A stretch of DNA of 64,000 nt from Nakamurella lactea DSM 19367 (GTDB lineage: Bacteria; Actinomycetota; Actinomycetes; Mycobacteriales; Nakamurellaceae): assembly GCF_000426645.1 (NCBI RefSeq), contig NZ_AUFT01000012.1:186001-250000 (forward strand), in the 5' to 3' direction. Each line of letters starts with the position of its first letter. The first letter of the stretch is position 1. A program made the position numbers and the translations under genes. This document shows, in pieces, positions 1 to 64,000 of the stretch. The notes below the pieces were generated by a model. That model was not told the origin of the DNA, searched no databases, and saw only the letters and a program-made list of their open reading frames with translations.

Positions 1-558
1 CTGCTGGCCGCCCATGGCCAGATCACCAGGAACGCCGACGGCAGCCGGCTGTCCATCCTGCTGCTGGACGCCTGGCGGGCCGACGCGATCCGCGCGGAGT
101 TCGACCGGCGCGCAGTGAACTCGAGCGTCCGTCGGGGGTCGGCCCCTGACCCCGACCCGCAGGCCAGGGCCGCCGGAGCCACGGTGCCGTCATTCCTGGT
201 GCGCAGCGAGCGGTCAGCGGAACTCGACGCACTCGCCGCCGCCTGGACCCGCGGCGCGGTGAAGACCGCGGCCGCGTTCCCCACCCCGCCGGGCGGCCTG
301 CTCCGCTGCTGGGCGCTGGCCGCCGGCCGGGCCGATCCGTCCGGCTACCTGCTCGGCACCGACCCGCACGCCGGCCACACCTATCCGCGGCTGGCCGCCT
401 CGCTGTCTGCCATCGGTCTGACCGCGGCCGTGCTCGGCAGCAGGGGCGGCGGACCCGGCATGCGTATTGTCGGCAGGCGGCGGCTGGATCGGCTCGCCGA
501 ACTGCTCGGTGAGCCACCGGTCGGAGCGCCGCCGGACGCATTCCCGACGGGCCGCTGA
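1..558 (+). CDS. C-terminal part of an unrecognised protein (truncated by window edge)
   Basis: The reading frame is open from the first base and stops at 556-558, so the start lies outside the window. The visible 185 residues are Arg/Ala-rich with a hydrophobic LSILLLDAW stretch near the left edge. The C-terminal block has alternating helices (GLLRCWALAAGR, TYPRLAASLSAIGL, RLDRLAELLG). I do not recognise the family; the C-terminal block is faintly reminiscent of LAGLIDADG-type folds, but that is only an impression. It is co-directional with topA, 120 bases upstream of it. No signal peptide or membrane segment is visible in this part. Codon use matches its neighbours. Confidence 0.6.
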   Translation: MLAAHGQITRNADGSRLSILLLDAWRADAIRAEFDRRAVNSSVRRGSAPDPDPQARAAGATVPSFLVRSERSAELDALAAAWTRGAVKTAAAFPTPPGGLLRCWALAAGRADPSGYLLGTDPHAGHTYPRLAASLSAIGLTAAVLGSRGGGPGMRIVGRRRLDRLAELLGEPPVGAPPDAFPTGR

Positions 559-678
559 ATCCACCGGACGAACCGGCGTGGCATCATGCGCCGAAACGGG
601 CATCGTCGCGTGGGACAGCCGTTCGAATGCTCGACAGCGCTCGACAGCGGACAGAACAAGAAGGAAACGTGAGTATTG

Positions 679-3555
679 ATGGCAGGTCGTAAGGGATCGG
701 ACGGGAACACCCGGCTGGTCGTCGTCGAGTCCCCGAACAAGGCGAAGACCATCGCCGGCTACCTCGGCGACGGATACGTCGTCGAGTCGTCGATCGGGCA
801 CATCCGCGACCTGCCGCGCGGCGCCGCCGACGTACCGGCCAAATACAAGGGCCAGCCGTGGGCACGGCTCGGCGTCGACACGGACCACGATTTCGAGCCG
901 CTGTACGTGGTGTCGCCGGACAAGAAGGCCCAGGTCGCCAAGCTCAAGGCGCTGCTGGCCGACGCCTCCGAGCTCTACCTGGCCACAGATGAGGACCGCG
1001 AGGGCGAGGCCATCGCCTGGCACCTGCTGGAGACGCTGCAGCCCAAGGTTCCGGTCAAGCGGATGGTCTTCCACGAGATCACCAGGGCCGCGATCCAGGC
1101 AGCGGTGGACAACCCGCGCGAGATCGACGACAACATGGTCGACGCCCAGGAGACCCGCCGCATCCTCGACCGGCTGTACGGCTACGAGGTCTCTCCGGTG
1201 CTGTGGAAGAAGGTGATGCCGAAGCTGTCCGCCGGGCGGGTGCAGTCGGTGGCCACCAGGATCATCGTGGAGCGGGAGCGGGCCAGGATGGCCTTCCGCG
1301 CCGGCACCTACTGGGGCATCGACGCCCAGTTCGCCCAGCAGGGCAACGACAGCACGTTCACTGCGGCGCTGGCAACGGTGGACGGCCGCCGGCTGGCGGT
1401 CGGTCGGGACTTCGACGAGACCACCGGGCAGATCAAGGCATCCGCCGACGTGCTGCTGCTCGACTCCGACGGCGCCGCCACCCTGGCGGCCGGCCTGGCC
1501 GGCGGGACCGCGAACGTCACCTCGGTCGAGGAGAAGCCGTACACCCGGCGGCCGTACCCGCCGTTCATGACCTCGACGCTGCAGCAGGAGGCGGGCCGCA
1601 AACTCGGCTTCTCCACCGAGCGGACCATGCGGACCGCGCAGCGGCTGTACGAGAACGGCTACATCACCTACATGCGGACCGACTCGACCACGCTGTCGCA
1701 GACGGCGCTGGACGCGGCCAGGGCGCAGGCCCGCGAGCTGTACGGACCGGAGAACGTGCCGTCGGCGCCGCGGCAGTACACCAAGAAGGTGAAGAACGCC
1801 CAGGAGGCGCACGAGGCGATCCGGCCGTCCGGCGAGAGCTTCCGCACCCCTGGCGAGGTCGCGAAGTCGCTGTCCGGCGACGAGTTCCGGCTCTACGAGC
1901 TGATCTGGCGGCGGACCGTTGCCTCCCAGATGGTCGACGCCAAAGGGCTGACGCTGCAGGTCAGGATCGCCGCCAGGACAACCCCGGCTGAGGGAGGGGC
2001 CGGGCCTTCTGTCGACTGTGTTTTCAACGCCTCGGGCCGGACCATCACCTTCCCCGGGTTCCTGCGTGCCTACGTCGAGACCGTTGACGCCGAGGCGGGC
2101 GGCGAGGCCGACGATGCCGAACGCCGGCTGCCGAAGTTGGAGGTCGGGCAGCTGCTGGACACCAGGGAACTGACGCCGGGCTCGCACACCACCTCGCCGC
2201 CGGCCCGGTACACCGAACCGAGCCTGATCAAGGCCCTCGAGGACCTGGGCATCGGCCGGCCGTCGACCTACTCCTCGATCATCCGGACCATCACCGACCG
2301 CGGCTACGTCTGGCGCAAGGGCCAGGCGATGGTGCCCAGCTGGATCGCGTTCGCGGTGATCGGCCTGCTCGAGCAGCACTTCTCCCGGCTCGTCGACTAC
2401 GACTTCACCGCGGCGATGGAGGACGACCTCGACCAGATCGCGGCCGGGGCCATCGGCCGGGTGCCGTGGCTCAACTCCTTCTACTTCGGCGGTGACGTCG
2501 GACCGCAGGGCGGCGTCGGTCGCAGCGGCGGGCTGAAGAAGCTGGTCGGCGAGAACCTGGAGGGCATCGACGCCCGCGAGGTGAATTCGCTGCCGCTGGT
2601 CAAGGATTCGCAGGGCCGGCAGGTCTACGTGCGGGTCGGGCGGTACGGGCCGTACCTGGAGCGGCCGGCGCTGCCGATCGCGGCCGTCGAGCAGACCGAC
2701 GGGGCTGACGCAACTGCCGGCGCTGACGGAACTGCCACGGCCGCGCCGCAGATGGAGCGGGCGAACCTGCCCGACGAGTTGGCCCCGGACGAGGTGACGC
2801 CGGAGACCGTCGACGAGCTGTTCTCCAAGGCCGAGGCCGGCGACAAGGAGCTGGGCACCGATCCGGTGAGCGGGCACGTCATCGTGGCCAAGGACGGTCG
2901 CTACGGGCCGTACGTCACCGAGGTGCTGCCGGAGCCGGCATCGGAGGGCACAGCCGGGGCATCCGCACCCAAGAAGGGCAGCAAGAAGGCCGCGGCGCAG
3001 AAGCCGCGGACCAGCTCGCTGCTCAAGTCGATGTCGCTGGAGACGGTGACGCTGGAGGACGCGCTGCGGCTGCTGTCGCTGCCGCGGGTGGTCGGCGTCG
3101 CGCCGGACGGTGAGGAGATCACCGCGCAGAACGGCCGCTACGGTCCGTACCTGAAGAAGGGCACCGACTCCCGCTCGCTGGCCGACGAGGAACAGATGTT
3201 CACCGTCACCCTGGACGAGGCACTGGCCATCTATGCCCAGCCGAAGGCCCGCGGCCGCTCGGCGGCCGCGGCGCCGCCGCTGCGCGAGCTGGGCACCGAC
3301 CCGGCGACCGAGAAGCCGATGGTGATCAAGGACGGCCGGTTCGGGCCGTACGTCACCGACGGGGAGACCAATGCCTCGCTGCGCAAGGGTGACGAGGTGG
3401 AGACGCTCACCGTCGACCGCGGCGCCGAACTGCTCGCCGAGCGCCGGGCCCGCGGACCGGCGCCGAAGAAGACCCGCAAGGCGCCGGCGAAGCCGAAAGC
3501 CACTACCGCCCGAACGGTCCGCAAGAAGGCACCCGCCCGCAAGACCGCCGGCTGA
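679..3555 (+). CDS. topA: DNA topoisomerase I (type IA)
   Basis: Relaxes negative supercoils through a transient 5'-phosphotyrosyl DNA break. The protein is 958 residues. The TOPRIM domain opens with VVVESPNKAKTI and carries the acidic TDEDREGEAIAWH motif. The catalytic tyrosine is Tyr331 in YMRTDST. The C-terminus lacks Cys4 zinc fingers and instead has four GRYGPY/GRFGPY repeats (TopoC repeats), followed by a Lys/Ala/Pro-rich basic tail, the usual actinobacterial arrangement. Start: ATG 679 sits 13 bases after an AAGGA box; an in-frame TTG at 676 is the alternative. It is the first gene of a co-directional set with the small membrane protein and the MFS fusion, although a repeat and a hairpin separate them. 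Confidence 0.97.
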   Translation: MAGRKGSDGNTRLVVVESPNKAKTIAGYLGDGYVVESSIGHIRDLPRGAADVPAKYKGQPWARLGVDTDHDFEPLYVVSPDKKAQVAKLKALLADASELYLATDEDREGEAIAWHLLETLQPKVPVKRMVFHEITRAAIQAAVDNPREIDDNMVDAQETRRILDRLYGYEVSPVLWKKVMPKLSAGRVQSVATRIIVERERARMAFRAGTYWGIDAQFAQQGNDSTFTAALATVDGRRLAVGRDFDETTGQIKASADVLLLDSDGAATLAAGLAGGTANVTSVEEKPYTRRPYPPFMTSTLQQEAGRKLGFSTERTMRTAQRLYENGYITYMRTDSTTLSQTALDAARAQARELYGPENVPSAPRQYTKKVKNAQEAHEAIRPSGESFRTPGEVAKSLSGDEFRLYELIWRRTVASQMVDAKGLTLQVRIAARTTPAEGGAGPSVDCVFNASGRTITFPGFLRAYVETVDAEAGGEADDAERRLPKLEVGQLLDTRELTPGSHTTSPPARYTEPSLIKALEDLGIGRPSTYSSIIRTITDRGYVWRKGQAMVPSWIAFAVIGLLEQHFSRLVDYDFTAAMEDDLDQIAAGAIGRVPWLNSFYFGGDVGPQGGVGRSGGLKKLVGENLEGIDAREVNSLPLVKDSQGRQVYVRVGRYGPYLERPALPIAAVEQTDGADATAGADGTATAAPQMERANLPDELAPDEVTPETVDELFSKAEAGDKELGTDPVSGHVIVAKDGRYGPYVTEVLPEPASEGTAGASAPKKGSKKAAAQKPRTSSLLKSMSLETVTLEDALRLLSLPRVVGVAPDGEEITAQNGRYGPYLKKGTDSRSLADEEQMFTVTLDEALAIYAQPKARGRSAAAAPPLRELGTDPATEKPMVIKDGRFGPYVTDGETNASLRKGDEVETLTVDRGAELLAERRARGPAPKKTRKAPAKPKATTARTVRKKAPARKTAG

Positions 3556-3569
3556 CCATCGTCCGGCTG

Positions 3570-3614
3570 CCGTAGCGGGGTTGTCCCGTCAGCCCGTAGC
3601 GGGGTTGTCCCGTC
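3570..3614. repeat. Two 21-bp perfect direct repeats downstream of topA
   Basis: The 21-bp unit starting CCGTAGCGGGG and ending TTGTCCCGTC occurs at 3570-3590 and again at 3594-3614, giving a 24-bp period with a 3-bp spacer. It lies between the topA stop and the next gene. No function is known to me; a recent tandem duplication or a protein-binding site are possible. Confidence 0.85.
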
Positions 3615-3624
3615 GGCGCCCGAT

Positions 3625-3642
3625 CTCAGGGCGAACCCTGAG
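3625..3642. terminator. Perfect 7-bp hairpin after topA
   Basis: CTCAGGG (3625-3631) and CCCTGAG (3636-3642) form a perfect stem around a CGAA tetraloop. There is no T-run on either side, so it would be a tail-less terminator of the kind seen in high-GC organisms, or an operator. It lies 43 bases before the next start codon. Confidence 0.45.
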
Positions 3643-3685
3643 GGAAACGGAGTGGGTCGGTCGCCGGGTCTCCTACGATCAACGG

Positions 3686-4435
3686 ATGACGTCGGGACGG
3701 CTGGGCAGCGGAGGCGACTTCGCCGACGCCCTGTTCGGCGCGGACGGCACCGGCGATCCGGCGATCGTCACCGAGGCTCCGGTGGTGTTCGGGGACCCGC
3801 TGGCCGAGGCGCCGCTCGGCCGCACCGCCGGCAGCGGGTTCACCGGGTCGCTGACCGCCCCGGACGCAATCACCAGGGTGGACGGACCGCCGCCGCTGAC
3901 GAACGACGCGATCGTCGCCGCCGGACGGCAGCTGGCCGCCGAGCAGGCGCAGCAACGGTCGAGCACCGAGGCCCGGCAGCGGGCCGCCGATCAGGCCCGC
4001 CGGACATCGTTGACGCAGGGCCGGGTCACCGCCCAGCGGCGGGCGGCCGAGCAGACGGCGCTGCGGTCGTCGCAGCACTCACAGCTCGCCGATCCCTACC
4101 GCGGGCGGACGTCCGCCCAGTTGGCGTCGTCGAACGCGCCGGCGCAGCGGCCCTTCGCCGAGCCGCCGGTGCCGCCAGGAGCTGGACCGTATCGCCCCCA
4201 GGTGCCTGGCCTGCTGACCAGGGCCGACCGGGCCGCGCTGCTCCAGCAGATGAAGACCGCGACCCCGCAGGAACGCCGCCAGCTGATGGGTCAGCTGGCC
4301 GCGGCCCAGGGCAAATCGGTCGGCAAGCGCGGCTGGGGCTGTCTTTTCGGGCTGATCCTGCTGATCCTGCTGGGCACCGGCCTCGGCCGGGAGATCGTCC
4401 AGTCCATCGTCGATGCGATCAACAGTGGGCAGTGA
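3686..4435 (+). CDS. Gln/Ala-rich protein with one C-terminal membrane segment
   Basis: A 249-residue protein of unknown function. The N-terminal 60 residues are Gly/Ala/Pro-rich. The middle (about 75-125) is a charged, Gln/Arg/Ala-rich helical stretch that may form a coiled coil. After a proline-rich linker comes a short conserved-looking block (LTRADRAALLQQMKTA) and a single hydrophobic segment (GWGCLFGLILLILLGTGLG, about 215-233). This looks like a tail-anchored cytoplasmic protein. ATG 3686 was chosen because it begins the codon-biased region; an open frame upstream runs antisense to nothing useful. The next gene starts one base after its stop, so the two are probably co-translated. Its position between topA and the MFS/Tmk fusion is the only hint of role. 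Confidence 0.75.
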   Translation: MTSGRLGSGGDFADALFGADGTGDPAIVTEAPVVFGDPLAEAPLGRTAGSGFTGSLTAPDAITRVDGPPPLTNDAIVAAGRQLAAEQAQQRSSTEARQRAADQARRTSLTQGRVTAQRRAAEQTALRSSQHSQLADPYRGRTSAQLASSNAPAQRPFAEPPVPPGAGPYRPQVPGLLTRADRAALLQQMKTATPQERRQLMGQLAAAQGKSVGKRGWGCLFGLILLILLGTGLGREIVQSIVDAINSGQ

Positions 4436-4436
4436 C

Positions 4437-6734
4437 GTGAGCTCAGCGGCGTCATCCGGCGCAGCCAGGACCCCTGGCGGCGCGCCGAAACAGCAGTCGG
4501 CGCTCGGCGCGCTGATCCGGATCCCGGTGTTCCGTCGGCTCTGGGCCGGCATCACCCTGTCCAGCCTCGGGGACTGGCTCGGGCTGTTGGCCACCACAGC
4601 GCTGGCGGCCTACCTGACCAGGGACTCGTCGAGTCTGATGCAGGGCGCTGCGGTGTCCGGCGTGCTGGTCACCCGGTTGCTGCCGGACCTGATCCTGAGC
4701 CCGGTGGCCGGCGCCTTCGTGGACCGGTTCGACCGCCGCAAGGTGGCGATCATCTGCGACCTGACGGCGGGCGCCATCTACCTGGTGATCGCCTTCGCCG
4801 GGAACCTGACGGTGTTGCTGGTCGGGCAGTTCCTGGTCGAGGCGGTCGGGCTGTTCTCGACCCCGGCGAAGCAGGCGATGTGGGTCAACATCGTGCCGCG
4901 TGAGCGGCTGGCGGTGGCCAACCAGCTCAACTATGTCTCGATCTACGGCATGGTCCCGGTGGCCTCGCTGGTCTTCGCCCTGCTGTCGACGGTCGCGCAG
5001 TTCTTCGGGACCAAGGATCAGGAGGTGCTGGAGAGCTCCGGGTTGATGGCCGGCAGCACCTCCAGCACGGCGGTGGTGGTCGCGCTGGTGTTCAACGCGT
5101 GCACCTTCGTGGTCACCGCATCGATCATCTACTTCTCCCGCAACCTGATCCCGGCGTTCGTCGGCGAGCGCACCGCCACCCGCAGCGTCTTCTCGTTGGT
5201 CAAGGAAGGCATCTCGTTCGTCAAGAACAGCAAGGTGATGCGGGCGCTGTATCTGGGCATCCTCGGCGCGTTCGGTGCCGGCGGGCTGGTGGCCGGGGTG
5301 GCCCAGGCCTACGTGGCCACCCTGGGTGCGGGCAACGCCGGCTACGGCATCCTGTTCGGTTCGGTGTTCACCGGGCTGGCGCTGGGCATGCTGATCGGTC
5401 CCAAGGTGTTGCCGGCGGTGCCCCGCCGGGCGGTCTTCACCGCGGCGATCGGCGTCGCCGGGTTGATGCTGCTGCTGATGAGTCTGGTGCCCGACTTCGT
5501 CGGCGCGGTGATCACCGCGGCGGTGATGGGCCTGGCTGCCGGCGTCGCCTGGATCACCGGGTTCACCATGATCGGGCACGAGGTGTCGGATCAGTTGCGC
5601 GGCAGGGTGTTCGCCTTCGTCATGTCGTCGGTGCGGTTGACCCTGCTGGGGGCGATCGCGGTCGGACCGATCCTGGCCGGGGCGATCGGTGTGCACACCC
5701 TGACCATCGGCACGTTCACCTTCTCGATGTCCGGGCCGGGGATCGTGTTGGCGATCGGCGGCCTGGTCGCGGTGGTGGTGGCGGTGATCGCCGGCCGGCA
5801 GGCGGGCGGCATGCGCGCCGGGGTGGTGTCCCGGATCCTGCGCCGACGCCGGCTGCTCGCCGAGGACAACGACCGGCCAGGCGTGCTGATCACCGTCGAG
5901 GGCCCGGATCACGCGGCGAACGCCCGGGTGGCCGACACGGTGGCCGCCGGTCTCGAGGCGGACGGCTGGCAGACCCTGCTGGAACGCGGGGAGAGCTGGC
6001 CGGAGTCGTCGTACTCCAGTCCCGGTGACGCGCTGCGGGCGACCGCCGACCTGGCGGACCGGCTCACCGAGACGGTGCGGCCGGCTCTGCAGGCCGGCGC
6101 GGTGGTGATCTACCAGGAGTACCTGGATGCGCTGGTGGTCCGGTTCGGCGCCCAGGGCGGGCAGGACGAGGAGCGGTTGTTGCGGGTCGGCATGTGGGTG
6201 GCCCGCGGGGCCTGGGCGGATCTGACGATCTTCGTCGACCCGTCAGCCGACCGCCCGGAGGTGCCAGGGCAGTCGGCGATCGAGGCGGCCGTGCCGCCGG
6301 GCGAACCGGGTGCCGATGAGCTGCCCGGCACCCTCGAGGAGGCGATCGAGGCCGCCGACGAGGCCGGGTTCGAGCTGCGGGAAACCGACGGCCTGGCCGA
6401 CGGAATCGACAGAGCTGACGGTCCCGGCCGGCCTGATCGGCCCGGCGCGCCCGACCAGCAGCCTGCCGACCAGCAGCCGGCCGACCAGCAGTCGGCCGAC
6501 CAGCAGGCAGCCGACCAGCAGCCGGCCGACCAGGAGGCCGTCGATCCCGAGCAGGCGTATCGGGAGCGGGCCGCGTCAGCCCCGGAACGGTACCTGCGGG
6601 TCGCCCCGTTGGGCGACGACGGCGCCGAGCTACCGGCCGAGGTGGTCGAGCGGATCGCCTCGGTGCTGCGGGTGCGCAGCCCGGTCCCGGCGATCGAGTA
6701 TGCCGCCAGCGGTTCGCCGCAGCCGGCCGGATAG
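4437..6734 (+). CDS. MFS transporter fused to a degenerate thymidylate kinase domain
   Basis: A 765-residue fusion. Residues about 30-470 form a twelve-helix major facilitator domain with the loop signature DRFDRRKV. From about residue 483 the sequence follows the dTMP kinase fold (GVLITVEGPDHAA, later YQEYLDALVVRFGAQ). Its P-loop, however, reads EGPDHAANARVA: the Gly-Lys-Ser/Thr needed to bind phosphate is absent, so kinase activity is unlikely. Related MFS-Tmk fusions next to topA are known in other actinobacteria. A six-fold PADQQ repeat sits in an acidic linker before the C-terminal block. Start: GTG 4437 directly follows the previous stop; GTG 4425 is an alternative. Transport substrate is unknown. 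Confidence 0.85.
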   Translation: MSSAASSGAARTPGGAPKQQSALGALIRIPVFRRLWAGITLSSLGDWLGLLATTALAAYLTRDSSSLMQGAAVSGVLVTRLLPDLILSPVAGAFVDRFDRRKVAIICDLTAGAIYLVIAFAGNLTVLLVGQFLVEAVGLFSTPAKQAMWVNIVPRERLAVANQLNYVSIYGMVPVASLVFALLSTVAQFFGTKDQEVLESSGLMAGSTSSTAVVVALVFNACTFVVTASIIYFSRNLIPAFVGERTATRSVFSLVKEGISFVKNSKVMRALYLGILGAFGAGGLVAGVAQAYVATLGAGNAGYGILFGSVFTGLALGMLIGPKVLPAVPRRAVFTAAIGVAGLMLLLMSLVPDFVGAVITAAVMGLAAGVAWITGFTMIGHEVSDQLRGRVFAFVMSSVRLTLLGAIAVGPILAGAIGVHTLTIGTFTFSMSGPGIVLAIGGLVAVVVAVIAGRQAGGMRAGVVSRILRRRRLLAEDNDRPGVLITVEGPDHAANARVADTVAAGLEADGWQTLLERGESWPESSYSSPGDALRATADLADRLTETVRPALQAGAVVIYQEYLDALVVRFGAQGGQDEERLLRVGMWVARGAWADLTIFVDPSADRPEVPGQSAIEAAVPPGEPGADELPGTLEEAIEAADEAGFELRETDGLADGIDRADGPGRPDRPGAPDQQPADQQPADQQSADQQAADQQPADQEAVDPEQAYRERAASAPERYLRVAPLGDDGAELPAEVVERIASVLRVRSPVPAIEYAASGSPQPAG
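6451..6540 (+). repeat. Six in-frame 15-bp tandem repeats (PADQQ)
   Basis: Six consecutive 15-bp units resembling CCGACCAGCAGCCGG run from 6451 to 6540 inside the MFS/Tmk-like gene. They encode repeats of Pro/Ser/Ala-Ala-Asp-Gln-Gln. Units differ by only a few bases; the last is the most diverged. The period is a multiple of three, so copy-number changes would keep the frame. Confidence 0.93.
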
Positions 6735-6785
6735 CCAACCGCGAATCCTCTCGACCGCAGCCGCCCGATCGGGCACGATGGCTCG

Positions 6786-7361
6786 GTGGATTCGCCCTTG
6801 GACACCGTGACCTGGCCGCTGCGCACCGATCGGCTGACGATCCGCCGGCTGGCGATCGACGACCTGCCCGCGATCTGGGCCTACCGTCGGCAGCCCGCGG
6901 CCAACGAATGGATGACCAGGGAGTTCCCGACCGAGGGCGCATTCCGTGCACACTTCGAGAAGCCCCAGTCGTTGGCGACCACCTTGGTGCTGGAACGCGA
7001 CGCCACCGTGATCGGTGACCTGATGCTGAAGGTCGAGGACGGCTGGGCGCAGGAGGAGGTGGCCGTGCAGGCGGTCGCGGTGCACGCCGAATTGGGCTGG
7101 TGCCTTGACGAGGCACACACCGGGCGCGGATATGCGGTCGAGGCGGTGACGGAGTTGATCCGGTGCTGCTTCGACGATCTCGGCCTGCGCCGGGTGAGCG
7201 CGAACTGCTTTGCCGACAACACGCCGTCCTGGAAGCTGATGGAGAAGGTCGGCATGCGCCGCGAGATCCACAGCGTGCGGGACGGCCTGCACCGGACCCG
7301 GGGTTGGCTCGACGGCTACGGCTATGCGCTGCTGGCCGACGAGTGGCGCGAGCGGGCCTGA
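6786..7361 (+). CDS. GNAT family N-acetyltransferase (RimJ/RimL-like)
   Basis: A 191-residue acetyltransferase that would use acetyl-CoA to acetylate an N-terminal or small-molecule amine. It begins with the typical LRTDRLTIRRL strand. The acetyl-CoA motif is an atypical HTGRGYAVEAVTELI (usual pattern Q/RxxGxG/A), followed by LGLRRVSANCFADNTPSWKLMEKVGM, the conserved RimJ/RimL C-terminal block in which the Asn-Ser-Met residues contact CoA and substrate. The GTG start at 6786 follows a short 51-base gap after the MFS fusion. It converges on the giant ABC exporter gene, with a strong inverted repeat between them. Substrate unknown. Confidence 0.85.
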   Translation: MDSPLDTVTWPLRTDRLTIRRLAIDDLPAIWAYRRQPAANEWMTREFPTEGAFRAHFEKPQSLATTLVLERDATVIGDLMLKVEDGWAQEEVAVQAVAVHAELGWCLDEAHTGRGYAVEAVTELIRCCFDDLGLRRVSANCFADNTPSWKLMEKVGMRREIHSVRDGLHRTRGWLDGYGYALLADEWRERA

Positions 7362-7413
7362 CCGACACCGCGGCCGGCCCGGTCAGCGACTGGCCGTCGT
7401 CGCGCGAAACCCC

Positions 7414-7471
7414 GCAAGGCCACCAGTGGTTCGCAGGCCGAATTGTCGTTGCGAACCGCTGGCAGCCTTGC
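7414..7471. terminator. Large bidirectional terminator between convergent genes
   Basis: The arms 7414-7435 and 7450-7471 are complementary over 7 bp (GCAAGGC/GCCTTGC), then a 2-base mismatch, then 13 bp with one G-T wobble, closing a 14-nt loop. It lies between the GNAT (+) and ABC exporter (-) stops, so it can end transcription from both sides. No T-tail is present. Confidence 0.8.
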
Positions 7472-7508
7472 GAGCCTGACCCGACGGCCGGACAGCCGGC
7501 CGCCGGAC

Positions 7509-10500
7509 TCAGCCCTCGGCGCCGGCGTACAGGTCGCTGTAGGCGCCGCCGCGGGCCAGCAGTTCGGCGTGGGTGCCGATCTCGGCGACGCGGCCGCGGC
7601 TCATCACCACGATCCGGTCGGCCCTTGAGGCGGTGGTGAGCCGGTGCGCCACCACCACGGTGGTCCGGTTCGCCGCCAGCGCATCGGTGGCGTCCAGCAC
7701 CGCGGCCTCGGCGGCCGGATCCAGCGCGGCGGTCGCCTCGTCCAGCAGCAGCACGTCCGGCCCGACCAACTCGGCGCGGGCCAACGAGATCAGCTGCCGC
7801 TGTCCGGCGGACAGGTTGCGGCCCCGCTCGGCGATCCGGTGCCGGAACCCGTCGGACAACTCGGCGATCGCCGCCACCGCACCGACCGCCCTGGCCGCTG
7901 CCTCCACTTCCGCATCCGCTGCCTCCGGGCGACCGTAGGCGATGTTGTCCCGCACGGTGCCGGCGAACAGGTGCGCCTCCTGCGGCACCACGCCCAGCCG
8001 CCGTCGGTAGCTCGGCAGGTCCAGCTCGCGGATGTCGTTGCCGTCCACCACGATCCGGCCGCTGGTGACGTCGTAGTAGCGGGCGATCAGTTTCACCAGG
8101 GTCGACTTGCCGGCGCCGGTGGCGCCCACCACCGCGACCGTTTCGCCGGGTACCAGCTGCAGGTCGATGTCCACCAGCGCGGGTTGCGCGTCGGCGCTGT
8201 ACCCGAATCCGACCCGCTCCAGGTCGGCCTGCCCGGACAGCTTGGTGACCGGGATCGGGTGCGCGGCAGCGGGTGTCGAGGTCGGGGTGTCAAGCAGTTC
8301 GGCGATCCGGGTGAGTGCGACGCTGGCCTGCTGGTAGCCGTCGAACACCTGGGAGAGCTGCTGGATCGGGGTGAAGAACGAGTTCAGGTACAGCACGAAG
8401 GCCAGCAGGGTGCCGGTGGTCAGCGCGCCGGCCTCGACCCGGCCGGCACCGACGGCCAGCACTGCCGCCGCGGTCAGATCGGCCAGCAGGGCGACGAACG
8501 GGAAGTAGGTGGCGATCGCGGTCTGCGCCCGCATCCGGATCCTGCGATAGTCGTCGGACTTCTCGGCGAACGAGCTCGAGTTACTCTCCTGCCGACCCAG
8601 CGCCTGCGAGATCCGAAGCCCGGCAACGTTTTCCTGCAGGTCGGCGTTCACCACGGCGACCTGTTCGCGGGCCTTGGTGTACTGCCGGGAGCTGTACCGG
8701 CGGAACAGGGCGGTGGCCAGGATCAGGATCGGCAGGGTGGCGAAGGCGACCAGCGCCAGCGACGGGTTCATCACCAGCAGGGCGATGGCGATGGCCAGGA
8801 AGGTGGCCAGCGACACGGCAGCGGTTACCATCCCGGTCTGCAGGAACGACGAGAGGGCATCGACGTCGTTCGTCATCCTGGTCATGATCCGGCCGGCCAT
8901 CTCGCGCTCGTAATAGTCCAGCCCGAGCCGCTGCAGGTGGGTGAACTCCCGGCTCCGCAGGTGGAACAGCACCGACTCACCGGCCCGGCCCATCGTCACC
9001 ATCTGCGCCCGCTGCACCAGATAGTCGGCGAGCACCAGGGCGGCGGCGATCACCGTCAGCCAGGCGACGGTCGTCATCGAACCGCCGGCCACCCCCTTGT
9101 CGACGCCGGACCGGAGCAGGGCCGGCAGTCCGGCCGCCGCCAACGCGTCGAGGCCGACGAACACCGCGGCCGCGATCAGCAGACCACGCACCGGGCGTAG
9201 CGATTGCCACAACGAGAAGCGTTCCCCGGCAGGAGGTTCGGCAAGGTCCTCGGCGACCGGCCGGTCGTCGGCCGGCGGCAGCGCCTCGATCTTGGCCAGC
9301 AGGTCGGGCGTCGCCGGAACCCCGGACAGCGCGGTGAAGAACCCACCGCCACCGCCGCCAGCGCGGGCCCCGGCTGCCGGAGCGCGGCCGGCGGCGACGG
9401 ACCGGAGCCCGCCGTCCGCCGAGCCGTTCCCGCCGTCGTTCTCCGCATCGGGCGGCGGCGGCCAGAGCTGCGGCGTCACCCCGTCCGGACCCGGCACCAG
9501 TTCCGACGCCGCCGGGACGGCCGCCAGGTCGGTGCCGAGCAGGGAGCGGTACAGCGGACAGCGCTGCACCAACTCGTCGTGGGTGCCGTGATCGATCACC
9601 CGGCCGGACTCGACCACGGCGATGGTGTCGGCCAGTGCCAGGGTGGACCGGCGGTGGGCGATCAGGATGGTGGTCCGGTCGGCGGTCAGCTTGTGCAGGG
9701 TGGCGTGGATGGCCGCCTCGGTGGCCGGGTCGACGGCGCTGGTCGCATCGTCCAGGATCAGCACCCGCGGGTCGGTCAGCATCGCCCTGGCCAGCGCCAG
9801 CCGCTGCCGCTGACCGCCGGAGAGGGTCAGCCCGCGTTCGCCGACCACGGTGTCGAAGCCCTGCGGCAGCCGCTCGATGAACTCGGTGGCCTCGGCGGCA
9901 TCGGCGGCAGCCCTGATCTCCGCCTGGGTCGCCTCCGGGCGGCCGTAGGCGATATTCTCGGACAGGCTGGTGGAGAACAGGAATGCCTCTTCGAACACCA
10001 CCCCGACCGACGCCCGCAGGGCGGCCATCGACAGCGCGCGGACGTCAACGTCGCCGACCCGGACGCTGCCGCCCTGCACGTCGTAGAACCGGGGGAGCAG
10101 CAGCGACAGTGTCGACTTCCCGGACCCGGACGGGCCGACGACGGCGACCGTCCGACCGGCCGGGACCCGCAGGCTGAAGCCGTTCAGTACGGCCCGGTCG
10201 TCGTCGAGCTCAGCGGCGTAGCCGAACCGGACGTCGGCCAGCTCGACCGGCAGCGGACCGGCCGGCAGAATTGCCGGATCGGCTGGATCAATAATCCCGG
10301 CGTCCAGGTCTACGATCTCCAGCACCCGTTCCACCGCGGCGCCGGCCTGCTGGCCCAGCACGTACAGCATGGTGATCATCCGGGTCGGGCCGACCAGCGC
10401 GGCAAGGTAGAGGGTGAACGCCACGAAGGTGCCGAGGCTGATCGAGCCGTTGATCGTCAGCCAACCGCCGAGCAGCAGCACCGCGACCTGCCCGACCGAG

Positions 10501-11312
10501 GTGAGCGCGGCCAGCGCCGGGTTCAGCCTGGCCGTCAGCCGCACCGCCCGCAGCCGGTGCGCGTAGAGGGTCCTTGCCGCCTTTCGCAGCCGGCCGATCT
10601 CCCGGTCCTCCTGGCCGAAGCCCTTCACCACCCGGACGCCGGTCACGTCCTCCTCGACGATCTCGGCGACGTCGGCAGCGGACTGTTGCGCCATCCAGGT
10701 GGCCGGGAAGATGGTGCTGCGGGTCGCCCTGGTCAGGTGCACAGCCGCGGGGATGACGACCAGCCCGGTGAGCGTCAGCAGCGGCGACAGGATCAGCATC
10801 AGCACGAACGAGACGCAGAACATCACCAGCTGGCCGAACACCATCGGCACCATGGACATCAGTCCCTGCACCATCTGCAGGTCGGATCCGGCCCTGGACA
10901 CCACCTGCCCGGTGTGCAGCCGGTCCTGGCCGGGACCGTCCAGCCGCTGGATGGCCGAGAACACATCCTGCCGCAGGTCGTGCTGCACGTTGAGGCTGAG
11001 TTTGCCGGCCGACCAGCGGCGCAGGAAGGTGGTCGCGAACAGCAGCACGGCCACCGCGGCCAGCCCGGCGATGGCCCATCGGGTAGCGGCACGATCGTGA
11101 CTGGAGATGTCGTCGATCACCAGCTTGGTGAGCAACGGCGTCAGCGAATTGAGCGCGAGGCCGCAGGACCCGGCGATGGCGACGGCGGTGACCCCCGGGT
11201 AGCGGCGGCAGTAGTGCCACAGCCGCCGGACCCAGTGTCGGGGCGACGGCTCCCGGTTCGCCTCATCCACCGATCCGTCGGAAAGATTGTCCGGAGCAAC
11301 GGTGGTGGCCAC
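7509..11312 (-). CDS. Fused ABC exporter, two TMD-NBD halves in one chain (Rv0194-like)
   Basis: A 1267-residue exporter with order TMD1-NBD1-TMD2-NBD2, i.e. two half-transporters fused. NBD1 has [14 protein letters not shown] and Walker B LILDD; NBD2 has [14 protein letters not shown] and LLLDE. The catalytic Glu is therefore replaced by Asp in NBD1, and NBD2's signature is degenerate. These two defects fall in the same composite ATP site, as in asymmetric heterodimeric exporters; both switch histidines (AHR) remain. The half-linker (about 600-690) is Ala/Gly/Pro-rich with a poly-Gly run. Start GTG 11312. Mycobacterial Rv0194 has this organisation and exports drugs; the substrate here is unknown. 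It is divergent from the phosphatase gene. Confidence 0.93.
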
Positions 11313-11487
11313 CCGGGCAGGCTACGCGCGGCCGCCGACATCCCACCCGGCCGCCGCGGTTCGCCGAACGGCCACCCGGCGTTCGCCTGCCCCTTTCCGA
11401 AGCATCCCCGGGGCGCTGCCCGCGGTTGCTGCGATGGACCGGTTGTCAATTTGTCCACCAGCCGTTCCCCAGAGAAAGGGGTTCTTC

Positions 11488-13182
11488 ATGAACCTCCGCA
11501 CCACCGTCCGCTGGCGGCGCGCCGGCATCGCCGGCCTGGCCCTGATCGGCCTCGCTGCCGCAGCTTTGCCCGGATCGGCCGCCCTGAAGCAGGATCGGGC
11601 CGCCCACGGCGGCGCCGCCCAGTTGGCCGGTGACAACACCGCGAACCTCCGCGCGCAGGTCAAGGGTGGTCACGCGAAGAACGTCATCCTGCTGATCGGC
11701 GACGGGATGGGTGCCTCGGAAATCACCGCCGCCCGCAACTACAGCTACGGCGCCGGCGGCCGGCTGCCCGGCATCGACGCGCTCCCGCTGACCGGGCAGT
11801 ACACCACCTACTCGCTCTCCAAGGACGGCAAGCCGGACTACGACCCGGACTCGGCATCCACCGGTTCCGCCTGGTCGACCGGCACCAAGACGTATGACGG
11901 TGCGATCTCGGTGGACATCGCCGGCGCCCCGCAGAAGACCCTGCTGGAGTACGCCAAGGCGAACGGGCTGAAGACCGGCAACGTCTCCACCGCCGAACTG
12001 CAGGACGCCACCCCGGCCGTGCAGATCGCGCACATCTCCGCGCGCGGCTGCTACGGACCGGTGAAGACCTCCGCCAGCTGCCCGGAGGCGGCGCTGGAGA
12101 ACGGCGGGCCCGGCTCCATCACCGAGCAGCTGATCAACACCCGCCCGGACGTCACCCTCGGTGGCGGCGCCGCCACCTTCGCCGAGACCGCTACCGCCGG
12201 CCACTACGCCGGCCGGACCCTGCTGGACCAGGCGAAGGATCGTGGCTACCAGGTCGTCACCGACAAGGCCGGTCTGGACAAGCTCGGCAAGGCCGATCAG
12301 AACAAGCCGGTGCTCGGGCTGTTCGCGCCGGGCAACATGCCGGTCCGTTGGATCGGCCCCCAGGCCACCGCCGACGGCGGTTCGCTGCCGGCCACCCGCT
12401 GCCAGCTGAACCCGGCCCGCGAGGCGAGCCAGCCGTCGCTGGCCGACCTGACGAACAAGGCGATCAAGCTGCTGAAGAACGGCGACAAGGGCTTCTTCCT
12501 GCAGGTCGAGGGCGCCAGCATCGACAAGCAGGACCACGCCGCCGACGCCTGTGGCCAGATCGGGGAGACCATCGACCTGGACGAGGCCGTGCAGGCCGCA
12601 ATGACCTTCGCGAAGAAGGACGGGAACACCTCGGTGTTCGTCACTGCCGATCACTCGCACACCAGCCAGATCGTCGAGGCCGGCAGCGTAACCCCGGGCA
12701 TCACCACCAACCTGCTGACCAACGAGGGCAGCCCGATGACGATCTCCTACGCCACCGCGGCCAAGGGCGGCTCGCAGCAGCACACCGGCGCGGAGCTGCC
12801 GGTGGCCGGCTACGGACCGCAGGCGGCCAACATTGTCGGCCTGATTGACCAGACCGACCTCTTCTTCATCATGAGTCGCGCGCTCAACCTGAAGATGACC
12901 CCCGCGCAACTGAGCAAGAACGCCAAGGTCACCGTCGCCCCGAAGAACGTGAAGGCCGGCAAGGGTCTGGTCGTCGAGGCCAGCAGGTACCTTGGCGACT
13001 CGGCCGCCACCGTCACGATCACCAAGGGTGCCTCCACCGTCGAGCTGGGCAGCCGCAACCTGAACGCCGGTGCGGCGACCGTGCTGACCACCGCCCCCGG
13101 CAAGGCCGGCAACTACCGGGTGGTGCTGGTCGGCAAGGAGTCAGGGGAGAAGGTCACCGCCGGCTTCACCGTCAAGAAGTAA
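11488..13182 (+). CDS. phoA: Secreted alkaline phosphatase (PhoA family)
   Basis: Hydrolyses phosphomonoesters outside the membrane to supply phosphate. The 564-residue precursor has an N-terminal signal peptide (RWRR followed by a hydrophobic core and an Ala-rich cleavage region, about 1-33). Metal and catalytic motifs match E. coli Pho[10 protein letters not shown]121-S122-A123 with Ser122 as nucleophile; [20 protein letters not shown]; and TADHSHTSQ. About 100 residues at the C-terminus, after the catalytic domain, look like a beta-rich Ig-type extension. ATG 11488 follows a GAGAAAGGGG ribosome site. It is probably phosphate-regulated, by family knowledge only; I did not identify a Pho box in the short divergent gap with the ABC exporter. 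A nested hairpin follows the gene. Confidence 0.95.
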
Positions 13183-13196
13183 CGGCCGACCGGGAC

Positions 13197-13241
13197 ATCC
13201 CCGTCGTCGCGAACCGCCCGGTTCGGCCGGACGACGGGGAT
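13197..13241 (+). terminator. Nested hairpin terminator after phoA
   Basis: A perfect 12-bp outer stem (13197-13208 with 13230-13241, ATCCCCGTCGTC/GACGACGGGGAT) encloses a second perfect 6-bp stem GAACCG/CGGTTC (13211-13216 with 13219-13224). It begins 15 bases after the stop codon. There is no T-tail, as is common in high-GC actinobacteria. Confidence 0.8.
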
Positions 13242-13469
13242 CTCGCCGTCCGCGGCGCCGTTGGGCATCCGTCGACAACCCCTCGCGCATCCGACCAGGG
13301 AACACCCACCCCCACGCGGACATTTTTACGTGAGGCAAGCACCGAACTTCCCGGACCTTTGAGATGAGTCAAGTCGCCCTGTTGACGAGGCAGCGGTATC
13401 CATGCTCAGCTTTGCCTGAGGGCAGACAGGAGCAATCCCCACGCTGCAGGCAAACAATAGGATCATCCG

Positions 13470-14765
13470 ATGAATCTCAAATCAGCCGCTGTTCTGGCAC
13501 CGTTTCTTGCGCTTTACTTGACTCCCGGCGTAGCGTCTTCACCGATTGATCAAACTGGCGGTCCCGCCGCGTTGGTCGATCTCGGGGATGAGTCGCTCGA
13601 GGCGGCCGCATTGCAGCTGGCGATAGACGAGGTAATTCCGGTGGACGAGGCCGCGCGCCAAATGGCAAACCAGGAACGTCTGATCGATCAAAATATGGCT
13701 GCGATGGCGGTTCTCGGCGACACATATGCTGGTTCGTATATTGACCACAGCAGTGGAACCCTAGTTGTCAAGGGTACAAGCATGGAGTCATTGAACCGGG
13801 TGCTACTTGAGCTGGGCACGCCTCCGGACCTTAAGGTGCAGCAAGCGGCCCAGTCAAAGAGCTACATGGAGAATGCTCTTTGGCCAGAGTTACGGCGTGA
13901 ATTGGAGAGCGCCGGCATTTCGGCGAGTAGTGCAGTCTTTCAAGTCGCGTCCAATAGGCTGGAGGTTCGGATCCCCACCGATAGTGCGCCGGTCCCGCCT
14001 TCGTTCCTCGCGACGAACCCCGAAGTTTCGATTTTGCGCGTTGACCCGGAGCCCGCAACCTGTAACTCCGATCTTGGCCATTTGGCCTGCACGTCGCCCA
14101 TGCGGGGTGGTGTTTACATCAAGGGAGCGTCCCACACGGCGTGTTCTGCAGGATTTATGGTAAAGAGCATGACCGACAGTTCCCACTATATCCTGACCGC
14201 CGGACATTGTGCCACGGGTGGCGACGTTGAAAACTTTACCGGCCTACGGGTGTCGGATCTGCAGCAAGTATCGATTGGAAAGGCGCATAGCTCCCAATAC
14301 GATCCAAGTCACGGTTCGGACAGTGCCATAGTTCATGTGACGAACACGGCATCGTGGGGATCGGGCACCAATAATACTGTTTACGTGCTCGCCAGTAGCG
14401 AAGTAATCGACGATGTTCGTTATGTCACCACGCGAAATGAGAACTACGCGATAACTGCTGCACGGTACTCGTCGACGCTCCCAGTGAATTCCTACCTATG
14501 TAGGACCGGAACATCGTCTGGCACGAAGTGTGGCCCATTCAGAGGGACCGAGGCAGGAAAGACATATCTTGATTTCTATGCCCGTGTATGTTCAGGGGAC
14601 AGTGGTGGACCCGTGTATATCGCGCACACGGCCCATGGCATTGTTTCCCAGATGGTCGGAGCGGTGAATGGGTGCACATCGGCCGCGACCGGCTATACGG
14701 TCGCCGAGGAAGTTCGAACTGCGCTTATCGAGCGAAATGTGTGGTTGAATGGAGTCACTCCGTAG
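13470..14765 (+). CDS. Secreted trypsin-like serine protease (S1 family) with propeptide
   Basis: A 431-residue precursor with an N-terminal signal peptide (about 1-23), a long pro-region with helices (to about 195) and a C-terminal S1 domain. The catalytic triad is visible: His246 in TAGHC, Asp284 in SDSAIV and Ser378 in GDSGGP. Cysteine pairs flank the His and Ser motifs, as in streptogrisin-type proteases. Residues before the domain (about 60-190) resemble the alpha-lytic/streptogrisin prodomain, which acts as a folding chaperone. ATG 13470 follows AGGAT. Codon use and base composition are clearly more AT-rich than in flanking genes, suggesting transfer. It converges on an ECF sigma/anti-sigma pair of similar composition, which may control secretion or stress responses. 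Confidence 0.87.
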   Translation: MNLKSAAVLAPFLALYLTPGVASSPIDQTGGPAALVDLGDESLEAAALQLAIDEVIPVDEAARQMANQERLIDQNMAAMAVLGDTYAGSYIDHSSGTLVVKGTSMESLNRVLLELGTPPDLKVQQAAQSKSYMENALWPELRRELESAGISASSAVFQVASNRLEVRIPTDSAPVPPSFLATNPEVSILRVDPEPATCNSDLGHLACTSPMRGGVYIKGASHTACSAGFMVKSMTDSSHYILTAGHCATGGDVENFTGLRVSDLQQVSIGKAHSSQYDPSHGSDSAIVHVTNTASWGSGTNNTVYVLASSEVIDDVRYVTTRNENYAITAARYSSTLPVNSYLCRTGTSSGTKCGPFRGTEAGKTYLDFYARVCSGDSGGPVYIAHTAHGIVSQMVGAVNGCTSAATGYTVAEEVRTALIERNVWLNGVTP

Positions 14766-14954
14766 GTCACGCCACTCTGTGTCGTCTCTGGCGCGCGGTA
14801 TGCGAACGAGCGTGAGCAATCTGCCCTGCCCAGCGGATGCCGAGGTCGTCCGGTTTCTTGGCCGTTCACAGATGGAGTACGCCGATACCCCATCTGGACG
14901 CACGACAGCTCGTCGGTTCAACGGAACCGGAACTTGGCTCCAACGAATGTCCAG

Positions 14955-14996
14955 CTAAGCGGCCCACGCGGATTAGTCGAGCCCGGGGCCGCTTAG
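14955..14996. terminator. Bidirectional terminator between protease and anti-sigma genes
   Basis: CTAAGCGGCCC (14955-14965) and GGGCCGCTTAG (14986-14996) form a perfect 11-bp stem with a 20-nt loop. The right arm directly abuts the stop codon of the minus-strand gene. About 190 bases lie between the protease stop and this element and hold no convincing gene. Confidence 0.75.
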
Positions 14997-15767
14997 TCAT
15001 GTGGAGTGAGACAGGACGGACCAGCCATCTTTCACCTGGGCCACGGCCGGCATGAGGTAGGTCTCCTTCGGCCCGTCCGCGTTAATTCCGGCGAAGCTCT
15101 CCACACGCAGATAGACGGGATAGGTCCCGTCCGAAAGCATCTTTCCGCGTTCGTTGGCGTCGATCGCACTGCACGTCAGCGGGGTGGGTACGAATCTAAC
15201 GGTGATGTTGTCGCCCGGCCGAAGGTTCGTATTGGTCACGCCCATCGCATCTTGTGGGCTCATTCCGACAACGTGACGATCGGCGGGGTCAAGGTACAGG
15301 ATATCTGCGGATTGCGTGAATGCTCGAAAGGTGCCTTGCGAGACATTTCGCAGTTCGAAGGTCGACGGTTTGGTGGGAACCTGGGTGTCATTGAACCTGA
15401 CGGTGGCGTCATCGGGACCGAGAATGTGAAAGTCGTGGAGTGCCAAGCCGCAGGCATTGAGCGTTGTTGGATTCACCGGACTCTCGGTGATATGAGTTGG
15501 GTTCGGCAATGTATTCGCAGGCCGGTCGCTGGGCAGAACGCGCAGGGCGAGGACCGTCCCTGCCGCGGCGAGCGCGGTCACCGCAGCCGCGACGCTAATT
15601 ACTTTCCAGCGGCCGACGGCTCGCCTGTGCGAGTTGTCGCGGTTCTCAAATGTGGTTGCGGCAGTCCGCCGGATTCGATCTTCGAGTTCGGGCGGTAGGT
15701 CAACTTCATCGAAGGCCCGCTGAATTTGACTGACGAGCGGACTGTCGTCGCCATCGTGGTTACTCAT
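14997..15767 (-). CDS. Membrane-anchored protein coupled to the ECF sigma factor (likely anti-sigma)
   Basis: A 256-residue protein with a cytoplasmic N-terminus of about 55 residues (PLVSQIQRAFDEVDLPPELEDRIRRTA), one membrane segment (VISVAAAVTALAAAGTVLALRVL) and an extracytoplasmic beta-rich domain of about 160 residues with three Cys. This is the topology of a membrane anti-sigma factor. I see no zinc-binding HxxxCxxC motif, so it is not a classic ZAS type. ATG 15767 lies inside the last codons of the sigma gene (GATGAGTAA), an 8-base overlap implying translational coupling. Role inferred from context: it holds the sigma factor until an external signal arrives. Composition is AT-richer than the window average. 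Confidence 0.7.
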   Translation of the reverse strand: MSNHDGDDSPLVSQIQRAFDEVDLPPELEDRIRRTAATTFENRDNSHRRAVGRWKVISVAAAVTALAAAGTVLALRVLPSDRPANTLPNPTHITESPVNPTTLNACGLALHDFHILGPDDATVRFNDTQVPTKPSTFELRNVSQGTFRAFTQSADILYLDPADRHVVGMSPQDAMGVTNTNLRPGDNITVRFVPTPLTCSAIDANERGKMLSDGTYPVYLRVESFAGINADGPKETYLMPAVAQVKDGWSVLSHST

Positions 15768-16320
15768 CGCGTTTCCCTTCAGATTCTTCGGGGCTGAGTG
15801 ATGCCGCAAGTTGGCGTAACCCCTCATGGGCGATCCTGCGAACTGACCCGGCGGGAATCTCGAGCATTTTGCTTACCTCTACCGCAGGAATCCCGACTAA
15901 GTATCGTAAGATGACGACCTGGTTCGTTCGCGGGGCCAGGTGCGCCAGGGCTCGCTGGATATCAATCCGATCGTCAACGGAGGGCGTGATGGGGTCTGGC
16001 CAACCGCGGCGCACCAGGGTGTGGGCGTGTGCCGTCTCAACATAGCTGTGGCGGAGGTGATCGGTGAAGCGATTGGCAAGGGCCCTCTTGGCGTAGGCCA
16101 TACGGTGTGGGCCGAGGTCCTGCCAACGGGGTATCAGAGCGACCACGGTGTCTTGGACAAGGTCTTGGGCTGCTTGGACATCGCCAGACGTCAGGGCAAT
16201 CGCAGGTCCGTAAAGGTGGCGAGCCAGGGCGACCAGTTCATCGTCGAGCGAGGCCGACGAAGGGTTCCGCCGGCCGGTGCCCGGTGCGGACCCCTCCCTG
16301 CTCGTTCGCGTGTCGCGCAT
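15760..16320 (-). CDS. RNA polymerase ECF sigma factor (sigma-70 family)
   Basis: A 186-residue ECF sigma factor. Region 2 is visible as DDELVALARHLYGPAIALTSGDVQAAQDLVQDTVVALIPRW (residues about 25-66). Region 4 contains the helix-turn-helix LRYLVGIPAVEVSKMLEIPAGSVRRIAHEGLRQL (about 135-170). It would recruit core RNA polymerase to a small regulon. The start ATG 16320 begins MRDTRTSREG; a later start near the conserved region is possible. The downstream membrane gene overlaps its stop, giving a sigma/anti-sigma operon, and such pairs often autoregulate. It and its neighbour share AT-richer composition with the convergent protease. Confidence 0.88.
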   Translation of the reverse strand: MRDTRTSREGSAPGTGRRNPSSASLDDELVALARHLYGPAIALTSGDVQAAQDLVQDTVVALIPRWQDLGPHRMAYAKRALANRFTDHLRHSYVETAHAHTLVRRGWPDPITPSVDDRIDIQRALAHLAPRTNQVVILRYLVGIPAVEVSKMLEIPAGSVRRIAHEGLRQLAASLSPEESEGKRDE

Positions 16321-17023
16321 ACCTACCTATACGTTCGGGGGTACAAAGCGTTCGGGACCGACTTCCTGCGGCGGTGGGCGGATGGCGCGGTCAAATTCTC
16401 GTCCTTGGGCGCGCGTGTCGAGCGCACGTTTGCTACGTCTGTCGTAGCGCCTCCCGACACGGTGTTGGCGGTTGGCCGGACAGGCTCATCCTACGGTCAC
16501 GTGGCTTGCTGGCCAGGGATCAACTCGTGGTTGGCATCCATAGAGGCGACGGTGAGCCGTCCTGCAAGCATCGTGAGCCGCCGGTCGTCGGTTACCAGCC
16601 CTTGTCTCGCGCGACCTCGGCCCGCGCCGCGTCAATCTGCTCGGGGGTGACGCCGGTGTCGATGGACACTGCCAGCCGGGCTGGCAGATCGGCCAGCAGC
16701 TGCTTCTATGAGTGGGTGATGGGATCGCGGTATCAGGCACATCAGCTGCCGGACCCCTGGCAGTTACCGCCGGCTCGCCGGCTAATCTCGGGTGCGGGGA
16801 TCGGAACAGAATCCGAACTCTGTTCCCGCGTGTCCGCCCGATCACCGACGTCAGCTCATCCAACATCCGCCTCTTGCCGCTGGGCCGCCTGACCACTGGG
16901 ATTTCGCGGTCCGCGGCGCCGGTGAGTCGCGGCGTCGGCGTCCGATAGCGTGGGACGCCCGGCGTCCACCGCGCCGGTCACCGGGTCTGCCCGGGGGTCG
17001 GCGAGAACACGGAGGTTCACCGG
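16321..17023. other. About 700 bp without an intact gene
   Basis: This stretch separates the sigma factor from the methyltransferase. Several open frames cross it, but none shows convincing codon bias, ribosome site or recognisable motifs. The left part (16321-16500) presumably contains the sigma-operon promoter. A short minus-strand fragment at 16592-16705 has protein-like character. The remainder looks like decayed coding DNA at the edge of the AT-rich island. Confidence 0.5.
16592..16705 (-). pseudogene. Short gene remnant, 37 codons without a start
   Basis: On the minus strand a frame bounded immediately upstream by TAG reads as a plausible protein tail: KQLLADLPARLAVSID then TGVTPEQIDAARAEVARDKGW and a stop at 16592-16594. 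The amphipathic composition and proper C-terminus look like real coding sequence, unlike other frames here. No start codon or upstream domain survives. The resemblance to small antitoxin or helper-protein tails is only an impression. Confidence 0.3.
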
Positions 17024-17827
17024 GTGCCCGAACAGCAATGGACCGCGGCCGACACCGAGCAGGTGCGATGCTGTGTCTGCCACGAATGGGGCGAAGTCCG
17101 GTACCGCCTCGATCCGTTCGCCGTGGTGCAGTGCCCGACCTGCGGGCTGGTCTTCGTCTCTCCCCGGTTGAATCCGAAAGCGCTGCAACGGTTCTACGAC
17201 CAGCCGAGCTACTTCGAGGACGGCGGGGTGTACGGCGGGCAGGCCGGCGGCCGCAACCCGGCGATGCTGCTGCAGCGGGCCTGGACCAACGGCCGGCTGG
17301 CGGCGATCGGCCGGGTGGCGCCGGCGCCGGGCCGGTTGCTGGAGATCGGCAGCGCCTACGGACTGTTCCTGGCGGCGGCCCAGCGGGCCGGCTACCAGGT
17401 GAACGGCGTCGAACTGTCGGCCGCCGGCGCGCAGGAGTCGCAGCGACGCGGGTTCGAGGTGTTCAACGGGCAACTCGTCGACGCGCCGGCCACCGACCGG
17501 AACGACGTCGTCTGTTTCTGGGACACCCTCGAACATGTCCCGGATCCGCTCGAGTTCCTGGTCGAGGTGCGGCGCCGGCTGGTCGATCACGGGACCTTCG
17601 CCCTGTCCGTTCCCTACATCTCGTCACTGCCGGCGAAGGTGCTGGGCAAGCGCTGGTGGACGCTCAAACCGGAGCAGCACATCTGGCACTTCACCCCGGC
17701 CACCCTGCAGACGACGGCCGCCAGGGCCGGGTTGGTCGTCACCGACGTGATCACCTCCCCGCTGAACCCGGCGAACCTGACCCGGCTGGATTCGCTGGTC
17801 GCGATCGGCCGGGCGCTGCCGTCCTGA
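17024..17827 (+). CDS. SAM-dependent methyltransferase with N-terminal zinc ribbon
   Basis: A 267-residue class I methyltransferase. The N-terminus carries two CxxC pairs (CCVCHEWGE and CPTCG, about residues 6-45), a zinc ribbon typical of methyltransferases that act on lipid- or sugar-linked substrates. The SAM site is LLEIGSAYGLFLAAAQ (motif I), followed by VNGVELS (acidic ribose-binding residue) and DTLEHVPDPLEFL. The C-terminus has a WW/HIWHFTP block common to methyltransferase-12/23-type enzymes. GTG 17024 lies 7 bases after a perfect GGAGGT ribosome site, which decides the start. It precedes holB by 43 bases, but the substrate cannot be told from sequence. Confidence 0.85.
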   Translation: MPEQQWTAADTEQVRCCVCHEWGEVRYRLDPFAVVQCPTCGLVFVSPRLNPKALQRFYDQPSYFEDGGVYGGQAGGRNPAMLLQRAWTNGRLAAIGRVAPAPGRLLEIGSAYGLFLAAAQRAGYQVNGVELSAAGAQESQRRGFEVFNGQLVDAPATDRNDVVCFWDTLEHVPDPLEFLVEVRRRLVDHGTFALSVPYISSLPAKVLGKRWWTLKPEQHIWHFTPATLQTTAARAGLVVTDVITSPLNPANLTRLDSLVAIGRALPS

Positions 17828-17870
17828 CCGGGCAGCGCCGCCTGTCGTCCCGGCTGGGTAGGTTGCTGGG

Positions 17871-19085
17871 GTGACGACAGGTGCGGTCGCGGCCGGCGGC
17901 GTATGGGCCGACGTGGTCGGGCAGGAAGCGGCGATCGAGGAGCTGACGGCGGCGGTCGCCGCCACCCACGGCGATCCGGGCGTTCCGGCCGCCGCGATGA
18001 CGCACGCCTGGCTGTTCACCGGCCCGCCCGGCTCCGGCCGGTCCACCGCGGCGAAGGCCTTCGCCGCCGCGCTGCAGTGCGCCGACCGCGGCTGCGGCGA
18101 GTGCACGCACTGCCGCACGGTGCTGCACGGCACCCACGCCGATGTCCGCACCGTGGTGCCCGAGGGGCTGACGATCTCGGTCAAGGAGATGCGCGCCGTC
18201 GTTCAGTTGGCCTCCCGGCGGCCGGCCACCGCGCGCCGGCAGATCGTGCTGATCGAGGACGCCGACCGGCTCACCGAGAGCGCCGCCAACGCACTGCTCA
18301 AGGCGGTCGAGGAACCACCGCCGTACACGGTCTTCCTGCTCTGCGCGCCGTCCACCCACCCGGAGGACGTGTCGGTCACCATCAGGTCCCGCTGCCGGGT
18401 GCTCAACCTGCGCACCCCGTCGGTGCCGGCGATCGCCGAGGTGCTGGCCCGGCGGGACGGTGTCGATCCCGAGACCGCGACCTGGGCGGCATCGGTCTCC
18501 GGCGGACACGTAGGGCGGGCCCGCCGGCTGGCCAGGGACGGCGACGCCCGCGAACAGCGGGCCAGGATCCTGGCGGTGCCGGGCGCGCTGCGCTCCCTCG
18601 GCGACGTGTTCGCCGAGTCCGGTGAACTGCTCGAGGCGGCCAAGGCCGAGGCCAGGTCGATGGCCGATGGCCGGGACGCGACCGAGATCGAGGAACTCAA
18701 GGTCGCGCTCGGTGCCGGCGGCACCGGCAAGGGGGCGGCGGGCGCCGCCCGCGGATCGGTCGGCGCAGTGCGCGAGCTGGAGCGTCGGCAGAAGTCGCGG
18801 GCGACCAGGACCGAGCGGGACGTGCTGGACCGGGCACTGATCGACCTGTCCGGCTTCTACCGGGATGTGATCGTTCGGGCGGTGGGCGCGCGGGTGCCGC
18901 TGACCAACCCGGACCTGACGGCCGACGTCGATACTGCCGCGAGCCGGTTCGGTGCCACCGGCGCGCTGCGTCGGCTGGACGCCGTGCTCGCCTGCCGCGA
19001 GGCCATCGAACTGAATGTGAAACCGCAGATCGCGGTGGAGGCGTTGATGACGGTGCTGGCGGGTATCGGCGAGCCTGCCCGCTGA
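17871..19085 (+). CDS. holB: DNA polymerase III subunit delta' (clamp loader)
   Basis: A 404-residue clamp-loader subunit that helps load the beta sliding clamp. An AAA+ fold is visible: WADVVGQEAAIEEL at the N-terminus, a P-loop-like GPPGSGRST at residues 51-59 with Arg in place of the P-loop Lys, a zinc module (Cys70, 75, 78, 81), and the KAVEEPP and RSRC motifs; SRC contributes the arginine finger to a neighbouring subunit. The altered P-loop fits the non-ATPase role of delta'. GTG 17871 was chosen because it begins the conserved domain shortly downstream. The next gene is the PSP1 protein; the holB-ricT order is widely conserved in Gram-positive bacteria and supports both calls. Confidence 0.93.
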   Translation: MTTGAVAAGGVWADVVGQEAAIEELTAAVAATHGDPGVPAAAMTHAWLFTGPPGSGRSTAAKAFAAALQCADRGCGECTHCRTVLHGTHADVRTVVPEGLTISVKEMRAVVQLASRRPATARRQIVLIEDADRLTESAANALLKAVEEPPPYTVFLLCAPSTHPEDVSVTIRSRCRVLNLRTPSVPAIAEVLARRDGVDPETATWAASVSGGHVGRARRLARDGDAREQRARILAVPGALRSLGDVFAESGELLEAAKAEARSMADGRDATEIEELKVALGAGGTGKGAAGAARGSVGAVRELERRQKSRATRTERDVLDRALIDLSGFYRDVIVRAVGARVPLTNPDLTADVDTAASRFGATGALRRLDAVLACREAIELNVKPQIAVEALMTVLAGIGEPAR

Positions 19086-19119
19086 CCACCTCGCCGGTGC
19101 CGACGTAGGGTGGGTGGCC

Positions 19120-19935
19120 ATGGGGATGCTCTGCGCGGTGACCTTCAGCCCGAAGGGGCAGTTGCACTACGCCGACCCCGGCGATCTGCGGCCGGAGGTG
19201 GGCCAACACGTCCTGCTGCCCACCGACCACGGCGCCGTTGCGGCCCAGGTGATGTGGGCCGCCGAGTACTCGGCCGAGGACACCGACGGCTTCCCGCGGC
19301 TGCTCGGGATGGCGACCGACGCCGATCTGGCCGCCACCGAGAGCACCCGCCGGACCAAGGCGCGGACCATGGTGGCGACCCGCAAGCTGGTCCGCGAGCA
19401 CCAGCTCGAGATGAAGGTGATCGCGGTCGATCCGCAGCCCGACGAGGGCAAGATCGTCATCTTCTACACGGCGCCGGAGACGGTGGATTTCCGCTCGCTG
19501 CTGCGCGACCTGTCGGCCACCCTGGACAGCCGGGTCGAACTGCGGCAGCTGCCCGCCCGCGATGCGGTGCGGGTGACCGGAGCGATCGGTTCCTGCGGTC
19601 GGGACACCTGCTGTTCGACGTTCCTCAAGGACTACGAGCCGATCACCCTGGCGATGGCCCGCGACCAGGACCTGCCGGCGAACCCGATGCGGATCTCCGG
19701 CGCCTGCGGCCGGTTGATGTGCTGCCTGAAGTACGAGCACCCGCTGTACCAGGAGTTCAAGCGGACCGCGCCGGCCATCGGGGAGCGGGTGCAGACGCCG
19801 GAGGGCGACGGCGTGGTGGTCGGGCACTCGGTGCCGCGGGAGTCGCTGGTGATCAAGCTGTCCGCCGACGGGTCGAGTCACGTCTGCCCGAAGGCGTCGG
19901 TCTGTTCGGCCCGCAAGGCGTACGACTCGCGCTGA
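19120..19935 (+). CDS. ricT: PSP1-domain protein (RicT/YaaT family)
   Basis: A 271-residue PSP1-domain protein. In Bacillus subtilis the homologue is part of the Y-complex (RicA/F/T) that modulates RNase Y and mRNA maturation; whether this role holds in actinobacteria is unknown. The diagnostic Cys-rich C-terminal block is present: GSCGRDTCCSTFLKDYEP and GACGRLMCCLKYEHPLYQEF, giving six or more cysteines that can bind metal or an Fe-S cluster. ATG 19120 is 9 bases after GTAGGG; GTG 19114 is too close to that box. It follows holB after 34 bases, likely the same operon. Confidence 0.9.
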   Translation: MGMLCAVTFSPKGQLHYADPGDLRPEVGQHVLLPTDHGAVAAQVMWAAEYSAEDTDGFPRLLGMATDADLAATESTRRTKARTMVATRKLVREHQLEMKVIAVDPQPDEGKIVIFYTAPETVDFRSLLRDLSATLDSRVELRQLPARDAVRVTGAIGSCGRDTCCSTFLKDYEPITLAMARDQDLPANPMRISGACGRLMCCLKYEHPLYQEFKRTAPAIGERVQTPEGDGVVVGHSVPRESLVIKLSADGSSHVCPKASVCSARKAYDSR

Positions 19936-20264
19936 AGGCGCCGTTCGTCCGGTTCGACGTCTCCGGAGAATCGTCCGATCGGCGCAGCGTCGGCGTGTCG
20001 TCGACTACCCTCGGTTGCGCGATTCGGCCGCTTTTTCCGATCCCGACCCGCAGATTTCCGGACATTCACGGACTTTTCGCGAAGTTCTTACGTACACAGC
20101 ACAACGTTGCAGAGTTGAGATGTGTCAATACGCAACCTCTACCACCCCTGCGGCGTATCTATAGATGTGTCGGCCTGTCGGGCCGGCGCCGAGTCCTGCG
20201 GTAGTGAGCGACGTATGTCGGGTGCAGCGCCCGCCGGGGGACCGCCATCGAATGTGGGATACAG
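19936..20264. other. 329-bp intergenic region before the L,D-transpeptidase
   Basis: No gene is supported here. The right half is noticeably AT-richer (around 20030-20170) with runs such as TTTTTCCG, TTCTTACG and CTATAGATG, so it probably holds the promoter of the downstream lipoprotein gene. I could not fix a -35/-10 pair with confidence, and no clear hairpin terminator after ricT was recognised. Confidence 0.5.
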
Positions 20265-21635
20265 ATGAAGCGGATTCGAACGTTCGGCGTCACCGCCGTG
20301 ATCGCCGCGGCCGCGTTGCTGCTGGCCGGGTGCAGCGGTGACGCCGGTTCGGCGACCCCGGCAGGCAACGGTGCGCCGCCGGCCTCTTCCGTCGCCGGAT
20401 CGACCGCGCCGTCGACGTCGTCCACCGCCGGCTCGGCGACCGCACCGATCACCGTCACCGACCCGACCGCCGACACGCAGCAGGGCACGGACGCATCAGA
20501 CCCGGCGACCTCGTCCAGCGTGCAGACCACCCGAACCACCACCACGAAGCCGAAGCCGAAGTCGGCAACCGTCACCGCTAGCCCGGCCTTCGGCACCGAC
20601 GAGCTCAACCCGCTGGATCCGATGAAGCTGACGGTGAAGGGCGGCAAGATCGCCACCCTCGCGGTGTATGCGGAGGACGGTTCGAAGATCGCCGGCAAAC
20701 TGTCGGCCGATCGCACCGGTTGGACCTCGGATCAGCGGCTCCGTTACGGCGGCACCTATCACGCGAAGGGGACGGCCACCGGGGCCCCGGGCAGCGCGAC
20801 CACCAAGATCGACGGGATCTGGACGACCTTCGATCCGCCCACCCAGACCACCAGGATCTCGCCCGGGGACGGCGCGCTGGTCGGGGTCGCGGCGCCGATC
20901 ATCATCCGGTTCGGCGCCTGCATCGCCGATCACGCCGACGTGGAGAAGCACGTCACCGTCACCACCGATCCGAAGGTGACGCTGCGCGGCACCTGGATCC
21001 AGCACGACGGCGACCAGTGTCGCTCGCTCGACCTGCGGCCGGCCGACTTCTGGCCGGAGGGCACCAAGGTGCACGTCTCGGTCGATCTGCTCGGCATCGA
21101 GGTGTCCGACGGGCTCTACGGCGCCCGGGAGACCGCGACCAGTGACTTCACCATCGGCCGCAACCGGGTGACCTACGCCAACCCGCAGGACAAGCGGCTG
21201 ATCGTCAAGGAGGACGGCAAGGTCGTTGCCGACTACCCGACCTCGATGGGCAGTGGCGACGACGTCGGCGATCCGCACCGGGTGACCCGCTCCGGCATCC
21301 ACGTGGTGACCGGCAAGGAAGCCGACAAGAAGATGACCAGCGAGCGGTACCACTACAAAGACCTGCCCGAGCCCTGGGCGGTGCGGATCAGCAACAACGG
21401 CGAGTTCATCCATCAGAACATGGAGACGATCGATGTGCAGGGCATCCAGAATGTCAGCCACGGTTGCCTGAACCTGTCCGACGTCAACGCCAAGGCGTAC
21501 TTCGAGAAGGCGATGTACGGCGACCCGGTGGTGATCACCGGGACGAGCGTGCAACTCGGGCCGTCCGACGGCGACATCTACGACTGGGCGATCCCGTTCA
21601 GCGAATGGCATTCGCTGAACACCGCCAGTTCCTGA
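20265..21635 (+). CDS. L,D-transpeptidase lipoprotein (YkuD, LdtMt2-like)
   Basis: Forms 3-3 cross-links in peptidoglycan. The 456-residue precursor has a lipoprotein signal peptide with lipobox LAGC (Cys23 lipidated). A long Ala/Thr/Ser/Pro linker (about 25-105) follows, then beta-rich Ig-like domains (about 110-300) and the C-terminal YkuD catalytic domain. The family motif is intact: His383 in FIHQN and Cys401 in SHGCLNLS, spaced 18 residues as in LdtMt2. The Cys is the nucleophile attacking the tetrapeptide donor stem; the domain is sensitive to carbapenems in relatives. ATG 20265 starts just before the lipoprotein signal. It is followed by a strong terminator shared with the convergent ABC genes. 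Confidence 0.95.
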   Translation: MKRIRTFGVTAVIAAAALLLAGCSGDAGSATPAGNGAPPASSVAGSTAPSTSSTAGSATAPITVTDPTADTQQGTDASDPATSSSVQTTRTTTTKPKPKSATVTASPAFGTDELNPLDPMKLTVKGGKIATLAVYAEDGSKIAGKLSADRTGWTSDQRLRYGGTYHAKGTATGAPGSATTKIDGIWTTFDPPTQTTRISPGDGALVGVAAPIIIRFGACIADHADVEKHVTVTTDPKVTLRGTWIQHDGDQCRSLDLRPADFWPEGTKVHVSVDLLGIEVSDGLYGARETATSDFTIGRNRVTYANPQDKRLIVKEDGKVVADYPTSMGSGDDVGDPHRVTRSGIHVVTGKEADKKMTSERYHYKDLPEPWAVRISNNGEFIHQNMETIDVQGIQNVSHGCLNLSDVNAKAYFEKAMYGDPVVITGTSVQLGPSDGDIYDWAIPFSEWHSLNTASS

Positions 21636-21669
21636 TCGCGGCGTAACCCCGTCCACTGACCTTTCCCCT

Positions 21670-21706
21670 GGTGGTGGTCGCGACCCCGGTGGTCGCGGCC
21701 ACCACC
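21670..21706. terminator. Bidirectional terminator
   Basis: GGTGGTGGTCGCG (21670-21682) pairs with CGCGGCCACCACC (21694-21706), a 13-bp stem with one G-T wobble and an 11-nt loop. It lies between the convergent transpeptidase (+) and ABC permease (-) genes. Confidence 0.8.
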
Positions 21707-21736
21707 GATTTCGTTGGCAGCCGGTAGCAGGGACCG

Positions 21737-24172
21737 TCATTCCGCGCGCAGTGCCGCCGCGCTGCTGGACCGAGCTGCCCAGCCGGCCGGCGCCAGCGCT
21801 CCGAGCGCGGCGATCAGCAGCCCGCCGAGCAGCAGCAGCGCGATCACCGGTGCGCCGTAGACGGACAGCTGTCCTTGGGTCAACACCGCGCCCGCCGCGC
21901 CGCCCATCATCGGCACGATGGCATGGTGCAGCAGCACCCCGACCGGGACTCCCAGCGCGCCGGCGACCAAACCGGTCCAACAGACCGAGGTGAGCACCAC
22001 GGCGACGGTCTGCCGCGGCGTCATCCCCAATGACTTGAACACGCCGAGATCCCTGACCCGTTCCCGGGTTTCCAGCAGCACGGTGTTCAGCACGCCGATG
22101 CCGGCGACGAGCATCAACATCGTCGTCAGCAGAGCGGCAACGGCGTTCATGGTGACCAGCACCGACGACGAACCGTCCCTGGCGGCGTGCGCATCCGCAC
22201 CCAGGCCCGTCACCGATCCGTTCAATGCCTGCAGGTAAGCGCCCAGATCGGTGCCGGGCTGCAGGTCCACCAGGAAACGCTGCGGTGCACTGTCCACCCC
22301 CAGTGGGGGAAGGACCGACGCGTCGGTATAGATCTGCATCCCGTCGTGGGAGAGGTCGAAGACCTCGCCGACCACCGTGACCACCGTCGAGCGGCCGGCC
22401 AACGACAGCGTCAGCCGGTCGCCGACCGAGGCACCGGCCGCATTCAGGGCGTGGGTCGGTAGCACCGCTTCGCCGGGAGAGCCGGTCAGCCAGTGCCCGG
22501 CCACCATTTGATGGGCTGTGAACAGACTGTTACCGCTGATGGCGACTATCGAGGTGCCACCGGTCAGGCCGGAGACGCCGACTTCGGCCTCGGTGATGGC
22601 GAACTGCTGCCGGGTGCCGGGTGTCGAGGTGATGGCTGCCGCAACGGCGGCGGAATCGGCCAGCACCCGGTCGCCGGTTGCCGGGATCGGGCCGCCGGGC
22701 GCGGACGGTCCGCCGGCCCCGCCGGGTTCTGCCGTGGCAGCGAACTCGGCACCGGGGCCGACCTCCACCGCGGCCCCGGACAGCGGGTCGCGGCTGTGTT
22801 GCACTGCGGTCAGCGACGACATCAGGCCGACGGCGAAGGTCAGGCAGACCGCGCCGCAGAAGACGGTGGCGGCCATCGACAGTGAGCGCGTCGGACGCCG
22901 GAACGGCCCGCCGAGCCCCAGGCTGAGCGGTCGCGGTATCGGCAGGGCACCGAGCGCCCGCTGCACCCGTTGCCCGCGCGCGGTCGGGGAGGTGCGGCCG
23001 CCCTGGCGCAGGACGTCCACCGCAGGCCGGCCGGCCACCCGCAGGGCCGGCAGCACCGCGGCCAGCGCCACCAGTAGCAGGGCGGCCGCCGGTACCGACG
23101 CGATCACCCACACCGGCAGTCCCAGTTCGGCCGCACCGTAGGTCTGTTCGATCTCGCCGAGCACCGGCCGGGCGAGGACGGCGGCGAGCGCCGCTCCCAC
23201 CGCCACCCCGATGACGGCCGGGATCAGCGACTGCACCAGATAACTGCGGGCCACCTGCCCTGGGGTGAACCCGTTCGCCTTCAGGATGCCGATCCGCCGG
23301 CTCGCGGCGCCGACCGCGCCGCCGACCACGATCCCGATCACCAGCACCGACATCACCATGGCGATCACCCCGAAGGCGATGACGAACGGCACGAACGCCG
23401 CCGAGTTCGCCGTCAACAGCTCACGCAGTGCAAGGTACGACTGCGATCCGGTCAGCGCTGACGGCGGCAGCGTTGCGGCGACGCGGGACTGGTCCGCCGA
23501 GAGTTGCCCGGCCGTGTCGGCTTGCGTGAAGCGGTAGAGCATCTGCTGGTCGGGGGACCGGCCGGCGCCGGTCAGTGCTGCCACCGTCGCCGGGGTCACC
23601 CAGCCGTCGGCGCTGTTCGTCACCGATCGGGCCAGGCCCACCACCGTCAGCGCGGTCGCACCGCCGGATGTCGAGGCCGTCAGCCGGACGCCGAGCCTGA
23701 CCGAAACGTCCTCCTGCAGGTTGATCACGACCTCGCCGGGGCCGGTGGCCCACCGCCCCGCGACCACCGAAACTGCGTCAACCGTCCCGTCCGGATCAGC
23801 CCGGCCGGACAGCGTCATCGGTCCGAAGTCGAATCCGCTTGGCGGCCCGGAACCCGGGCCGGAGCCGGTGTTCTCACCCATTCGTAGCTCCACCGTGGCG
23901 ATGGGGAACGGGCCGGCGGCGGCGCTGACACCGTCGATCGAGGCGGTGGCCGCGAGTTCTTGCGGTGTCACCGATGCACCGTCGAAGTCCATCCGCAGGT
24001 GGGCGCCGTGCTGATCGGAGAAGGCGCGCTCGAACGGTGCCGACGAGGCCAACAACAGGCCGATGCCCAGTACCGACGCGGTCACCGACACCATGGTGGT
24101 CAGCAGCAGTACCGCGCTCTGCAGCCACCGCCGGCGCACCCCGGAGCGGACCACCCGGCCGAGGGCAGTCAT
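21737..24172 (-). CDS. FtsX/MacB-type ABC transporter permease
   Basis: An 811-residue permease with two FtsX modules: an N-terminal anchor helix, a large extracytoplasmic domain (about 45-250), three helices, a short cytoplasmic link, a second anchor helix and extracytoplasmic domain (about 430-680), and three final helices (ending GWAARSSSAAALRAE). Such permeases act mechanically in lipoprotein or peptide-antibiotic export or sensing rather than bulk transport. ATG 24172 overlaps the ATPase stop by 4 bases (ATGA), so the two are co-translated. The divergent two-component system next door suggests that this pair is its regulated output, as in peptide-resistance modules. The extracytoplasmic loops contain Gly/Pro-rich variable stretches. 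Confidence 0.9.
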   Translation of the reverse strand: MTALGRVVRSGVRRRWLQSAVLLLTTMVSVTASVLGIGLLLASSAPFERAFSDQHGAHLRMDFDGASVTPQELAATASIDGVSAAAGPFPIATVELRMGENTGSGPGSGPPSGFDFGPMTLSGRADPDGTVDAVSVVAGRWATGPGEVVINLQEDVSVRLGVRLTASTSGGATALTVVGLARSVTNSADGWVTPATVAALTGAGRSPDQQMLYRFTQADTAGQLSADQSRVAATLPPSALTGSQSYLALRELLTANSAAFVPFVIAFGVIAMVMSVLVIGIVVGGAVGAASRRIGILKANGFTPGQVARSYLVQSLIPAVIGVAVGAALAAVLARPVLGEIEQTYGAAELGLPVWVIASVPAAALLLVALAAVLPALRVAGRPAVDVLRQGGRTSPTARGQRVQRALGALPIPRPLSLGLGGPFRRPTRSLSMAATVFCGAVCLTFAVGLMSSLTAVQHSRDPLSGAAVEVGPGAEFAATAEPGGAGGPSAPGGPIPATGDRVLADSAAVAAAITSTPGTRQQFAITEAEVGVSGLTGGTSIVAISGNSLFTAHQMVAGHWLTGSPGEAVLPTHALNAAGASVGDRLTLSLAGRSTVVTVVGEVFDLSHDGMQIYTDASVLPPLGVDSAPQRFLVDLQPGTDLGAYLQALNGSVTGLGADAHAARDGSSSVLVTMNAVAALLTTMLMLVAGIGVLNTVLLETRERVRDLGVFKSLGMTPRQTVAVVLTSVCWTGLVAGALGVPVGVLLHHAIVPMMGGAAGAVLTQGQLSVYGAPVIALLLLGGLLIAALGALAPAGWAARSSSAAALRAE

Positions 24173-24864
24173 CGGGTGGCCGTCGCGGCGTCGCTGGTGA
24201 TCCGGCCGTCGACCAGCTCGACGGTGCGCCCGGTGACCGATCCGGCCAGTGCCAGGTCGTGCGTCACCAGCACCACGGTCTGTCCGCGAGAGTTGATATC
24301 CCGCAACAGCTCTGCCACGTCGGCGCCGGCGGCGGTGTCCAGTGCACCGGTCGGTTCGTCGGCCAGCAGCAGGGCCGGCCGGTTGACCAGCGCCCTGGCG
24401 ATCGCGACCCGCTGACGCTCGCCGCCGGATAGCCGGCCGGGGTACGCGCCGCGAAGGTCATCGATGTTCAGCTGCCGCAACAGCTCGGTGGTCCGGTCGT
24501 TCGCCTGGCCGCGAGGCGTCCCGGCCAACTGGGCGGGCAGCAGCACGTTGTCCAGCACCGTCAGGTCGTCCAGCAGGTTGAAGAACTGGAACACCATGCC
24601 GACCGCGGTGCGCCGGTACCGGGCAGATCCCGCCTCGCCCAGCGCATCGACCCGCACGCCGCCCACCGTCACCGTGCCTGCCGTCGGCCGGTCCAGTCCG
24701 GCGAGCAGGTTCAGCAGGGTGGATTTGCCGCTGCCGGACGGGCCGAGGACCGCGACGGACTCGCCGCTGCGGATGGTCAGCGTCACGGAGTCCAGGCCGG
24801 CGCCGCTGTCGTCGTAGCGTTTGGCGACGTCGCGAATCTCGACCAGCACGGTGGGATTGATCAT
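24169..24864 (-). CDS. ABC transporter ATPase (LolD/MacB-like)
   Basis: A 231-residue ATPase partner of the adjacent permease. All motifs are intact: Walker [11 protein letters not shown]-loop GMVFQFFNLLDDLTVLDNVLLP, signature LSGGERQRVAIARAL, Walker B ALLLADEPTGALDTAAG and H-loop VLVTHD. The FQFFNLL and DEPTGALD strings are hallmarks of the MacB/LolD subfamily. ATG 24864 begins MINPTVLVEIRDVAKRY. Divergent from the histidine-kinase gene, with about 170 bp between the two starts. Confidence 0.93.
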   Translation of the reverse strand: MINPTVLVEIRDVAKRYDDSGAGLDSVTLTIRSGESVAVLGPSGSGKSTLLNLLAGLDRPTAGTVTVGGVRVDALGEAGSARYRRTAVGMVFQFFNLLDDLTVLDNVLLPAQLAGTPRGQANDRTTELLRQLNIDDLRGAYPGRLSGGERQRVAIARALVNRPALLLADEPTGALDTAAGADVAELLRDINSRGQTVVLVTHDLALAGSVTGRTVELVDGRITSDAATATR

Positions 24865-25035
24865 GGTGCGAAGGCTAGGAACTTCGGGCGGCCGGACACA
24901 TCGCCCGCGGTGACGATCATGACTACCGCTCCGGGACGAGCTGCGGTGCCGTCATCCCTGCGAGGTACGCCGCCGGCGGGCACCGTCAGCCTCGGGGATG
25001 ACGCGGTAGACGGGCCGACCCGTCACAATGGATCG

Positions 25036-26337
25036 ATGGACCGAGCGGCGATCGTCCGGCGGGCACAGGCGGCCGTCGTCGCGCTCCGGCGCCGCACCGA
25101 TGACCTTCCGAGACTCTCCCGCTGGGCCTGGGCCGCCGACGTCTCGATCGCAGTGGTGCTGGCGGCCGCCACCTATTACAGCGCCGTCAACCCGACGACG
25201 CCGTCCGAAGACGGCCCGCTGCCGATCGGCCTGCCCGGGGTGTGGCCGGGAGTCCCGACCCCACCGATCACACCTGACCTGTGGGCTCGGGACCATGCTC
25301 CGATCGCGGTGCTGGTCCTGGCCGCCGTCTGCACCCTGCCGCTGGCGCTGCGCCGTCGGTACCCGCTGGCCGGGTTCTGGTCGGTACTCGTGCTGACGGT
25401 GCTGTTCCACGCCGAGTACGACACCGGAGTCAGTCCGGACGCCACCGCCATGTTCACCTTCACCGCCTGCCTGCTGGCCGGCTACAGCGCCGTCCGGTAC
25501 AGCCCGTTCCGCAACGCCGCGCTCGCCAGCATCGCCGCCGGCACGCTGCTGATCCTCAGCCTGTACGAGACCAACGTGCCCGAGATCGCCCCCGGGTACG
25601 TGCCGTTCTTCGTATTGCTCGTCGTTGCGTTGGCGGCCAACGCAATTCACGGCTGGAAGCAACGATTGCGGGCTGCCCAGGCGCAGACCCTGGCGAGTAC
25701 CACCAGGGCTGTCGAGCGGGAGCGCTCGCGGATCGCCAGGGATCTGCACGACGTGGTGACCCACCACGTCAACGTGATGCTGATCCAGGCCGGCGCCGCC
25801 CGCACCGTGATGAACGCCGAGCCGGAGCAGGCACGGCAGCTGCTGCTGTCGGTCGAGGCCGGCGGACGGGAGGCGATGGCCGAACTGCGGGACGTGATGG
25901 GTCTGTTGCGCTCGTCGAACGACGAGGATGACGCGGACCTGGTCCCGCAGCCGGGCCTTGAACAGCTGGACGCTCTGGCCGAGCGGATGCGCTCCGCCGG
26001 AGTTCCGGTGGAGCTGTCGGTGGTCGGCGAACCCGTTGCGCTGCCGGCCGGTGCCGACCTGGCCGCCTACCGGGTCGTGCAGGAGGCGCTGACCAATATC
26101 GTCAAGCACGCCGACGGTGCGCGGGCAAGGGTGACGGTCGAATATCGAGACCGGCAGGTCAGGGTCCAGGTCGCCGACAGCGGCGGAAACCGTTCCGCCA
26201 CAGCGGATGACGGTGGCGGTCGGGGCCTGATCGGGCTTCGGGAACGGCTGGCCGTGTACAGCGGGATCCTGTCCGTCGGGCCGGTGTCCGGCGGCGGCTT
26301 CCAGGTCTGCGCCGAGATTCCCACGGGGGTCACGTGA
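25036..26337 (+). CDS. Sensor histidine kinase (HisKA_3, DesK/NarX-like)
   Basis: A 433-residue membrane sensor with about five hydrophobic segments in residues 30-210. These are followed by a HisKA_3 dimerisation domain, ERSRIARDLHDVVTHHVN, whose phospho-acceptor is His238. The HATPase domain carries ALTNIVKHA (N-box) and GGGRGLIGLRERL (G-box). It would phosphorylate the response regulator encoded immediately downstream. ATG 25036 was preferred because the frame upstream (from GTG 24910) is low-complexity and overlaps the promoter region; the longer form cannot be excluded. Its stop overlaps the regulator's GTG start. The divergent MacB-like ABC genes are likely targets. Confidence 0.9.
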   Translation: MDRAAIVRRAQAAVVALRRRTDDLPRLSRWAWAADVSIAVVLAAATYYSAVNPTTPSEDGPLPIGLPGVWPGVPTPPITPDLWARDHAPIAVLVLAAVCTLPLALRRRYPLAGFWSVLVLTVLFHAEYDTGVSPDATAMFTFTACLLAGYSAVRYSPFRNAALASIAAGTLLILSLYETNVPEIAPGYVPFFVLLVVALAANAIHGWKQRLRAAQAQTLASTTRAVERERSRIARDLHDVVTHHVNVMLIQAGAARTVMNAEPEQARQLLLSVEAGGREAMAELRDVMGLLRSSNDEDDADLVPQPGLEQLDALAERMRSAGVPVELSVVGEPVALPAGADLAAYRVVQEALTNIVKHADGARARVTVEYRDRQVRVQVADSGGNRSATADDGGGRGLIGLRERLAVYSGILSVGPVSGGGFQVCAEIPTGVT

Positions 26338-26369
26338 ACGGCGGTGACGTGAACGGCGGTGACGTGAAC
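26334..26369 (+). repeat. 15-bp tandem repeat creating three in-frame GTG starts
   Basis: GTGAACGGCGGTGAC occurs at 26334-26348 and 26349-26363, and a third partial copy (GTGAAC) begins at 26364. Each copy supplies an in-frame GTG and adds the residues VNGGD to the regulator's N-terminus, ahead of the receiver domain. Confidence 0.9.
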
Positions 26370-27053
26370 GAGCAAGTACGGGTGGTGATCGCCGACGACC
26401 AGGCGTTGGTCCGTTCCGGATTCGGGATGATCCTGCGGGCCGGCGGGATCGAGGTGGTCGGTGAGGCCGGCACCGGCGAGGAGTCCATCGAGGTGGTCCG
26501 ACGCACCGTGCCGGACGTGGTGCTGATGGACATTCGGATGCCGGAGCTGGATGGGCTGGAGGCCACCAGGCGCATCCTGCAGGGCCATTCGAGCCCGCCC
26601 AGGATCATCATCCTGACCACCTTCGACCTCGACCGGTACGTCTATGCGGCGCTGCGGGCCGGTGCCAGCGGATTCCTGCTCAAGGACGTGAGTCCGGAAC
26701 ATCTGGTGGCCGCGGTCCGGCTGGTGCGTACCGGTGATGCGCTGCTGTCCCCGGCCATCACCCGTCGGCTGGTCGAACGGTTCGCCAGCCGCGATGCCGG
26801 GGAGCCGGGCCTGCGTCGCGACCTGTCCGCCCTCACCCCGCGCGAGCTGCAGGTACTGCAGTCGCTGGCCGGCGGGCTGAGCAATGCCGAACTTGCCGGC
26901 GGGTTCCACCTCAGCGAGGCGACCGTGAAGACACACGTGGCCCGGATCCTGTCCAAGCTGCAGCTCCGGGACCGGGCGCAGGCGGTGGTGATGGCCTACG
27001 AGAGCGGGCTGGTGACGCCGGGCGATCAAGCGCAGTCGGCAGGTGAGCGGTGA
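26334..27053 (+). CDS. Response regulator, NarL/LuxR family
   Basis: A 239-residue regulator. The receiver domain has the acidic pair D21-D22, phospho-Asp66 in VLMDIRMPELDG, and the conserved Thr (ILTTFD) and Lys (LLKDVSP). The C-terminal LuxR helix-turn-helix reads LTPRELQVLQSLAGGLSNAELAGGFHLSEATVKTHVARILSKL. The 5' end is unusual: a 15-bp unit GTGAACGGCGGTGAC is repeated so that three in-frame GTG codons (26334, 26349, 26364) could each start translation. The first overlaps the kinase stop (GTGA). Cognate partner of the upstream kinase. Confidence 0.93.
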   Translation: MNGGDVNGGDVNEQVRVVIADDQALVRSGFGMILRAGGIEVVGEAGTGEESIEVVRRTVPDVVLMDIRMPELDGLEATRRILQGHSSPPRIIILTTFDLDRYVYAALRAGASGFLLKDVSPEHLVAAVRLVRTGDALLSPAITRRLVERFASRDAGEPGLRRDLSALTPRELQVLQSLAGGLSNAELAGGFHLSEATVKTHVARILSKLQLRDRAQAVVMAYESGLVTPGDQAQSAGER

Positions 27054-27137
27054 GCGACCAGTGGTCCGTCGCGTCACGGCCCGGACAAGGCACCGGTCCT
27101 GAGCGGCTAGACTCTTCGACGGTGCGCTACGCACCAG

Positions 27138-27213
27138 GCCGCCTTAGCTCAGTCGGTAGAGCATCTCACTCGTAATGAGAAGGTCTGGGGTTCGATTCCC
27201 CAAGGCGGCTCCA
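27138..27213 (+). tRNA. tRNA-Thr (anticodon CGT)
   Basis: A complete cloverleaf: acceptor stem GCCGCCT/AGGCGGC (27138-27144 with 27203-27209), D-arm with AGTCGGTAGA, anticodon stem TCTCA/TGAGA around loop CTCGTAA (anticodon CGT, reading ACG), T-arm GGGGTTCGATTCCCC, discriminator T at 27210 and an encoded CCA (27211-27213). A TAGACT hexamer at 27108-27113 is a plausible -10. Confidence 0.95.
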
Positions 27214-27248
27214 GCATGGAAGGCCCCGACCGGTCTACTGACCCGAGG

Positions 27249-27605
27249 TCAGCCGGGTGATTCGGCCGCCCTGCGCAGCGCATCGAGTTGCCGATCCCAG
27301 GCGGTAGCCCTGGCGGCCAGCCAGCGGGCGGCCTCCCGCACCGGATCCGGGTTCACCGAGTACCGCACCTCGCGACCACGCCGCTGTGCCCGGACCACGT
27401 TCACCTCCGCCAGCAACCGCAGGTGTTTCATCACACCCTGCCGGGACATGCCCAGTCGGCCGGCGAGATCGGTGGCAGTCAGTGGGCTGACGGCGACCAG
27501 ATCGACGATGGCCCGCCGGTTCTCGTCAGCCAGGCAGGCGAACACGCCGCCGGGTCCATCCGCTCCGGCCGGCCGCGGGCGCTCCGTGCCGTCCGTTGGA
27601 TTCAT
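27249..27605 (-). CDS. ArsR-family transcriptional regulator
   Basis: A 118-residue winged-helix repressor. The DNA-binding region reads LADENRRAIVDLVAVSPLTATDLAGRLGMSRQGVMKHLRLLAEVNVVRAQRRGREVRYSVN, with the recognition helix at SRQGVMKHL. There are no paired cysteines for metal sensing, so it belongs to the metal-independent group often paired with SRPBCC (AHSA1) proteins. ATG 27605 overlaps the stop of the upstream SRPBCC gene by 4 bases (ATGA), so they form an operon. Two matching palindromic sites lie upstream of that operon and are its likely binding sites. Confidence 0.9.
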   Translation of the reverse strand: MNPTDGTERPRPAGADGPGGVFACLADENRRAIVDLVAVSPLTATDLAGRLGMSRQGVMKHLRLLAEVNVVRAQRRGREVRYSVNPDPVREAARWLAARATAWDRQLDALRRAAESPG

Positions 27606-28072
27606 GCCCGCCGCGGGTCGCGTTCCAGCAGCACCCTGGCCGCCGACAGCTCCAGCTCCCAACCCTCGGTGTTCTCGTCGTAGGCGCTGCGGACGCGGTC
27701 GTCGGCGGGTGCGGCTGCCCAGCCGCTCTCGAGCACCCGGACCTGGACCGCGCCGTCGTCGCCGGTGACGAAGAACTCGACCAAGGTGTGCGCCGCTCCG
27801 TCCTGCTCGTCGTTGCTGCCGGCGAGCCAGCGATAGCTGGCGTACTCCGGTTCCCGGGATTCGACGATCTCGATCGGGAACACTCCGAGTTCGGGGTCCC
27901 GGACGGTGGCGACGGAGCCGTCGACGGTGATCTCGTGGTCGCGGATCTCGCCGTCGTTGATCCACCATCCAGGGCAGGACACCAACCGCCAGACCTGGTC
28001 CACGGGTGCGTTGATGGTGACCGTCCGCTCGATCGAGTCGGGCAACGACTGCAGTCCGTTCTGGGTGTTCAT
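27602..28072 (-). CDS. SRPBCC/AHSA1-domain protein
   Basis: A 156-residue START-like hydrophobic-cavity protein (Activator of Hsp90 ATPase homologue-1 family). It begins with the characteristic strand SIERTVTINAPVDQVWRLVSCPGWWIND and ends in the long C-terminal helix YDENTEGWELELSAARVLLERD. These proteins bind unknown small hydrophobic ligands and commonly pair with ArsR-type regulators, as here. It is the first gene of the operon (ATG 28072, preceded by GGAAGG). The operon appears autoregulated through the two sites at about 28094-28158. Confidence 0.88.
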   Translation of the reverse strand: MNTQNGLQSLPDSIERTVTINAPVDQVWRLVSCPGWWINDGEIRDHEITVDGSVATVRDPELGVFPIEIVESREPEYASYRWLAGSNDEQDGAAHTLVEFFVTGDDGAVQVRVLESGWAAAPADDRVRSAYDENTEGWELELSAARVLLERDPRRA

Positions 28073-28093
28073 CTGCCGTCCTTCCGAGATTGC

Positions 28094-28109
28094 GCAACCG
28101 ATTGGTTAC
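28094..28109. promoter_or_regulatory. Operator 1 of the SRPBCC-ArsR operon
   Basis: GCAACC-GATT-GGTTAC is a near-perfect inverted repeat (one mismatched pair), starting 21 bases upstream of the SRPBCC start codon. It matches the second copy 49 bp further away. Confidence 0.7.
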
Positions 28110-28142
28110 TCCTCAGAACACTAGCCCAGCCGCGGAGCATTC

Positions 28143-28158
28143 GCAACCGTCTGGTTAC
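28143..28158. promoter_or_regulatory. Operator 2 of the SRPBCC-ArsR operon
   Basis: GCAACC-GTCT-GGTTAC has the same half-sites and 4-bp spacer as operator 1. The two copies also share flanking bases (CGCAACC and GGTTACT), so they form a 49-bp-spaced direct repeat of a palindrome, typical of a repressor-controlled promoter. Confidence 0.7.
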
Positions 28159-28373
28159 TTCTGAAGCACTTCCGCCTTCGACCACGGCCCGGCCATGGCT
28201 GACGGGACTGGCTTCCCAGGATTTCGGACAGGTGGGGCGTTCGACCTTTCGTCAGGGCGCGCTCGTCCCTATCGTCGGGCTCGAACACCAGCTGACCCAC
28301 CTGAACCGACCCGGCCGATCGACGCGGACGTACCCAGTGTGAAATTCCCGCGCTACCGAGCGGCCAAGCTCTG

Positions 28374-28386
28374 ACGGTGTCACCGT
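28374..28386. promoter_or_regulatory. Perfect palindrome upstream of the RibD-like gene
   Basis: ACGGTG-T-CACCGT is a perfect 13-bp palindrome ending 25 bases before the ATG at 28412. It lies between the probable promoter and the ribosome site. It could be an operator for an unknown regulator. Confidence 0.45.
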
Positions 28387-28411
28387 TGGACCAGAGAAAG
28401 GAAGAGTTGCG

Positions 28412-28993
28412 ATGCAACAGCTGACGATCGATTTCATCATGTCCCTGGACGGCTACGCCGCCGCTGAGGGATGGCCGGGCTGGTGGGGCCTCGAGGGGCC
28501 GGAGTATCTCGACTGGCTGGCCGCTTCGCCGGAGAACGATGACCCGATCCTGATGGGGGGCAACACCTATCGCATGATGCAGGAGATGGCCAGTGGTGGC
28601 GAACCGGGGACCGATGTGTTGGGGGCGATGCCGAAGGTGGTCTTCTCCGCTTCGATGGAGGCGGCCGATTGGGCCAACAGCACCCTGGTCCGCACGGACG
28701 CGGTCGAAGCGGTGAGGACACTGAAGCGGGATTCCGACCGGCCGCTGCGCACCCTCGGCAGCCTGTCGCTGTGCCGGTCGTTGCTGCGCGCCGGGTTGGT
28801 GGACCGCTTCCGCACGGTCGTCTTCCCGGTGATCACCGGGAAAACCGGCCACGAGCGCATTTTCGACGGCTATCCGGACGTCCAGCTCGACCTCGTCGAG
28901 AGCCGAGTATTCGACGGCCGGCTGCAGATGCTCGTGTACGACACCACCGTGCTCGACGCACCACCGCTGGCCGGGCAGGGCACAGCCACGTGA
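28412..28993 (+). CDS. RibD C-terminal/dihydrofolate-reductase-like protein
   Basis: A 193-residue protein of the RibD-C (YwjB/YyaP-like) family with a DHFR fold. The N-terminus QLTIDFIMSLDGYAA is the family hallmark, followed by the NADPH-binding ILMGGNTYRMM; the C-terminal part has LRAGLVDRFRTVVFPVITG. Most members are NAD(P)H-dependent reductases of unknown substrate; it is too divergent to be the folate enzyme. ATG 28412 follows AGAAAGGAAGA. Its stop overlaps the GTG start of the next GNAT gene, so they are co-translated. Confidence 0.87.
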   Translation: MQQLTIDFIMSLDGYAAAEGWPGWWGLEGPEYLDWLAASPENDDPILMGGNTYRMMQEMASGGEPGTDVLGAMPKVVFSASMEAADWANSTLVRTDAVEAVRTLKRDSDRPLRTLGSLSLCRSLLRAGLVDRFRTVVFPVITGKTGHERIFDGYPDVQLDLVESRVFDGRLQMLVYDTTVLDAPPLAGQGTAT

Positions 28994-29481
28994 CCGACCA
29001 CGTCGTCCGGGCCGCGCTGGCCGGCGACGCCGGGGACGTCGCTCGCATCTGGTGCCAGGGCTGGCACGACGCGCATGACGGTTTCGTCAGCCCGGAACTG
29101 GTCGCGGCACGAGCCGACCACACCTTCCTCACCCGGGCGAACGAGCGGTGGCCGGACACGCTGGTCGGCGTCGGCGGGAACACCATCGCCGGCTTCGTGA
29201 TGGTCAACGCCAACGAGGTGGAACAGCTGTATGTCGCGGGGGATCGGCGCGGGACGGGGGTGGCCGCGGCACTGCTGGCGGCGGCCGAGGATCTCCTGTC
29301 GAGCAGAGGTTTTCGGCAGGCGTGGTTGGCGGTGATCCCCGAGAACGTCCGCGCCCGGCGCTTCTATGACAGGTGCGGCTGGCGTGACGAGGGAACCTTC
29401 GTCTACGACGCCGAGTTCGACGGCGAACAGATCGGCGTCCCGTGTCGTCGCTACGCCAAGATGCTCGACGGGACGGCGTAG
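28990..29481 (+). CDS. GNAT family N-acetyltransferase
   Basis: A 163-residue acetyltransferase. The acetyl-CoA motif is VEQLYVAGDRRGTGVAAALLAAAEDLL, followed by AWLAVIPENVRARRFYDRCGWRDEG, the typical GNAT motif B. The GTG at 28990 overlaps the previous stop (GTGA), which decides the start. Substrate unknown. It is likely transcribed with the RibD-like reductase; the AraC-type regulator begins 5 bases after its stop. Confidence 0.88.
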   Translation: MTDHVVRAALAGDAGDVARIWCQGWHDAHDGFVSPELVAARADHTFLTRANERWPDTLVGVGGNTIAGFVMVNANEVEQLYVAGDRRGTGVAAALLAAAEDLLSSRGFRQAWLAVIPENVRARRFYDRCGWRDEGTFVYDAEFDGEQIGVPCRRYAKMLDGTA

Positions 29482-29486
29482 CCGAG

Positions 29487-30509
29487 ATGGCCGGCAGCTA
29501 TCGGGGTCAGGCCGGGTCCATTGCATCCTCCGGTACCGGCCTGCCTACCGGGGATGAGCGGCCGGTGCTGGTGATCGGTTACCAGGGTCTGGAGTTGCTC
29601 GACGTCGCCTGTCTGACGAGTTGCCTGGACCTGGCCAATCGGCTCGGCGCCAGACCGGCTTACCGCATCCGGCTCGCCACCATGTCCGGCGGCCCGGTGA
29701 GCTGCGACTCCGGACTCGAGGTGCACGCCCAGCTGGCGCTGACGCAGGTACAAGGTGCGGTCGACACCCTCGTCGTGTCCGGTGGACTCGGGCACGAAAC
29801 CGCAGCCGCCGACAGCGCCTTGCTGAACCAGGTGCGGCGGTTGGCCCGGAGCTCGCGGAGGGTGGCGTCGGTGTGCACCGGCGCCACGGTGCTCGCAGCC
29901 GCCGGACTTCTCAACGGGCGGCGGGTCACCACCCATTGGCGATACGCGGACGAGCTGGCAGCCAGGTTCCCCGCTGTCCGGGTGGACGCCAGGCCGATCT
30001 TCATCCAGGACGAGCGGATCTGGACGTCGGGTGGCGTCACCTCCGCGCTGGATCTCGCGCTGGCTTTCGTGGAGGCCGACCACGGAGCGGAACGGGCCAG
30101 GTGGGTGGCGCTCGGATTGGTGACCTACCTGCAGCGCCCGGGAAACCAGGCGCAGATGAGCATGTTCATCGAAGCCCGCCGGCCCAGCGACGATGTAGTC
30201 CGCCGGGTGCTGGATCATGTTGTGGCCCATCCTGAGTCGGACCTGTCGACGACCGGCCTTGCCGCGGTCGCCGGCGTCAGCGAGCGACACCTGACCCGGC
30301 TCACCGTCGAGCACCTCGGCCAGACCCCGGCCCGGATGGTCCGGCACGCCCGGTTGGAGGCGGCGGCGACGGCGCTGATCACCACGGATCGAGCCGTGGC
30401 GTCCATCGCCAGGTCCACCGGGTTCCATTCGGCTGAGTCGCTCAGGCAGGCGTTCAATGCCTGGTTCGGCATCTCCCCGTCGCACTATCGGAAGCTGAAC
30501 CAGCGATAG
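29487..30509 (+). CDS. GlxA-type AraC-family regulator with DJ-1/PfpI domain
   Basis: A 340-residue regulator. The N-terminal DJ-1/PfpI (GATase1-like) domain runs from VLVIGYQGLELLDVA to about residue 205 and includes the nucleophile-elbow-like VCTGATVLAAAGLL. The C-terminal AraC domain has two helix-turn-helix motifs (TGLAAVAGVSERHLTRLTVEHLG and VASIARSTGFHSAESLRQAFNAWFGISPSHYRK). GlxA relatives often activate genes for nitrogen or amino-acid catabolism. ATG 29487 was chosen because it starts shortly before the domain and after the previous stop. It converges with the amidase gene, only 18 bases away. Confidence 0.9.
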   Translation: MAGSYRGQAGSIASSGTGLPTGDERPVLVIGYQGLELLDVACLTSCLDLANRLGARPAYRIRLATMSGGPVSCDSGLEVHAQLALTQVQGAVDTLVVSGGLGHETAAADSALLNQVRRLARSSRRVASVCTGATVLAAAGLLNGRRVTTHWRYADELAARFPAVRVDARPIFIQDERIWTSGGVTSALDLALAFVEADHGAERARWVALGLVTYLQRPGNQAQMSMFIEARRPSDDVVRRVLDHVVAHPESDLSTTGLAAVAGVSERHLTRLTVEHLGQTPARMVRHARLEAAATALITTDRAVASIARSTGFHSAESLRQAFNAWFGISPSHYRKLNQR

Positions 30510-30527
30510 CCGACGTGCGCGGGTCGA

Positions 30528-32147
30528 TCAGCTGCTGGGCAGGAAGCGCGGGGCGCGGCGGGCGTGGGCGGCCCGTTCGAAGGCCGCGCCCACCTGCAGC
30601 AGCCGGTGGTCGTCCCAACGTCGTCCCATGAAGTTGACGCCGACCGGCAACTCCCCGGCGAAGCCTGCCGGCACCGAGAGGTTCGGGTATCCGGCCCTGG
30701 CGGCCGGGCCGGACGATCCGAGGAGGAAGGCGTCACCGCTGCCGTAGGTGGTCAGCCAGGCCGGCGAGTTCGCCGGCGACATGATGGCGTCCAATCGGTC
30801 CGAGTCGAGGAGTCCGTCCAAAGCGGCGCGGGACAGCTCGGTGGACTGCTTCCGGGCCGCGACGATCGCCGGGTCGGAGGCCGGCGGAGCGGCCAGGCAG
30901 TCCAGGAACAGGCTCTGGTCGAACTTGCTCAGCTCGATCGGATCGGCGAGGTCGAAGTCGACCAGGTCCTGCAGGGTCCGGTACTGGGTCCGTCGGGTGG
31001 CCAGGTAGCCGGCGAGCGCGGCCGGGAATTCCGACTTCATCGCCGTGAACGAGAGGTCTCCGGCTTCACCGTCGGCCACCTCGAGCTCAACCGCGACGCC
31101 GCCGGCGCCGGTGATGACCTCGACGGCGTGCTGGACGATCGCGTCGGTATCGGCGTCGATCCCGGCCTGCCGCCACACCCCGATCCGGCGGCCCCGCAAC
31201 CGGGCCGACGTCAGCCCGTCGGTGAAGGAATCGGGCACCGAGTCGGGCACGGACAACGTCACCGGATCGCGACCGTCGGGACTGCGCAACGCGCCGAGCA
31301 GAATCGCCGCGTCGATCACGTGTCTGGCCAGTGGCCCTGCGGTGTCCTGGTATGCAGTGATCGGCACGACGCCGGTGCGTGACACCAGCCCGAGCGTCGG
31401 CTTCAGGCCGACCACGCCGTTCTGGCCGCTCGGTCCGACGATGGAGCCGTTGGTCTCGGTGCCGACGGCCACCTGACACAGTGCCGCCGCGACCCCGACC
31501 GCGGAGCCGGCCGACGAACCATCGGGGTTGCGGTCCAAGACATACGGGTTGTTCGTCTGCCCGCCGACCCCCGACCAGCCCGACGTCGCCGTATTGGAGC
31601 GGAAGTTCGCCCACTCGGAGAGATTCGCCTTGCCCAGGATCACTGCGCCGGCCGCCCGCAACGCCGTCACCAGCGCGGCATCCGAGCGCGGCGGTGCGCC
31701 CAACAGTGCCCGCGACCCCGCGGTGGTCTGCAGGTGCGCGGTGTCGACATTGTCCTTGAGCAGCACCGGGATGCCGTCCAGCGGCCCGCGGGTTCGCCGG
31801 TCGCGGCGTCGCCGGTCCGCGGCTGCGGCCTGCGCACGGGCGGTGGGGTCGAGGACGATCACCGCACCGAGCAGGGGATCGATGGTGGCGATGCGATCCA
31901 GATAGCGCTCCGTCAACTCCCGTGCAGTGAGCCGGTGTCGTCGGAACAACTGCTGGATCGCGGGAATGGTGAGCACGTCGAGAAACGCATCCGGAGTCAC
32001 CGGCGGCCGCCCTCCGTGGTGATCCGGCACCGCATCGCCGGTGGCGCCGTGTGCCGGGGCCGCACCGAGTGCCGGAGCTGCACCGAGCACGGTGCCGGCA
32101 ATCACGGCCGGCCCGGCGATGATCAATTGGCGTCGGTTGTGAGTCAT
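30528..32147 (-). CDS. Exported amidase (amidase-signature family)
   Basis: A 539-residue amidase. The N-terminus MTHNRRQLIIAGPAVIAG has a twin-arginine and hydrophobic core followed by Ala-rich sequence, so Tat export is likely. The Ser-Ser-Lys triad is visible: Lys in PVLLKDNVDT, the cis-Ser in the TETNGSIVGPSG region and the nucleophile in GSSAGSAVGVAA. The C-terminus carries the typical NLSVPAGFAGELPVGVNFMG. Substrate is an unknown carboxamide. ATG 32147 was selected over earlier in-frame codons because it gives the signal peptide. Divergent from a peptide-binding lipoprotein, so it may supply substrates to that importer. Confidence 0.9.
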   Translation of the reverse strand: MTHNRRQLIIAGPAVIAGTVLGAAPALGAAPAHGATGDAVPDHHGGRPPVTPDAFLDVLTIPAIQQLFRRHRLTARELTERYLDRIATIDPLLGAVIVLDPTARAQAAAADRRRRDRRTRGPLDGIPVLLKDNVDTAHLQTTAGSRALLGAPPRSDAALVTALRAAGAVILGKANLSEWANFRSNTATSGWSGVGGQTNNPYVLDRNPDGSSAGSAVGVAAALCQVAVGTETNGSIVGPSGQNGVVGLKPTLGLVSRTGVVPITAYQDTAGPLARHVIDAAILLGALRSPDGRDPVTLSVPDSVPDSFTDGLTSARLRGRRIGVWRQAGIDADTDAIVQHAVEVITGAGGVAVELEVADGEAGDLSFTAMKSEFPAALAGYLATRRTQYRTLQDLVDFDLADPIELSKFDQSLFLDCLAAPPASDPAIVAARKQSTELSRAALDGLLDSDRLDAIMSPANSPAWLTTYGSGDAFLLGSSGPAARAGYPNLSVPAGFAGELPVGVNFMGRRWDDHRLLQVGAAFERAAHARRAPRFLPSS

Positions 32148-32441
32148 CCGGCCGACCGTAGTACTGCCGCGCCGCTCCTGCCGGTCGGACGCCGGGAACG
32201 ACCACCGACCTGATTCCATGGCCCCGGCAACTGTTACTCAACTGCAAGTCGCTCGAGTTGCGGGTACTCCGAACGTGCGTAATCTGGGAAATGGTACCGA
32301 GTGACACCACGCTCCGTACGCGGCATTTCCGCCGCGCATCCCACGCCAGTGTTAGGCACCGCGCCCCGTGCCCCGGCGTGGCTGATCGTCGCGCTCCGGT
32401 TCGAGGCTCCAGTCAGTTCATCCAACGACTTGGAGGCCTTG
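32148..32441. other. 294-bp divergent promoter region (amidase / peptide importer)
   Basis: No gene is supported. An AT-richer segment near 32228-32300 is the likely location of both promoters. I see no unambiguous operator. A clear ribosome site (GGAGG at 32432-32436) closes the region. Confidence 0.5.
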
Positions 32442-34418
32442 ATGAGTGGCAAGTACGGCAGGTTCTCGCTCCTGGCAGTGCTCGCGGTTGCCTCACTGGT
32501 AACCGCGGCCTGCAGCAGTAACTCTCCCTCGTCGAGCGCCAGCTCGTCGACACCCTCGGTCAGTTCGTCGCCGCCGGCGACCGGCGGTGGGTCAGCACCG
32601 TCGGGCACGGGGACAGTCGGTGCCTCGTCGTCGGCGTCCTCGCCGAGTCAGCCACCGGGCAGCCAAGCGCCGACCAGCCAAGCGCCGACCAGCCAGGCGC
32701 CGGTGCAGACGGCGAACGTGAACGCTACCGGTTCGCCGACCCCCGGCGGCACGCTGCGGATGATCGGCAACGCCGATGTCGACCACCTGGACACCGCCGC
32801 CGGCTACTACACGACCACCTACACGCTGGAACGGGCGTTCACTCGGCAGCTGTACACCAACCCGGCGTCCTCCGATCCGGCGACGTCGATCTCGGTGGTG
32901 CCGGACGTCGCCACCGAACTACCGACGACCGCCAACGGCGGCGTCTCGGCGGACGGCAAGACCTACACGATTCACCTGCGGCCGGACGTCATGTGGGACA
33001 CCCAGCCGGCCCGCGCGGTGACCGCGGCCGACTTCATTCTCGGATTCAAGCGGTTGTGCAACCCGACGCAGAACTCGGTCGGCGCCCCCGGCTACTACAT
33101 CGGCGTGATCAAGGGGATGGACACCTACTGCGCCGCATTCAAGAACGTCAAGCCGACCGTCGCGGACTTCAAGGCCTACATCACCGGGCACGACATCTCG
33201 GGAATGAAGGCGGTCAACGACACCACCCTGCAGATCGAGCTGGTCAAGCCGGCGGCCGACTTCGTCAACATCCTGTCGCTGCCGTTCTCCTCGGCGGCGC
33301 CGGTCGAGTACCTGCAGTACCTTCCGGACGACGCGAACTTCCGTCAGCACACCATTTCCGACGGCCCGTACTCGATCACCAAGTACGTGCCCGGTCAGTC
33401 GTACCTGCTGGACAAGAACCCGGCGTGGACCCAGGCGTCGGATCCCGTCCGCCACCAGTACGTCGATCACATCCAGGTGACCCTCGGGCCGGACGAGAAC
33501 GCGGTCCAGCAGCAGATCGCCGCCGGCACACAGGATATGGAATGGGACACCACGGTTCCGACCGCCACCGTGCCGCAGCTGAAGGCGTCCAACGATGCCC
33601 GGATGGGGATCTACCCGAACTACGACACCAACCCGTTCCTGGTGATCAACCAGCAGTCGTCGAACAACGGCGGAGCGCTGGGCAAGGTCGAGGTGCGGCA
33701 GGCGATCGAGTACGCGATCAACAAGGTGTCCAAGGGCAAGATCTACGGTGGCCCGAGCCTGAACACGCCGCTGAACCAGATCATTCCGCCGGGCAATGTC
33801 GGTTACGAGGAGTTCAACCTGTATCCGACCCCGAACAATTCCGGTGATCCGGCCAAGTGCAAATCAATGCTGGCGGCCGCGGGCTACCCGAACGGGTTCA
33901 CCCTGATCGACGTCTACCGCACCTCGGGCAAGCATCCGGATATCTATCAATCCGTGCAAGCGGATCTGCAGGCCTGTGGCATCACGGTGAAGGGTGTCCC
34001 ATCGAAGGCCAGTGACTACTACGGCAAGTACCTGTCGGATCCGACCGGATCCAAGAAGGGCACCTGGGACATCTCCGAGCCCGGCTGGATCCCTGACTGG
34101 TACGGCAACAACGCCCGCTCGGTGATGGAACCGCTGCTGGACGGCCGCACCTACGGCCCGGGTTCGACGGACTGGAGCGGTTACAACAACGCGACCGTTA
34201 ACGCCGACATCGACAAGGCGCTCACCTCGACCGATCCGGCCGAAGTGCAGAAGGCCATGCACGAAGCCGATGTGCAGGCGATGAAGGACGCGGTGATCGT
34301 GCCCTTCCAGACGCAGTCGACCCCGTTGATGCGCTCCGAACGGGTGCACAACGCGATCGAACTGCCCTCCAGCGTCCAGTACGACGTCACGCAGATCTGG
34401 CTGAACCCGACGAGCTGA
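32442..34418 (+). CDS. Peptide ABC transporter substrate-binding lipoprotein (family 5)
   Basis: A 658-residue SBP_bac_5 protein. The lipoprotein signal ends in VTAAC (Cys24 lipidated). A long Ser/Pro/Gly/Ala linker (about 25-95) contains three near-identical SQAPT repeats (32661-32705). The binding domain begins GGTLRMIGNADVDHLDTAAGYY and includes WDTQPARAVTAADFILGFKRL and KVEVRQAIEYAINK, the usual family blocks. It delivers peptides (or another ligand such as nickel or sugars in other members) to the permeases encoded downstream. ATG 32442 has GGAGG five bases upstream. First gene of a five-gene importer operon; the divergent amidase is a possible functional partner. Confidence 0.93.
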   Translation: MSGKYGRFSLLAVLAVASLVTAACSSNSPSSSASSSTPSVSSSPPATGGGSAPSGTGTVGASSSASSPSQPPGSQAPTSQAPTSQAPVQTANVNATGSPTPGGTLRMIGNADVDHLDTAAGYYTTTYTLERAFTRQLYTNPASSDPATSISVVPDVATELPTTANGGVSADGKTYTIHLRPDVMWDTQPARAVTAADFILGFKRLCNPTQNSVGAPGYYIGVIKGMDTYCAAFKNVKPTVADFKAYITGHDISGMKAVNDTTLQIELVKPAADFVNILSLPFSSAAPVEYLQYLPDDANFRQHTISDGPYSITKYVPGQSYLLDKNPAWTQASDPVRHQYVDHIQVTLGPDENAVQQQIAAGTQDMEWDTTVPTATVPQLKASNDARMGIYPNYDTNPFLVINQQSSNNGGALGKVEVRQAIEYAINKVSKGKIYGGPSLNTPLNQIIPPGNVGYEEFNLYPTPNNSGDPAKCKSMLAAAGYPNGFTLIDVYRTSGKHPDIYQSVQADLQACGITVKGVPSKASDYYGKYLSDPTGSKKGTWDISEPGWIPDWYGNNARSVMEPLLDGRTYGPGSTDWSGYNNATVNADIDKALTSTDPAEVQKAMHEADVQAMKDAVIVPFQTQSTPLMRSERVHNAIELPSSVQYDVTQIWLNPTS

Positions 34419-34429
34419 GGAGGCTCGCC

Positions 34430-35458
34430 GTGGCCCTTCTTCAAGTGCGGGACCTCACGGTCTCGTTCCGGACCTCGGACGGCCTGGTCCAGGCCGTCCG
34501 AGGGGTCTCCTTCGACGTGCAGAAGGGTCGGACGCTGGGCATCGTCGGCGAGTCCGGCAGCGGAAAGACCGTCTGTACCCAGACTCTGCTCGGCCTGACC
34601 CGGGGCGCCGAGGTCGGCGGCACCGCCGAGTTCGACGGGCAGGACCTGTTGACGATGACCAGTGCCCAGTTGCGCCGGGTCCGCGGTGCCCGGATCGCCG
34701 CCATCTTCCAGGATCCGTTGTCCAGCCTGCATCCGCTCTATCGAGTGGGCTGGCAGATCGTCGAGATGATCCGGGCACACGAGCGGGTGAGCAAGCCCGC
34801 GGCCAGGGCACGGGCGATCGAACTGCTTGACCTGGTGGGCATTCCGCAGGCGGCGAGCCGGGTGGACGACTACCCGCACGAGTTCTCCGGTGGGATGCGG
34901 CAGCGGGCGATGATCGCCATGGCGCTGGCGCTGAACCCCGAACTGATCATCGCCGACGAGCCGACCACCGCGTTGGACGCCACCGTGCAGGCGCAAGTGA
35001 TCGATCTGTTGCAACGGCTGCGCGACGAGTTCGACAGCGCCCTGATCATCATCACCCACGACCTGGGGGTGATCGCCGACATGGCCGATCAGGTGCTGGT
35101 GATGTACGCCGGCAAGGCGGTGGAGATCGCCGACCGCCGAACTCTCTTCTACCTGCCGCACCACCCGTACACCCAGGGTCTGCTGGAGTCGATCCCGGGT
35201 TCGGCCGGCGTCAACGAGAAGTTGCGGCCGATCCCGGGTCAGCCGCCGAGCCTGATCAACCTGCCGTCCGGCTGCGCCTTCCATCCGCGCTGCCGGTTTG
35301 TGATGGATCGGTGCCTTACCGAGATCCCGGAGCTCAGAACCGTTGAACGGGGCCATCTCTCGGCATGTCACCTGCCGCTGGATCTGACCGGGCTTGGCAG
35401 TGCGGACGACTCCGCCCGGCAGCAGGCCGCCGACGCGGGGCGGGAGAAGATCGGATGA
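34430..35458 (+). CDS. Peptide ABC transporter ATPase (DppD/OppD type)
   Basis: A 342-residue ATPase: Walker A GESGSGKT, Q-loop AAIFQDPLSSLHPLYRVG, signature FSGGMRQRAMIAMAL, Walker B LIIADEPTTALDATVQAQ and H-loop IIITHD. The C-terminal oligopeptide-type extension is present (SGCAFHPRCRF, with the cysteines typical of OppD/DppD). GTG 34430 follows GAGGAGG. Its stop overlaps the next ATPase start by 4 bases (ATGA). Confidence 0.93.
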   Translation: MALLQVRDLTVSFRTSDGLVQAVRGVSFDVQKGRTLGIVGESGSGKTVCTQTLLGLTRGAEVGGTAEFDGQDLLTMTSAQLRRVRGARIAAIFQDPLSSLHPLYRVGWQIVEMIRAHERVSKPAARARAIELLDLVGIPQAASRVDDYPHEFSGGMRQRAMIAMALALNPELIIADEPTTALDATVQAQVIDLLQRLRDEFDSALIIITHDLGVIADMADQVLVMYAGKAVEIADRRTLFYLPHHPYTQGLLESIPGSAGVNEKLRPIPGQPPSLINLPSGCAFHPRCRFVMDRCLTEIPELRTVERGHLSACHLPLDLTGLGSADDSARQQAADAGREKIG

Positions 35459-36555
35459 CGAAACCCGACCCAACCCCCTCCATCCAGCGTCGGCCGTCGG
35501 ACGACGACGTGCTGCTGACGCTGCGCGGGGTGGTCAAGCACTACCCGATCAAACACGGGATCATCTTCAAGACGGAGATCGGCCGGGTGCGGGCGGTGGA
35601 CGGTGTCGAGCTCACCGTCCGTCGCGGGGAGACGCTCGGCCTGGTCGGTGAGACCGGTTGCGGCAAATCGACTCTGGCCCGCTGCATCACCCGGCTGTTC
35701 CCGCTGACCGCCGGCTCCATCGTGTTCGACGGACAGGACATTTCTCGGCTGAGCCGGCGCGAGCTGCGTCCGTACCGGCGGCAGGTCCAGATGATCTTCC
35801 AGGACCCGTACGGCTCGCTCAATCCGCGCCGCCGCATCGGGTCCATCATCGGCGATCCGTTCGCCATCCACGGTGTGGCCGACGGCGCCGAGCGCAAGCG
35901 ACGGGTGCAGGAGTTGATGGAGCTGGTCGGGCTCAATCCCGAGCACTACAACCGGTTCCCGGCCGATTTCTCCGGCGGCCAGCGGCAACGCATCGGGGTG
36001 GCCAGGGCCCTGGCGTTGCGTCCGAAGCTGATCGTCTGTGATGAGCCGGTGTCGGCGCTGGACGTGTCGATCCAGGCACAGATCATCAATCTGCTGGAGG
36101 GCCTGCAGGACGAATTCAACCTGACGTACGTCTTCATCGCTCACGATCTGTCGGTGGTGGAACATGTCAGCGACCGGGTCGCGGTGATGTACCTCGGGAA
36201 GATCGTCGAACTCGCCGATCGGGACCAGCTGTACGGGCAGCCGCGTCATCCCTACACGAACGCCTTGCTGTTGGCCGGATCCATCGCCGACCCGGACCGG
36301 GCCAGGGCCAGACGACGGATCATCCTCACCGGCGATGTGCCGTCGCCGGTCGACCCGCCGTCCGGCTGCCGCTTCCACCCCCGCTGCCCGAAGGCGCAGC
36401 AGCTGTGCTTCGACACCGAGCCGCAGCTGCAGCCCGAGCCCGGCGATCCGGTCGAACACGCGACGGCGTGCCACTTCCCGGTGGCGCCGGGCGAGGATCT
36501 GACCGTCCTCACCCCTGGGATCGGATCCGCCGTCGATCAGCCGACCGAGGGATAG
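35455..36555 (+). CDS. Peptide ABC transporter ATPase (DppF/OppF type)
   Basis: A 366-residue ATPase. It begins the domain with LRGVVKHYPIKHGIIFKTEIGRVRAVDGV, a classic OppF opening, then Walker A GETGCGKST, MIFQDPYGSLNPRR, FSGGQRQRIGVARALAL, LIVCDEPVSALDVSIQAQ and FIAHD. The C-terminal SGCRFHPRCPKAQQLC block is present. It pairs with the upstream DppD-like ATPase. The ATG overlaps the previous stop, and the permease gene starts 2 bases after its stop. Confidence 0.93.
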   Translation: MTKPDPTPSIQRRPSDDDVLLTLRGVVKHYPIKHGIIFKTEIGRVRAVDGVELTVRRGETLGLVGETGCGKSTLARCITRLFPLTAGSIVFDGQDISRLSRRELRPYRRQVQMIFQDPYGSLNPRRRIGSIIGDPFAIHGVADGAERKRRVQELMELVGLNPEHYNRFPADFSGGQRQRIGVARALALRPKLIVCDEPVSALDVSIQAQIINLLEGLQDEFNLTYVFIAHDLSVVEHVSDRVAVMYLGKIVELADRDQLYGQPRHPYTNALLLAGSIADPDRARARRRIILTGDVPSPVDPPSGCRFHPRCPKAQQLCFDTEPQLQPEPGDPVEHATACHFPVAPGEDLTVLTPGIGSAVDQPTEG

Positions 36556-36557
36556 CG

Positions 36558-37520
36558 ATGTCCGCCTCCGAACTCTCCGAGGTCGCCGACCTGCCGGATC
36601 CGGCCGTGCCGCAGCCCGGCGTCGAGCGACAGGTCGAGGGTCGCAGCCCCTGGCAGCTGGCCTGGATCCGGTTGCGCCGGGACCGGGTCGCGGTGGTTTG
36701 CGCCGCGTTCATCCTGCTGTTGGTGCTGGTGGCGATCCTGGCTGATCCGCTGGCCAACTGGATCGGCTACAACGCCACCGATCAGGACCAGGTGAACGGC
36801 ATCACCGCTGACGGTCTGCCGGTCGGTCCGGACGCACACCATCTGCTGGGCACCGACAACCTGGGCCGGGACATTCTGGTCCGGATCATTTTCGGTACCA
36901 GGGTGTCGTTGGTCGTCGGTGTTTCCGCGGCGGTCGCGGCGGTGCTGATCGGGGTGATCGTCGGGCTCTGCGCCGGTTATCTCGGCCCGGTGGTGGACTC
37001 GGTGCTGGCGCGGTTGATGGACGTGGTGCTCTCGTTCCCGTTCCTGCTGTTCGCCATCGCCCTGGTCACCGTTGTCGGCCCGAGCGAACTGATCGAGATC
37101 CTCGTCATCGCCTTCTTCTCCTGGGCCGCCGTCGGCCGGATCGTCCGCGGGCAGACGCTGGCCATCCGGGAGCGCGAGTACATCGAGGCGGCCCGCTCGC
37201 TCGGCGCCGGCAACCTGCGGATCATGGTGATCGACGTGCTGCCGAACCTGATGGCACCGGTGATTGTCTATGTGACACTGCTGATTCCGGTCTCGATCGT
37301 GTTTGAGGCGACGCTCTCCTACCTGGGTGTCGGGATCATCCCGCCGACTCCCAGTTGGGGGAACATGATCAGCGACGCACAGAACTTCTACCAGGTCGCC
37401 TGGTGGTATCTGGTGTTCCCCGGCGCGGCGCTGGTGCTCACCACCCTGGCGTTCAACCTGCTCGGCGACAGCGTGCGCGACGCGCTCGACCCGCGCACCG
37501 AGCGGCTGTTCGCCAAGTAG
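36558..37520 (+). CDS. Peptide ABC transporter permease (DppC type)
   Basis: A 320-residue permease. A soluble N-terminus (PWQLAWIRLRRDRVAV) leads into the first helix. The periplasmic loop contains HHLLGTDNLGRDILVRIIFG, the DppC/OppC signature. The cytoplasmic EAA loop is EYIEAARSLGAGNLRIMVIDVLPNL. Six hydrophobic segments are visible, and the C-terminus NLLGDSVRDALDPR is typical. ATG 36558 directly follows the ATPase stop. Here the permeases come after the ATPases (order SBP-D-F-C-B), unlike the second importer in this window (SBP-B-C-D-F). Confidence 0.93.
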   Translation: MSASELSEVADLPDPAVPQPGVERQVEGRSPWQLAWIRLRRDRVAVVCAAFILLLVLVAILADPLANWIGYNATDQDQVNGITADGLPVGPDAHHLLGTDNLGRDILVRIIFGTRVSLVVGVSAAVAAVLIGVIVGLCAGYLGPVVDSVLARLMDVVLSFPFLLFAIALVTVVGPSELIEILVIAFFSWAAVGRIVRGQTLAIREREYIEAARSLGAGNLRIMVIDVLPNLMAPVIVYVTLLIPVSIVFEATLSYLGVGIIPPTPSWGNMISDAQNFYQVAWWYLVFPGAALVLTTLAFNLLGDSVRDALDPRTERLFAK

Positions 37521-37535
37521 GAGAGGGCTGCGACC

Positions 37536-38501
37536 GTGATTAGATTCGTCATCCGCCGGATCCTCACCGGGGCGATCGTCGTCTGGCTGATCAGCCTGGT
37601 GGTCTTCGCGATCTTCTTCATCGCCCCGCCGAACGTCGCCTTCCTGCTGTTGGGTCGGTTCGCCGCGTCCGATCAGCAACTGGTCGCCACCGTTACCGCC
37701 CAGCTGGGTCTCGACCAGCCGATTGTGGTGCAGTACTGGCACTTTCTGACCCGCCTGGTGCACGGCGACCTCGGGTATTCGTACTACAGCCACCAGCCGG
37801 TGACCACGCTGATCGGCCAGGCGTTGCCGGTCACCGCGTCGCTGGCCATCGGGGCGGCGATCATCTGGGTGGTCAGCGGGGTGTTGATCGGGGTGTTGTC
37901 GGCAACCAGGCCGCGCAGCTTCCTGGACCGGCTGTCTACCTTGTTCGCGCTGATCGGCTTGTCGTTCCCGACCTTCGTCCTGGGTCTGCTGCTGCTGTAT
38001 CTGCTGTTCTACAAGCTGCACCTGGCCGGGGTGGACTTCTTCCCCGGCGGCGGATACGTGCCGCTGACGCAGGATCCGTGGCAGTGGTTCGTCCACCTGA
38101 TCCTGCCCTGGATCACCCTGGCGGTGGCCTCAATGGCGGTCTACGTCCGGCTCACCCGCGGGCAGATGCTCGAGGTGTTGGGGGAGGACTACATACGCAC
38201 GGCCCGGTCGAAGGGGCTCTCGGAACGGCGGGTGATCTTCCGACACGGGCTGCGGGCGGCGCTGGTGCCCATCGTCACCCAGTTCGGCATCGATGTGGCG
38301 ACATTGCTCGGCGGCGCCATCGTCACCGAACAAGTCTTCGGACTCAACGGTTTGGGAAAGATGTCGGTGACCGCGGTGACGAACCAGGACGAGCCGGTGA
38401 TCATCGCCGTCGTGCTGCTGGCTTCGGTCTTCGTGGTGGTCGCGAACATCGTGGTCGACGTGTTGTACGCGGTGCTCGACCCGCGGGTGCGGCTGTCCTG
38501 A
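37536..38501 (+). CDS. Peptide ABC transporter permease (DppB type)
   Basis: A 321-residue permease with six hydrophobic helices. It starts with the family's IRFVIRRILTGAIVVWLISLVVF helix and has LGLDQPIVVQYWHFLTRLVHGDLGYSY in the first periplasmic loop. The EAA loop is EDYIRTARSKGLSERRVIFRHGLRAAL, and the C-terminus DVLYAVLDPRVRLS is typical. The GTG at 37536 follows GGAGAGGG. Last gene of the importer operon; a GC-rich hairpin follows one base after its stop. Confidence 0.93.
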   Translation: MIRFVIRRILTGAIVVWLISLVVFAIFFIAPPNVAFLLLGRFAASDQQLVATVTAQLGLDQPIVVQYWHFLTRLVHGDLGYSYYSHQPVTTLIGQALPVTASLAIGAAIIWVVSGVLIGVLSATRPRSFLDRLSTLFALIGLSFPTFVLGLLLLYLLFYKLHLAGVDFFPGGGYVPLTQDPWQWFVHLILPWITLAVASMAVYVRLTRGQMLEVLGEDYIRTARSKGLSERRVIFRHGLRAALVPIVTQFGIDVATLLGGAIVTEQVFGLNGLGKMSVTAVTNQDEPVIIAVVLLASVFVVVANIVVDVLYAVLDPRVRLS

Positions 38502-38502
38502 T

Positions 38503-38521
38503 CTGCGGCCGGGGGCCGCAG
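38503..38521 (+). terminator. Hairpin terminator closing the peptide-importer operon
   Basis: CTGCGGCC (38503-38510) and GGCCGCAG (38514-38521) form a perfect 8-bp stem with a GGG loop, beginning one base after the dppB-like stop codon. No T-tail. It insulates the reverse-transcriptase locus from importer transcription. Confidence 0.75.
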
Positions 38522-38535
38522 GTGGCAGCATGGTC

Positions 38536-38701
38536 GGATGCGGGGTGGGCGAGGCGAGAGTGGGTCGATGCGACCCGTCTCAGGGGTAACCCCTGGGTGC
38601 AGTTCACAGTTGGTATCAGCGTCCGACGCCGGACCACATGCTTCGCGTGTCCGGCGGCGCCGCGGACAGGTGCGGTTGGTCGCCCCGCCCGCCCCGCATT
38701 C
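38536..38701 (+). ncRNA. Candidate retron msr-msd RNA
   Basis: The arms 38538-38556 and 38681-38699 are complementary over 19 positions (17 Watson-Crick, one G-U, one A-C), and pairing can extend a base or two. They flank about 124 nt that fold into successive hairpins: GGGTCG/CGACCC (38562-38576), CAGGGG/CCCCTG (38581-38595) and a longer stem 38621-38667 built on GTCCG/CGGAC and GCCGGAC/GTCCGGC. The right arm ends 5 bases before the reverse-transcriptase ATG. A terminal a1/a2 inverted repeat, short msr hairpins and a distal msd hairpin directly upstream of the RT are the architecture of a retron non-coding RNA. The branching guanosine cannot be assigned with certainty. Confidence 0.6.
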
Positions 38702-38704
38702 CCG

Positions 38705-39988
38705 ATGACCGGGGACTACCTGTACTCACCCGACTGGGCTCGGCTGCTCGCCGATCTGGTGGTCGCGGCCAGGGCGCGGTGGCGCCGGTCGGACCTGGCC
38801 GCGGCCATGGCGGAGGTGTTGGATGACGCCGAGGCGGACGGGACCGCGCACCGGATCCTGCAGGCGTTCCCGCGGGAACCGGTCGATGTCCGGGCCACCC
38901 TCGCCGGTTACCTCGTCGAGCTGCGCAGCGTGTCCGAACCGCTGTCCGAGCCGCAGACGGGTGCATTGCTCGCCGCTTCGGCGCGCACCCCAGTGCTGTG
39001 GGCCGGGCTGCCGGTACTGAACACACCGGCGGAGTTGGCCTCGTTCTTGGATCTCACGATCGGCGAGCTCGACTGGTTCGCCGACCACGGCAATTGGCTG
39101 CGCAGCCACCGCGGGCCTCTGCAGCATTACCGGCAGCGCCGGATCGCCAAACGTTCGGGGCTGCGGCTGCTGGAGATCCCCAAGCCACGGTTGCGGGAGA
39201 TTCAGCGAAAGCTGTTGCGCACCTTGGTGTCCGTCATCGAACCACACCCGGCCGCGCACGGCTTCCGGCCGGGCCGGGACGCCCGGTCGTTCGCCGCGCC
39301 ACACGCCGGCGGGCCGATCGTGCTGCGGGTCGACCTGCGGGATTTCTTCGCAAGCGTGCCCGGTGCGAGGATCAGGGCTGTCTTCGTGGCTGTCGGCTAC
39401 CCGCCGCCGATCGCTGCCCTGCTGGCCGACCTGTGCACCACCGCCACACCGATCGCCGCGTTGTGCGGCCTCGATCCGGCGATCGCCGGGCTGCTCCGCG
39501 GAAGGCACCTGCCGCAAGGCGCCTCGACCTCCCCAGCGTTGTCGAACCTGGTGCTGCGCAACACAGATCGGCGGATCGCCGGGTACGTGGCCCGGCACGG
39601 CCTGCGGTACACCCGTTATGCCGACGACCTCGCGGTGTCCGGCAGCGGGTTCGACCCGGCGGCCGTGCGGTGGGTGATCGAGAAGATCGTCACCGACGAG
39701 GGTTTCCGCCTGCATCCGGACAAGACCTCGGTGATGCGCAGCCACCAACGGCAGCGGCTGGCTTCCCTGGTGATCAACACCCGGCCACAGGTCAATCGCA
39801 GCGAGTACGACGCGCTGCGGGCACTCCTGCACAACGCCGCGTCCACGGGTGCGGCCGCGCAGAACCGTGGCGGTCACGAGCATTTCCGCGAGCACGTATT
39901 CGGTCGGATCGGTTGGGCCGGGGCGTCCAACCCAGATCGCCGTCGCGTCCTGTTGGGTCTGGCCGAGCGGGTCGACTGGAGCCGGTGA
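38705..39988 (+). CDS. Retron-type reverse transcriptase with N-terminal extension
   Basis: A 427-residue RNA-directed DNA polymerase. Residues 1-115 form a helical extension of unknown role. The RT domain has GFRPGRDARSFAAPH (retron-like NAxxH region with the Asn missing), catalytic Asp210 in RVDLRDFF, LPQGASTSPALSNLVL (motif B) and YADD at 305-308 (motif C, YTRYADDLAVSG). The thumb region QRLASLVINTRPQVNRSEYDALRALLHN matches the retron block but has ASL where VTG is usual. Start ATG 38705, right after the candidate msr-msd. No maturase, endonuclease or integrase domain is visible, which argues against a group II intron. No obvious effector gene is adjacent; the N-terminal extension might serve. 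Confidence 0.88.
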   Translation: MTGDYLYSPDWARLLADLVVAARARWRRSDLAAAMAEVLDDAEADGTAHRILQAFPREPVDVRATLAGYLVELRSVSEPLSEPQTGALLAASARTPVLWAGLPVLNTPAELASFLDLTIGELDWFADHGNWLRSHRGPLQHYRQRRIAKRSGLRLLEIPKPRLREIQRKLLRTLVSVIEPHPAAHGFRPGRDARSFAAPHAGGPIVLRVDLRDFFASVPGARIRAVFVAVGYPPPIAALLADLCTTATPIAALCGLDPAIAGLLRGRHLPQGASTSPALSNLVLRNTDRRIAGYVARHGLRYTRYADDLAVSGSGFDPAAVRWVIEKIVTDEGFRLHPDKTSVMRSHQRQRLASLVINTRPQVNRSEYDALRALLHNAASTGAAAQNRGGHEHFREHVFGRIGWAGASNPDRRRVLLGLAERVDWSR

Positions 39989-40135
39989 GATCCGCCACCA
40001 ACGGGGTTCGCCGGCTGGCCCCGGGCGACCGGGCGTGCGAAAATAGCTACGGAGCCGCCGGATGGTGGTGACCCGGACGAGATGTGCGCCGTACCCGGAC
40101 CGACAAGACGACGCTCCCGAGGGAGCTGAGTCGTG

Positions 40136-40393
40136 ATGAGTCAGATCGTCCAGATTGTCGGATCACTGCTGGTGCTGGCCGCCTTCGCCGCCGCCCAGCG
40201 CGGGATGATGAACCCGAAGTCGTTGGTCTATCTGGTGCTGAACTTCGCCGGATCGAGCATTCTCGCCGTCGAGGCCGTCCTCGAGCAGCAGTGGGGCTTC
40301 CTGGTGCTCGAGGGCGTGTGGGCGATCGTTTCCGGCTTCGGCCTGATCGGTCTGCTCCGAGCCGGCCGAAACGTGGCAACATCGAGCTCATGA
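40136..40393 (+). CDS. Small membrane protein, CBU_0592-like
   Basis: An 85-residue protein, nearly all membrane: three hydrophobic segments ([60 protein letters not shown]). The pattern matches the CBU_0592 family of small conserved proteins with no known function. ATG 40136 is preferred (GGGAG about 10 bases upstream); GTG 40133 adds one residue. Its stop overlaps the start of the thiol-quinone reductase gene (ATGA), so the two are translated together. It lies 147 bases after the reverse transcriptase; a link to the retron cannot be excluded but the coupling favours the reductase. Confidence 0.8.
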
Positions 40394-41412
40394 GCAGCGA
40401 GACCGAAGCCGGGTACGTGACCACCGGCAAGGAATTCAAGCGGGACACCAACTACATCACCACCAGGATCGACCGGGCCGGCAGCGACGGTTACCCGGTG
40501 GAGGCGGGCCGCTATCGGCTGGTGGTCGCCAGGGCCTGCCCCTGGGCCAATCGGACGATCATCGTCCGCCGGTTGCTGGGTCTGGAGGACGCCATCTCGA
40601 TGGGCATGTGCGGGCCGACGCACGACCAGCGCTCGTGGACCTTCGACCTGGACCCGGGTGGGGTCGACCCGGTGTTGAAGATCGAACGGCTGCAACAGGC
40701 ATACTTCGCCCGTGACCCCGAATACCCGCGGGGCATCACCGTGCCGGCGATCGTCGACGTGCCGACGGGCCAGGTGGTGACCAACGACTATGCGCAGATC
40801 ACCCTCGACTTCTCGACCGAGTGGACGGAGTTCCACCGCGACGGCGCACCGCAGCTGTACCCGGAGCACCTGCGGGAGGAGATCGACACGGTGAACAAGC
40901 GGGTGTTCACCGAGGTGAACAACGGTGTGTATCGCTGCGGTTTCGCCGGATCGCAGCAGGCTTACGACGAGGCCTACGACCGGCTGTTCACCGCGCTCGA
41001 CTGGCTCACGGAGCGGCTGACGGCTCAGCGATACCTGGTGGGGGACACCATCACCGAGGCGGACGTCCGGTTGTTCACCACGCTCGCCCGGTTCGACCCC
41101 GTCTACCACGGCCACTTCAAGTGCAACCGCAGCAAGCTGTCCGAACTGCCGGTGCTGTGGGCCTATGCCCGGGATCTGTTCCAGACCCCCGGGTTCGGCG
41201 ACACCACCGACTTCGTGCAGATCAAGCAGCACTACTACATCGTGCACTCCGACGTGAACCCCAGTGGCATCGTCCCGAAGGGGCCGGACCTTTCCGGCTG
41301 GCTCACCGAGCACGGCCGAGAAGCGTTGGGCGGCAGACCCTTCGGTGACGGAACTCCGCCGCCCCCGCCGAAACCGGCCGAGGTGGTTCCGGCCGGGCAC
41401 TCCGCCGGCTGA
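40390..41412 (+). CDS. Glutathionyl/mycothiolyl-hydroquinone reductase (Xi-class GST)
   Basis: A 340-residue Xi-class transferase that reduces thiol-hydroquinone conjugates. The catalytic cysteine lies in the class signature ARACPWANR, and the central block [29 protein letters not shown] is typical of the YqjG/ECM4 group. The C-terminal helical domain has [32 protein letters not shown]. Actinobacteria use mycothiol, so S-mycothiolyl-hydroquinone reduction is the likely reaction (inference). The C-terminus ends in a Pro-rich tail. ATG 40390 overlaps the previous stop. The pairing with a membrane protein suggests a role near membrane quinones. Confidence 0.92.
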
Positions 41413-41564
41413 CGTCAGTCGAACGGCACGGCCGGTCGTCGACGGCCCCAGCGGTCACACCTCCCGCGAGTTCGGCCAACAGATGCCTGCGGCGACCAGA
41501 CCTTCGATGTCGGCCACGGTCCCATCGCCCATTACCAAGCCAGTACACTTGTGCGAATAATACC

Positions 41565-41593
41565 TTGTGGCCTGGATTCAAGTGATCTAGAAT
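41565..41593 (+). promoter_or_regulatory. Likely sigma-70-type promoter of the HNH gene
   Basis: TTGTGG (41565-41570) and TAGAAT (41588-41593) are separated by exactly 17 bases, in an AT-rich patch 25 bases before the start codon. A GGAGAGGGGAG ribosome site follows. Confidence 0.6.
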
Positions 41594-41617
41594 GGAAGGT
41601 AATCGGAGAGGGGAGCG

Positions 41618-43447
41618 GTGGTGAGGGTGGGGAAGGCTCGGGTCGACGTGATCGACGGGCAGGAGCTGTTCGCCAGCGCCGTGGAACTGGAACTCGAGCG
41701 TTTGCTGCACTCGCTGGGCGACGGCATGGTGCGGACCATCGAGGCCTTCACTGCGGCTCTTTCCGACGCCACCACCTTTCCGGCCAGCACCACCCTTTCA
41801 TTGACCACCGACGCTGCTGGTCCGGACCCTGATGCTGCTGGCTCGGCTGTTGCTGCGACGGACGCGGTGGACCCGGCTACCCGGATCGATCGGATCGCTG
41901 CTCTCGAGAGTGCCCGCGCGGTATTGGCGGCGGCACAGTTGGCAGAGGAGTTGGCGTTCGCCAAGCAGCAACGCGCCGAACAGGTGGCCGCAGGGGTCAA
42001 GACCCGGAAGCTGGGTCGGGGCATCGCCGAGCAGGTCGGTTTCGCGCGCCGGATCTCTCCGGTGGCCGCGGCCCACCACATCGGGTTGGCGGCCGTGCTG
42101 GCGGAACGGCTGCCGGAGGCGTTCAAGCTGTTGCTCTCGGGTGAGGTGTCCGAGGACCAGTGTCTGATCCTGGCGACCCGGACCTCGCATCTTTCGGATC
42201 TGGACGCGATCATCGTCGACGCCGGGATCAGCCCGCGGATGTCGGGGTGGAACAAGAAGCAGACGGAGCAGGCCGCGGACCGGGCTGCCTATGAGATTGA
42301 TCCGCAGGGTTCGGTGGATCGGCGGGCCAAGGCCGAAAAGGACCGCCGGGTGTGGTGCCGGCCGGCCCCCGATTGCATGGCGAAGGTGACGGCGCTGTTG
42401 CCGATGGTGGAAGGTGTCGCGGTGTTCAAGGCGTTGAGCCAGGCCGCGGACAGCAGTAAGGGCATCGGTGGGGAGAAGCGGACTCGTGGGCAGATCATGG
42501 CCGATGAGTTGGTCACCAGGGTGACCGGGCAGGAGCAGGCGCATCTGGTGCCGGTCGAGGTGAATCTGACGATCACCGCCGACGCGTTGTTCGGCGACGG
42601 TGACGAGCCGGCTCAGCTGGAGGGGGTGGGGCCGGTCCCGGCCGAGTACGCCCGCGGGGTCATCGCCGGTCAGCCACCCGCCAGCGGACCCGGTTCCGAA
42701 CCGGGTGCCGACGTGCCCCGACCACCGGAACCGGTAGCCGAAGCCGCTGTCGAACCGGTGGCCGACGTCGAGATAGCCGACGCCGCACCAGATCCAGATC
42801 CCGGACTTGAGGCTGCTGGCGACGCGCCGCCGGTCGACGCGGCCGCCGGTGACGCGACCCCGGATGATGCGGGTTCAGGCGACGCGGCGGCGGCCGGTGA
42901 ACCCACCGGAACCCCACCGCCCCGATCGCCGCAGCCACTATCACCGCTTCGATCGGGGCGGCGGCGGCCGCGACGGTCGTCGCCACCGCTGCCGTGGGCG
43001 CTGATACCGGATCCCGGTTCCGGCGGTGAGTCGGACAGCTGTGACGTCACCGCTCGGGAATTCCGGCGGGCAAAGGCCTGGATCACCAGAATCCTGGTCG
43101 ACCCGATCACCGGAGTCGCCACCAACATCGATTCCCGGCGCCGCGAGTTCGAAGGCACCGCCAGACGTTTCATCACCGTCCGCGACCGACAGTGTCGCCA
43201 GCCGTACTGCGGCGCCGACATTCGCCATGCCGACCACATCGTTCCGTACCGCGAGGGCGGACCCACCAGCATCGACAATGGCCAGGGCCTGTGCGAGCGG
43301 GGGAACTATGCCAAAGAGATCCCTGGCTGGCACACCACCAGGGGTTCCAGGCCCGGCGAGGTCATCACCACCACCCCGACCGGACACTCCTACCGCACCC
43401 TGCCGCCCCACCAGACGGGTATGCCCGGGACCACCGTCAAAGCCTAG
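41618..43447 (+). CDS. DUF222/13E12-type protein with HNH nuclease domain
   Basis: A 609-residue member of the actinobacterial 13E12/DUF222 family, common in many copies and of unsettled function. DUF222 spans about residues 5-350 (LARGI AEQVGFARRISPVAAAHHIG-type helices, then CRPAP-like block CMAKVTALLPMVEGVAVFKAL). A long Pro/Ala/Asp-rich variable linker (about 350-455) follows, then a C-terminal HNH domain: CRQPYCGADIRHADHIVPYREGGPTSIDNGQGLCERGNYAKEIPGW. The fourth zinc ligand, normally a Cys in CExC, is Gly here, so zinc binding may be weakened. Start GTG 41618 or 41621, both after GGGAG. The stop overlaps the convergent lipase stop by 3 bases. Confidence 0.9.
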   Translation: MVRVGKARVDVIDGQELFASAVELELERLLHSLGDGMVRTIEAFTAALSDATTFPASTTLSLTTDAAGPDPDAAGSAVAATDAVDPATRIDRIAALESARAVLAAAQLAEELAFAKQQRAEQVAAGVKTRKLGRGIAEQVGFARRISPVAAAHHIGLAAVLAERLPEAFKLLLSGEVSEDQCLILATRTSHLSDLDAIIVDAGISPRMSGWNKKQTEQAADRAAYEIDPQGSVDRRAKAEKDRRVWCRPAPDCMAKVTALLPMVEGVAVFKALSQAADSSKGIGGEKRTRGQIMADELVTRVTGQEQAHLVPVEVNLTITADALFGDGDEPAQLEGVGPVPAEYARGVIAGQPPASGPGSEPGADVPRPPEPVAEAAVEPVADVEIADAAPDPDPGLEAAGDAPPVDAAAGDATPDDAGSGDAAAAGEPTGTPPPRSPQPLSPLRSGRRRPRRSSPPLPWALIPDPGSGGESDSCDVTAREFRRAKAWITRILVDPITGVATNIDSRRREFEGTARRFITVRDRQCRQPYCGADIRHADHIVPYREGGPTSIDNGQGLCERGNYAKEIPGWHTTRGSRPGEVITTTPTGHSYRTLPPHQTGMPGTTVKA

Positions 43448-44070
43448 GGACGCGGTGGAACCTGCAGAGTCTGGCCGAGCAGCCCGGCCATCTCGATGTG
43501 GCCGGAAGCGTTGGGGTGGAACGGATCGTCGTACCAGGCATCGGCAGCCGCGCCGGCCTGCTGCCAGTGTGCGAAGTGGTCGACGAGCAGCAGGTTCCGC
43601 TCGGCCGCGATCGATCGGATCTCGTCGACGAACCCGGGCAGCCGGGCGAATCGATCCTGTGCGGCCTCCGGTCGCACGCCTGGCGGGGTTTGCAGGATCA
43701 CCCGCGGGTCACCGGAGTCGGTGATCCGGTCCAGCACCTCGCGGTAGGCGGCGCCGAATCGGGCCGGGTTAGTCGCGGCTTCGTCGGCGCAGTCGTTGGT
43801 ACCCAGCATCAACGACACCACGTCCGGGTTGTGCCGCAGAACCGCCCAGTCCAGCCTGTCGGCCAGCTGCACGATCTGCCAGCCGCTGAAGGCGGTGGTG
43901 AACACCAGCTCACCCCACTTCGGCCACCGGATCTGCTCGGCGAACAGCTCGACGTAATCCCTGCTGGTGCCGGTGTGCACCACCCCGTGGGTGATCGAGT
44001 CGCCGGTGAATACCCACACTCGGCCATCCGGGCCGAGTTCCGGCCACCAGCTCTGGTTCTGTTCGCTCAT
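43444..44070 (-). CDS. SGNH/GDSL-type esterase
   Basis: A 208-residue SGNH hydrolase, presumably cytoplasmic because there is no signal peptide. The catalytic blocks are complete: block I FTGDSITHG (nucleophilic Ser), block II Gly in TTAFSGWQI, block III LMLGTNDCAD (Asn) and block V DDPFHPNASGH (Asp and His). Substrate unknown; relatives hydrolyse acyl esters or sugar acetates. ATG 44070 was chosen over an upstream TTG. Divergent from the threonine attenuator/ThrRS gene, so the 57-bp gap must hold both promoters. Confidence 0.88.
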   Translation of the reverse strand: MSEQNQSWWPELGPDGRVWVFTGDSITHGVVHTGTSRDYVELFAEQIRWPKWGELVFTTAFSGWQIVQLADRLDWAVLRHNPDVVSLMLGTNDCADEAATNPARFGAAYREVLDRITDSGDPRVILQTPPGVRPEAAQDRFARLPGFVDEIRSIAAERNLLLVDHFAHWQQAGAAADAWYDDPFHPNASGHIEMAGLLGQTLQVPPRP

Positions 44071-44127
44071 CGGGCGATTCAATCAAAGGTCGGGCGAGGA
44101 CCGTTACCGCGGGTGTACCGTGTCGGC

Positions 44128-44187
44128 ATGATTCATCGCTCACTGACGACCACGCCGGGCGGACCATCCCGGCGTGCTGTCATGTGA
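44128..44187 (+). CDS. Attenuator leader peptide with three Thr codons
   Basis: A 19-codon open frame, MIHRSLTTTPGGPSRRAVM, ends at TGA 44185-44187. Residues 7-9 are three consecutive threonines (ACG ACC ACG, 44146-44154). It lies 94 bases before a threonyl-tRNA synthetase gene, with a terminator in between. This is the arrangement of ribosome-mediated attenuation: ribosome stalling at Thr codons when charged tRNA-Thr is scarce would favour read-through. The ribosome site is weak (CGGG). Confidence 0.75.
   Translation: MIHRSLTTTPGGPSRRAVM
44151..44176 (+). promoter_or_regulatory. Leader (1:2-type) hairpin overlapping the Thr codons
   Basis: CACGCCGGG (44151-44159) and CCCGGCGTG (44168-44176) form a perfect 9-bp stem with an 8-nt loop. 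The left arm starts within the run of Thr codons, so a ribosome stalled there would prevent this hairpin. That frees the right arm to pair with the GACA-CCCCGGG region of the terminator stem. Confidence 0.65.
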
Positions 44188-44205
44188 TTACTGCGAACTG
44201 ACACT

Positions 44206-44241
44206 CGACACCCCGGGCCGGCGCCCGGGGTGTCGTTGTTT
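44206..44241 (+). terminator. Attenuator (intrinsic terminator) before the ThrRS gene
   Basis: CGACACCCCGGG (44206-44217) pairs perfectly with CCCGGGGTGTCG (44224-44235) around a 6-nt loop, followed by TTGTTT (44236-44241). A 12-bp GC-rich stem with a T-rich tail is rare in this genome and is the best intrinsic terminator in the window. Confidence 0.85.
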
Positions 44242-44281
44242 CGACGAAGTCCCCGGGCCGACCTCTGCGAGAGGACATCCC

Positions 44282-45541
44282 ATGCACCAGAACAACAATC
44301 GAGCCGACCACCGACAGGTCGGGCGCGACCGGCAACTGTTCGCCACCCACGAACTGGTCGGCTCCGGCCTGCCGCTGTGGCTGCCAGACGGCGGCGTCAT
44401 CCGCGCCGAACTGGAGAAATTCGCCGCAGAACGAGCCGTCGCCGCCGGCTGTCGGCGCATCTACACCCCGGTGTTGGCCAAACGTGAGCTCTTCGAGCGC
44501 TCAGGGCACTGGGACAAGTTCTCCGACGACATGTTCCCGCCGATGGTGGTCGGTGGTGAGGAGTTCGTCCTACGGCCGGCCAACTGCCCGCACGCCTGTT
44601 TGGTCTACGGCGCGCAACTGCACAGCTACCGCGAGCTGCCGATCCGGCTGGCCGAGCTCGGCTCGATGTTCCGCAGTGAGCTGTCCGGGGTGCTGGGCGG
44701 CCTGTCCAGGGTGCGGCAGATCAATTTGGATGACGTGCACGTCTTCTGCACCGAGGATCAGATTGGTTCCGAAGTCGCGGCGGCGGTGGCGCAGATCCAT
44801 GACGCCTACCGGATTCTCGGGATCGAGGTCGCCTACTATCGGCTGTCGCTGAGCGGACCTGACGGAAGGTATCTGGGTGATCGGCGGCTGTGGGCCGGCG
44901 CCGAGGCGCGGCTCGCGGACGTGCTGAGGGAACTACGGCTCCCGTTCCGGCCGGTTGAGGGCGAGGCTGCCTTCTACGGACCGAAGATCGACGTCCAGGT
45001 GATCGATGCCGCCGGCCGGGAGGAGACCCTGTCGACCGTCCAGTTGGACTTCAACCAACCGGAGCGGTTCGACCTGCAGTATGTCGCCGCAGATGGGTCG
45101 AGGAGGCGCCCGGTGATGATTCACCGCGGGCTGTTGTCGGCGATGGAACGGCTGACCGCGTTGCTCATCGAGCTCTACGCCGGCTCCTTTCCGGTGTGGC
45201 TGGCGCCGGTGCAGGTCCAGGTCCTGCCGGTCGGTCCCGATCAGCAGCCGGCGGCGGGGCGCCTTCTCGAGGAGCTGCACTCGGCCGGATTGCGCGCCGA
45301 GATCGTCGGCGCAGACAGCAGTCTCGGCCGACGGATCCGGCACGGGCGCGATCGTCAGATCCCGTACGCCGCGGTGATCGGTGCCCGCGAGGCGGCCGAC
45401 GCGGCCGTCGCCCTGCGCCGGCGCGACGGAGTTCAGGTGCCGCCGGTCGATGCGTCTGTCGCGGTTGCTGCCATCAAGGCCCTGGCGGGGAGCCGTTCGC
45501 TGTCGCTGGAGCTGGATCTACCCGCCACCGACAACCGGTAG
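44282..45541 (+). CDS. Threonyl-tRNA synthetase lacking TGS and editing domains
   Basis: A 419-residue ThrRS, against about 640-690 for the full enzyme. It starts directly at the class II catalytic core (ELVGSGLPLWLPDGGVIRAELEKF). The zinc/threonine site is intact: Cys in LRPANCPHACLVY, His in DDVHVFC and His in MIHRGLLSAMERL; motif 3 continues LTALLIELYAGSFPVWLAPVQV. The anticodon-binding domain (about 315-410) follows. Absent are the TGS domain and the N2 domain that hydrolyses Ser-tRNA-Thr, so proofreading must come from elsewhere. ATG 44282 follows GAGAGGA. The gene is controlled by an apparent Thr-codon attenuator. It may be a second, stress- or resistance-related ThrRS; the main thrS would lie elsewhere. 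Confidence 0.9.
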   Translation: MHQNNNRADHRQVGRDRQLFATHELVGSGLPLWLPDGGVIRAELEKFAAERAVAAGCRRIYTPVLAKRELFERSGHWDKFSDDMFPPMVVGGEEFVLRPANCPHACLVYGAQLHSYRELPIRLAELGSMFRSELSGVLGGLSRVRQINLDDVHVFCTEDQIGSEVAAAVAQIHDAYRILGIEVAYYRLSLSGPDGRYLGDRRLWAGAEARLADVLRELRLPFRPVEGEAAFYGPKIDVQVIDAAGREETLSTVQLDFNQPERFDLQYVAADGSRRRPVMIHRGLLSAMERLTALLIELYAGSFPVWLAPVQVQVLPVGPDQQPAAGRLLEELHSAGLRAEIVGADSSLGRRIRHGRDRQIPYAAVIGAREAADAAVALRRRDGVQVPPVDASVAVAAIKALAGSRSLSLELDLPATDNR

Positions 45542-45561
45542 GCAGGCCTCGGTGGGCGGAA

Positions 45562-46551
45562 TCATCCGGTCGGCGGGAGCACTCGGGCGACGTCCTGCAG
45601 GAAGTCGATCTCCGCAGCGTCCTGGTACGCGCCGCCACTTTCGTGTCCGTTGAACTCGTAGGTCACCATGCTTGCCGGTCCACCGTAGGCATGGAACGCG
45701 GCGTACACGGTCGACGGCGGGCAGGTGTGGTCGCGGAGGCCGGCAGTGAACAACGCCGGAGCGCTGGCCCGAGACGCATGGTGCATCGCGTCGATGTAGT
45801 CAAGGGTGTGGAAGACCTGCTCGGCCTGACCTCGATGCACGGCCAGGTACTTCTCGATCTCGGCGTAAGGCCCGGAGTCGCTGACGGCGACCGCCCGGCG
45901 GAGGTGGCACAGAAACGGCACACCGGCGATCACCGCAGCGAGACCGTCGACCAGGCCACCCACCGCCAGTGCGGTGCCGCCACCCTGACTCGAACCGGCC
46001 ACCACCACCTGGTCGGGATCGACGTCGCCGAGCGAACGTGCGGCGTCCACCGCGCGTACTGCGTCGGTGAAGAACCTTCGGTAGTAATGGGTTTCGAACG
46101 CGCCGATACCTCGGGTGAGGGAGCCGGGGTACGCCGGCGCCGAGCCGTGCGGATCCGGTGTGTCGCCGCCGGTGCCCCAGGTCGACCCCTGACCCCGGGT
46201 GTCCATCAGCAGCTCCGCATAGCCGGCCGATGCCCATCGCAGATGTTCGAACGGCAGGCCGCGGCCGCCGCCGTAACCCAGGTAGCTGACCACGATCGGC
46301 AGCCGAACCCCTGCCGCGGCGGCCGGACGCACCAGCCAGGCCGCAATCGGCTCACCGCCAAATCCCGGGAACCGCAGGTCCTCGACCGTCACGGTGCGCA
46401 GCCGCGTCGTCGCCGCACTCCGCTGCACCTGCATCGGCACCGACCGCGCCGCCGCCAGCGTCTCGGCCCACACGCGATCGAAATCCACGGGCGGTCGGAC
46501 ATCCGGTCGGTAGCGCTCCAACTCATCCAGCGGCATGTCGAAATAGCTCAA
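45562..46551 (-). CDS. Acetyl xylan esterase/cephalosporin-C deacetylase family
   Basis: A 329-residue alpha/beta hydrolase of the AXE1/CE7 family, which removes acetyl groups from xylo-oligosaccharides and related compounds. Visible are the N-terminal family block SYFDMPLDELERYRPDV, the RGQGSTWGTGGDTPDP signature (RGQ), the nucleophile in VVVAGSSQGGGTALA, the Asp in GLRDHTCPP and the His in EFNGHESGG. No signal peptide, so it acts in the cytoplasm. The TTG at 46551 was chosen because family members begin with FDMPL and a GGAG box lies 6 bases upstream; ATG 46536 would cut this. A promoter and a perfect palindrome lie just upstream. Confidence 0.9.
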   Translation of the reverse strand: MSYFDMPLDELERYRPDVRPPVDFDRVWAETLAAARSVPMQVQRSAATTRLRTVTVEDLRFPGFGGEPIAAWLVRPAAAAGVRLPIVVSYLGYGGGRGLPFEHLRWASAGYAELLMDTRGQGSTWGTGGDTPDPHGSAPAYPGSLTRGIGAFETHYYRRFFTDAVRAVDAARSLGDVDPDQVVVAGSSQGGGTALAVGGLVDGLAAVIAGVPFLCHLRRAVAVSDSGPYAEIEKYLAVHRGQAEQVFHTLDYIDAMHHASRASAPALFTAGLRDHTCPPSTVYAAFHAYGGPASMVTYEFNGHESGGAYQDAAEIDFLQDVARVLPPTG

Positions 46552-46588
46552 GAGGGACTCCGGACGTCTCGACGAACGGTCGTGAAAA

Positions 46589-46600
46589 CCGTGATCACGG
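46589..46600. promoter_or_regulatory. Perfect 12-bp palindrome at the esterase transcription start
   Basis: CCGTGATCACGG is a perfect palindrome located 8-19 bases downstream of the -10 hexamer of the esterase promoter, i.e. covering the expected transcription start. It is a likely repressor operator. Confidence 0.55.
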
Positions 46601-46607
46601 CAGGAAA

Positions 46608-46636
46608 ATGATAGCAGTGGGCGACCGATCACCGAA
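46608..46636 (-). promoter_or_regulatory. Promoter of the acetyl xylan esterase-like gene
   Basis: On the minus strand TTCGGT (46636-46631) and TATCAT (46613-46608) are spaced 17 bases apart; the -10 is extended (TGCTATCAT). It lies about 57 bases before the TTG start. Confidence 0.6.
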
Positions 46637-46776
46637 CGGCGGCATCCGGACCCCACAATAGTGGAATCGCCGGGGCAGCACCGCTTTCCACATCACGCAC
46701 CGGCGGGTTACGATCTTCGAAGACAGTCGTGAGCGGCGTGCGAAGCGGACCAATCAGCGCAGAACGGGGTGACGTT

Positions 46777-47535
46777 GTGACGGGTTCGCAGTCCAACGCC
46801 TCCACCGGATTGCACCTGCGGCAACTGTCCGGACCGGCGGAATTGACCGAGGCCGCGGATCTGATGACAGAGGTCTTCGGGTCGCAGGAGGCGATGCCGG
46901 TCGATCTCCTGGTGGCCGTTGCGTGTGCAGGTGGATTCGTCGGCGGCGCCGAGCTCGACGGACGACTGGTGGGGGTGGCCATGGCCTTCGGTGAGGTCGC
47001 CGCTCCCGGGACGCAACGCACACCGGGGCTGCACTCGCACGTGGCGGCGGTGCGGGCGAGCGCCCGCGGGCTGCGCGTCGGCCAGCAACTGAAGTGGTAC
47101 CAGCGTCAGTGGGCGCTCGAGCGCGGAATCGACGTCATCCATTGGACATTCGACCCGCTGGTGCGCCGCAACGCGGTGCTCAACCTCAACCGGTTGGGTG
47201 CGGTGGCAGCGGCGTATCGCGAGGATCTTTACGGGACCATCCCCGACGCCCTCAACGCAGGTATGGCCTCCGATCGCCTCCTGGTGCGCTGGGAGTTGGC
47301 CAGCCCGCGCGTGCAGGCGGCATCCGACGCGGCCGCCTCGCCGGCATCGCCTGCGCTGCCACCGCCGACCGGAACGATCGAAACACCTCCGGACATCGAA
47401 CAGCTGGTGGCATCCGATCCGGCGGCGGCGCTCCAGTGGCGCCGTCGGCAGCGCGCGGCATTCGCCTCGTTGCCGGACGGCTGGATGGTGACGGGCATCG
47501 ACGCCGAAGGTCGGTACGAAGTGGAGCAGACATGA
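46777..47535 (+). CDS. COG3375-type GNAT, probable D-amino-acid N-succinyltransferase
   Basis: A 252-residue GNAT-like protein: residues 10-60 LHLRQLSGPAELTEAADLMTEVFG, central TPGLHSHVAAVRASARGLRVGQQLKWYQRQWALERGIDVIHWTFDPLVRRNAVLNLNRLGA, the diagnostic COG3375 block, and a charged C-terminal tail. In Geobacillus, a GNAT of this kind next to an N-succinylamino-acid racemase succinylates D-amino acids; the same pairing and an ATGA overlap with the racemase are seen here, so that role is inferred. GTG 46777 is preferred (GGGG box upstream); GTG 46729 is an alternative. A TTACGAT element lies upstream at 46708-46714. Confidence 0.82.
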   Translation: MTGSQSNASTGLHLRQLSGPAELTEAADLMTEVFGSQEAMPVDLLVAVACAGGFVGGAELDGRLVGVAMAFGEVAAPGTQRTPGLHSHVAAVRASARGLRVGQQLKWYQRQWALERGIDVIHWTFDPLVRRNAVLNLNRLGAVAAAYREDLYGTIPDALNAGMASDRLLVRWELASPRVQAASDAAASPASPALPPPTGTIETPPDIEQLVASDPAAALQWRRRQRAAFASLPDGWMVTGIDAEGRYEVEQT

Positions 47536-48641
47536 AGGTGCAAGCCATTGAACTGCGGCGGATCTCGCTGCCATTGGTGACCCCGTTCCGAACCTCGCAA
47601 TACACCGAGTACGAGCGAAACCTGTTGATCGTGCAACTGCACACCGATGAAGGCATCGGCTGGGCCGAGTGCTCGGCGGACGACGTCCCGGTCTACTGGT
47701 CGGAGTACCTCGACGGCGCCGTGGACGTCATCACCCGGGTGCTGGGTCCGGCCCTGCTGCGGGCCGGGAACCTCACACCCGCAACGGTTTCCGAGATTCT
47801 CGCGCCTTACAAGGGTCACCGGACCTCCAAGTGTGCGCTGGAGGCTGCGGTGCTGGACGCCTGGTGCCGAAGCGCCGGGATCTCGCTGGCAGATCACCTC
47901 GGCGCCGTGCACACCTCGGTTCCCGTCGGTGTGTCGGTGGCCATCGAGGACACCGTCGAGGCGCTCCTGGAGCGGGTCGACGAGTACCTGGAGGCGGGGT
48001 ATTCCCGGATCAAGCTCAAGATCGAACCGGGCCGCGACGTCGACACGGTCCGGGCGGTCCGCAGCCACATCGGCGACGAGGTCATGCTGCAGGTCGACGG
48101 GAACGGCGCCTACTCGCTGGCCGACGCACAGCACCTGGCGCGTTTGGACGAGTTCGGACTGACGCTGGTGGAGCAGCCGCTGGCGTTCGACGATCTGCGC
48201 GCCCACGCCGCCCTCGCCCGGCTGATGCGCACGCCCATCTGCCTTGATGAGTCCATAGTCTCGCTGCGCGCTGCGGCTGACGCGATCGCGCTCGGCGCGT
48301 GCCGGGTGATCAACATCAAGCCGTGCCGGGTGGGCGGGTACCTGGAGTCCCGACGGATTCACGATCTGTGCCTGGGCAACGACGTTCCGGTGTGGTGCGG
48401 CGGCATGCTGGAGTCCGGGCTCGGCCGGGCCGCCAACCTTGCGCTGGCCGCGCTGCCGGGGTTCACCATGCCGGGCGACATCTCTGCCACCGAAAGGTAT
48501 TTCGCGCAGGACATCACCCGGCCGTTCGTGCTGTCCGACGGGCGGATGGAACTGCCGGGTGGTCCGGGGATCGGTGTGCAGCCGGACCTGGAGGTGCTCG
48601 ACGCGGTGACGTCCTGGCGCACGACGATCCGCCCGGACTGA
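47532..48641 (+). CDS. N-succinylamino-acid racemase / o-succinylbenzoate synthase family
   Basis: A 369-residue enolase-superfamily enzyme. The catalytic set is complete: Lys-x-Lys in SRIKLKIEPG, metal ligands in QVDGNGAYS (Asp), LVEQPLA (Glu) and ICLDESIVS (Asp), and the opposite Lys in VINIKPCRVGGYLE. The C-terminal VWCGGMLESGLGRAANLALAALPGFTMPGDIS is specific to the NSAR/OSBS subgroup. Such enzymes interconvert N-succinyl-D- and L-amino acids and may also make o-succinylbenzoate for menaquinone. The context (succinyltransferase-like partner, M20 deacylase, D-aminoacylase) favours the amino-acid role. ATG 47532 overlaps the GNAT stop. Confidence 0.9.
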   Translation: MKVQAIELRRISLPLVTPFRTSQYTEYERNLLIVQLHTDEGIGWAECSADDVPVYWSEYLDGAVDVITRVLGPALLRAGNLTPATVSEILAPYKGHRTSKCALEAAVLDAWCRSAGISLADHLGAVHTSVPVGVSVAIEDTVEALLERVDEYLEAGYSRIKLKIEPGRDVDTVRAVRSHIGDEVMLQVDGNGAYSLADAQHLARLDEFGLTLVEQPLAFDDLRAHAALARLMRTPICLDESIVSLRAAADAIALGACRVINIKPCRVGGYLESRRIHDLCLGNDVPVWCGGMLESGLGRAANLALAALPGFTMPGDISATERYFAQDITRPFVLSDGRMELPGGPGIGVQPDLEVLDAVTSWRTTIRPD

Positions 48642-48647
48642 CCGGCA

Positions 48648-50666
48648 TCATGATGGCGGCGCCGCGGCCGGCGCCGCGAACCGCTCCACCCAGTCGATCA
48701 CCCGCTCGTTGTAGTCCACCCGGTGCGATGCCCGGCCCTGGAACACGAAACCGTGACTGGCACCCGGGTAGAGCACCAGCCGGGCGGGTACCCTGCGCTC
48801 GCGCAGCGCCGTGAACCATTGCTGCGCCTGGCCCCGCGGGCATCTGGCGTCGTCGTTCCCCTGCAGGATCAGCGTCGGAGTACCCACCTGCGCGACGGCG
48901 CTCAGCGGCGACAGCCGACGGAACGGTTCGGGATCCGACCACCAGCTGCCGCCGATCTCCGCCTGGGACAGATAGAGCCCCTCGTCGCAGGTGCCGGCGT
49001 CGCTGACCAGGTCGACCACCGGACCGCCCGTCACCGCGGCCGCAAAGCGCTCGTCGTGCGCGGTCAGGTAGCACGTCATGAATCCGCCGTAGCTGTATCC
49101 GGTGACGGCCAGCCGGTCCGGGTCCGCGATACCCTCGGCCACCAGCTGGTCGAGCGGCTCGAGGAAATCCTGGGCATCGGCCCGTCCCCACGCTCCGAAA
49201 GTGGCGGTGTAGAAAGCTTCTCCGTACCCGTCGCTCCCGCGCGGGTTGACCACCAGGATCGTCCAGCCGCGGTCGACCAGCACCTGGTGGTAGAGATGGA
49301 CCGGATCTGCGGTCCCGTTCCACGCATTGTGCGGCCCGCCGTGGATGTCCAGCAGTAGCGGCTGCGGACCACTGGCAGCCGGATCCCGGAGAATCCAGCC
49401 GTGCACCCGGGTTCCGTCGGAGATGTCGAAGTAGCGCTCGACGCGCTCGCGGATCTCGACATCAGCGAGCGCGGCGCCGTGGGAGGTGCACGCCCGTTCG
49501 TCACCGCCGGTGCCGTCGGTGACGACGATCTCGCCGAACGACCGCGGTGTGGTCAGCGCGACGGCGATCCGGTCACCGGCGGCGGACATCCCGGCCACCA
49601 CCCGCCCGGCCCCACCGATCAGCAGCCGTGGAGTACCCCCGGCGACCGGGATCGCGAACAGGTGAGTGCATCCGCGATCCCGCGCGCAGAACAGGATCGT
49701 CCGGCCGTCATCGACCAGTTGCGGCGGCGCGCCTGGATAGCCGACGGATCCCCGCATGATGCTGCGATCCAGACCAGCGGTGAGATCAGCGGTGTCGCCG
49801 GACGCGATCTCGATGCGCCACAGCGAGTCGTGACCCGTTCTGGTGTCCGTTCGGCCACCGGCCAGCAGAGTCCCGTTGCCGATCCACTGGACCGAGCCGA
49901 GGTGCCCGTTCGCCGGCCCGACCACATCCGGTGTGTTGTCGGCAGAATCGACCGGGACGATGTAGACGGCCCTGGTGCGGAGCAGGTCGGAATCCGGATC
50001 CATCGCCGCGGTGAACGCCAGCCGGGTGCCGTCGGGCGACCAGGACGGCGCGCTCGCGTCCCAGTCGCCGTGGGTCAGCCTCCGGACCGGCGCGGTCGGA
50101 ACCCCTTCCGGCGCCTCGGCTCCGGGCACCTCGAGCACGTGCAGGTGGCTGCGAATCGTGTGGCGCCAAGGTTCGCCGTCGCCCTGGAAGTCCAACCGGT
50201 CGGCGACCAGCGGTCGGTGCGCGTCCCGCGCGTCCACTCCGGCACCGCCCAGGTCCAGGCCGGCGACGAAGGCGATCCGGTGCCCGTCAGGGCTCCACGC
50301 CGGCCTTCCGGCGCCGAATGGCAGTTCCGTCAGCCGATCCAGCCGGCCGGTGTCGACGGTGAGCAGCCACAGCTGGGGGATGCCGTCACCGCCGCGCACG
50401 AACGCCACCCGCGTCCCGTCGGGCGACCAGGCCGGAGCCGAGTCGTCCGGTCCAGGCGTGAGCGGGCGTGGATCGCGCCCGTCGGCGAAGGCCATCCACA
50501 GCCGGCGCCGCATGCCGTCCGCATCCGGATCGGTGCGCGCCACCGGGTAGACGATCCGGATCGCGTCGGGCGCCAGCGCCGGCTGCTCCGGGGTCTCGAT
50601 CGCATACAGGTCATCGACCCGAAGCGCCCTTCCGCACCCCTGTCCGCTCGAACCTTCGGCGCTCAT
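48648..50666 (-). CDS. S9 family prolyl-oligopeptidase-type peptidase
   Basis: A 672-residue serine peptidase. Residues about 20-400 contain beta-propeller repeats with the recurring PAWSPDG/PSWSPDGTRLAF motif (TolB/WD40-like), which restrict access to short peptides. The C-terminal alpha/beta-hydrolase domain has Ser525 in GYSYGGF, an Asp in QGNDDARCP and a His in GASHGF. No signal peptide; it likely degrades imported oligopeptides in the cytoplasm. ATG 50666 overlaps the stop of the upstream hydrolase gene (ATGA). It is the last gene of the M20 / serine hydrolase / S9 operon. Confidence 0.93.
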   Translation of the reverse strand: MSAEGSSGQGCGRALRVDDLYAIETPEQPALAPDAIRIVYPVARTDPDADGMRRRLWMAFADGRDPRPLTPGPDDSAPAWSPDGTRVAFVRGGDGIPQLWLLTVDTGRLDRLTELPFGAGRPAWSPDGHRIAFVAGLDLGGAGVDARDAHRPLVADRLDFQGDGEPWRHTIRSHLHVLEVPGAEAPEGVPTAPVRRLTHGDWDASAPSWSPDGTRLAFTAAMDPDSDLLRTRAVYIVPVDSADNTPDVVGPANGHLGSVQWIGNGTLLAGGRTDTRTGHDSLWRIEIASGDTADLTAGLDRSIMRGSVGYPGAPPQLVDDGRTILFCARDRGCTHLFAIPVAGGTPRLLIGGAGRVVAGMSAAGDRIAVALTTPRSFGEIVVTDGTGGDERACTSHGAALADVEIRERVERYFDISDGTRVHGWILRDPAASGPQPLLLDIHGGPHNAWNGTADPVHLYHQVLVDRGWTILVVNPRGSDGYGEAFYTATFGAWGRADAQDFLEPLDQLVAEGIADPDRLAVTGYSYGGFMTCYLTAHDERFAAAVTGGPVVDLVSDAGTCDEGLYLSQAEIGGSWWSDPEPFRRLSPLSAVAQVGTPTLILQGNDDARCPRGQAQQWFTALRERRVPARLVLYPGASHGFVFQGRASHRVDYNERVIDWVERFAAPAAAPPS

Positions 50667-51526
50667 CCAACGAGATCCACGGCTGCGTCACCGGTGTCGC
50701 TGGAAACGCCGAGCCAGGCCCGGCACACCGCGTAGGTCAGGGCGCCGATGCACTGCTCGCCTTCATGAAGGGTGTCGTAGCCGAGGTCGGCGCAGTCGGC
50801 CGTCATCACGGCGATCGTGACCGTTGAGGCGGCGCTGGAGACCAGACCGATTTCTACTCGCACCCCAGGCAGCGCACCGGTCTTGTGGGCGATCGTCAAC
50901 GGCACAGCTGCGGTCGGGGACTGGGGCAGATAGCGGGGCAACATCGACTGGAATACCTGTTGTCCGGCAACGGCAACGGTCTGCGCCGCGCCGGGCAGAG
51001 TGCCGCGAGCAAGCTGCTCGAGATACCCACTCATCGCGGCCGGAGTGCCGTAGCCCATCGACGGGTACTTCGACTCGAAGCCGGCCCCGGCGAAGCCGCG
51101 GAGCCGGATCGCCGGGTCGACGAGCTGGCCGATGATCTCGGAGGTGCGCTCCCGTCCAATTTCGCCGAGGACGAGATTCGTTGCGGTGTTGTCGGACAGG
51201 CAGATCATCAGCCAGGCGAGATCCTTCAGCGACAGCTCGAGATCCCGGGACAGGTACTGCAGGATGCCGGACCCCGAGGCCACCTCCGACCGGCGCACGG
51301 GTATCGGCGCGTCCCAGTCCATTCCGGTCTGTTGCGCGTGCTCGTGCAGGGCGGTCAGGATGGGGAGCTTGATGGTGCTGGCGGTCGGGAATTCGGTGTC
51401 CTCGTTGCGGACGACTCGCTCGCCGGTGCGCAGGTCGGAGAACACGTATCCGACGCGGCCGCTGAATCGGTCGGTGATGGCGTCGAGCAGCTCGGGCAAT
51501 GGCATCCCGGCCGGGTGGTTCGTCAC
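50663..51526 (-). CDS. Cytoplasmic class A beta-lactamase-like serine hydrolase
   Basis: A 287-residue protein with the penicillin-recognising fold: Ser50-x-x-Lys53 in TASTIKLP, SDN at 111-113 and KTG at 215-217. There is no signal peptide, and I see no ExxLN omega-loop motif supplying the deacylating Glu of true beta-lactamases. A peptidase or amidase acting on D-amino-acid-containing peptides is therefore more likely than drug resistance. GTG 51526 starts the frame. It lies between M20 and S9 peptidase genes and overlaps the S9 start, forming one operon. Confidence 0.85.
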   Translation of the reverse strand: MTNHPAGMPLPELLDAITDRFSGRVGYVFSDLRTGERVVRNEDTEFPTASTIKLPILTALHEHAQQTGMDWDAPIPVRRSEVASGSGILQYLSRDLELSLKDLAWLMICLSDNTATNLVLGEIGRERTSEIIGQLVDPAIRLRGFAGAGFESKYPSMGYGTPAAMSGYLEQLARGTLPGAAQTVAVAGQQVFQSMLPRYLPQSPTAAVPLTIAHKTGALPGVRVEIGLVSSAASTVTIAVMTADCADLGYDTLHEGEQCIGALTYAVCRAWLGVSSDTGDAAVDLVG

Positions 51527-51569
51527 AGCGGATGGTTCCCTTCCAGTGGTGGGAGTGATGCGGGCGTTG

Positions 51570-52886
51570 TCAGACCGTGCTCAAGAATCGGTACAGCACC
51601 TCGAGGCCGCCCTGCAGAGAAGAAACCGGCACCCGTTCGTCGACGCCGTGCATGCCGCTGCCGGTGCGCCCCTGCGGGTCCTGGGTCGTCGGCGTGAAGC
51701 CGTAGCAGGCGATGCCCAACCGGCCGAACGCCTTTGCATCGGTCCCGCCGCCGAGCAGTCGCGGCACCACGACCGCCTCCGGATCCGTCTGCTCGATGCA
51801 GGCCCGCATCGCCCGGTACCACTCGGTGTCGATCGACGTCTCCAGCGCCGGGCGGTTCTCGATGAACCGCCACTCGACGTCATCGCCGAGCAACTCGTCC
51901 AGGATGCGAAGGGTCTCGTCCTCGGTACCTGGCAGCGTACGAACGTCGATCTCGGCGTAGGCACTGCTGGGGATCACGTTGACCTGCTCGCCGGCTCGCA
52001 GCACGGTGGGGTTGGTCGTGCACTGCACGGTGGACCGGACGACGTCCTCCAGATCGCCGATCTGTAGCAGGGTGGCGTCAAAACCCTCGTGGCTGGACAG
52101 GTCCGGGGAGATGCCCAGGGTCGGCCCGACCACGTCGAAGAATGCCTGCACCGTCGCCGGCACTCGGATCGGCCAGCGGTGATCGGCCACCCTGGCCAGC
52201 GCGCCGATGAGCTTGGCAACGGCACTGTCCGGGTTGCGCGACCCACCGTGACCGGCGGTGCCACGGGCGGTCACCGCCAGGTGCATGATGCCGCGCTCCG
52301 CGGCCGCGATCGGGTAGAACCGATGCAGCACGCCATTGACGTCGGCCACCGGAACGACGAACCCGCCGGATTCCCCGATCGCGCCGCCGACTCCGTCGAA
52401 CAGCTCCGGGTGCTCGCTGACCAGCCACTGGGCGCCGTAGTTGCCGCAGTCCTCCTCGTCCGCGACGAAGGCGAACACGATGTCCCGCCGTGGCCGCGCG
52501 CCGTCCTCGTTCCAGCGAAGCAGGCACGCCAACATCATCGACACGGCATCCTTCATGTCGGTGGCGCCGCGACCCCAGAGGTAGCCGTCGCGCACCTCGC
52601 CGCCGAACGGATCGACACTCCATTGATCCCGCTCGACGGGGACAACGTCGGTGTGGCCGTGTACCAGCAGTCCGGGCAGCGTCGGGTCCTCGCCGGGTAC
52701 GCGGAGCACGACGTTCGCGCGCCGCGGAGCCGACTCGAGAATCTCGGGTCGGTAGCCCGCCGGCTCGAGCAGACCGACGATGTACTCGGCTGCCTCTCGT
52801 TCGCTGCTGGGGCCGTCCGGTCCGTAGTTGCTGGAGTCGATGGCGAGCAGCCTCGAGCAGATTTCGACAACGTCGACGGCGGTCAT
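51570..52886 (-). CDS. M20 family metallopeptidase (possible N-succinyl-L-amino-acid desuccinylase)
   Basis: A 438-residue M20 enzyme of the ArgE/DapE/CPG2 group. Zinc-ligand motifs: GLLVHGHTDVVPV (His-x-Asp), WGRGATDMKDAVSMM (bridging Asp), FVADEEDCGNYGA (catalytic and ligand Glu), GAIGESGG and the late GTDAKAF. The lid dimerisation domain includes RGTAGHGGSRNPDSAV. Within this neighbourhood it could remove the succinyl group from N-succinyl-L-amino acids made by the racemase; dipeptidase activity is an alternative. ATG 52886 follows GAAAGGAAT. First gene of a three-gene operon with a palindrome at its promoter. Confidence 0.9.
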   Translation of the reverse strand: MTAVDVVEICSRLLAIDSSNYGPDGPSSEREAAEYIVGLLEPAGYRPEILESAPRRANVVLRVPGEDPTLPGLLVHGHTDVVPVERDQWSVDPFGGEVRDGYLWGRGATDMKDAVSMMLACLLRWNEDGARPRRDIVFAFVADEEDCGNYGAQWLVSEHPELFDGVGGAIGESGGFVVPVADVNGVLHRFYPIAAAERGIMHLAVTARGTAGHGGSRNPDSAVAKLIGALARVADHRWPIRVPATVQAFFDVVGPTLGISPDLSSHEGFDATLLQIGDLEDVVRSTVQCTTNPTVLRAGEQVNVIPSSAYAEIDVRTLPGTEDETLRILDELLGDDVEWRFIENRPALETSIDTEWYRAMRACIEQTDPEAVVVPRLLGGGTDAKAFGRLGIACYGFTPTTQDPQGRTGSGMHGVDERVPVSSLQGGLEVLYRFLSTV

Positions 52887-53332
52887 GAATTCCTTTCGGC
52901 GCCTGGCTATTCGTTACGTATCGTAAGTTAGCCCCTGAGGGCGGGGTCCGTCCAGAGGTTCGCGGACGCCGGCTGCCCGCGTGCCGATGCGTTGCCGGAC
53001 CGACGGCGGGAGCAGCCGTCTCAGGCCTGGATACCCGTGCTGGATCATTCGCGACTCGATCGCGATGCAGGCGAGCCCGGTGTCTTCGGGTGGAGGTATT
53101 CGGAACATATCTCATGCTTGACAAACCCAGAACCCGGCACCATGCTGGCCACCAGGCCGCGACCGGCCGTGCTCGCGGCGGAAACGCCGGCGAACTCCGG
53201 GTGGTCGGCGAACACCTCCGGCCCCATTTCCTGCAGACAGCGATGCCGCACGTCCGTCAGTCCGATTCCGGAAACGAACCACCCCGATTGCAGTCACGGG
53301 CAACGTGCCCGGGCCGAGAGGAGAACGTGGAG
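52887..53332. other. 446-bp divergent control region (peptidase operon / peptide importer)
   Basis: No gene is supported. The left end carries the peptidase-operon promoter and palindrome (52914-52926). TTGACA at 53118-53123 with CATGCT 17 bases on is a possible promoter for the importer operon. The region from 53150 to 53310 is GC-rich without clear signals, so the importer mRNA may have a long 5' leader. Confidence 0.5.
52914..52926. promoter_or_regulatory. Palindromic operator at the M20 operon promoter
   Basis: TTACG-TAT-CGTAA is a perfect 5+3+5 palindrome 28-40 bases upstream of the M20 start. Read in the direction of that gene it contains TACGATACGTAA, one base different from TACGATTCGTAA at 61724-61735 upstream of another hydrolase gene. 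TACGAT could double as the -10 hexamer, so a bound protein would block the promoter. Confidence 0.6.
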
Positions 53333-55171
53333 ATGGCAGGTTCCAATCGCAGGCTCGTGAGACGGGTCGCAGCGGCGGCCGCGAGCGTGCTGTGCGTCGC
53401 AGCCCTGGCGCTGGGAGGGCTGGCCCCCGCGGCGAGCGCCGCGTCGGAATCGACGTTGATCGTCCAGGGCGCGTCGTTCAAGAGCAACTTCAACCCGTGG
53501 ACGTCCTATGTCGAGGGCGACAAGTACATCAACACCAACATCTATCCCAGCTTGACCTATCTCGACGAGAACCAGAAGCCGGCGCCGTACCTCGCGGACT
53601 CCTGGTCCACCTCGAGTGATGGGCTCACCTGGACGTTCAAGATCCACACCGGCCTGAAGTGGAGCGACGGCCAGCCGTTGACGGCCAAGGACGCGGCCTG
53701 GACGTACAACCTGTTGATGACCAACAAGACCGCGGCGACCTCCAACGGCGCCCTGGTCACCCAGTTCGACAAGGTCACCGCGCCGGACGACGCGACGTTG
53801 GTGATCCAGACCAAGGTCCCGGTCGCCGACATGTTGTTCACCAATGCTGCCGGCGGGTCCCAACCAGGGATCCCGATCGTCCCGCAGCACATCTGGGAGA
53901 GCAAGGTCAACGACCTGGCGGCCGACTCCAACCTGACCATCCCGGTGGTCGGCTACGGTCCATGGACACTGACTGACTACAAGGCGAATCAGTACGCGAC
54001 GCTCACCGCCAACAAGGACTTCTTCCTCGGGGGGCCGAAGTACGACAAGCTGATCTACCAGCAGTACAACACGCCGGATGCGGCGGTCGCCGCGCTGCGC
54101 AGCGGCCAGTTGAACGTTGCCGGCATGACGCCGGCCCAGCGGACGGCCCTGCAGGGCGATCCGAACATCACCACCTACTCGGTGTTGGGCAGCCTGTTCC
54201 TGTCGATCGAGGTCAACCGTGGAGCGAAGACCAAGAGCGGGAAGGCGATCGGCACCGGAAACCCGTTGCTGGCCGACCCGGCGATTCGCGACGCGATCAA
54301 CTTCGGTATCGATCGGGACACGTTGGTGAAGAAGGTGCTCGACGGTGGCGGTGTCGCCAGCGCGGCGTTCCTCCCGCCGCAGTACATCGACAACTGGCAG
54401 CCGGCGGACAAGGACAAGGTGACCTTCGATCCGGCAAAGGCGAACCAGTTGCTCGATGACGCCGGGTACAAGAAGGCGGCCGACGGCTATCGCGTCGATG
54501 CGAAGACCGGAAAGCAATTGGCGTTCCGCCTGGGCACCCACAGCGACAGTGCCCAGGACGCCCAGGTCGCGGACTACTTCGTCCCCTGGATGAAGGACAT
54601 CGGGATCAAGATCACCCTGGAGCCGATGAGCTTCTCGCTGCTGAACGAGAACCTGGCAAAGGGCGACTGGGACATGCTGTTCGATCGCTGGGGCACCGGT
54701 CCGAATCCGACCTACCTGCTGTCGACCCAGACCTGCGCCACACTTCCCGACGAGGACGGCAAGAACGGCAACACCGACTCGTTCTTCTGCAACCCGGAGT
54801 TCGACAAGCTGTACGCGCTGCAGTCCACCCAGGTGGACGCGGGTGCCCGCATGCAGACGATCCAGCAGATGGTCAACATCCTGTACACCTCCGGCAACAA
54901 CCTGATCCTGTTCTACGCCAACGGGTTGTCCGGTGTGACCACCAACCAGACCAAGAACTACATGATCGGCACGGTCAACAGCGACGGAAACTATCCGCCG
55001 CAGAACGCCTTCCTGAACTGGCGCTCGGCCGAGCCGGTCGCCACCGCGGACGATTCGTCAACGAACGTCTGGCTGATCGTCGGGATCATTGTCGTGGTGG
55101 TTGTCGTGGTGGGCGGTGCCGGCACGGTGCTGATCCGGCGCAAGCGCTCGTCGACAGATGTGAAGGAATAG
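53333..55171 (+). CDS. Peptide-binding protein (family 5) with C-terminal membrane anchor
   Basis: A 612-residue SBP_bac_5 protein. It has a cleavable signal peptide (NRRLVRRVAAAAASVLCVAALALGG.., ending near ASAA, about residue 37) and no lipobox at the cleavage site. The binding domain follows (ADSWSTSSDGLTWTFKIHTGLKWSDGQPLTAKDAAW; DPAIRDAINFGIDRDTLVKKV). Unusually, the C-terminus carries a membrane segment (VWLIVGIIVVVVVVVGGAG then VLIRRKRSS), so the protein is tail-anchored instead of lipid-anchored. ATG 53333 has AGGAG 9 bases upstream. First gene of a second complete peptide importer with D-aminoacylase at its end. Confidence 0.92.
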   Translation: MAGSNRRLVRRVAAAAASVLCVAALALGGLAPAASAASESTLIVQGASFKSNFNPWTSYVEGDKYINTNIYPSLTYLDENQKPAPYLADSWSTSSDGLTWTFKIHTGLKWSDGQPLTAKDAAWTYNLLMTNKTAATSNGALVTQFDKVTAPDDATLVIQTKVPVADMLFTNAAGGSQPGIPIVPQHIWESKVNDLAADSNLTIPVVGYGPWTLTDYKANQYATLTANKDFFLGGPKYDKLIYQQYNTPDAAVAALRSGQLNVAGMTPAQRTALQGDPNITTYSVLGSLFLSIEVNRGAKTKSGKAIGTGNPLLADPAIRDAINFGIDRDTLVKKVLDGGGVASAAFLPPQYIDNWQPADKDKVTFDPAKANQLLDDAGYKKAADGYRVDAKTGKQLAFRLGTHSDSAQDAQVADYFVPWMKDIGIKITLEPMSFSLLNENLAKGDWDMLFDRWGTGPNPTYLLSTQTCATLPDEDGKNGNTDSFFCNPEFDKLYALQSTQVDAGARMQTIQQMVNILYTSGNNLILFYANGLSGVTTNQTKNYMIGTVNSDGNYPPQNAFLNWRSAEPVATADDSSTNVWLIVGIIVVVVVVVGGAGTVLIRRKRSSTDVKE

Positions 55172-55175
55172 GCAT

Positions 55176-56231
55176 TTGGCCGCATTGCGGAATGATGACG
55201 CCGCGCTGACGGCAGGGACCGACCCGGTCCCTGCCGTCAGGCGGCGGCGCAGAATCGGCTGGGGCTACTTCGGCCGTCGGGCATTGATGTCGCTCGAGAG
55301 CTTCCTGGTCACCTTGGTCATCGGGTTCATCGTGTTCTCGCTGGTGCCGTCGGACCCGGCGCAGTCGCTGGCCAGGGCGCAGTCCGTGACTCCGGAGCAG
55401 ATGGCCGATCTGCGGGCACAGCTGGGCCTGGACCAATCGATCGTCGTGCGGTTCTTCCACTTTCTCAGGAACGTCCTGACCGGGAACTTCGGCTACTCCT
55501 GGGAGTACCGGCAATCGGTGGGCAGTCTCATCGGGTCGGCCATCGGACCGACCCTGCTGCTGATGGGCACCGCGACGCTGATCTCGGTGGCTCTCGGGCT
55601 GTGGCTGGGTGTTCGAGCCGGCTGGAAGCCGGGCAGCAAGTTCGACCGGTTCTGGACCGGCACGGCCGTGACGTTGTGGTCGGTCCCGACGTTCTGGCTC
55701 GGCATGATGCTGTTGGTCGTCTTCAGTATCGGCGTCGGCCCGATTCCGAGCCTGTTCCCGGCAGGCGGGATGAGCGATCCGACAGTCGACGGGCACGGCA
55801 TCGCGCACATCCTGGACGTCGCCCATCACCTGGTGCTGCCGTGTCTCACCCTGGTCGCGGTGACTTTCGCACAGAACCTGATGATCATGCGTTCGTCGTT
55901 GGTGGACGAGTTGGGTAACGCCTATCTCACCACCGCCCGGGCCAAGGGGTTGCGAGACGCGGAGGTTCGGCAGCGCCATGCGGTGCCGAACGCCATGCTG
56001 CCGGCCATCACGGTGATCTTCCTGCAGGTGGGCGGGCTGGTCGGAGGTGCGATCGTCACCGAGACGGTGTTCTCCTGGCCGGGGCTCGGCCTGCTGGTCT
56101 ACAACGGCATCAAAATTCCCGATCTACCGCTGCTGGAAGGAACGTTCGTCATCTTCAGTGGATCCGTCATCGTGTTCAATCTGATCGCCGACCTGCTCTA
56201 CCGCGTGCTCGACCCTCGGGTGCAGGGATGA
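55176..56231 (+). CDS. Peptide ABC transporter permease (DppB type)
   Basis: A 351-residue permease. An Arg-rich N-terminus precedes the first helix (LMSLESFLVTLVIGFIVFSLVP). The first loop reads MADLRAQLGLDQSIVVRFFHFLRNVLTGNFGYSW, and the EAA loop is NAYLTTARAKGLRDAEVRQRHAVPNAML. TTG 55176 is used as start: it lies 4 bases after the previous stop with AAGGA about 9 bases upstream. The stop overlaps the next ATG by 4 bases. Confidence 0.9.
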   Translation: MAALRNDDAALTAGTDPVPAVRRRRRIGWGYFGRRALMSLESFLVTLVIGFIVFSLVPSDPAQSLARAQSVTPEQMADLRAQLGLDQSIVVRFFHFLRNVLTGNFGYSWEYRQSVGSLIGSAIGPTLLLMGTATLISVALGLWLGVRAGWKPGSKFDRFWTGTAVTLWSVPTFWLGMMLLVVFSIGVGPIPSLFPAGGMSDPTVDGHGIAHILDVAHHLVLPCLTLVAVTFAQNLMIMRSSLVDELGNAYLTTARAKGLRDAEVRQRHAVPNAMLPAITVIFLQVGGLVGGAIVTETVFSWPGLGLLVYNGIKIPDLPLLEGTFVIFSGSVIVFNLIADLLYRVLDPRVQG

Positions 56232-57163
56232 CGGACTCGGTCCCGGACGCGGTGGATGCGCGAGTAGCGGCATCCGCCCCACCCCTCGGCAGGCCGCCGG
56301 CCCGGTTCGCCGGGCTCCGCCGGCGAGCGGTGCAGTTCTTCACGATGCCGACCGGCTTCTTCGGTGCCGCCATCCTCGTCATCGTCATCGGCACCGCGTT
56401 GTTCGCGCCGCTGATCGTCTCGCCGGCCGACCTGGACGTCACCAAAGTCAGTGGGCCGTCGCTGAACCCACCGCTCGCGGGTTATCCGTTGGGCACGGAC
56501 CAGGCCGGCCGGTCGGTGCTGGACCTGGTCATCTGGGGTACCAGGTCCTCGCTGGTCGTCGGCCTGATCGCGACCGCTCTGACGGTGGTGGTCGGCACCA
56601 CGATCGGGCTCGTCGCCGGGCACTACGGTGGGTGGATCTCCCGACTGCTCATGCAGGTCACCGACTGGTTCATCGCGCTTCCGGGCCTGCCCCTGGCCAT
56701 CTCGTTGGCCGCGGTGCTGGGTCAGGGAAACGCGTCGATCATCATCGCGATCGCCGTGACGTCCTGGACCGGAACGGCGCGGCTGGTCCGCGCGCAGACG
56801 TTGGCCGTCAGCGCCCGCCCGTTCGTCGAGCGGGCCAAGGCGCTGGGAGCCGGGGACGGCCAGGTGATGCGTCGGCAGATCCTGCCCAGTGTCGTCCCCA
56901 TCGTGCTGGTCACCAGCACGCTCAAGATCGCCGATTCGATCCTGTCCGCGGCCACCCTGACCTTCCTGGGGCTGGGCAACCCGATGGACGTGTCCTGGGG
57001 TTCGATCCTCAACAGCGCGCTCGGTCAGGGCGCCCTGACCGCCGGTGCTTGGTGGTACCTGATTCCGCCTGGAGTAGCCATTCTCATCGTCGTACTCGGA
57101 TTCACCCTGTGCGGCCGGGCGCTCGAGACGATCATCAACCCGCGGACGGAGACCGCGCGATGA
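56228..57163 (+). CDS. Peptide ABC transporter permease (DppC type)
   Basis: A 311-residue permease with six helices. The family signature GYPLGTDQAGRSVLDLVIWG lies in the first external loop. The EAA loop is RPFVERAKALGAGDGQVMRRQILPSVV, and the C-terminus ALETIINPRTE is typical. ATG 56228 overlaps the DppB stop (ATGA), and its own stop overlaps the ATPase start. Confidence 0.92.
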   Translation: MTDSVPDAVDARVAASAPPLGRPPARFAGLRRRAVQFFTMPTGFFGAAILVIVIGTALFAPLIVSPADLDVTKVSGPSLNPPLAGYPLGTDQAGRSVLDLVIWGTRSSLVVGLIATALTVVVGTTIGLVAGHYGGWISRLLMQVTDWFIALPGLPLAISLAAVLGQGNASIIIAIAVTSWTGTARLVRAQTLAVSARPFVERAKALGAGDGQVMRRQILPSVVPIVLVTSTLKIADSILSAATLTFLGLGNPMDVSWGSILNSALGQGALTAGAWWYLIPPGVAILIVVLGFTLCGRALETIINPRTETAR

Positions 57164-58242
57164 GCGGCACCCACGAGCCTGCCGAGGGGGCGGGGCCAAC
57201 GCCGCCACTGCTGGAGATCTCCGACCTGCGGGTGTCCTACGAGGTCGGCAGCCGCAGCGTCAAGGCGGTTCGTGGCGTCGATCTGCTGGTGCGGTCCGGT
57301 GAGGCGCTCGGGATCGCCGGCGAATCAGGGTCCGGCAAATCGACGCTGGTGATGAGCTTCCTGCGACTGTTGCCGGCAACGGCAACCGTCACCGGCCGGG
57401 TGAGCTACCACGGCGAGGACATCCTGACGATGAACTGGGGGCGGGTGCGGGCCGTCCGCTGGGCCGGCGCCTCGATGATCTTCCAGGGCGCCATGTCGGC
57501 GCTGAATCCGGTACGGACGATCGCGACGCAGATCAGCGAGCCGATCCTGCTGCACGAGAAGGTCAGTCCCAGGACGGCACGGGCCAGGGCCGCGGGTCTG
57601 CTCAGCGATGTCGGCCTGCCGGCCACGCGCCTGGACGCGTATCCGCACGAACTCTCCGGTGGCCAGCGGCAGCGCGCGATGATTGCCATGGCCCTGGCCT
57701 GCGACCCGGATCTGATCATCGCCGACGAGCCGACCACGGCGCTGGATGTCATGGTCCAGGCGCAGATCCTGCAGCTGCTCAAGGATCTGACGGCGAACAG
57801 GTCGGTCGGGCTGGTGATGATCAGCCATGACCTGTCGGTGTTGGCCGAGGTGTGTGACCGGCTCGCGGTGATGTACGCGGGCTCGATCTGCGAGATCGGT
57901 CCGACCGGCGAAGTACGGACCGACCCCAGGCATCCGTACAGTGCCGCGCTGTTGGACGCATTCCCCGTCATCGGTGATCCGGCTTCGCGCCGGCAGCCGC
58001 GCGGCTTGCCGGGGGACCCGCCGGACGCCACCGCCACCGCGCCCGGCTGTCCCTTCGCGCCGCGCTGTGCGGTGGTGATGCCGAGCTGCGCCGATCACGA
58101 GATCGAGCTGTGGCCGGCGGGTCCGCAGCGTCAGTCGTCATGCCTGCGGGTCCTCCCGGAGTTCGCCGCCGACCGACCGAACGTCAACCAGAGACCCGAT
58201 GGCGCAATGGCATCCGTGACCGAGAGGAATCCAGGCAGGTGA
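57160..58242 (+). CDS. Peptide ABC transporter ATPase (DppD type)
   Basis: A 360-residue ATPase: Walker A GESGSGKST, Q-loop SMIFQGAMSALNPVRT (Gly where most have Asp after the Gln), signature [15 protein letters not shown], Walker B LIIADEPTTALDVMVQAQ, H-loop MISHD. The C-terminal cysteine-bearing extension GCPFAPRCAVVMPSC is present, followed by about 50 extra residues. ATG 57160 overlaps the permease stop. Confidence 0.92.
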   Translation: MSGTHEPAEGAGPTPPLLEISDLRVSYEVGSRSVKAVRGVDLLVRSGEALGIAGESGSGKSTLVMSFLRLLPATATVTGRVSYHGEDILTMNWGRVRAVRWAGASMIFQGAMSALNPVRTIATQISEPILLHEKVSPRTARARAAGLLSDVGLPATRLDAYPHELSGGQRQRAMIAMALACDPDLIIADEPTTALDVMVQAQILQLLKDLTANRSVGLVMISHDLSVLAEVCDRLAVMYAGSICEIGPTGEVRTDPRHPYSAALLDAFPVIGDPASRRQPRGLPGDPPDATATAPGCPFAPRCAVVMPSCADHEIELWPAGPQRQSSCLRVLPEFAADRPNVNQRPDGAMASVTERNPGR

Positions 58243-59288
58243 GCGCTGCAGCGATCGAGGTGCCCGGCCCGGCAGACGTCCTGGAGGCGAGGAACCTGCG
58301 GGTGACGTTCTCCTCGCGGCGGTCAGCGGCGCCCGCGCGGGCCGTCGACGACGTGAATCTGGCTCTCGGCCGGGCCGAGATCATCGCGCTGATCGGGGAA
58401 TCGGGGTGTGGGAAGAGCACGCTGGCCCGCGCGCTGGTCGGTTTGGTCAAACCGCAGGGCGGGCAGGTGATCAGCCAGGGCGCGCCGCTCAAGTACTCCA
58501 AGGCGGCGTTGCGGCAGCATCGCCGATCGGTGCAGCTGGTGCTGCAGGACCCGGCCGGAGCGCTGAACCCGCGGCACACGGTCTACGACCTGGTCGCCGA
58601 GGGGCCGAGGCTGCACGGCCTGACCGGCAACCTGTACGAGCGGGTGTGCACCGCACTGACCCAGGCCGGACTGCGCCCGCCGGAGCAATTCCTGGCCAGG
58701 TACCCGCATCAGCTTTCCGGCGGCCAGCAGCAGCGGGTCGTCATCGCCGGTGCCCTGGCGCTGGAGCCTTCGGTACTGGTTGCCGATGAGCCGGTGTCGT
58801 CGTTGGACGCCTCCGCGCGGGGGGAGGTGTTGCGGCTGCTGATCGATCTCCGCGACACCCTCGGCCTCTCGGCACTGGTGGTCAGCCACGATCTCGGACT
58901 GGCCTGGAACATCGCCGACCGGGTCGCGGTGATGTATTTGGGCCGCATCGTCGAGCTGGGAACGGTGGAGGAGGTGCTCCTGCGGCCGCAGCATCCCTAC
59001 ACCCGGGCCCTGTTGTCGATCCTTCCCGGGCGCCGCTCAGCCCAAACTCTCACCCTGTTGCAGGGCGAGGCGCCGGACCCCGCCGCCATCCCCGGCGGCT
59101 GTCGGTTCCATCCCCGCTGCCCGCTGTACGCCGAGAAAGCCGACGACCCGCGCGCCCAATGGTGTCGAGAGCGCGACCCGCAGGTGCTGCCCGCGCTGTC
59201 CGACTCGCACCTGGTCGCCTGCCATTTCGCCGCGTCGGGCGCTCCGGACAACCCCACGGCGCCCCCTGCTTCCGCGGTCGGCGCATGA
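58239..59288 (+). CDS. Peptide ABC transporter ATPase (DppF type)
   Basis: A 349-residue ATPase: Walker A GESGCGKST, QLVLQDPAGALNPRH, signature LSGGQQQRVVIAGALAL, Walker B VLVADEPVSSLDASARGE and VVSHD. The C-terminal GCRFHPRCPLYAEKADD block completes the OppF/DppF pattern. The GTG at 58239 overlaps the previous stop (GTGA), and the next gene's ATG overlaps its own stop, so transport and D-aminoacylase are translationally coupled. Confidence 0.92.
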   Translation: MSAAAIEVPGPADVLEARNLRVTFSSRRSAAPARAVDDVNLALGRAEIIALIGESGCGKSTLARALVGLVKPQGGQVISQGAPLKYSKAALRQHRRSVQLVLQDPAGALNPRHTVYDLVAEGPRLHGLTGNLYERVCTALTQAGLRPPEQFLARYPHQLSGGQQQRVVIAGALALEPSVLVADEPVSSLDASARGEVLRLLIDLRDTLGLSALVVSHDLGLAWNIADRVAVMYLGRIVELGTVEEVLLRPQHPYTRALLSILPGRRSAQTLTLLQGEAPDPAAIPGGCRFHPRCPLYAEKADDPRAQWCRERDPQVLPALSDSHLVACHFAASGAPDNPTAPPASAVGA

Positions 59289-60904
59289 CCGCGGACGCGC
59301 TGGTCGGCGGCACGCTCGTCGACGGCACCGGCGCGCCCGCGCTGCGCGGCGACATACTGCTGCGGGACGGCGTCATTGCCGAGGTCGGCGACATCGGGCC
59401 ACTGCCACCGCAGACCCGGGTCCACGACGTGTCGAACCGGTGGGTGGCGCCCGGCTGGATCGACGTTCATTCGCACGGCGACGACTCGCCGCTGTTCCCT
59501 GACCACGATGGATCAAAGGTCTTGCAGGGCATCACCTCCGAGGTGGTCGGCAACTGCGGATTCAGCCTCGCGCCGCGGACGCCCGAGCACCAGGACACCC
59601 TGAACGAACACCTGGAGCGGATCTTCTCGCCGGTCAGCTGGGACGGCAGTTCGTTCGGTGACCTGCTCAAGGTGACCGACGGGCGCGGCTATGTCACCAA
59701 CTACGCGCCGCTGATCGGGCACGGGACGCTGCGGGTGGCGGTGGCCGGGTTCCGCCCCGGTCCACTGACCGCGCCCGAGCTCCGCGCGATGCTGGAACTG
59801 ACCAGCGACGCGATGGCGGCCGGCGCCGTCGGCGTGTCCTCCGGGCTGATCTATCCGCCGGGTGCGTTCGCGGACACCGACGAACTCGTCGCGGTCGCCA
59901 CGGTGGTGCGGGAGGCAGGCGGCATCTATGCCTCGCATGTCCGGGCCGAGGGGCGCGGCCGGATGACGGCGATCCGCGAGGCCATCGAGATCGGCCGGCG
60001 GAGCGGGGTCAGGGTGCAGGTCTCCCATCACAAGGCCAAGGGACCCGAGCAGTGGGGGACCATCGAAAACTCGGTGGCCGCGGCCGAGTCCGCCCGCGCC
60101 GAGGGCATCGAGATCGGGTTCGACGCCTATCCCTACGATGCCTCCGCCACCACCCTGGCCGCCTGTCTGCCGCCCGACCTGTTCGCGCTCGACGATCTGT
60201 CGCTGCTGGCCGAACTCGCCCGCCCGCAGATCATCGACCGGCTGCGCACCGAGCTGGCCGACACCGGGTGGGACAACCACGTCCACGACAGTGGTGGGTA
60301 CCAGGGCATTCTGGTCAGCAACACCGCAGACGGCCGGTTCGAGGGGCAGACGCTGGCGCAGCTGGCGGATCGGCGCGGCACCGACGGCGCCGAGGCGCTG
60401 GTGCACGTGTTGCGCGAGGAACGGCTGCGTGCCGGGATGGTGGCCTTCGCGATGACGGACGCCGACGTGCAGACCGCGTTGCGGGCGACGTACACCGCTA
60501 TCGGATCGGACAGCGCGGCGGCCGGCAGCGGGCGGCTGGGACATCCCCGTGCCCGCGGCACGTTCGCCCGGGTATTGGGAAGGTACAGCAGGGATCTCGG
60601 GCTGTTCGGCCTCGAGGAGGCCGTTCATCGGATGACGGGCCTGCCCGCGGACTGGTTCCGACTGCAGGGGGTGGGCCGGCTTCAACGCGGGTACGCCGCT
60701 GACGTCGTGGTGTTCGATCCGGCGACGATCGCCGACCGGGCGACCTATGCCGATCCCGACAGGTATCCGGTGGGGATCGATGAGGTGTTCGTCTCAGGTC
60801 GGCATGTCGTGCAGGCGGGCGTCTTCACCGGGGCGACGGCGGGCAGGCGGTTGCGACTGGGACGGACGGCGGCGTTGGCAGCGGGCGATCCGGCCGGCCG
60901 ATGA
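59285..60904 (+). CDS. N-acyl-D-amino-acid deacylase (D-aminoacylase family)
   Basis: A 539-residue amidohydrolase. The metal site is visible as WIDVHSHGDDSPLF; the GITSEVVGNCGFSLAP block with its conserved Cys and the SHHKAKGPEQWGT and GFDAYPYDASATT blocks mark the D-aminoacylase subgroup. The C-terminus returns to the beta-sandwich (GYAADVVVFDPATIADRATY). It releases D-amino acids from N-acyl-D-amino acids or D-residue dipeptides. Because it is coupled to a peptide importer, its substrate probably enters through that transporter. The free D-amino acid could then feed the GNAT/racemase/M20 route encoded nearby. ATG 59285 overlaps the ATPase stop. Confidence 0.93.
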   Translation: MTADALVGGTLVDGTGAPALRGDILLRDGVIAEVGDIGPLPPQTRVHDVSNRWVAPGWIDVHSHGDDSPLFPDHDGSKVLQGITSEVVGNCGFSLAPRTPEHQDTLNEHLERIFSPVSWDGSSFGDLLKVTDGRGYVTNYAPLIGHGTLRVAVAGFRPGPLTAPELRAMLELTSDAMAAGAVGVSSGLIYPPGAFADTDELVAVATVVREAGGIYASHVRAEGRGRMTAIREAIEIGRRSGVRVQVSHHKAKGPEQWGTIENSVAAAESARAEGIEIGFDAYPYDASATTLAACLPPDLFALDDLSLLAELARPQIIDRLRTELADTGWDNHVHDSGGYQGILVSNTADGRFEGQTLAQLADRRGTDGAEALVHVLREERLRAGMVAFAMTDADVQTALRATYTAIGSDSAAAGSGRLGHPRARGTFARVLGRYSRDLGLFGLEEAVHRMTGLPADWFRLQGVGRLQRGYAADVVVFDPATIADRATYADPDRYPVGIDEVFVSGRHVVQAGVFTGATAGRRLRLGRTAALAAGDPAGR

Positions 60905-60924
60905 CGGGCCGGCCGGTTCGTCAC

Positions 60925-61587
60925 TCAGTCCTCGTCGACGTAGATGCTCAGCGTGCGAGTCAGCTTGCGCCGCTTGTCGATCCGCCGTCGGGCGCCCTTG
61001 GCGCTGGCGGTCGCAAGCGCCGTCAACACATGAATGGCCGCGACCACGGCGGTCGGGGAATCCTCGTCCGGCGTGTTCTCCGTCGGGACCACGACGTTCA
61101 CCGACGCGATGGAACAGATCGGTGCCTCAAGGCTGTCGGTGACCGCCACCACGGCGCCTCCGCCGGCGCGGAACTGCCGGCTGAACTCGACGGTGTACCG
61201 GCGATAGCGCTGAACCGAGAACGCGATCAGCACGTCGGTGTCCCGCAGGTCCGCCAGGATGTCCAACGGCCGGACGATCGCGCCGTCGATGAGCGTGACC
61301 TGCGACAGGCCGGCCGAAAGATCCCCGGCCAGCAAGGTCGCGTAGGCGAAGGACTTGCCTTCGCCGATGACGAATCTGCGCCGTGCCGCGACGATCAGCC
61401 CGGTGGCCCGCACGGCGGTGCCGTCCTCCTCGATCCGCTTGAACGTGTTGTCCAGGATCCGCCGCTCCCGCTCGATGATGCGGCGTTGCAGGGCCGTCGA
61501 CGCCGCCCCCCGACCGGCCGGCCGGCGAGCGGGCGCCGACGGGTCCTGATCCGTATGAGTCGTTTTCTTGGTGCGCCCTGGCATCAT
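60925..61587 (-). CDS. SIS-domain protein, RpiR-like but lacking the usual HTH domain
   Basis: A 220-residue protein. Residues about 65-200 form a SIS sugar-phosphate-binding domain (RFVIGEGKSFAYATLLAGDL, VLIAFSVQRYRRYTVEFSRQFRAGGGAVVAVTD), closest to RpiR/MurR regulators. However, RpiR proteins are about 280 residues with a 75-residue N-terminal HTH_6 domain; here only a basic, disordered-looking N-terminus (KKTTHTDQDPSAPARRP) and a short helix are present. The basic C-terminus (GARRRIDKRRKLTRTL) could contact nucleic acid. ATG 61587, or 61584, after AGGAG. It is convergent with the importer operon and divergent from the serine hydrolase gene, so it is a plausible regulator of the island. 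Confidence 0.8.
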   Translation of the reverse strand: MMPGRTKKTTHTDQDPSAPARRPAGRGAASTALQRRIIERERRILDNTFKRIEEDGTAVRATGLIVAARRRFVIGEGKSFAYATLLAGDLSAGLSQVTLIDGAIVRPLDILADLRDTDVLIAFSVQRYRRYTVEFSRQFRAGGGAVVAVTDSLEAPICSIASVNVVVPTENTPDEDSPTAVVAAIHVLTALATASAKGARRRIDKRRKLTRTLSIYVDED

Positions 61588-61723
61588 CGCGCTCCTCGCT
61601 CGGGTCTGTTGATCTCGTGGCGGCAAGATCGTGATGTATTGCACTCTAATGCATTTGCGTCGACTTGTGGCGTCGACGCGGCGGGTCACCCGGCCGTCCG
61701 AGTGGGTGCGTCACGGACAGACA

Positions 61724-61735
61724 TACGATTCGTAA
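61724..61735. promoter_or_regulatory. Palindromic element upstream of the serine hydrolase gene
   Basis: TACG-ATT-CGTA is a perfect palindrome (61724-61734) 37 bases before the ATG. TACGATTCGTAA matches 11 of 12 bases of the element in front of the M20 operon in the same orientation relative to the gene. It lies in the divergent gap between the SIS-domain gene and the hydrolase gene. Confidence 0.6.
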
Positions 61736-61771
61736 GATCCAAGCTTACCGTGCGATGACGGACAGGACGCG

Positions 61772-62827
61772 ATGACCGACCGAATCGAAGAGATCCTGCG
61801 GGATGCGCAGCAGGACAGGACATTCTCCTGCGCGGCGTGGTCCGTCGGCACCGCCGACCGGATCGATTCCGCCGGCGTCATCGGCGAGCTGTTCTGGGGC
61901 GGCCCGTCCGCCGACGCCGACACGCTGTGGGATCTGGCATCGGTCACCAAGCCCATCGTGGCGATGGCCGTCATGGCGCTGATCCAAGATGGTCGCCTGA
62001 CCCTGGACGACTCCGTCGGACTGCATCTGCGGGAGTATCGGGGAACCGACAAGGAGCAGCTGACCGTGCGTCAGCTACTCACCCATACCTCTGGATTTCC
62101 CGGCGGCCTGCCGATGTACCGGTGGTGCGCGAGCCGGCAGGCGGTGCTGGACGAGATCCGGGGCGTATCCCTGAAATTCGCGCCCGGGACTGATGTGGAG
62201 TACAGCTCGCAGGGCTTCATCGTGCTCGGCCTGATCGCGGAGCTGGCGGCCGGAATGCCGCTGGATGAACTGGTGCGGTGCACGGTGACCGGGCCGGCCG
62301 GGATGCCGGCCACCAGGTTTCGCCTCGATCCGGCGGACCGGGCATCGGCGGCCGCCACCGAGGACTGTCCGTGGCGCGGCGGCGTCGTGCAAGGGACGGT
62401 GCACGACGAGAACGCCGAGGTGCTCGGCGGTGTCGCCGGCCACGCCGGGCTGTTCGCCTCGCTCACGGATCTTCAGATGCTCGGGCAGCTGCTCTGTCGT
62501 GGAGCGCGTGGCGAGGACACAGAGGTGATGTCGGCCAGAACCCTTGCCACCATGATCGCCCCGGCCACCGACCACCTTCGGCTGCGCCGCTCCTTGGGTT
62601 GGCAGGGCCGCGACCCTGCGATGAGTCCGGCGGGCGACCTGGCCGGCTCAGGCACGTTCGGGCACACCGGCTTCACCGGGACGACCGTGTGGGTCGACCC
62701 GGATGCGGGCCGGTATGTGGTGCTGCTGACCAACCGGGTGCATCCGACCCGCCGCAACGGTCAGCTGCCCCGGATCAGGCGCCTGGTGCACAACGTTGGA
62801 TTTGGCCGGCCGGGCGGCACCGACTAG
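61772..62827 (+). CDS. Class C beta-lactamase-like serine hydrolase
   Basis: A 351-residue protein with the beta-lactamase/DD-peptidase fold: Ser57-x-x-Lys60 in LASVTKPIVAMAVMALIQDG, the Tyr motif as YSSQGFIVLG (Tyr-Ser-Ser replacing Tyr-x-Asn), LTHTSGFPGG and HTG in FGHTGFTG. No signal peptide, so it acts in the cytoplasm, unlike true AmpC. Members act as esterases, D-aminopeptidases or muropeptide hydrolases. ATG 61772 follows a GGACAGGAC box. Its promoter shares the palindrome of the M20 operon, which suggests co-regulation. Confidence 0.9.
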   Translation: MTDRIEEILRDAQQDRTFSCAAWSVGTADRIDSAGVIGELFWGGPSADADTLWDLASVTKPIVAMAVMALIQDGRLTLDDSVGLHLREYRGTDKEQLTVRQLLTHTSGFPGGLPMYRWCASRQAVLDEIRGVSLKFAPGTDVEYSSQGFIVLGLIAELAAGMPLDELVRCTVTGPAGMPATRFRLDPADRASAAATEDCPWRGGVVQGTVHDENAEVLGGVAGHAGLFASLTDLQMLGQLLCRGARGEDTEVMSARTLATMIAPATDHLRLRRSLGWQGRDPAMSPAGDLAGSGTFGHTGFTGTTVWVDPDAGRYVVLLTNRVHPTRRNGQLPRIRRLVHNVGFGRPGGTD

Positions 62828-62836
62828 CCAGGTCAG

Positions 62837-64000
62837 CTACTCGGCCCGGCGGATCAACTGGATCTTCGACCGGGTGAACAAGGCAGCCAGGCCGAACGCA
62901 ACAGCGGGCAGCGCGATCACCAGGATCGCGAGCTGCGGCCACGGCACCAGCATGCCGACCTCGCCGCCATTGAGGTTCTGTAGCAACCGGTAGATCCCCC
63001 AGGACACCAGCAGCCCGGAGGCGGCGCCCAGCAGGCACCCGACCCCGGTGGTGGTCAGCGCCGACCAGCCGGACAGCGTGCGTCTCAGGTTGGCGGACGC
63101 ACCGACCGCCGCGTAGGTGGCGGAATCGTCATCCGCGTCGACCACGCCCAGCGCCGTCACCACCAGCACCACCCCGATGATCAGGGCGACGGCGATCCAG
63201 AGAATCAGCCAGACCGAGGGGAATTCACTGGTCCAAGGCGGCAACCCGGTCTCGACATATACCGACAGTGACAGGCCGGCGGCTTCTCCGGTGGCACTGA
63301 GCGACTCTGCCTCGGCCCTGGTTGCGGAAGCCGTCTCGACCACGAAGCCAGGAGCGCCGGCCATCGCGTTCAAGGACGCGAGAGCCGCGGGTGGAACGAT
63401 GGCGATCACCGGGCTCAGTGCCCATCGGCCCAGCACCGCCGGCGCGGATCCGGCCGGGTGATAGGTGGGCTTGTCCGCGTTGTTCGGCCACTCCATGGTC
63501 GAGATCGAGAACTTCCCCTTGTCGAAATAGTGCCGATCCAGCACCACCACTTTCCCGGCAGTCAGGGCGGAGTCGGCGGCCGGATCGTCGACGCCGGTGA
63601 GCAACCGGCGGTAGGTGGCGTCACCGACCACGATCGACGGCATCGACGACTGACCGTTGCTGACGGCGATGTGGCCCTGCTCGGGCGTCAAGGCGGAGAA
63701 CGACATCCCCGCGCAGCGAATATCAGTTGCGGCCGCAGCGCTTTCACCGGCATCCGGAACCGTGATGTCGCGGTCGACGTAGGAAGAGCCGTTGGCGGGC
63801 GAGTACCACGGACAGCGATAGTCTGCCGCTTCGGTCGGCACCACCTCCTCGCTCTGATGGCCGACCACCGCAAGGCGGTTCGCGACCGCCGACGGTGCAC
63901 CGGGCCAGAGGCGCTCGACCAGGCCGTCGACCGCACGTTCGGCGCGGTCGCGACCGTCCGCGGTCACTGCACCGTCCGGCGCCGTCGAATAACTGGTCCC
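62837..64000 (-). CDS. FtsX-like permease, C-terminal part (truncated by window edge)
   Basis: The frame is open to the right edge; the gene starts beyond 64000 on the minus strand and ends at 62837-62839. The visible 387 residues comprise an extracytoplasmic domain (to about 260) with an isolated Cys pair, then three hydrophobic helices (VWLILWIAVALIIGVVLVVTALG, TTTGVGCLLGAASGLLVSWGIYRLL, PQLAILVIALPAVAFGLAALF) and a basic end (TRSKIQLIRRAE). The helix pattern and VYAAVGAS-like cytoplasmic loop (ATYAAVGASANLRRTLSG) are those of an FtsX/MacB permease. An ABC ATPase partner is expected outside the window. Confidence 0.8.
   Translation of the reverse strand, partial: GTSYSTAPDGAVTADGRDRAERAVDGLVERLWPGAPSAVANRLAVVGHQSEEVVPTEAADYRCPWYSPANGSSYVDRDITVPDAGESAAAATDIRCAGMSFSALTPEQGHIAVSNGQSSMPSIVVGDATYRRLLTGVDDPAADSALTAGKVVVLDRHYFDKGKFSISTMEWPNNADKPTYHPAGSAPAVLGRWALSPVIAIVPPAALASLNAMAGAPGFVVETASATRAEAESLSATGEAAGLSLSVYVETGLPPWTSEFPSVWLILWIAVALIIGVVLVVTALGVVDADDDSATYAAVGASANLRRTLSGWSALTTTGVGCLLGAASGLLVSWGIYRLLQNLNGGEVGMLVPWPQLAILVIALPAVAFGLAALFTRSKIQLIRRAE

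Follow-up and report, generated by a model that had tools for sequence, protein, structure and literature searches.

A probable retron from an untyped clade and its conserved upstream RNA in Nakamurella lactea

The window analysed here is a stretch of 64,000 nucleotides from Nakamurella lactea DSM 19367, and coordinates are positions within it. On its forward strand a gene for a retron-type reverse transcriptase (RT) is directly preceded by a segment with two short hairpins and one longer stem, enclosed by a pair of complementary arms. Retrons are bacterial elements with an RT that is predicted to use a segment of the element's structured RNA as the template for a short DNA. Upstream of the element lies an oligopeptide ABC transporter operon. 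Downstream lie a guanidine-III riboswitch, a gene for a CBU_0592-type membrane protein and a GST-like gene. The surroundings are not a recognisable defence island. The features of the element are as follows.

38529-38534, plus strand: CATGGT as a possible -10 promoter box, ending five bases ahead of the a1 start in the covariance model; weak for the window
38538-38557, plus strand: a1 arm of the closing helix, from direct reading, fold and covariance model; 16 of 17 modelled pairs changed on both sides among 19 relatives
38558, plus strand: predicted 2'-5' priming guanosine, in the context GAGA
38562-38576, plus strand: msr hairpin 1, GGGTCG-ATG-CGACCC, exact; five of five modelled pairs changed on both sides among 19 relatives
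38579-38597, plus strand: msr hairpin 2, CUCAGGGG-UAA-CCCCUGGG, the most conserved element
38621-38667, plus strand: msd hairpin, the template stem, with an inner loop and a UUC apical loop; from the fold and two covarying helices
38668-38679, plus strand: predicted 3' end of the template and presumed start of copying, adjoining a2; placed by retron chemistry
38680-38699, plus strand: a2 arm of the closing helix, on the same basis as a1
38705-39988, plus strand: retron-type RT of 427 amino acids, with YADD, FAAPH in region X and LAS in region Y
38705-38932, plus strand: four-helix domain at the N terminus of the RT (residues 1-76), from AlphaFold models

The arms a1 (ATGCGGGGTGGGCGAGGCGA, 38538-38557) and a2 (TCGCCCCGCCCGCCCCGCAT, 38680-38699) pair over 20 positions, with 18 Watson-Crick pairs, one G-U pair and one A.C mismatch. 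A sequence-only reading had put this inverted repeat in the right place but gave it 19 positions with 17 Watson-Crick pairs, one G-U and one mismatch, so that its arm was one pair too short. Both short perfect hairpins described in that reading (38562-38576 and 38581-38595) proved exact, and the second, with the core CAGGGG-TAA-CCCCTG, extends to 38579-38597. The longer stem that it reported at 38621-38667 is present with an inner loop, and the RT does begin as close to the repeat as it stated, five bases separating the end of a2 at 38699 from the ATG at 38705. Folding of positions 38502-38710 was better than that of all 200 dinucleotide shuffles (z -4.03). A repeat search with the default seed of 9 reported no inverted repeat; the G-U pair and the mismatch interrupt the arms and leave 8 as the longest exact run.

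The upstream regions of 19 relatives, taken from 30 fetched loci, were aligned (alignment A2). Excluded were the window copy and L002-L008 (arms shifted in the first alignment, or membership of other sub-branches), L019 as a near relative of L018, and both L017 and L030, in which no clear element was visible by eye. In these 19 sequences 91.5% of the cells of a 43-pair, five-helix structure can pair, and 30 of the 43 pairs show changes on both sides. Covariation was 0.469 as against 0.156 in shuffled alignments, with none of 500 shuffles as high, and fell to 0.055-0.135 when the partner was slid by one to three columns; these covariation figures lean towards the structure, which was derived from the same 19 rows. 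An independent test was provided by R1, a covariance model built from the 19 relatives with the window excluded. R1 found the window RNA at 38540-38697 with 69.4 bits and an E-value of 7.5e-11 (R1 E-values are rough). It also matched the left-out loci L002-L008, L019 and L030.

For a larger alignment, 87 of 111 loci were given to R1, and all 87 were matched by the model; those left out were mostly close kin of rows that were kept, plus L120 and L121. In this alignment, which was fitted to the structure, 95.5% of cells pair, 39 of the 43 pairs show changes on both sides and covariation is 0.693, compared with 0.172 after shuffling and no more than 0.104 after sliding. Covariation in the two msd helices extends to six of seven and six of six pairs, and two of the eight pairs of hairpin 2 are invariant across the 87 sequences. 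The msr hairpins and the longer msd stem are thus both represented, and every helix covaries save the near-invariant core of hairpin 2. Template ends like GACAGG or ACUCG are recurrent among the relatives.

R1 was specific to the family. It matched 12 of 12 further family loci, comprising 11 of the 12 other myxobacterial loci (L180 was not given to the model) and one Tsukamurella record, and none of 25 loci of other RTs, including Ec67-type, St85-type, Se72-type, Mx65-like, Mx162-like and group II RTs. Searches of Rfam 15 at gathering thresholds and at E 0.5 gave no match to the RNA and no retron family. A hand-typed RNA consensus pattern, drawn from another sub-branch, had no match in the window. 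At the level of sequence, these results demonstrate a structured RNA at 38538-38699, consisting of a1, two msr hairpins, the msd hairpin and a2, directly before an RT of the retron clade (see below).

The RNA and the RT occur together across genomes. When 101 genomes, among them that of the window, were searched with the RT, 34 had a match at E 0.001, and 30 of these clearly belong to the family (E 6e-55 or better). The other four (G091, G097, G047 and G063) gave fragments or weak matches to the RT, and no match to R1. R1 matched 31 of the 101 genomes, the window's own again included, with a single match in each, and the 31 include all 30 with a clear family RT. Twenty-nine of the matches are directly upstream of the RT. 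The match in G010 is about 4 kb upstream, and that in G065 is at the end of a contig, with no RT found there.

In named genomes, a profile search yielded at least 564 confirmed RT relatives, and among the best 80 of these the full-length RNA lies upstream of the RT in 78 (E 0.00035 or better). L121 gave only a partial R1 match (E 0.004). L120 gave none, and its contig ends 143 bases before the RT match. With such strong covariation, the comparison of upstream regions that had been proposed from the sequence as a check came out in favour of the RNA. Two phylum-wide genomes with three loci were also R1-positive, L071 at 68 bits and L072/L073, which are one place, at 34 bits. An RNA scan of 396 phylum-wide genomes matched two (the window's own and G088) and missed the known positive G076 as few candidates were scored, so its result is not a prevalence figure; an RT scan of the same 396 gave five at E 1e-20, the window's own included. 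Single-protein scans of genome and viral contigs, which detect close relatives only, found no RT relative, whereas a profile scan of genome contigs did.

Pfam identified RVT_1 in the window RT (4.8e-19). The best PADLOC models, both matched over nearly the full length, were RT_other (PDLC02949) at 563 bits and RT_outgroup (PDLC03740, described as 'retron') at 529 bits, followed by RT_XIII at 289 bits. RT_other and RT_outgroup led, in the same order, for all eight relatives tested, which come from Actinomycetota, Myxococcota, Planctomycetota and Pseudomonadota. Since the two best models are untyped and no numbered type precedes them, the earlier suspicion of a divergent type is upheld. Neither model lists a type number, effector or RNA; the conserved RNA is added by the present analysis. 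Among NCBIfam models, those for retrons St85, TIR and Ec67 ranked first, and Drt2, Drt3a and group II maturase also matched, all below cut-off. An AlphaFold model of the RT had a pLDDT of 90.1, and the top 18 Foldseek matches to it in the PDB are all retron RTs, with Ec86 first. With an RT profile against PDB sequences the first 14 matches were retron RTs, two of which are labelled RNA-directed DNA polymerase and are retrons according to the fold search. In one relative, L030 (G019), the core of the RT is intact but its N-terminal part reads as though in another frame, a possible frameshift or assembly error.

A tree of 49 rows with a midpoint root covered 44 retron RTs, one annotated group II RT and four RTs without annotation. 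The 44 form a retron clade with support of 100/99, and the window RT falls inside this clade; the check on RT placement that the sequence-only reading had proposed thus came out in favour of a retron. Within the retron clade the window's RT family forms its own clade of 31 rows, also with 100/99, and L158 and L159 are outside the family. The tree rows originate from Actinomycetota, Pseudomonadota, Planctomycetota, Acidobacteriota, Gemmatimonadota, Myxococcota and Bdellovibrionota, but several are metagenome bins, so individual phylum labels may be wrong. The window RT groups with L002, from the same genus, and with Nocardiaceae (Williamsia and Rhodococcus). L009 and L016, from other members of the window's genus, are on a different branch. 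This split within a genus points to exchange between lineages or to an old duplication. A single myxobacterial genome, of Pyxidicoccus, has three distinct retron RT lineages (L099 and L155-L157), and a close member of the window's RT family was found in 13 of the 27 genomes searched of that locus's genus.

Region X of the window RT reads FAAPH in place of NAxxH. The Asn of this motif is absent from all 29 aligned members of the family; in a wider set, L137 and L141 retain it. According to PMC6868368, NAxxH is found in 14 of 16 validated retrons, Mx65 and Ec48 being without it, so the motif is not strictly defining. We do not count the loss of the Asn against a retron, because it is shared by 29 of 29 members and by the validated Mx65 (same source). 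In region Y the window has LAS, where VTG is found in 14 of the 16 validated retrons in PMC6868368. Of 29 aligned rows, 28 end the triplet in G and the window alone in S, and relatives have LAG, VTG, LTG, VAG and others. LAS is shared with L124 from Paraburkholderia. Of the two differences noted from the sequence alone, the missing Asn stands, but the triplet read as ASL at the VTG position becomes LAS when aligned with relatives.

Comparison was made with the loci L157 and L199-L203, which we take to be Mx162-like or Mx65-like. R1 gave no match in any of them. The Mx162-like RT of L157 matches the window RT at 41% over the matched part, and an Mx65-like locus in G508 matches L099 at 44%. L199, from the Mx65/Mx162 comparison set, has a 427-amino acid frame with GAAPH and VTG. 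RT_XIII is the best model for the Mx162-like and Mx65-like RTs, at 515 and 437 bits, but only the third for the window RT (289 as against 563), and in the tree these RTs are outside the window's family clade. The window retron thus does not appear to be type XIII, to judge from its best models and its separate clade. Mx65 and Mx162 RTs share with the window RT an extended N terminus, and Mx65 likewise has the NAxxH Asn substituted, according to PMC6868368. The best fold match, Ec86 (Eco1; PDB 7v9x), has a TM-score of 0.60 over the query and 0.80 over the target, with 26% identity. The Ec86 RT is shorter, with 314 residues in the structure as against the 427 of the window RT. By its title, 7v9x is a complex of Ec86 with its linked effector, whereas none was seen beside the window retron.

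G directly follows a1 in 85 of the 87 aligned RNAs, two having another base there. The G is preceded by A in 77 of the 85, and the base before the priming place is A in 78 of all 87. The commonest contexts are GAGA (25), AAGC (24) and GAGC (14), mostly of the form AG(A/C). In validated retrons the priming G sits in, or just after, the 5' arm, and the contexts TAGC, CAGA, CAGC, GAGC (Mx65) and ACGC are given in PMC6868368; the G after a1 in the present family, with its context, resembles these sites. In 63 of the 87 RNAs a TANNNT box ends 3-14 nt before a1, compared with a mean of 7.7 and a maximum of 19 for single-base shuffles, and only four of 87 have one 25-36 nt upstream. This placement would fit a transcript that starts at a1. 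The window itself has no TANNNT 3-14 nt before a1 and has CATGGT instead, like L012 and L080.

By established retron chemistry, the RNA would be transcribed from just before a1, a1 would pair with a2 and the RT would bind the msr hairpins. The 2'-OH of G38558 would then prime DNA synthesis opposite position 38679, which adjoins a2. Copying would pass through the msd hairpin and halt before msr hairpin 2, and the predicted product is a branched msDNA of about 60-81 nt. The ribonucleoprotein might perhaps act alone, via the N-terminal helical domain of the RT, or with a partner encoded elsewhere. Analogy with other retrons suggests, if loosely, that its role is most probably phage sensing.

We hold with high confidence that this is a retron belonging to an untyped clade, which has a conserved RNA of its own. 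The arrangement a1-msr-msd-a2-RT, proposed from the sequence, is supported by the conserved and covarying RNA and by an RT inside the retron clade. A retron by descent could nevertheless be a decayed or silent copy that makes no msDNA in this strain. The LAS triplet in place of the xxG of the family, the absence of a TANNNT box from the window and the patchy presence of the element (31 of 101 genomes) would be consistent with decay. We think it unlikely, given the full-length open frame, in which YADD and the core motifs are present, the confident fold (pLDDT 90.1), the intact closing helix of the RNA and the occurrence of LAS in L124 as well. A role for the RNA in cis-regulation of the RT gene, as an attenuator or riboswitch-like leader and not as a template, is suggested by its location in the RT leader, five bases before the start codon. 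However, no Rfam family matched it, the a1/a2 closure is followed by G in 85 of 87 sequences, and the RNA of G010 is conserved though 4 kb from its RT, making such a leader very improbable.

Placing the RT outside the retrons, as a defence-associated (DRT/UG) or group II-like enzyme with its own RNA, could draw on the Drt2, Drt3a and group II maturase models that matched in NCBIfam, although these are below cut-off, and on the fact that the retron models of NCBIfam, while ranked first, are below cut-off too. Against this, the RT lies inside the retron clade with 100/99, in a tree without the UG/DRT classes, and PADLOC, PDB sequence and fold searches all put retron RTs first; we regard a non-retron RT as extremely improbable. 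Stems are cheap at the 72% GC of the stretch, and the default repeat search listed none, as might be expected if the repeats were chance pairing in GC-rich DNA. Chance pairing has a negligible probability in view of the fold z-score, the covariation and the single match per genome, and is refuted by the covariation together with the window match of a model built without the window. The element is therefore taken in what follows as a retron, a kind of element already known. New as far as checked, with no priority claimed, are the RNA model of the clade, its reach across phyla and the absence of a linked effector.

Retrons are usually described as an RNA, an RT and an effector. The linked or fused effector of a tripartite retron defence system was not found here: none was seen beside the window retron in the comparison of 31 regions of 10-15 kb and 80 regions of about 3.6-6.3 kb. 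In the 31 longer regions the RT formed a cluster in 27, the next largest neighbour cluster comprised seven of 31 at scattered positions, and shared gene order was limited to close kin; ORF picking missed the RT in four of the 31, the window's included, so other genes may have been missed too. The 80 shorter regions had no widely common neighbour, except for pentapeptide-repeat genes in one lineage. Three neighbour clusters in this set, with 75, 38 and 20 loci, were taken for antisense shadows of the RT, on inspection of a few examples.

A pentapeptide-repeat gene follows soon after the RT in 10 of 128 sources scanned (L034-L036, L085, L086, L088, L090, L091, L094 and L111), which include Amycolatopsis, Crossiella and Kutzneria. 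Three of these genes are located as follows.

L085, 3730-4350: pentapeptide-repeat gene
L088, 3475-4065: pentapeptide-repeat gene
L094, 3504-4088: pentapeptide-repeat gene

In L085 and L088 the frame overlaps the end of the RT; in L094 it begins about 25 bases beyond that end, and in L111 about 0.3 kb beyond it. Pfam supports the identity of four of the genes. The scan gave no match in the related loci L087, L089 and L097, nor in the window. In the loci that have it, the pentapeptide-repeat protein is a candidate partner of the retron. The pentapeptide-repeat fold is a DNA mimic able to bind gyrase. L074 and L075 have a pentapeptide-repeat gene about 1 kb downstream of the RT. In these two loci, titled Kitasatospora arboriphila and Williamsia muralis, the retron RNAs are nearly identical and so are the pentapeptide genes. 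Such similarity suggests that a record is mislabelled or contaminated, or that a transfer took place recently.

The N-terminal domain of the window RT had no fold match with Foldseek (best E 2.1), and its only Pfam match, PrmC_N at E 0.068, was below cut-off; a known effector in this position was therefore rejected. The domain is short or missing in L003 and L005-L007, and so is not essential to the element as such. It is possible, though we hold it tentatively and rather doubt it, that the family is a stand-alone lineage without a linked effector, in which the N-terminal domain of the RT serves as effector or docking site and, in one actinobacterial lineage, a pentapeptide-repeat partner is used instead. 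If so, the pentapeptide-repeat protein would represent a retron effector class that is new.

An untyped group of retron RTs is thus tied to one conserved RNA with a predicted priming site, a promoter-like box and a fold. Production of msDNA is directly testable, and such loci can be found by their RNA as well as by their RT. A widespread lineage without a linked effector raises the question of whether it defends alone, borrows a partner or has another role. For DNA writing in high-GC bacteria, the family might supply RTs and templates.

In L173, the G010 locus (1574-6982) with the retron RNA 4 kb from its RT, Gp49-like, HTH and SecB-like genes, a further small gene and an ABC transporter lie between the two. 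The Gp49/HTH/SecB-like arrangement resembles a toxin-antitoxin-chaperone set, with Gp49 and SecB scores below cut-off. At 40051-40390 in the window, the guanidine-III riboswitch (E 7.7e-08) stands ahead of the small CBU_0592-family membrane protein, which is possibly a guanidine-responsive membrane protein. Positions 41618-43444 encode a DUF222/HNH endonuclease protein, of a family frequent in actinobacteria. A class II aminoacyl-tRNA synthetase is encoded at 44174-45538; as read from the sequence, it looks threonyl-type with a short N terminus and is possibly a second, editing-free copy. A tRNA-Thr(CGT) is located at 27138 in the same window.
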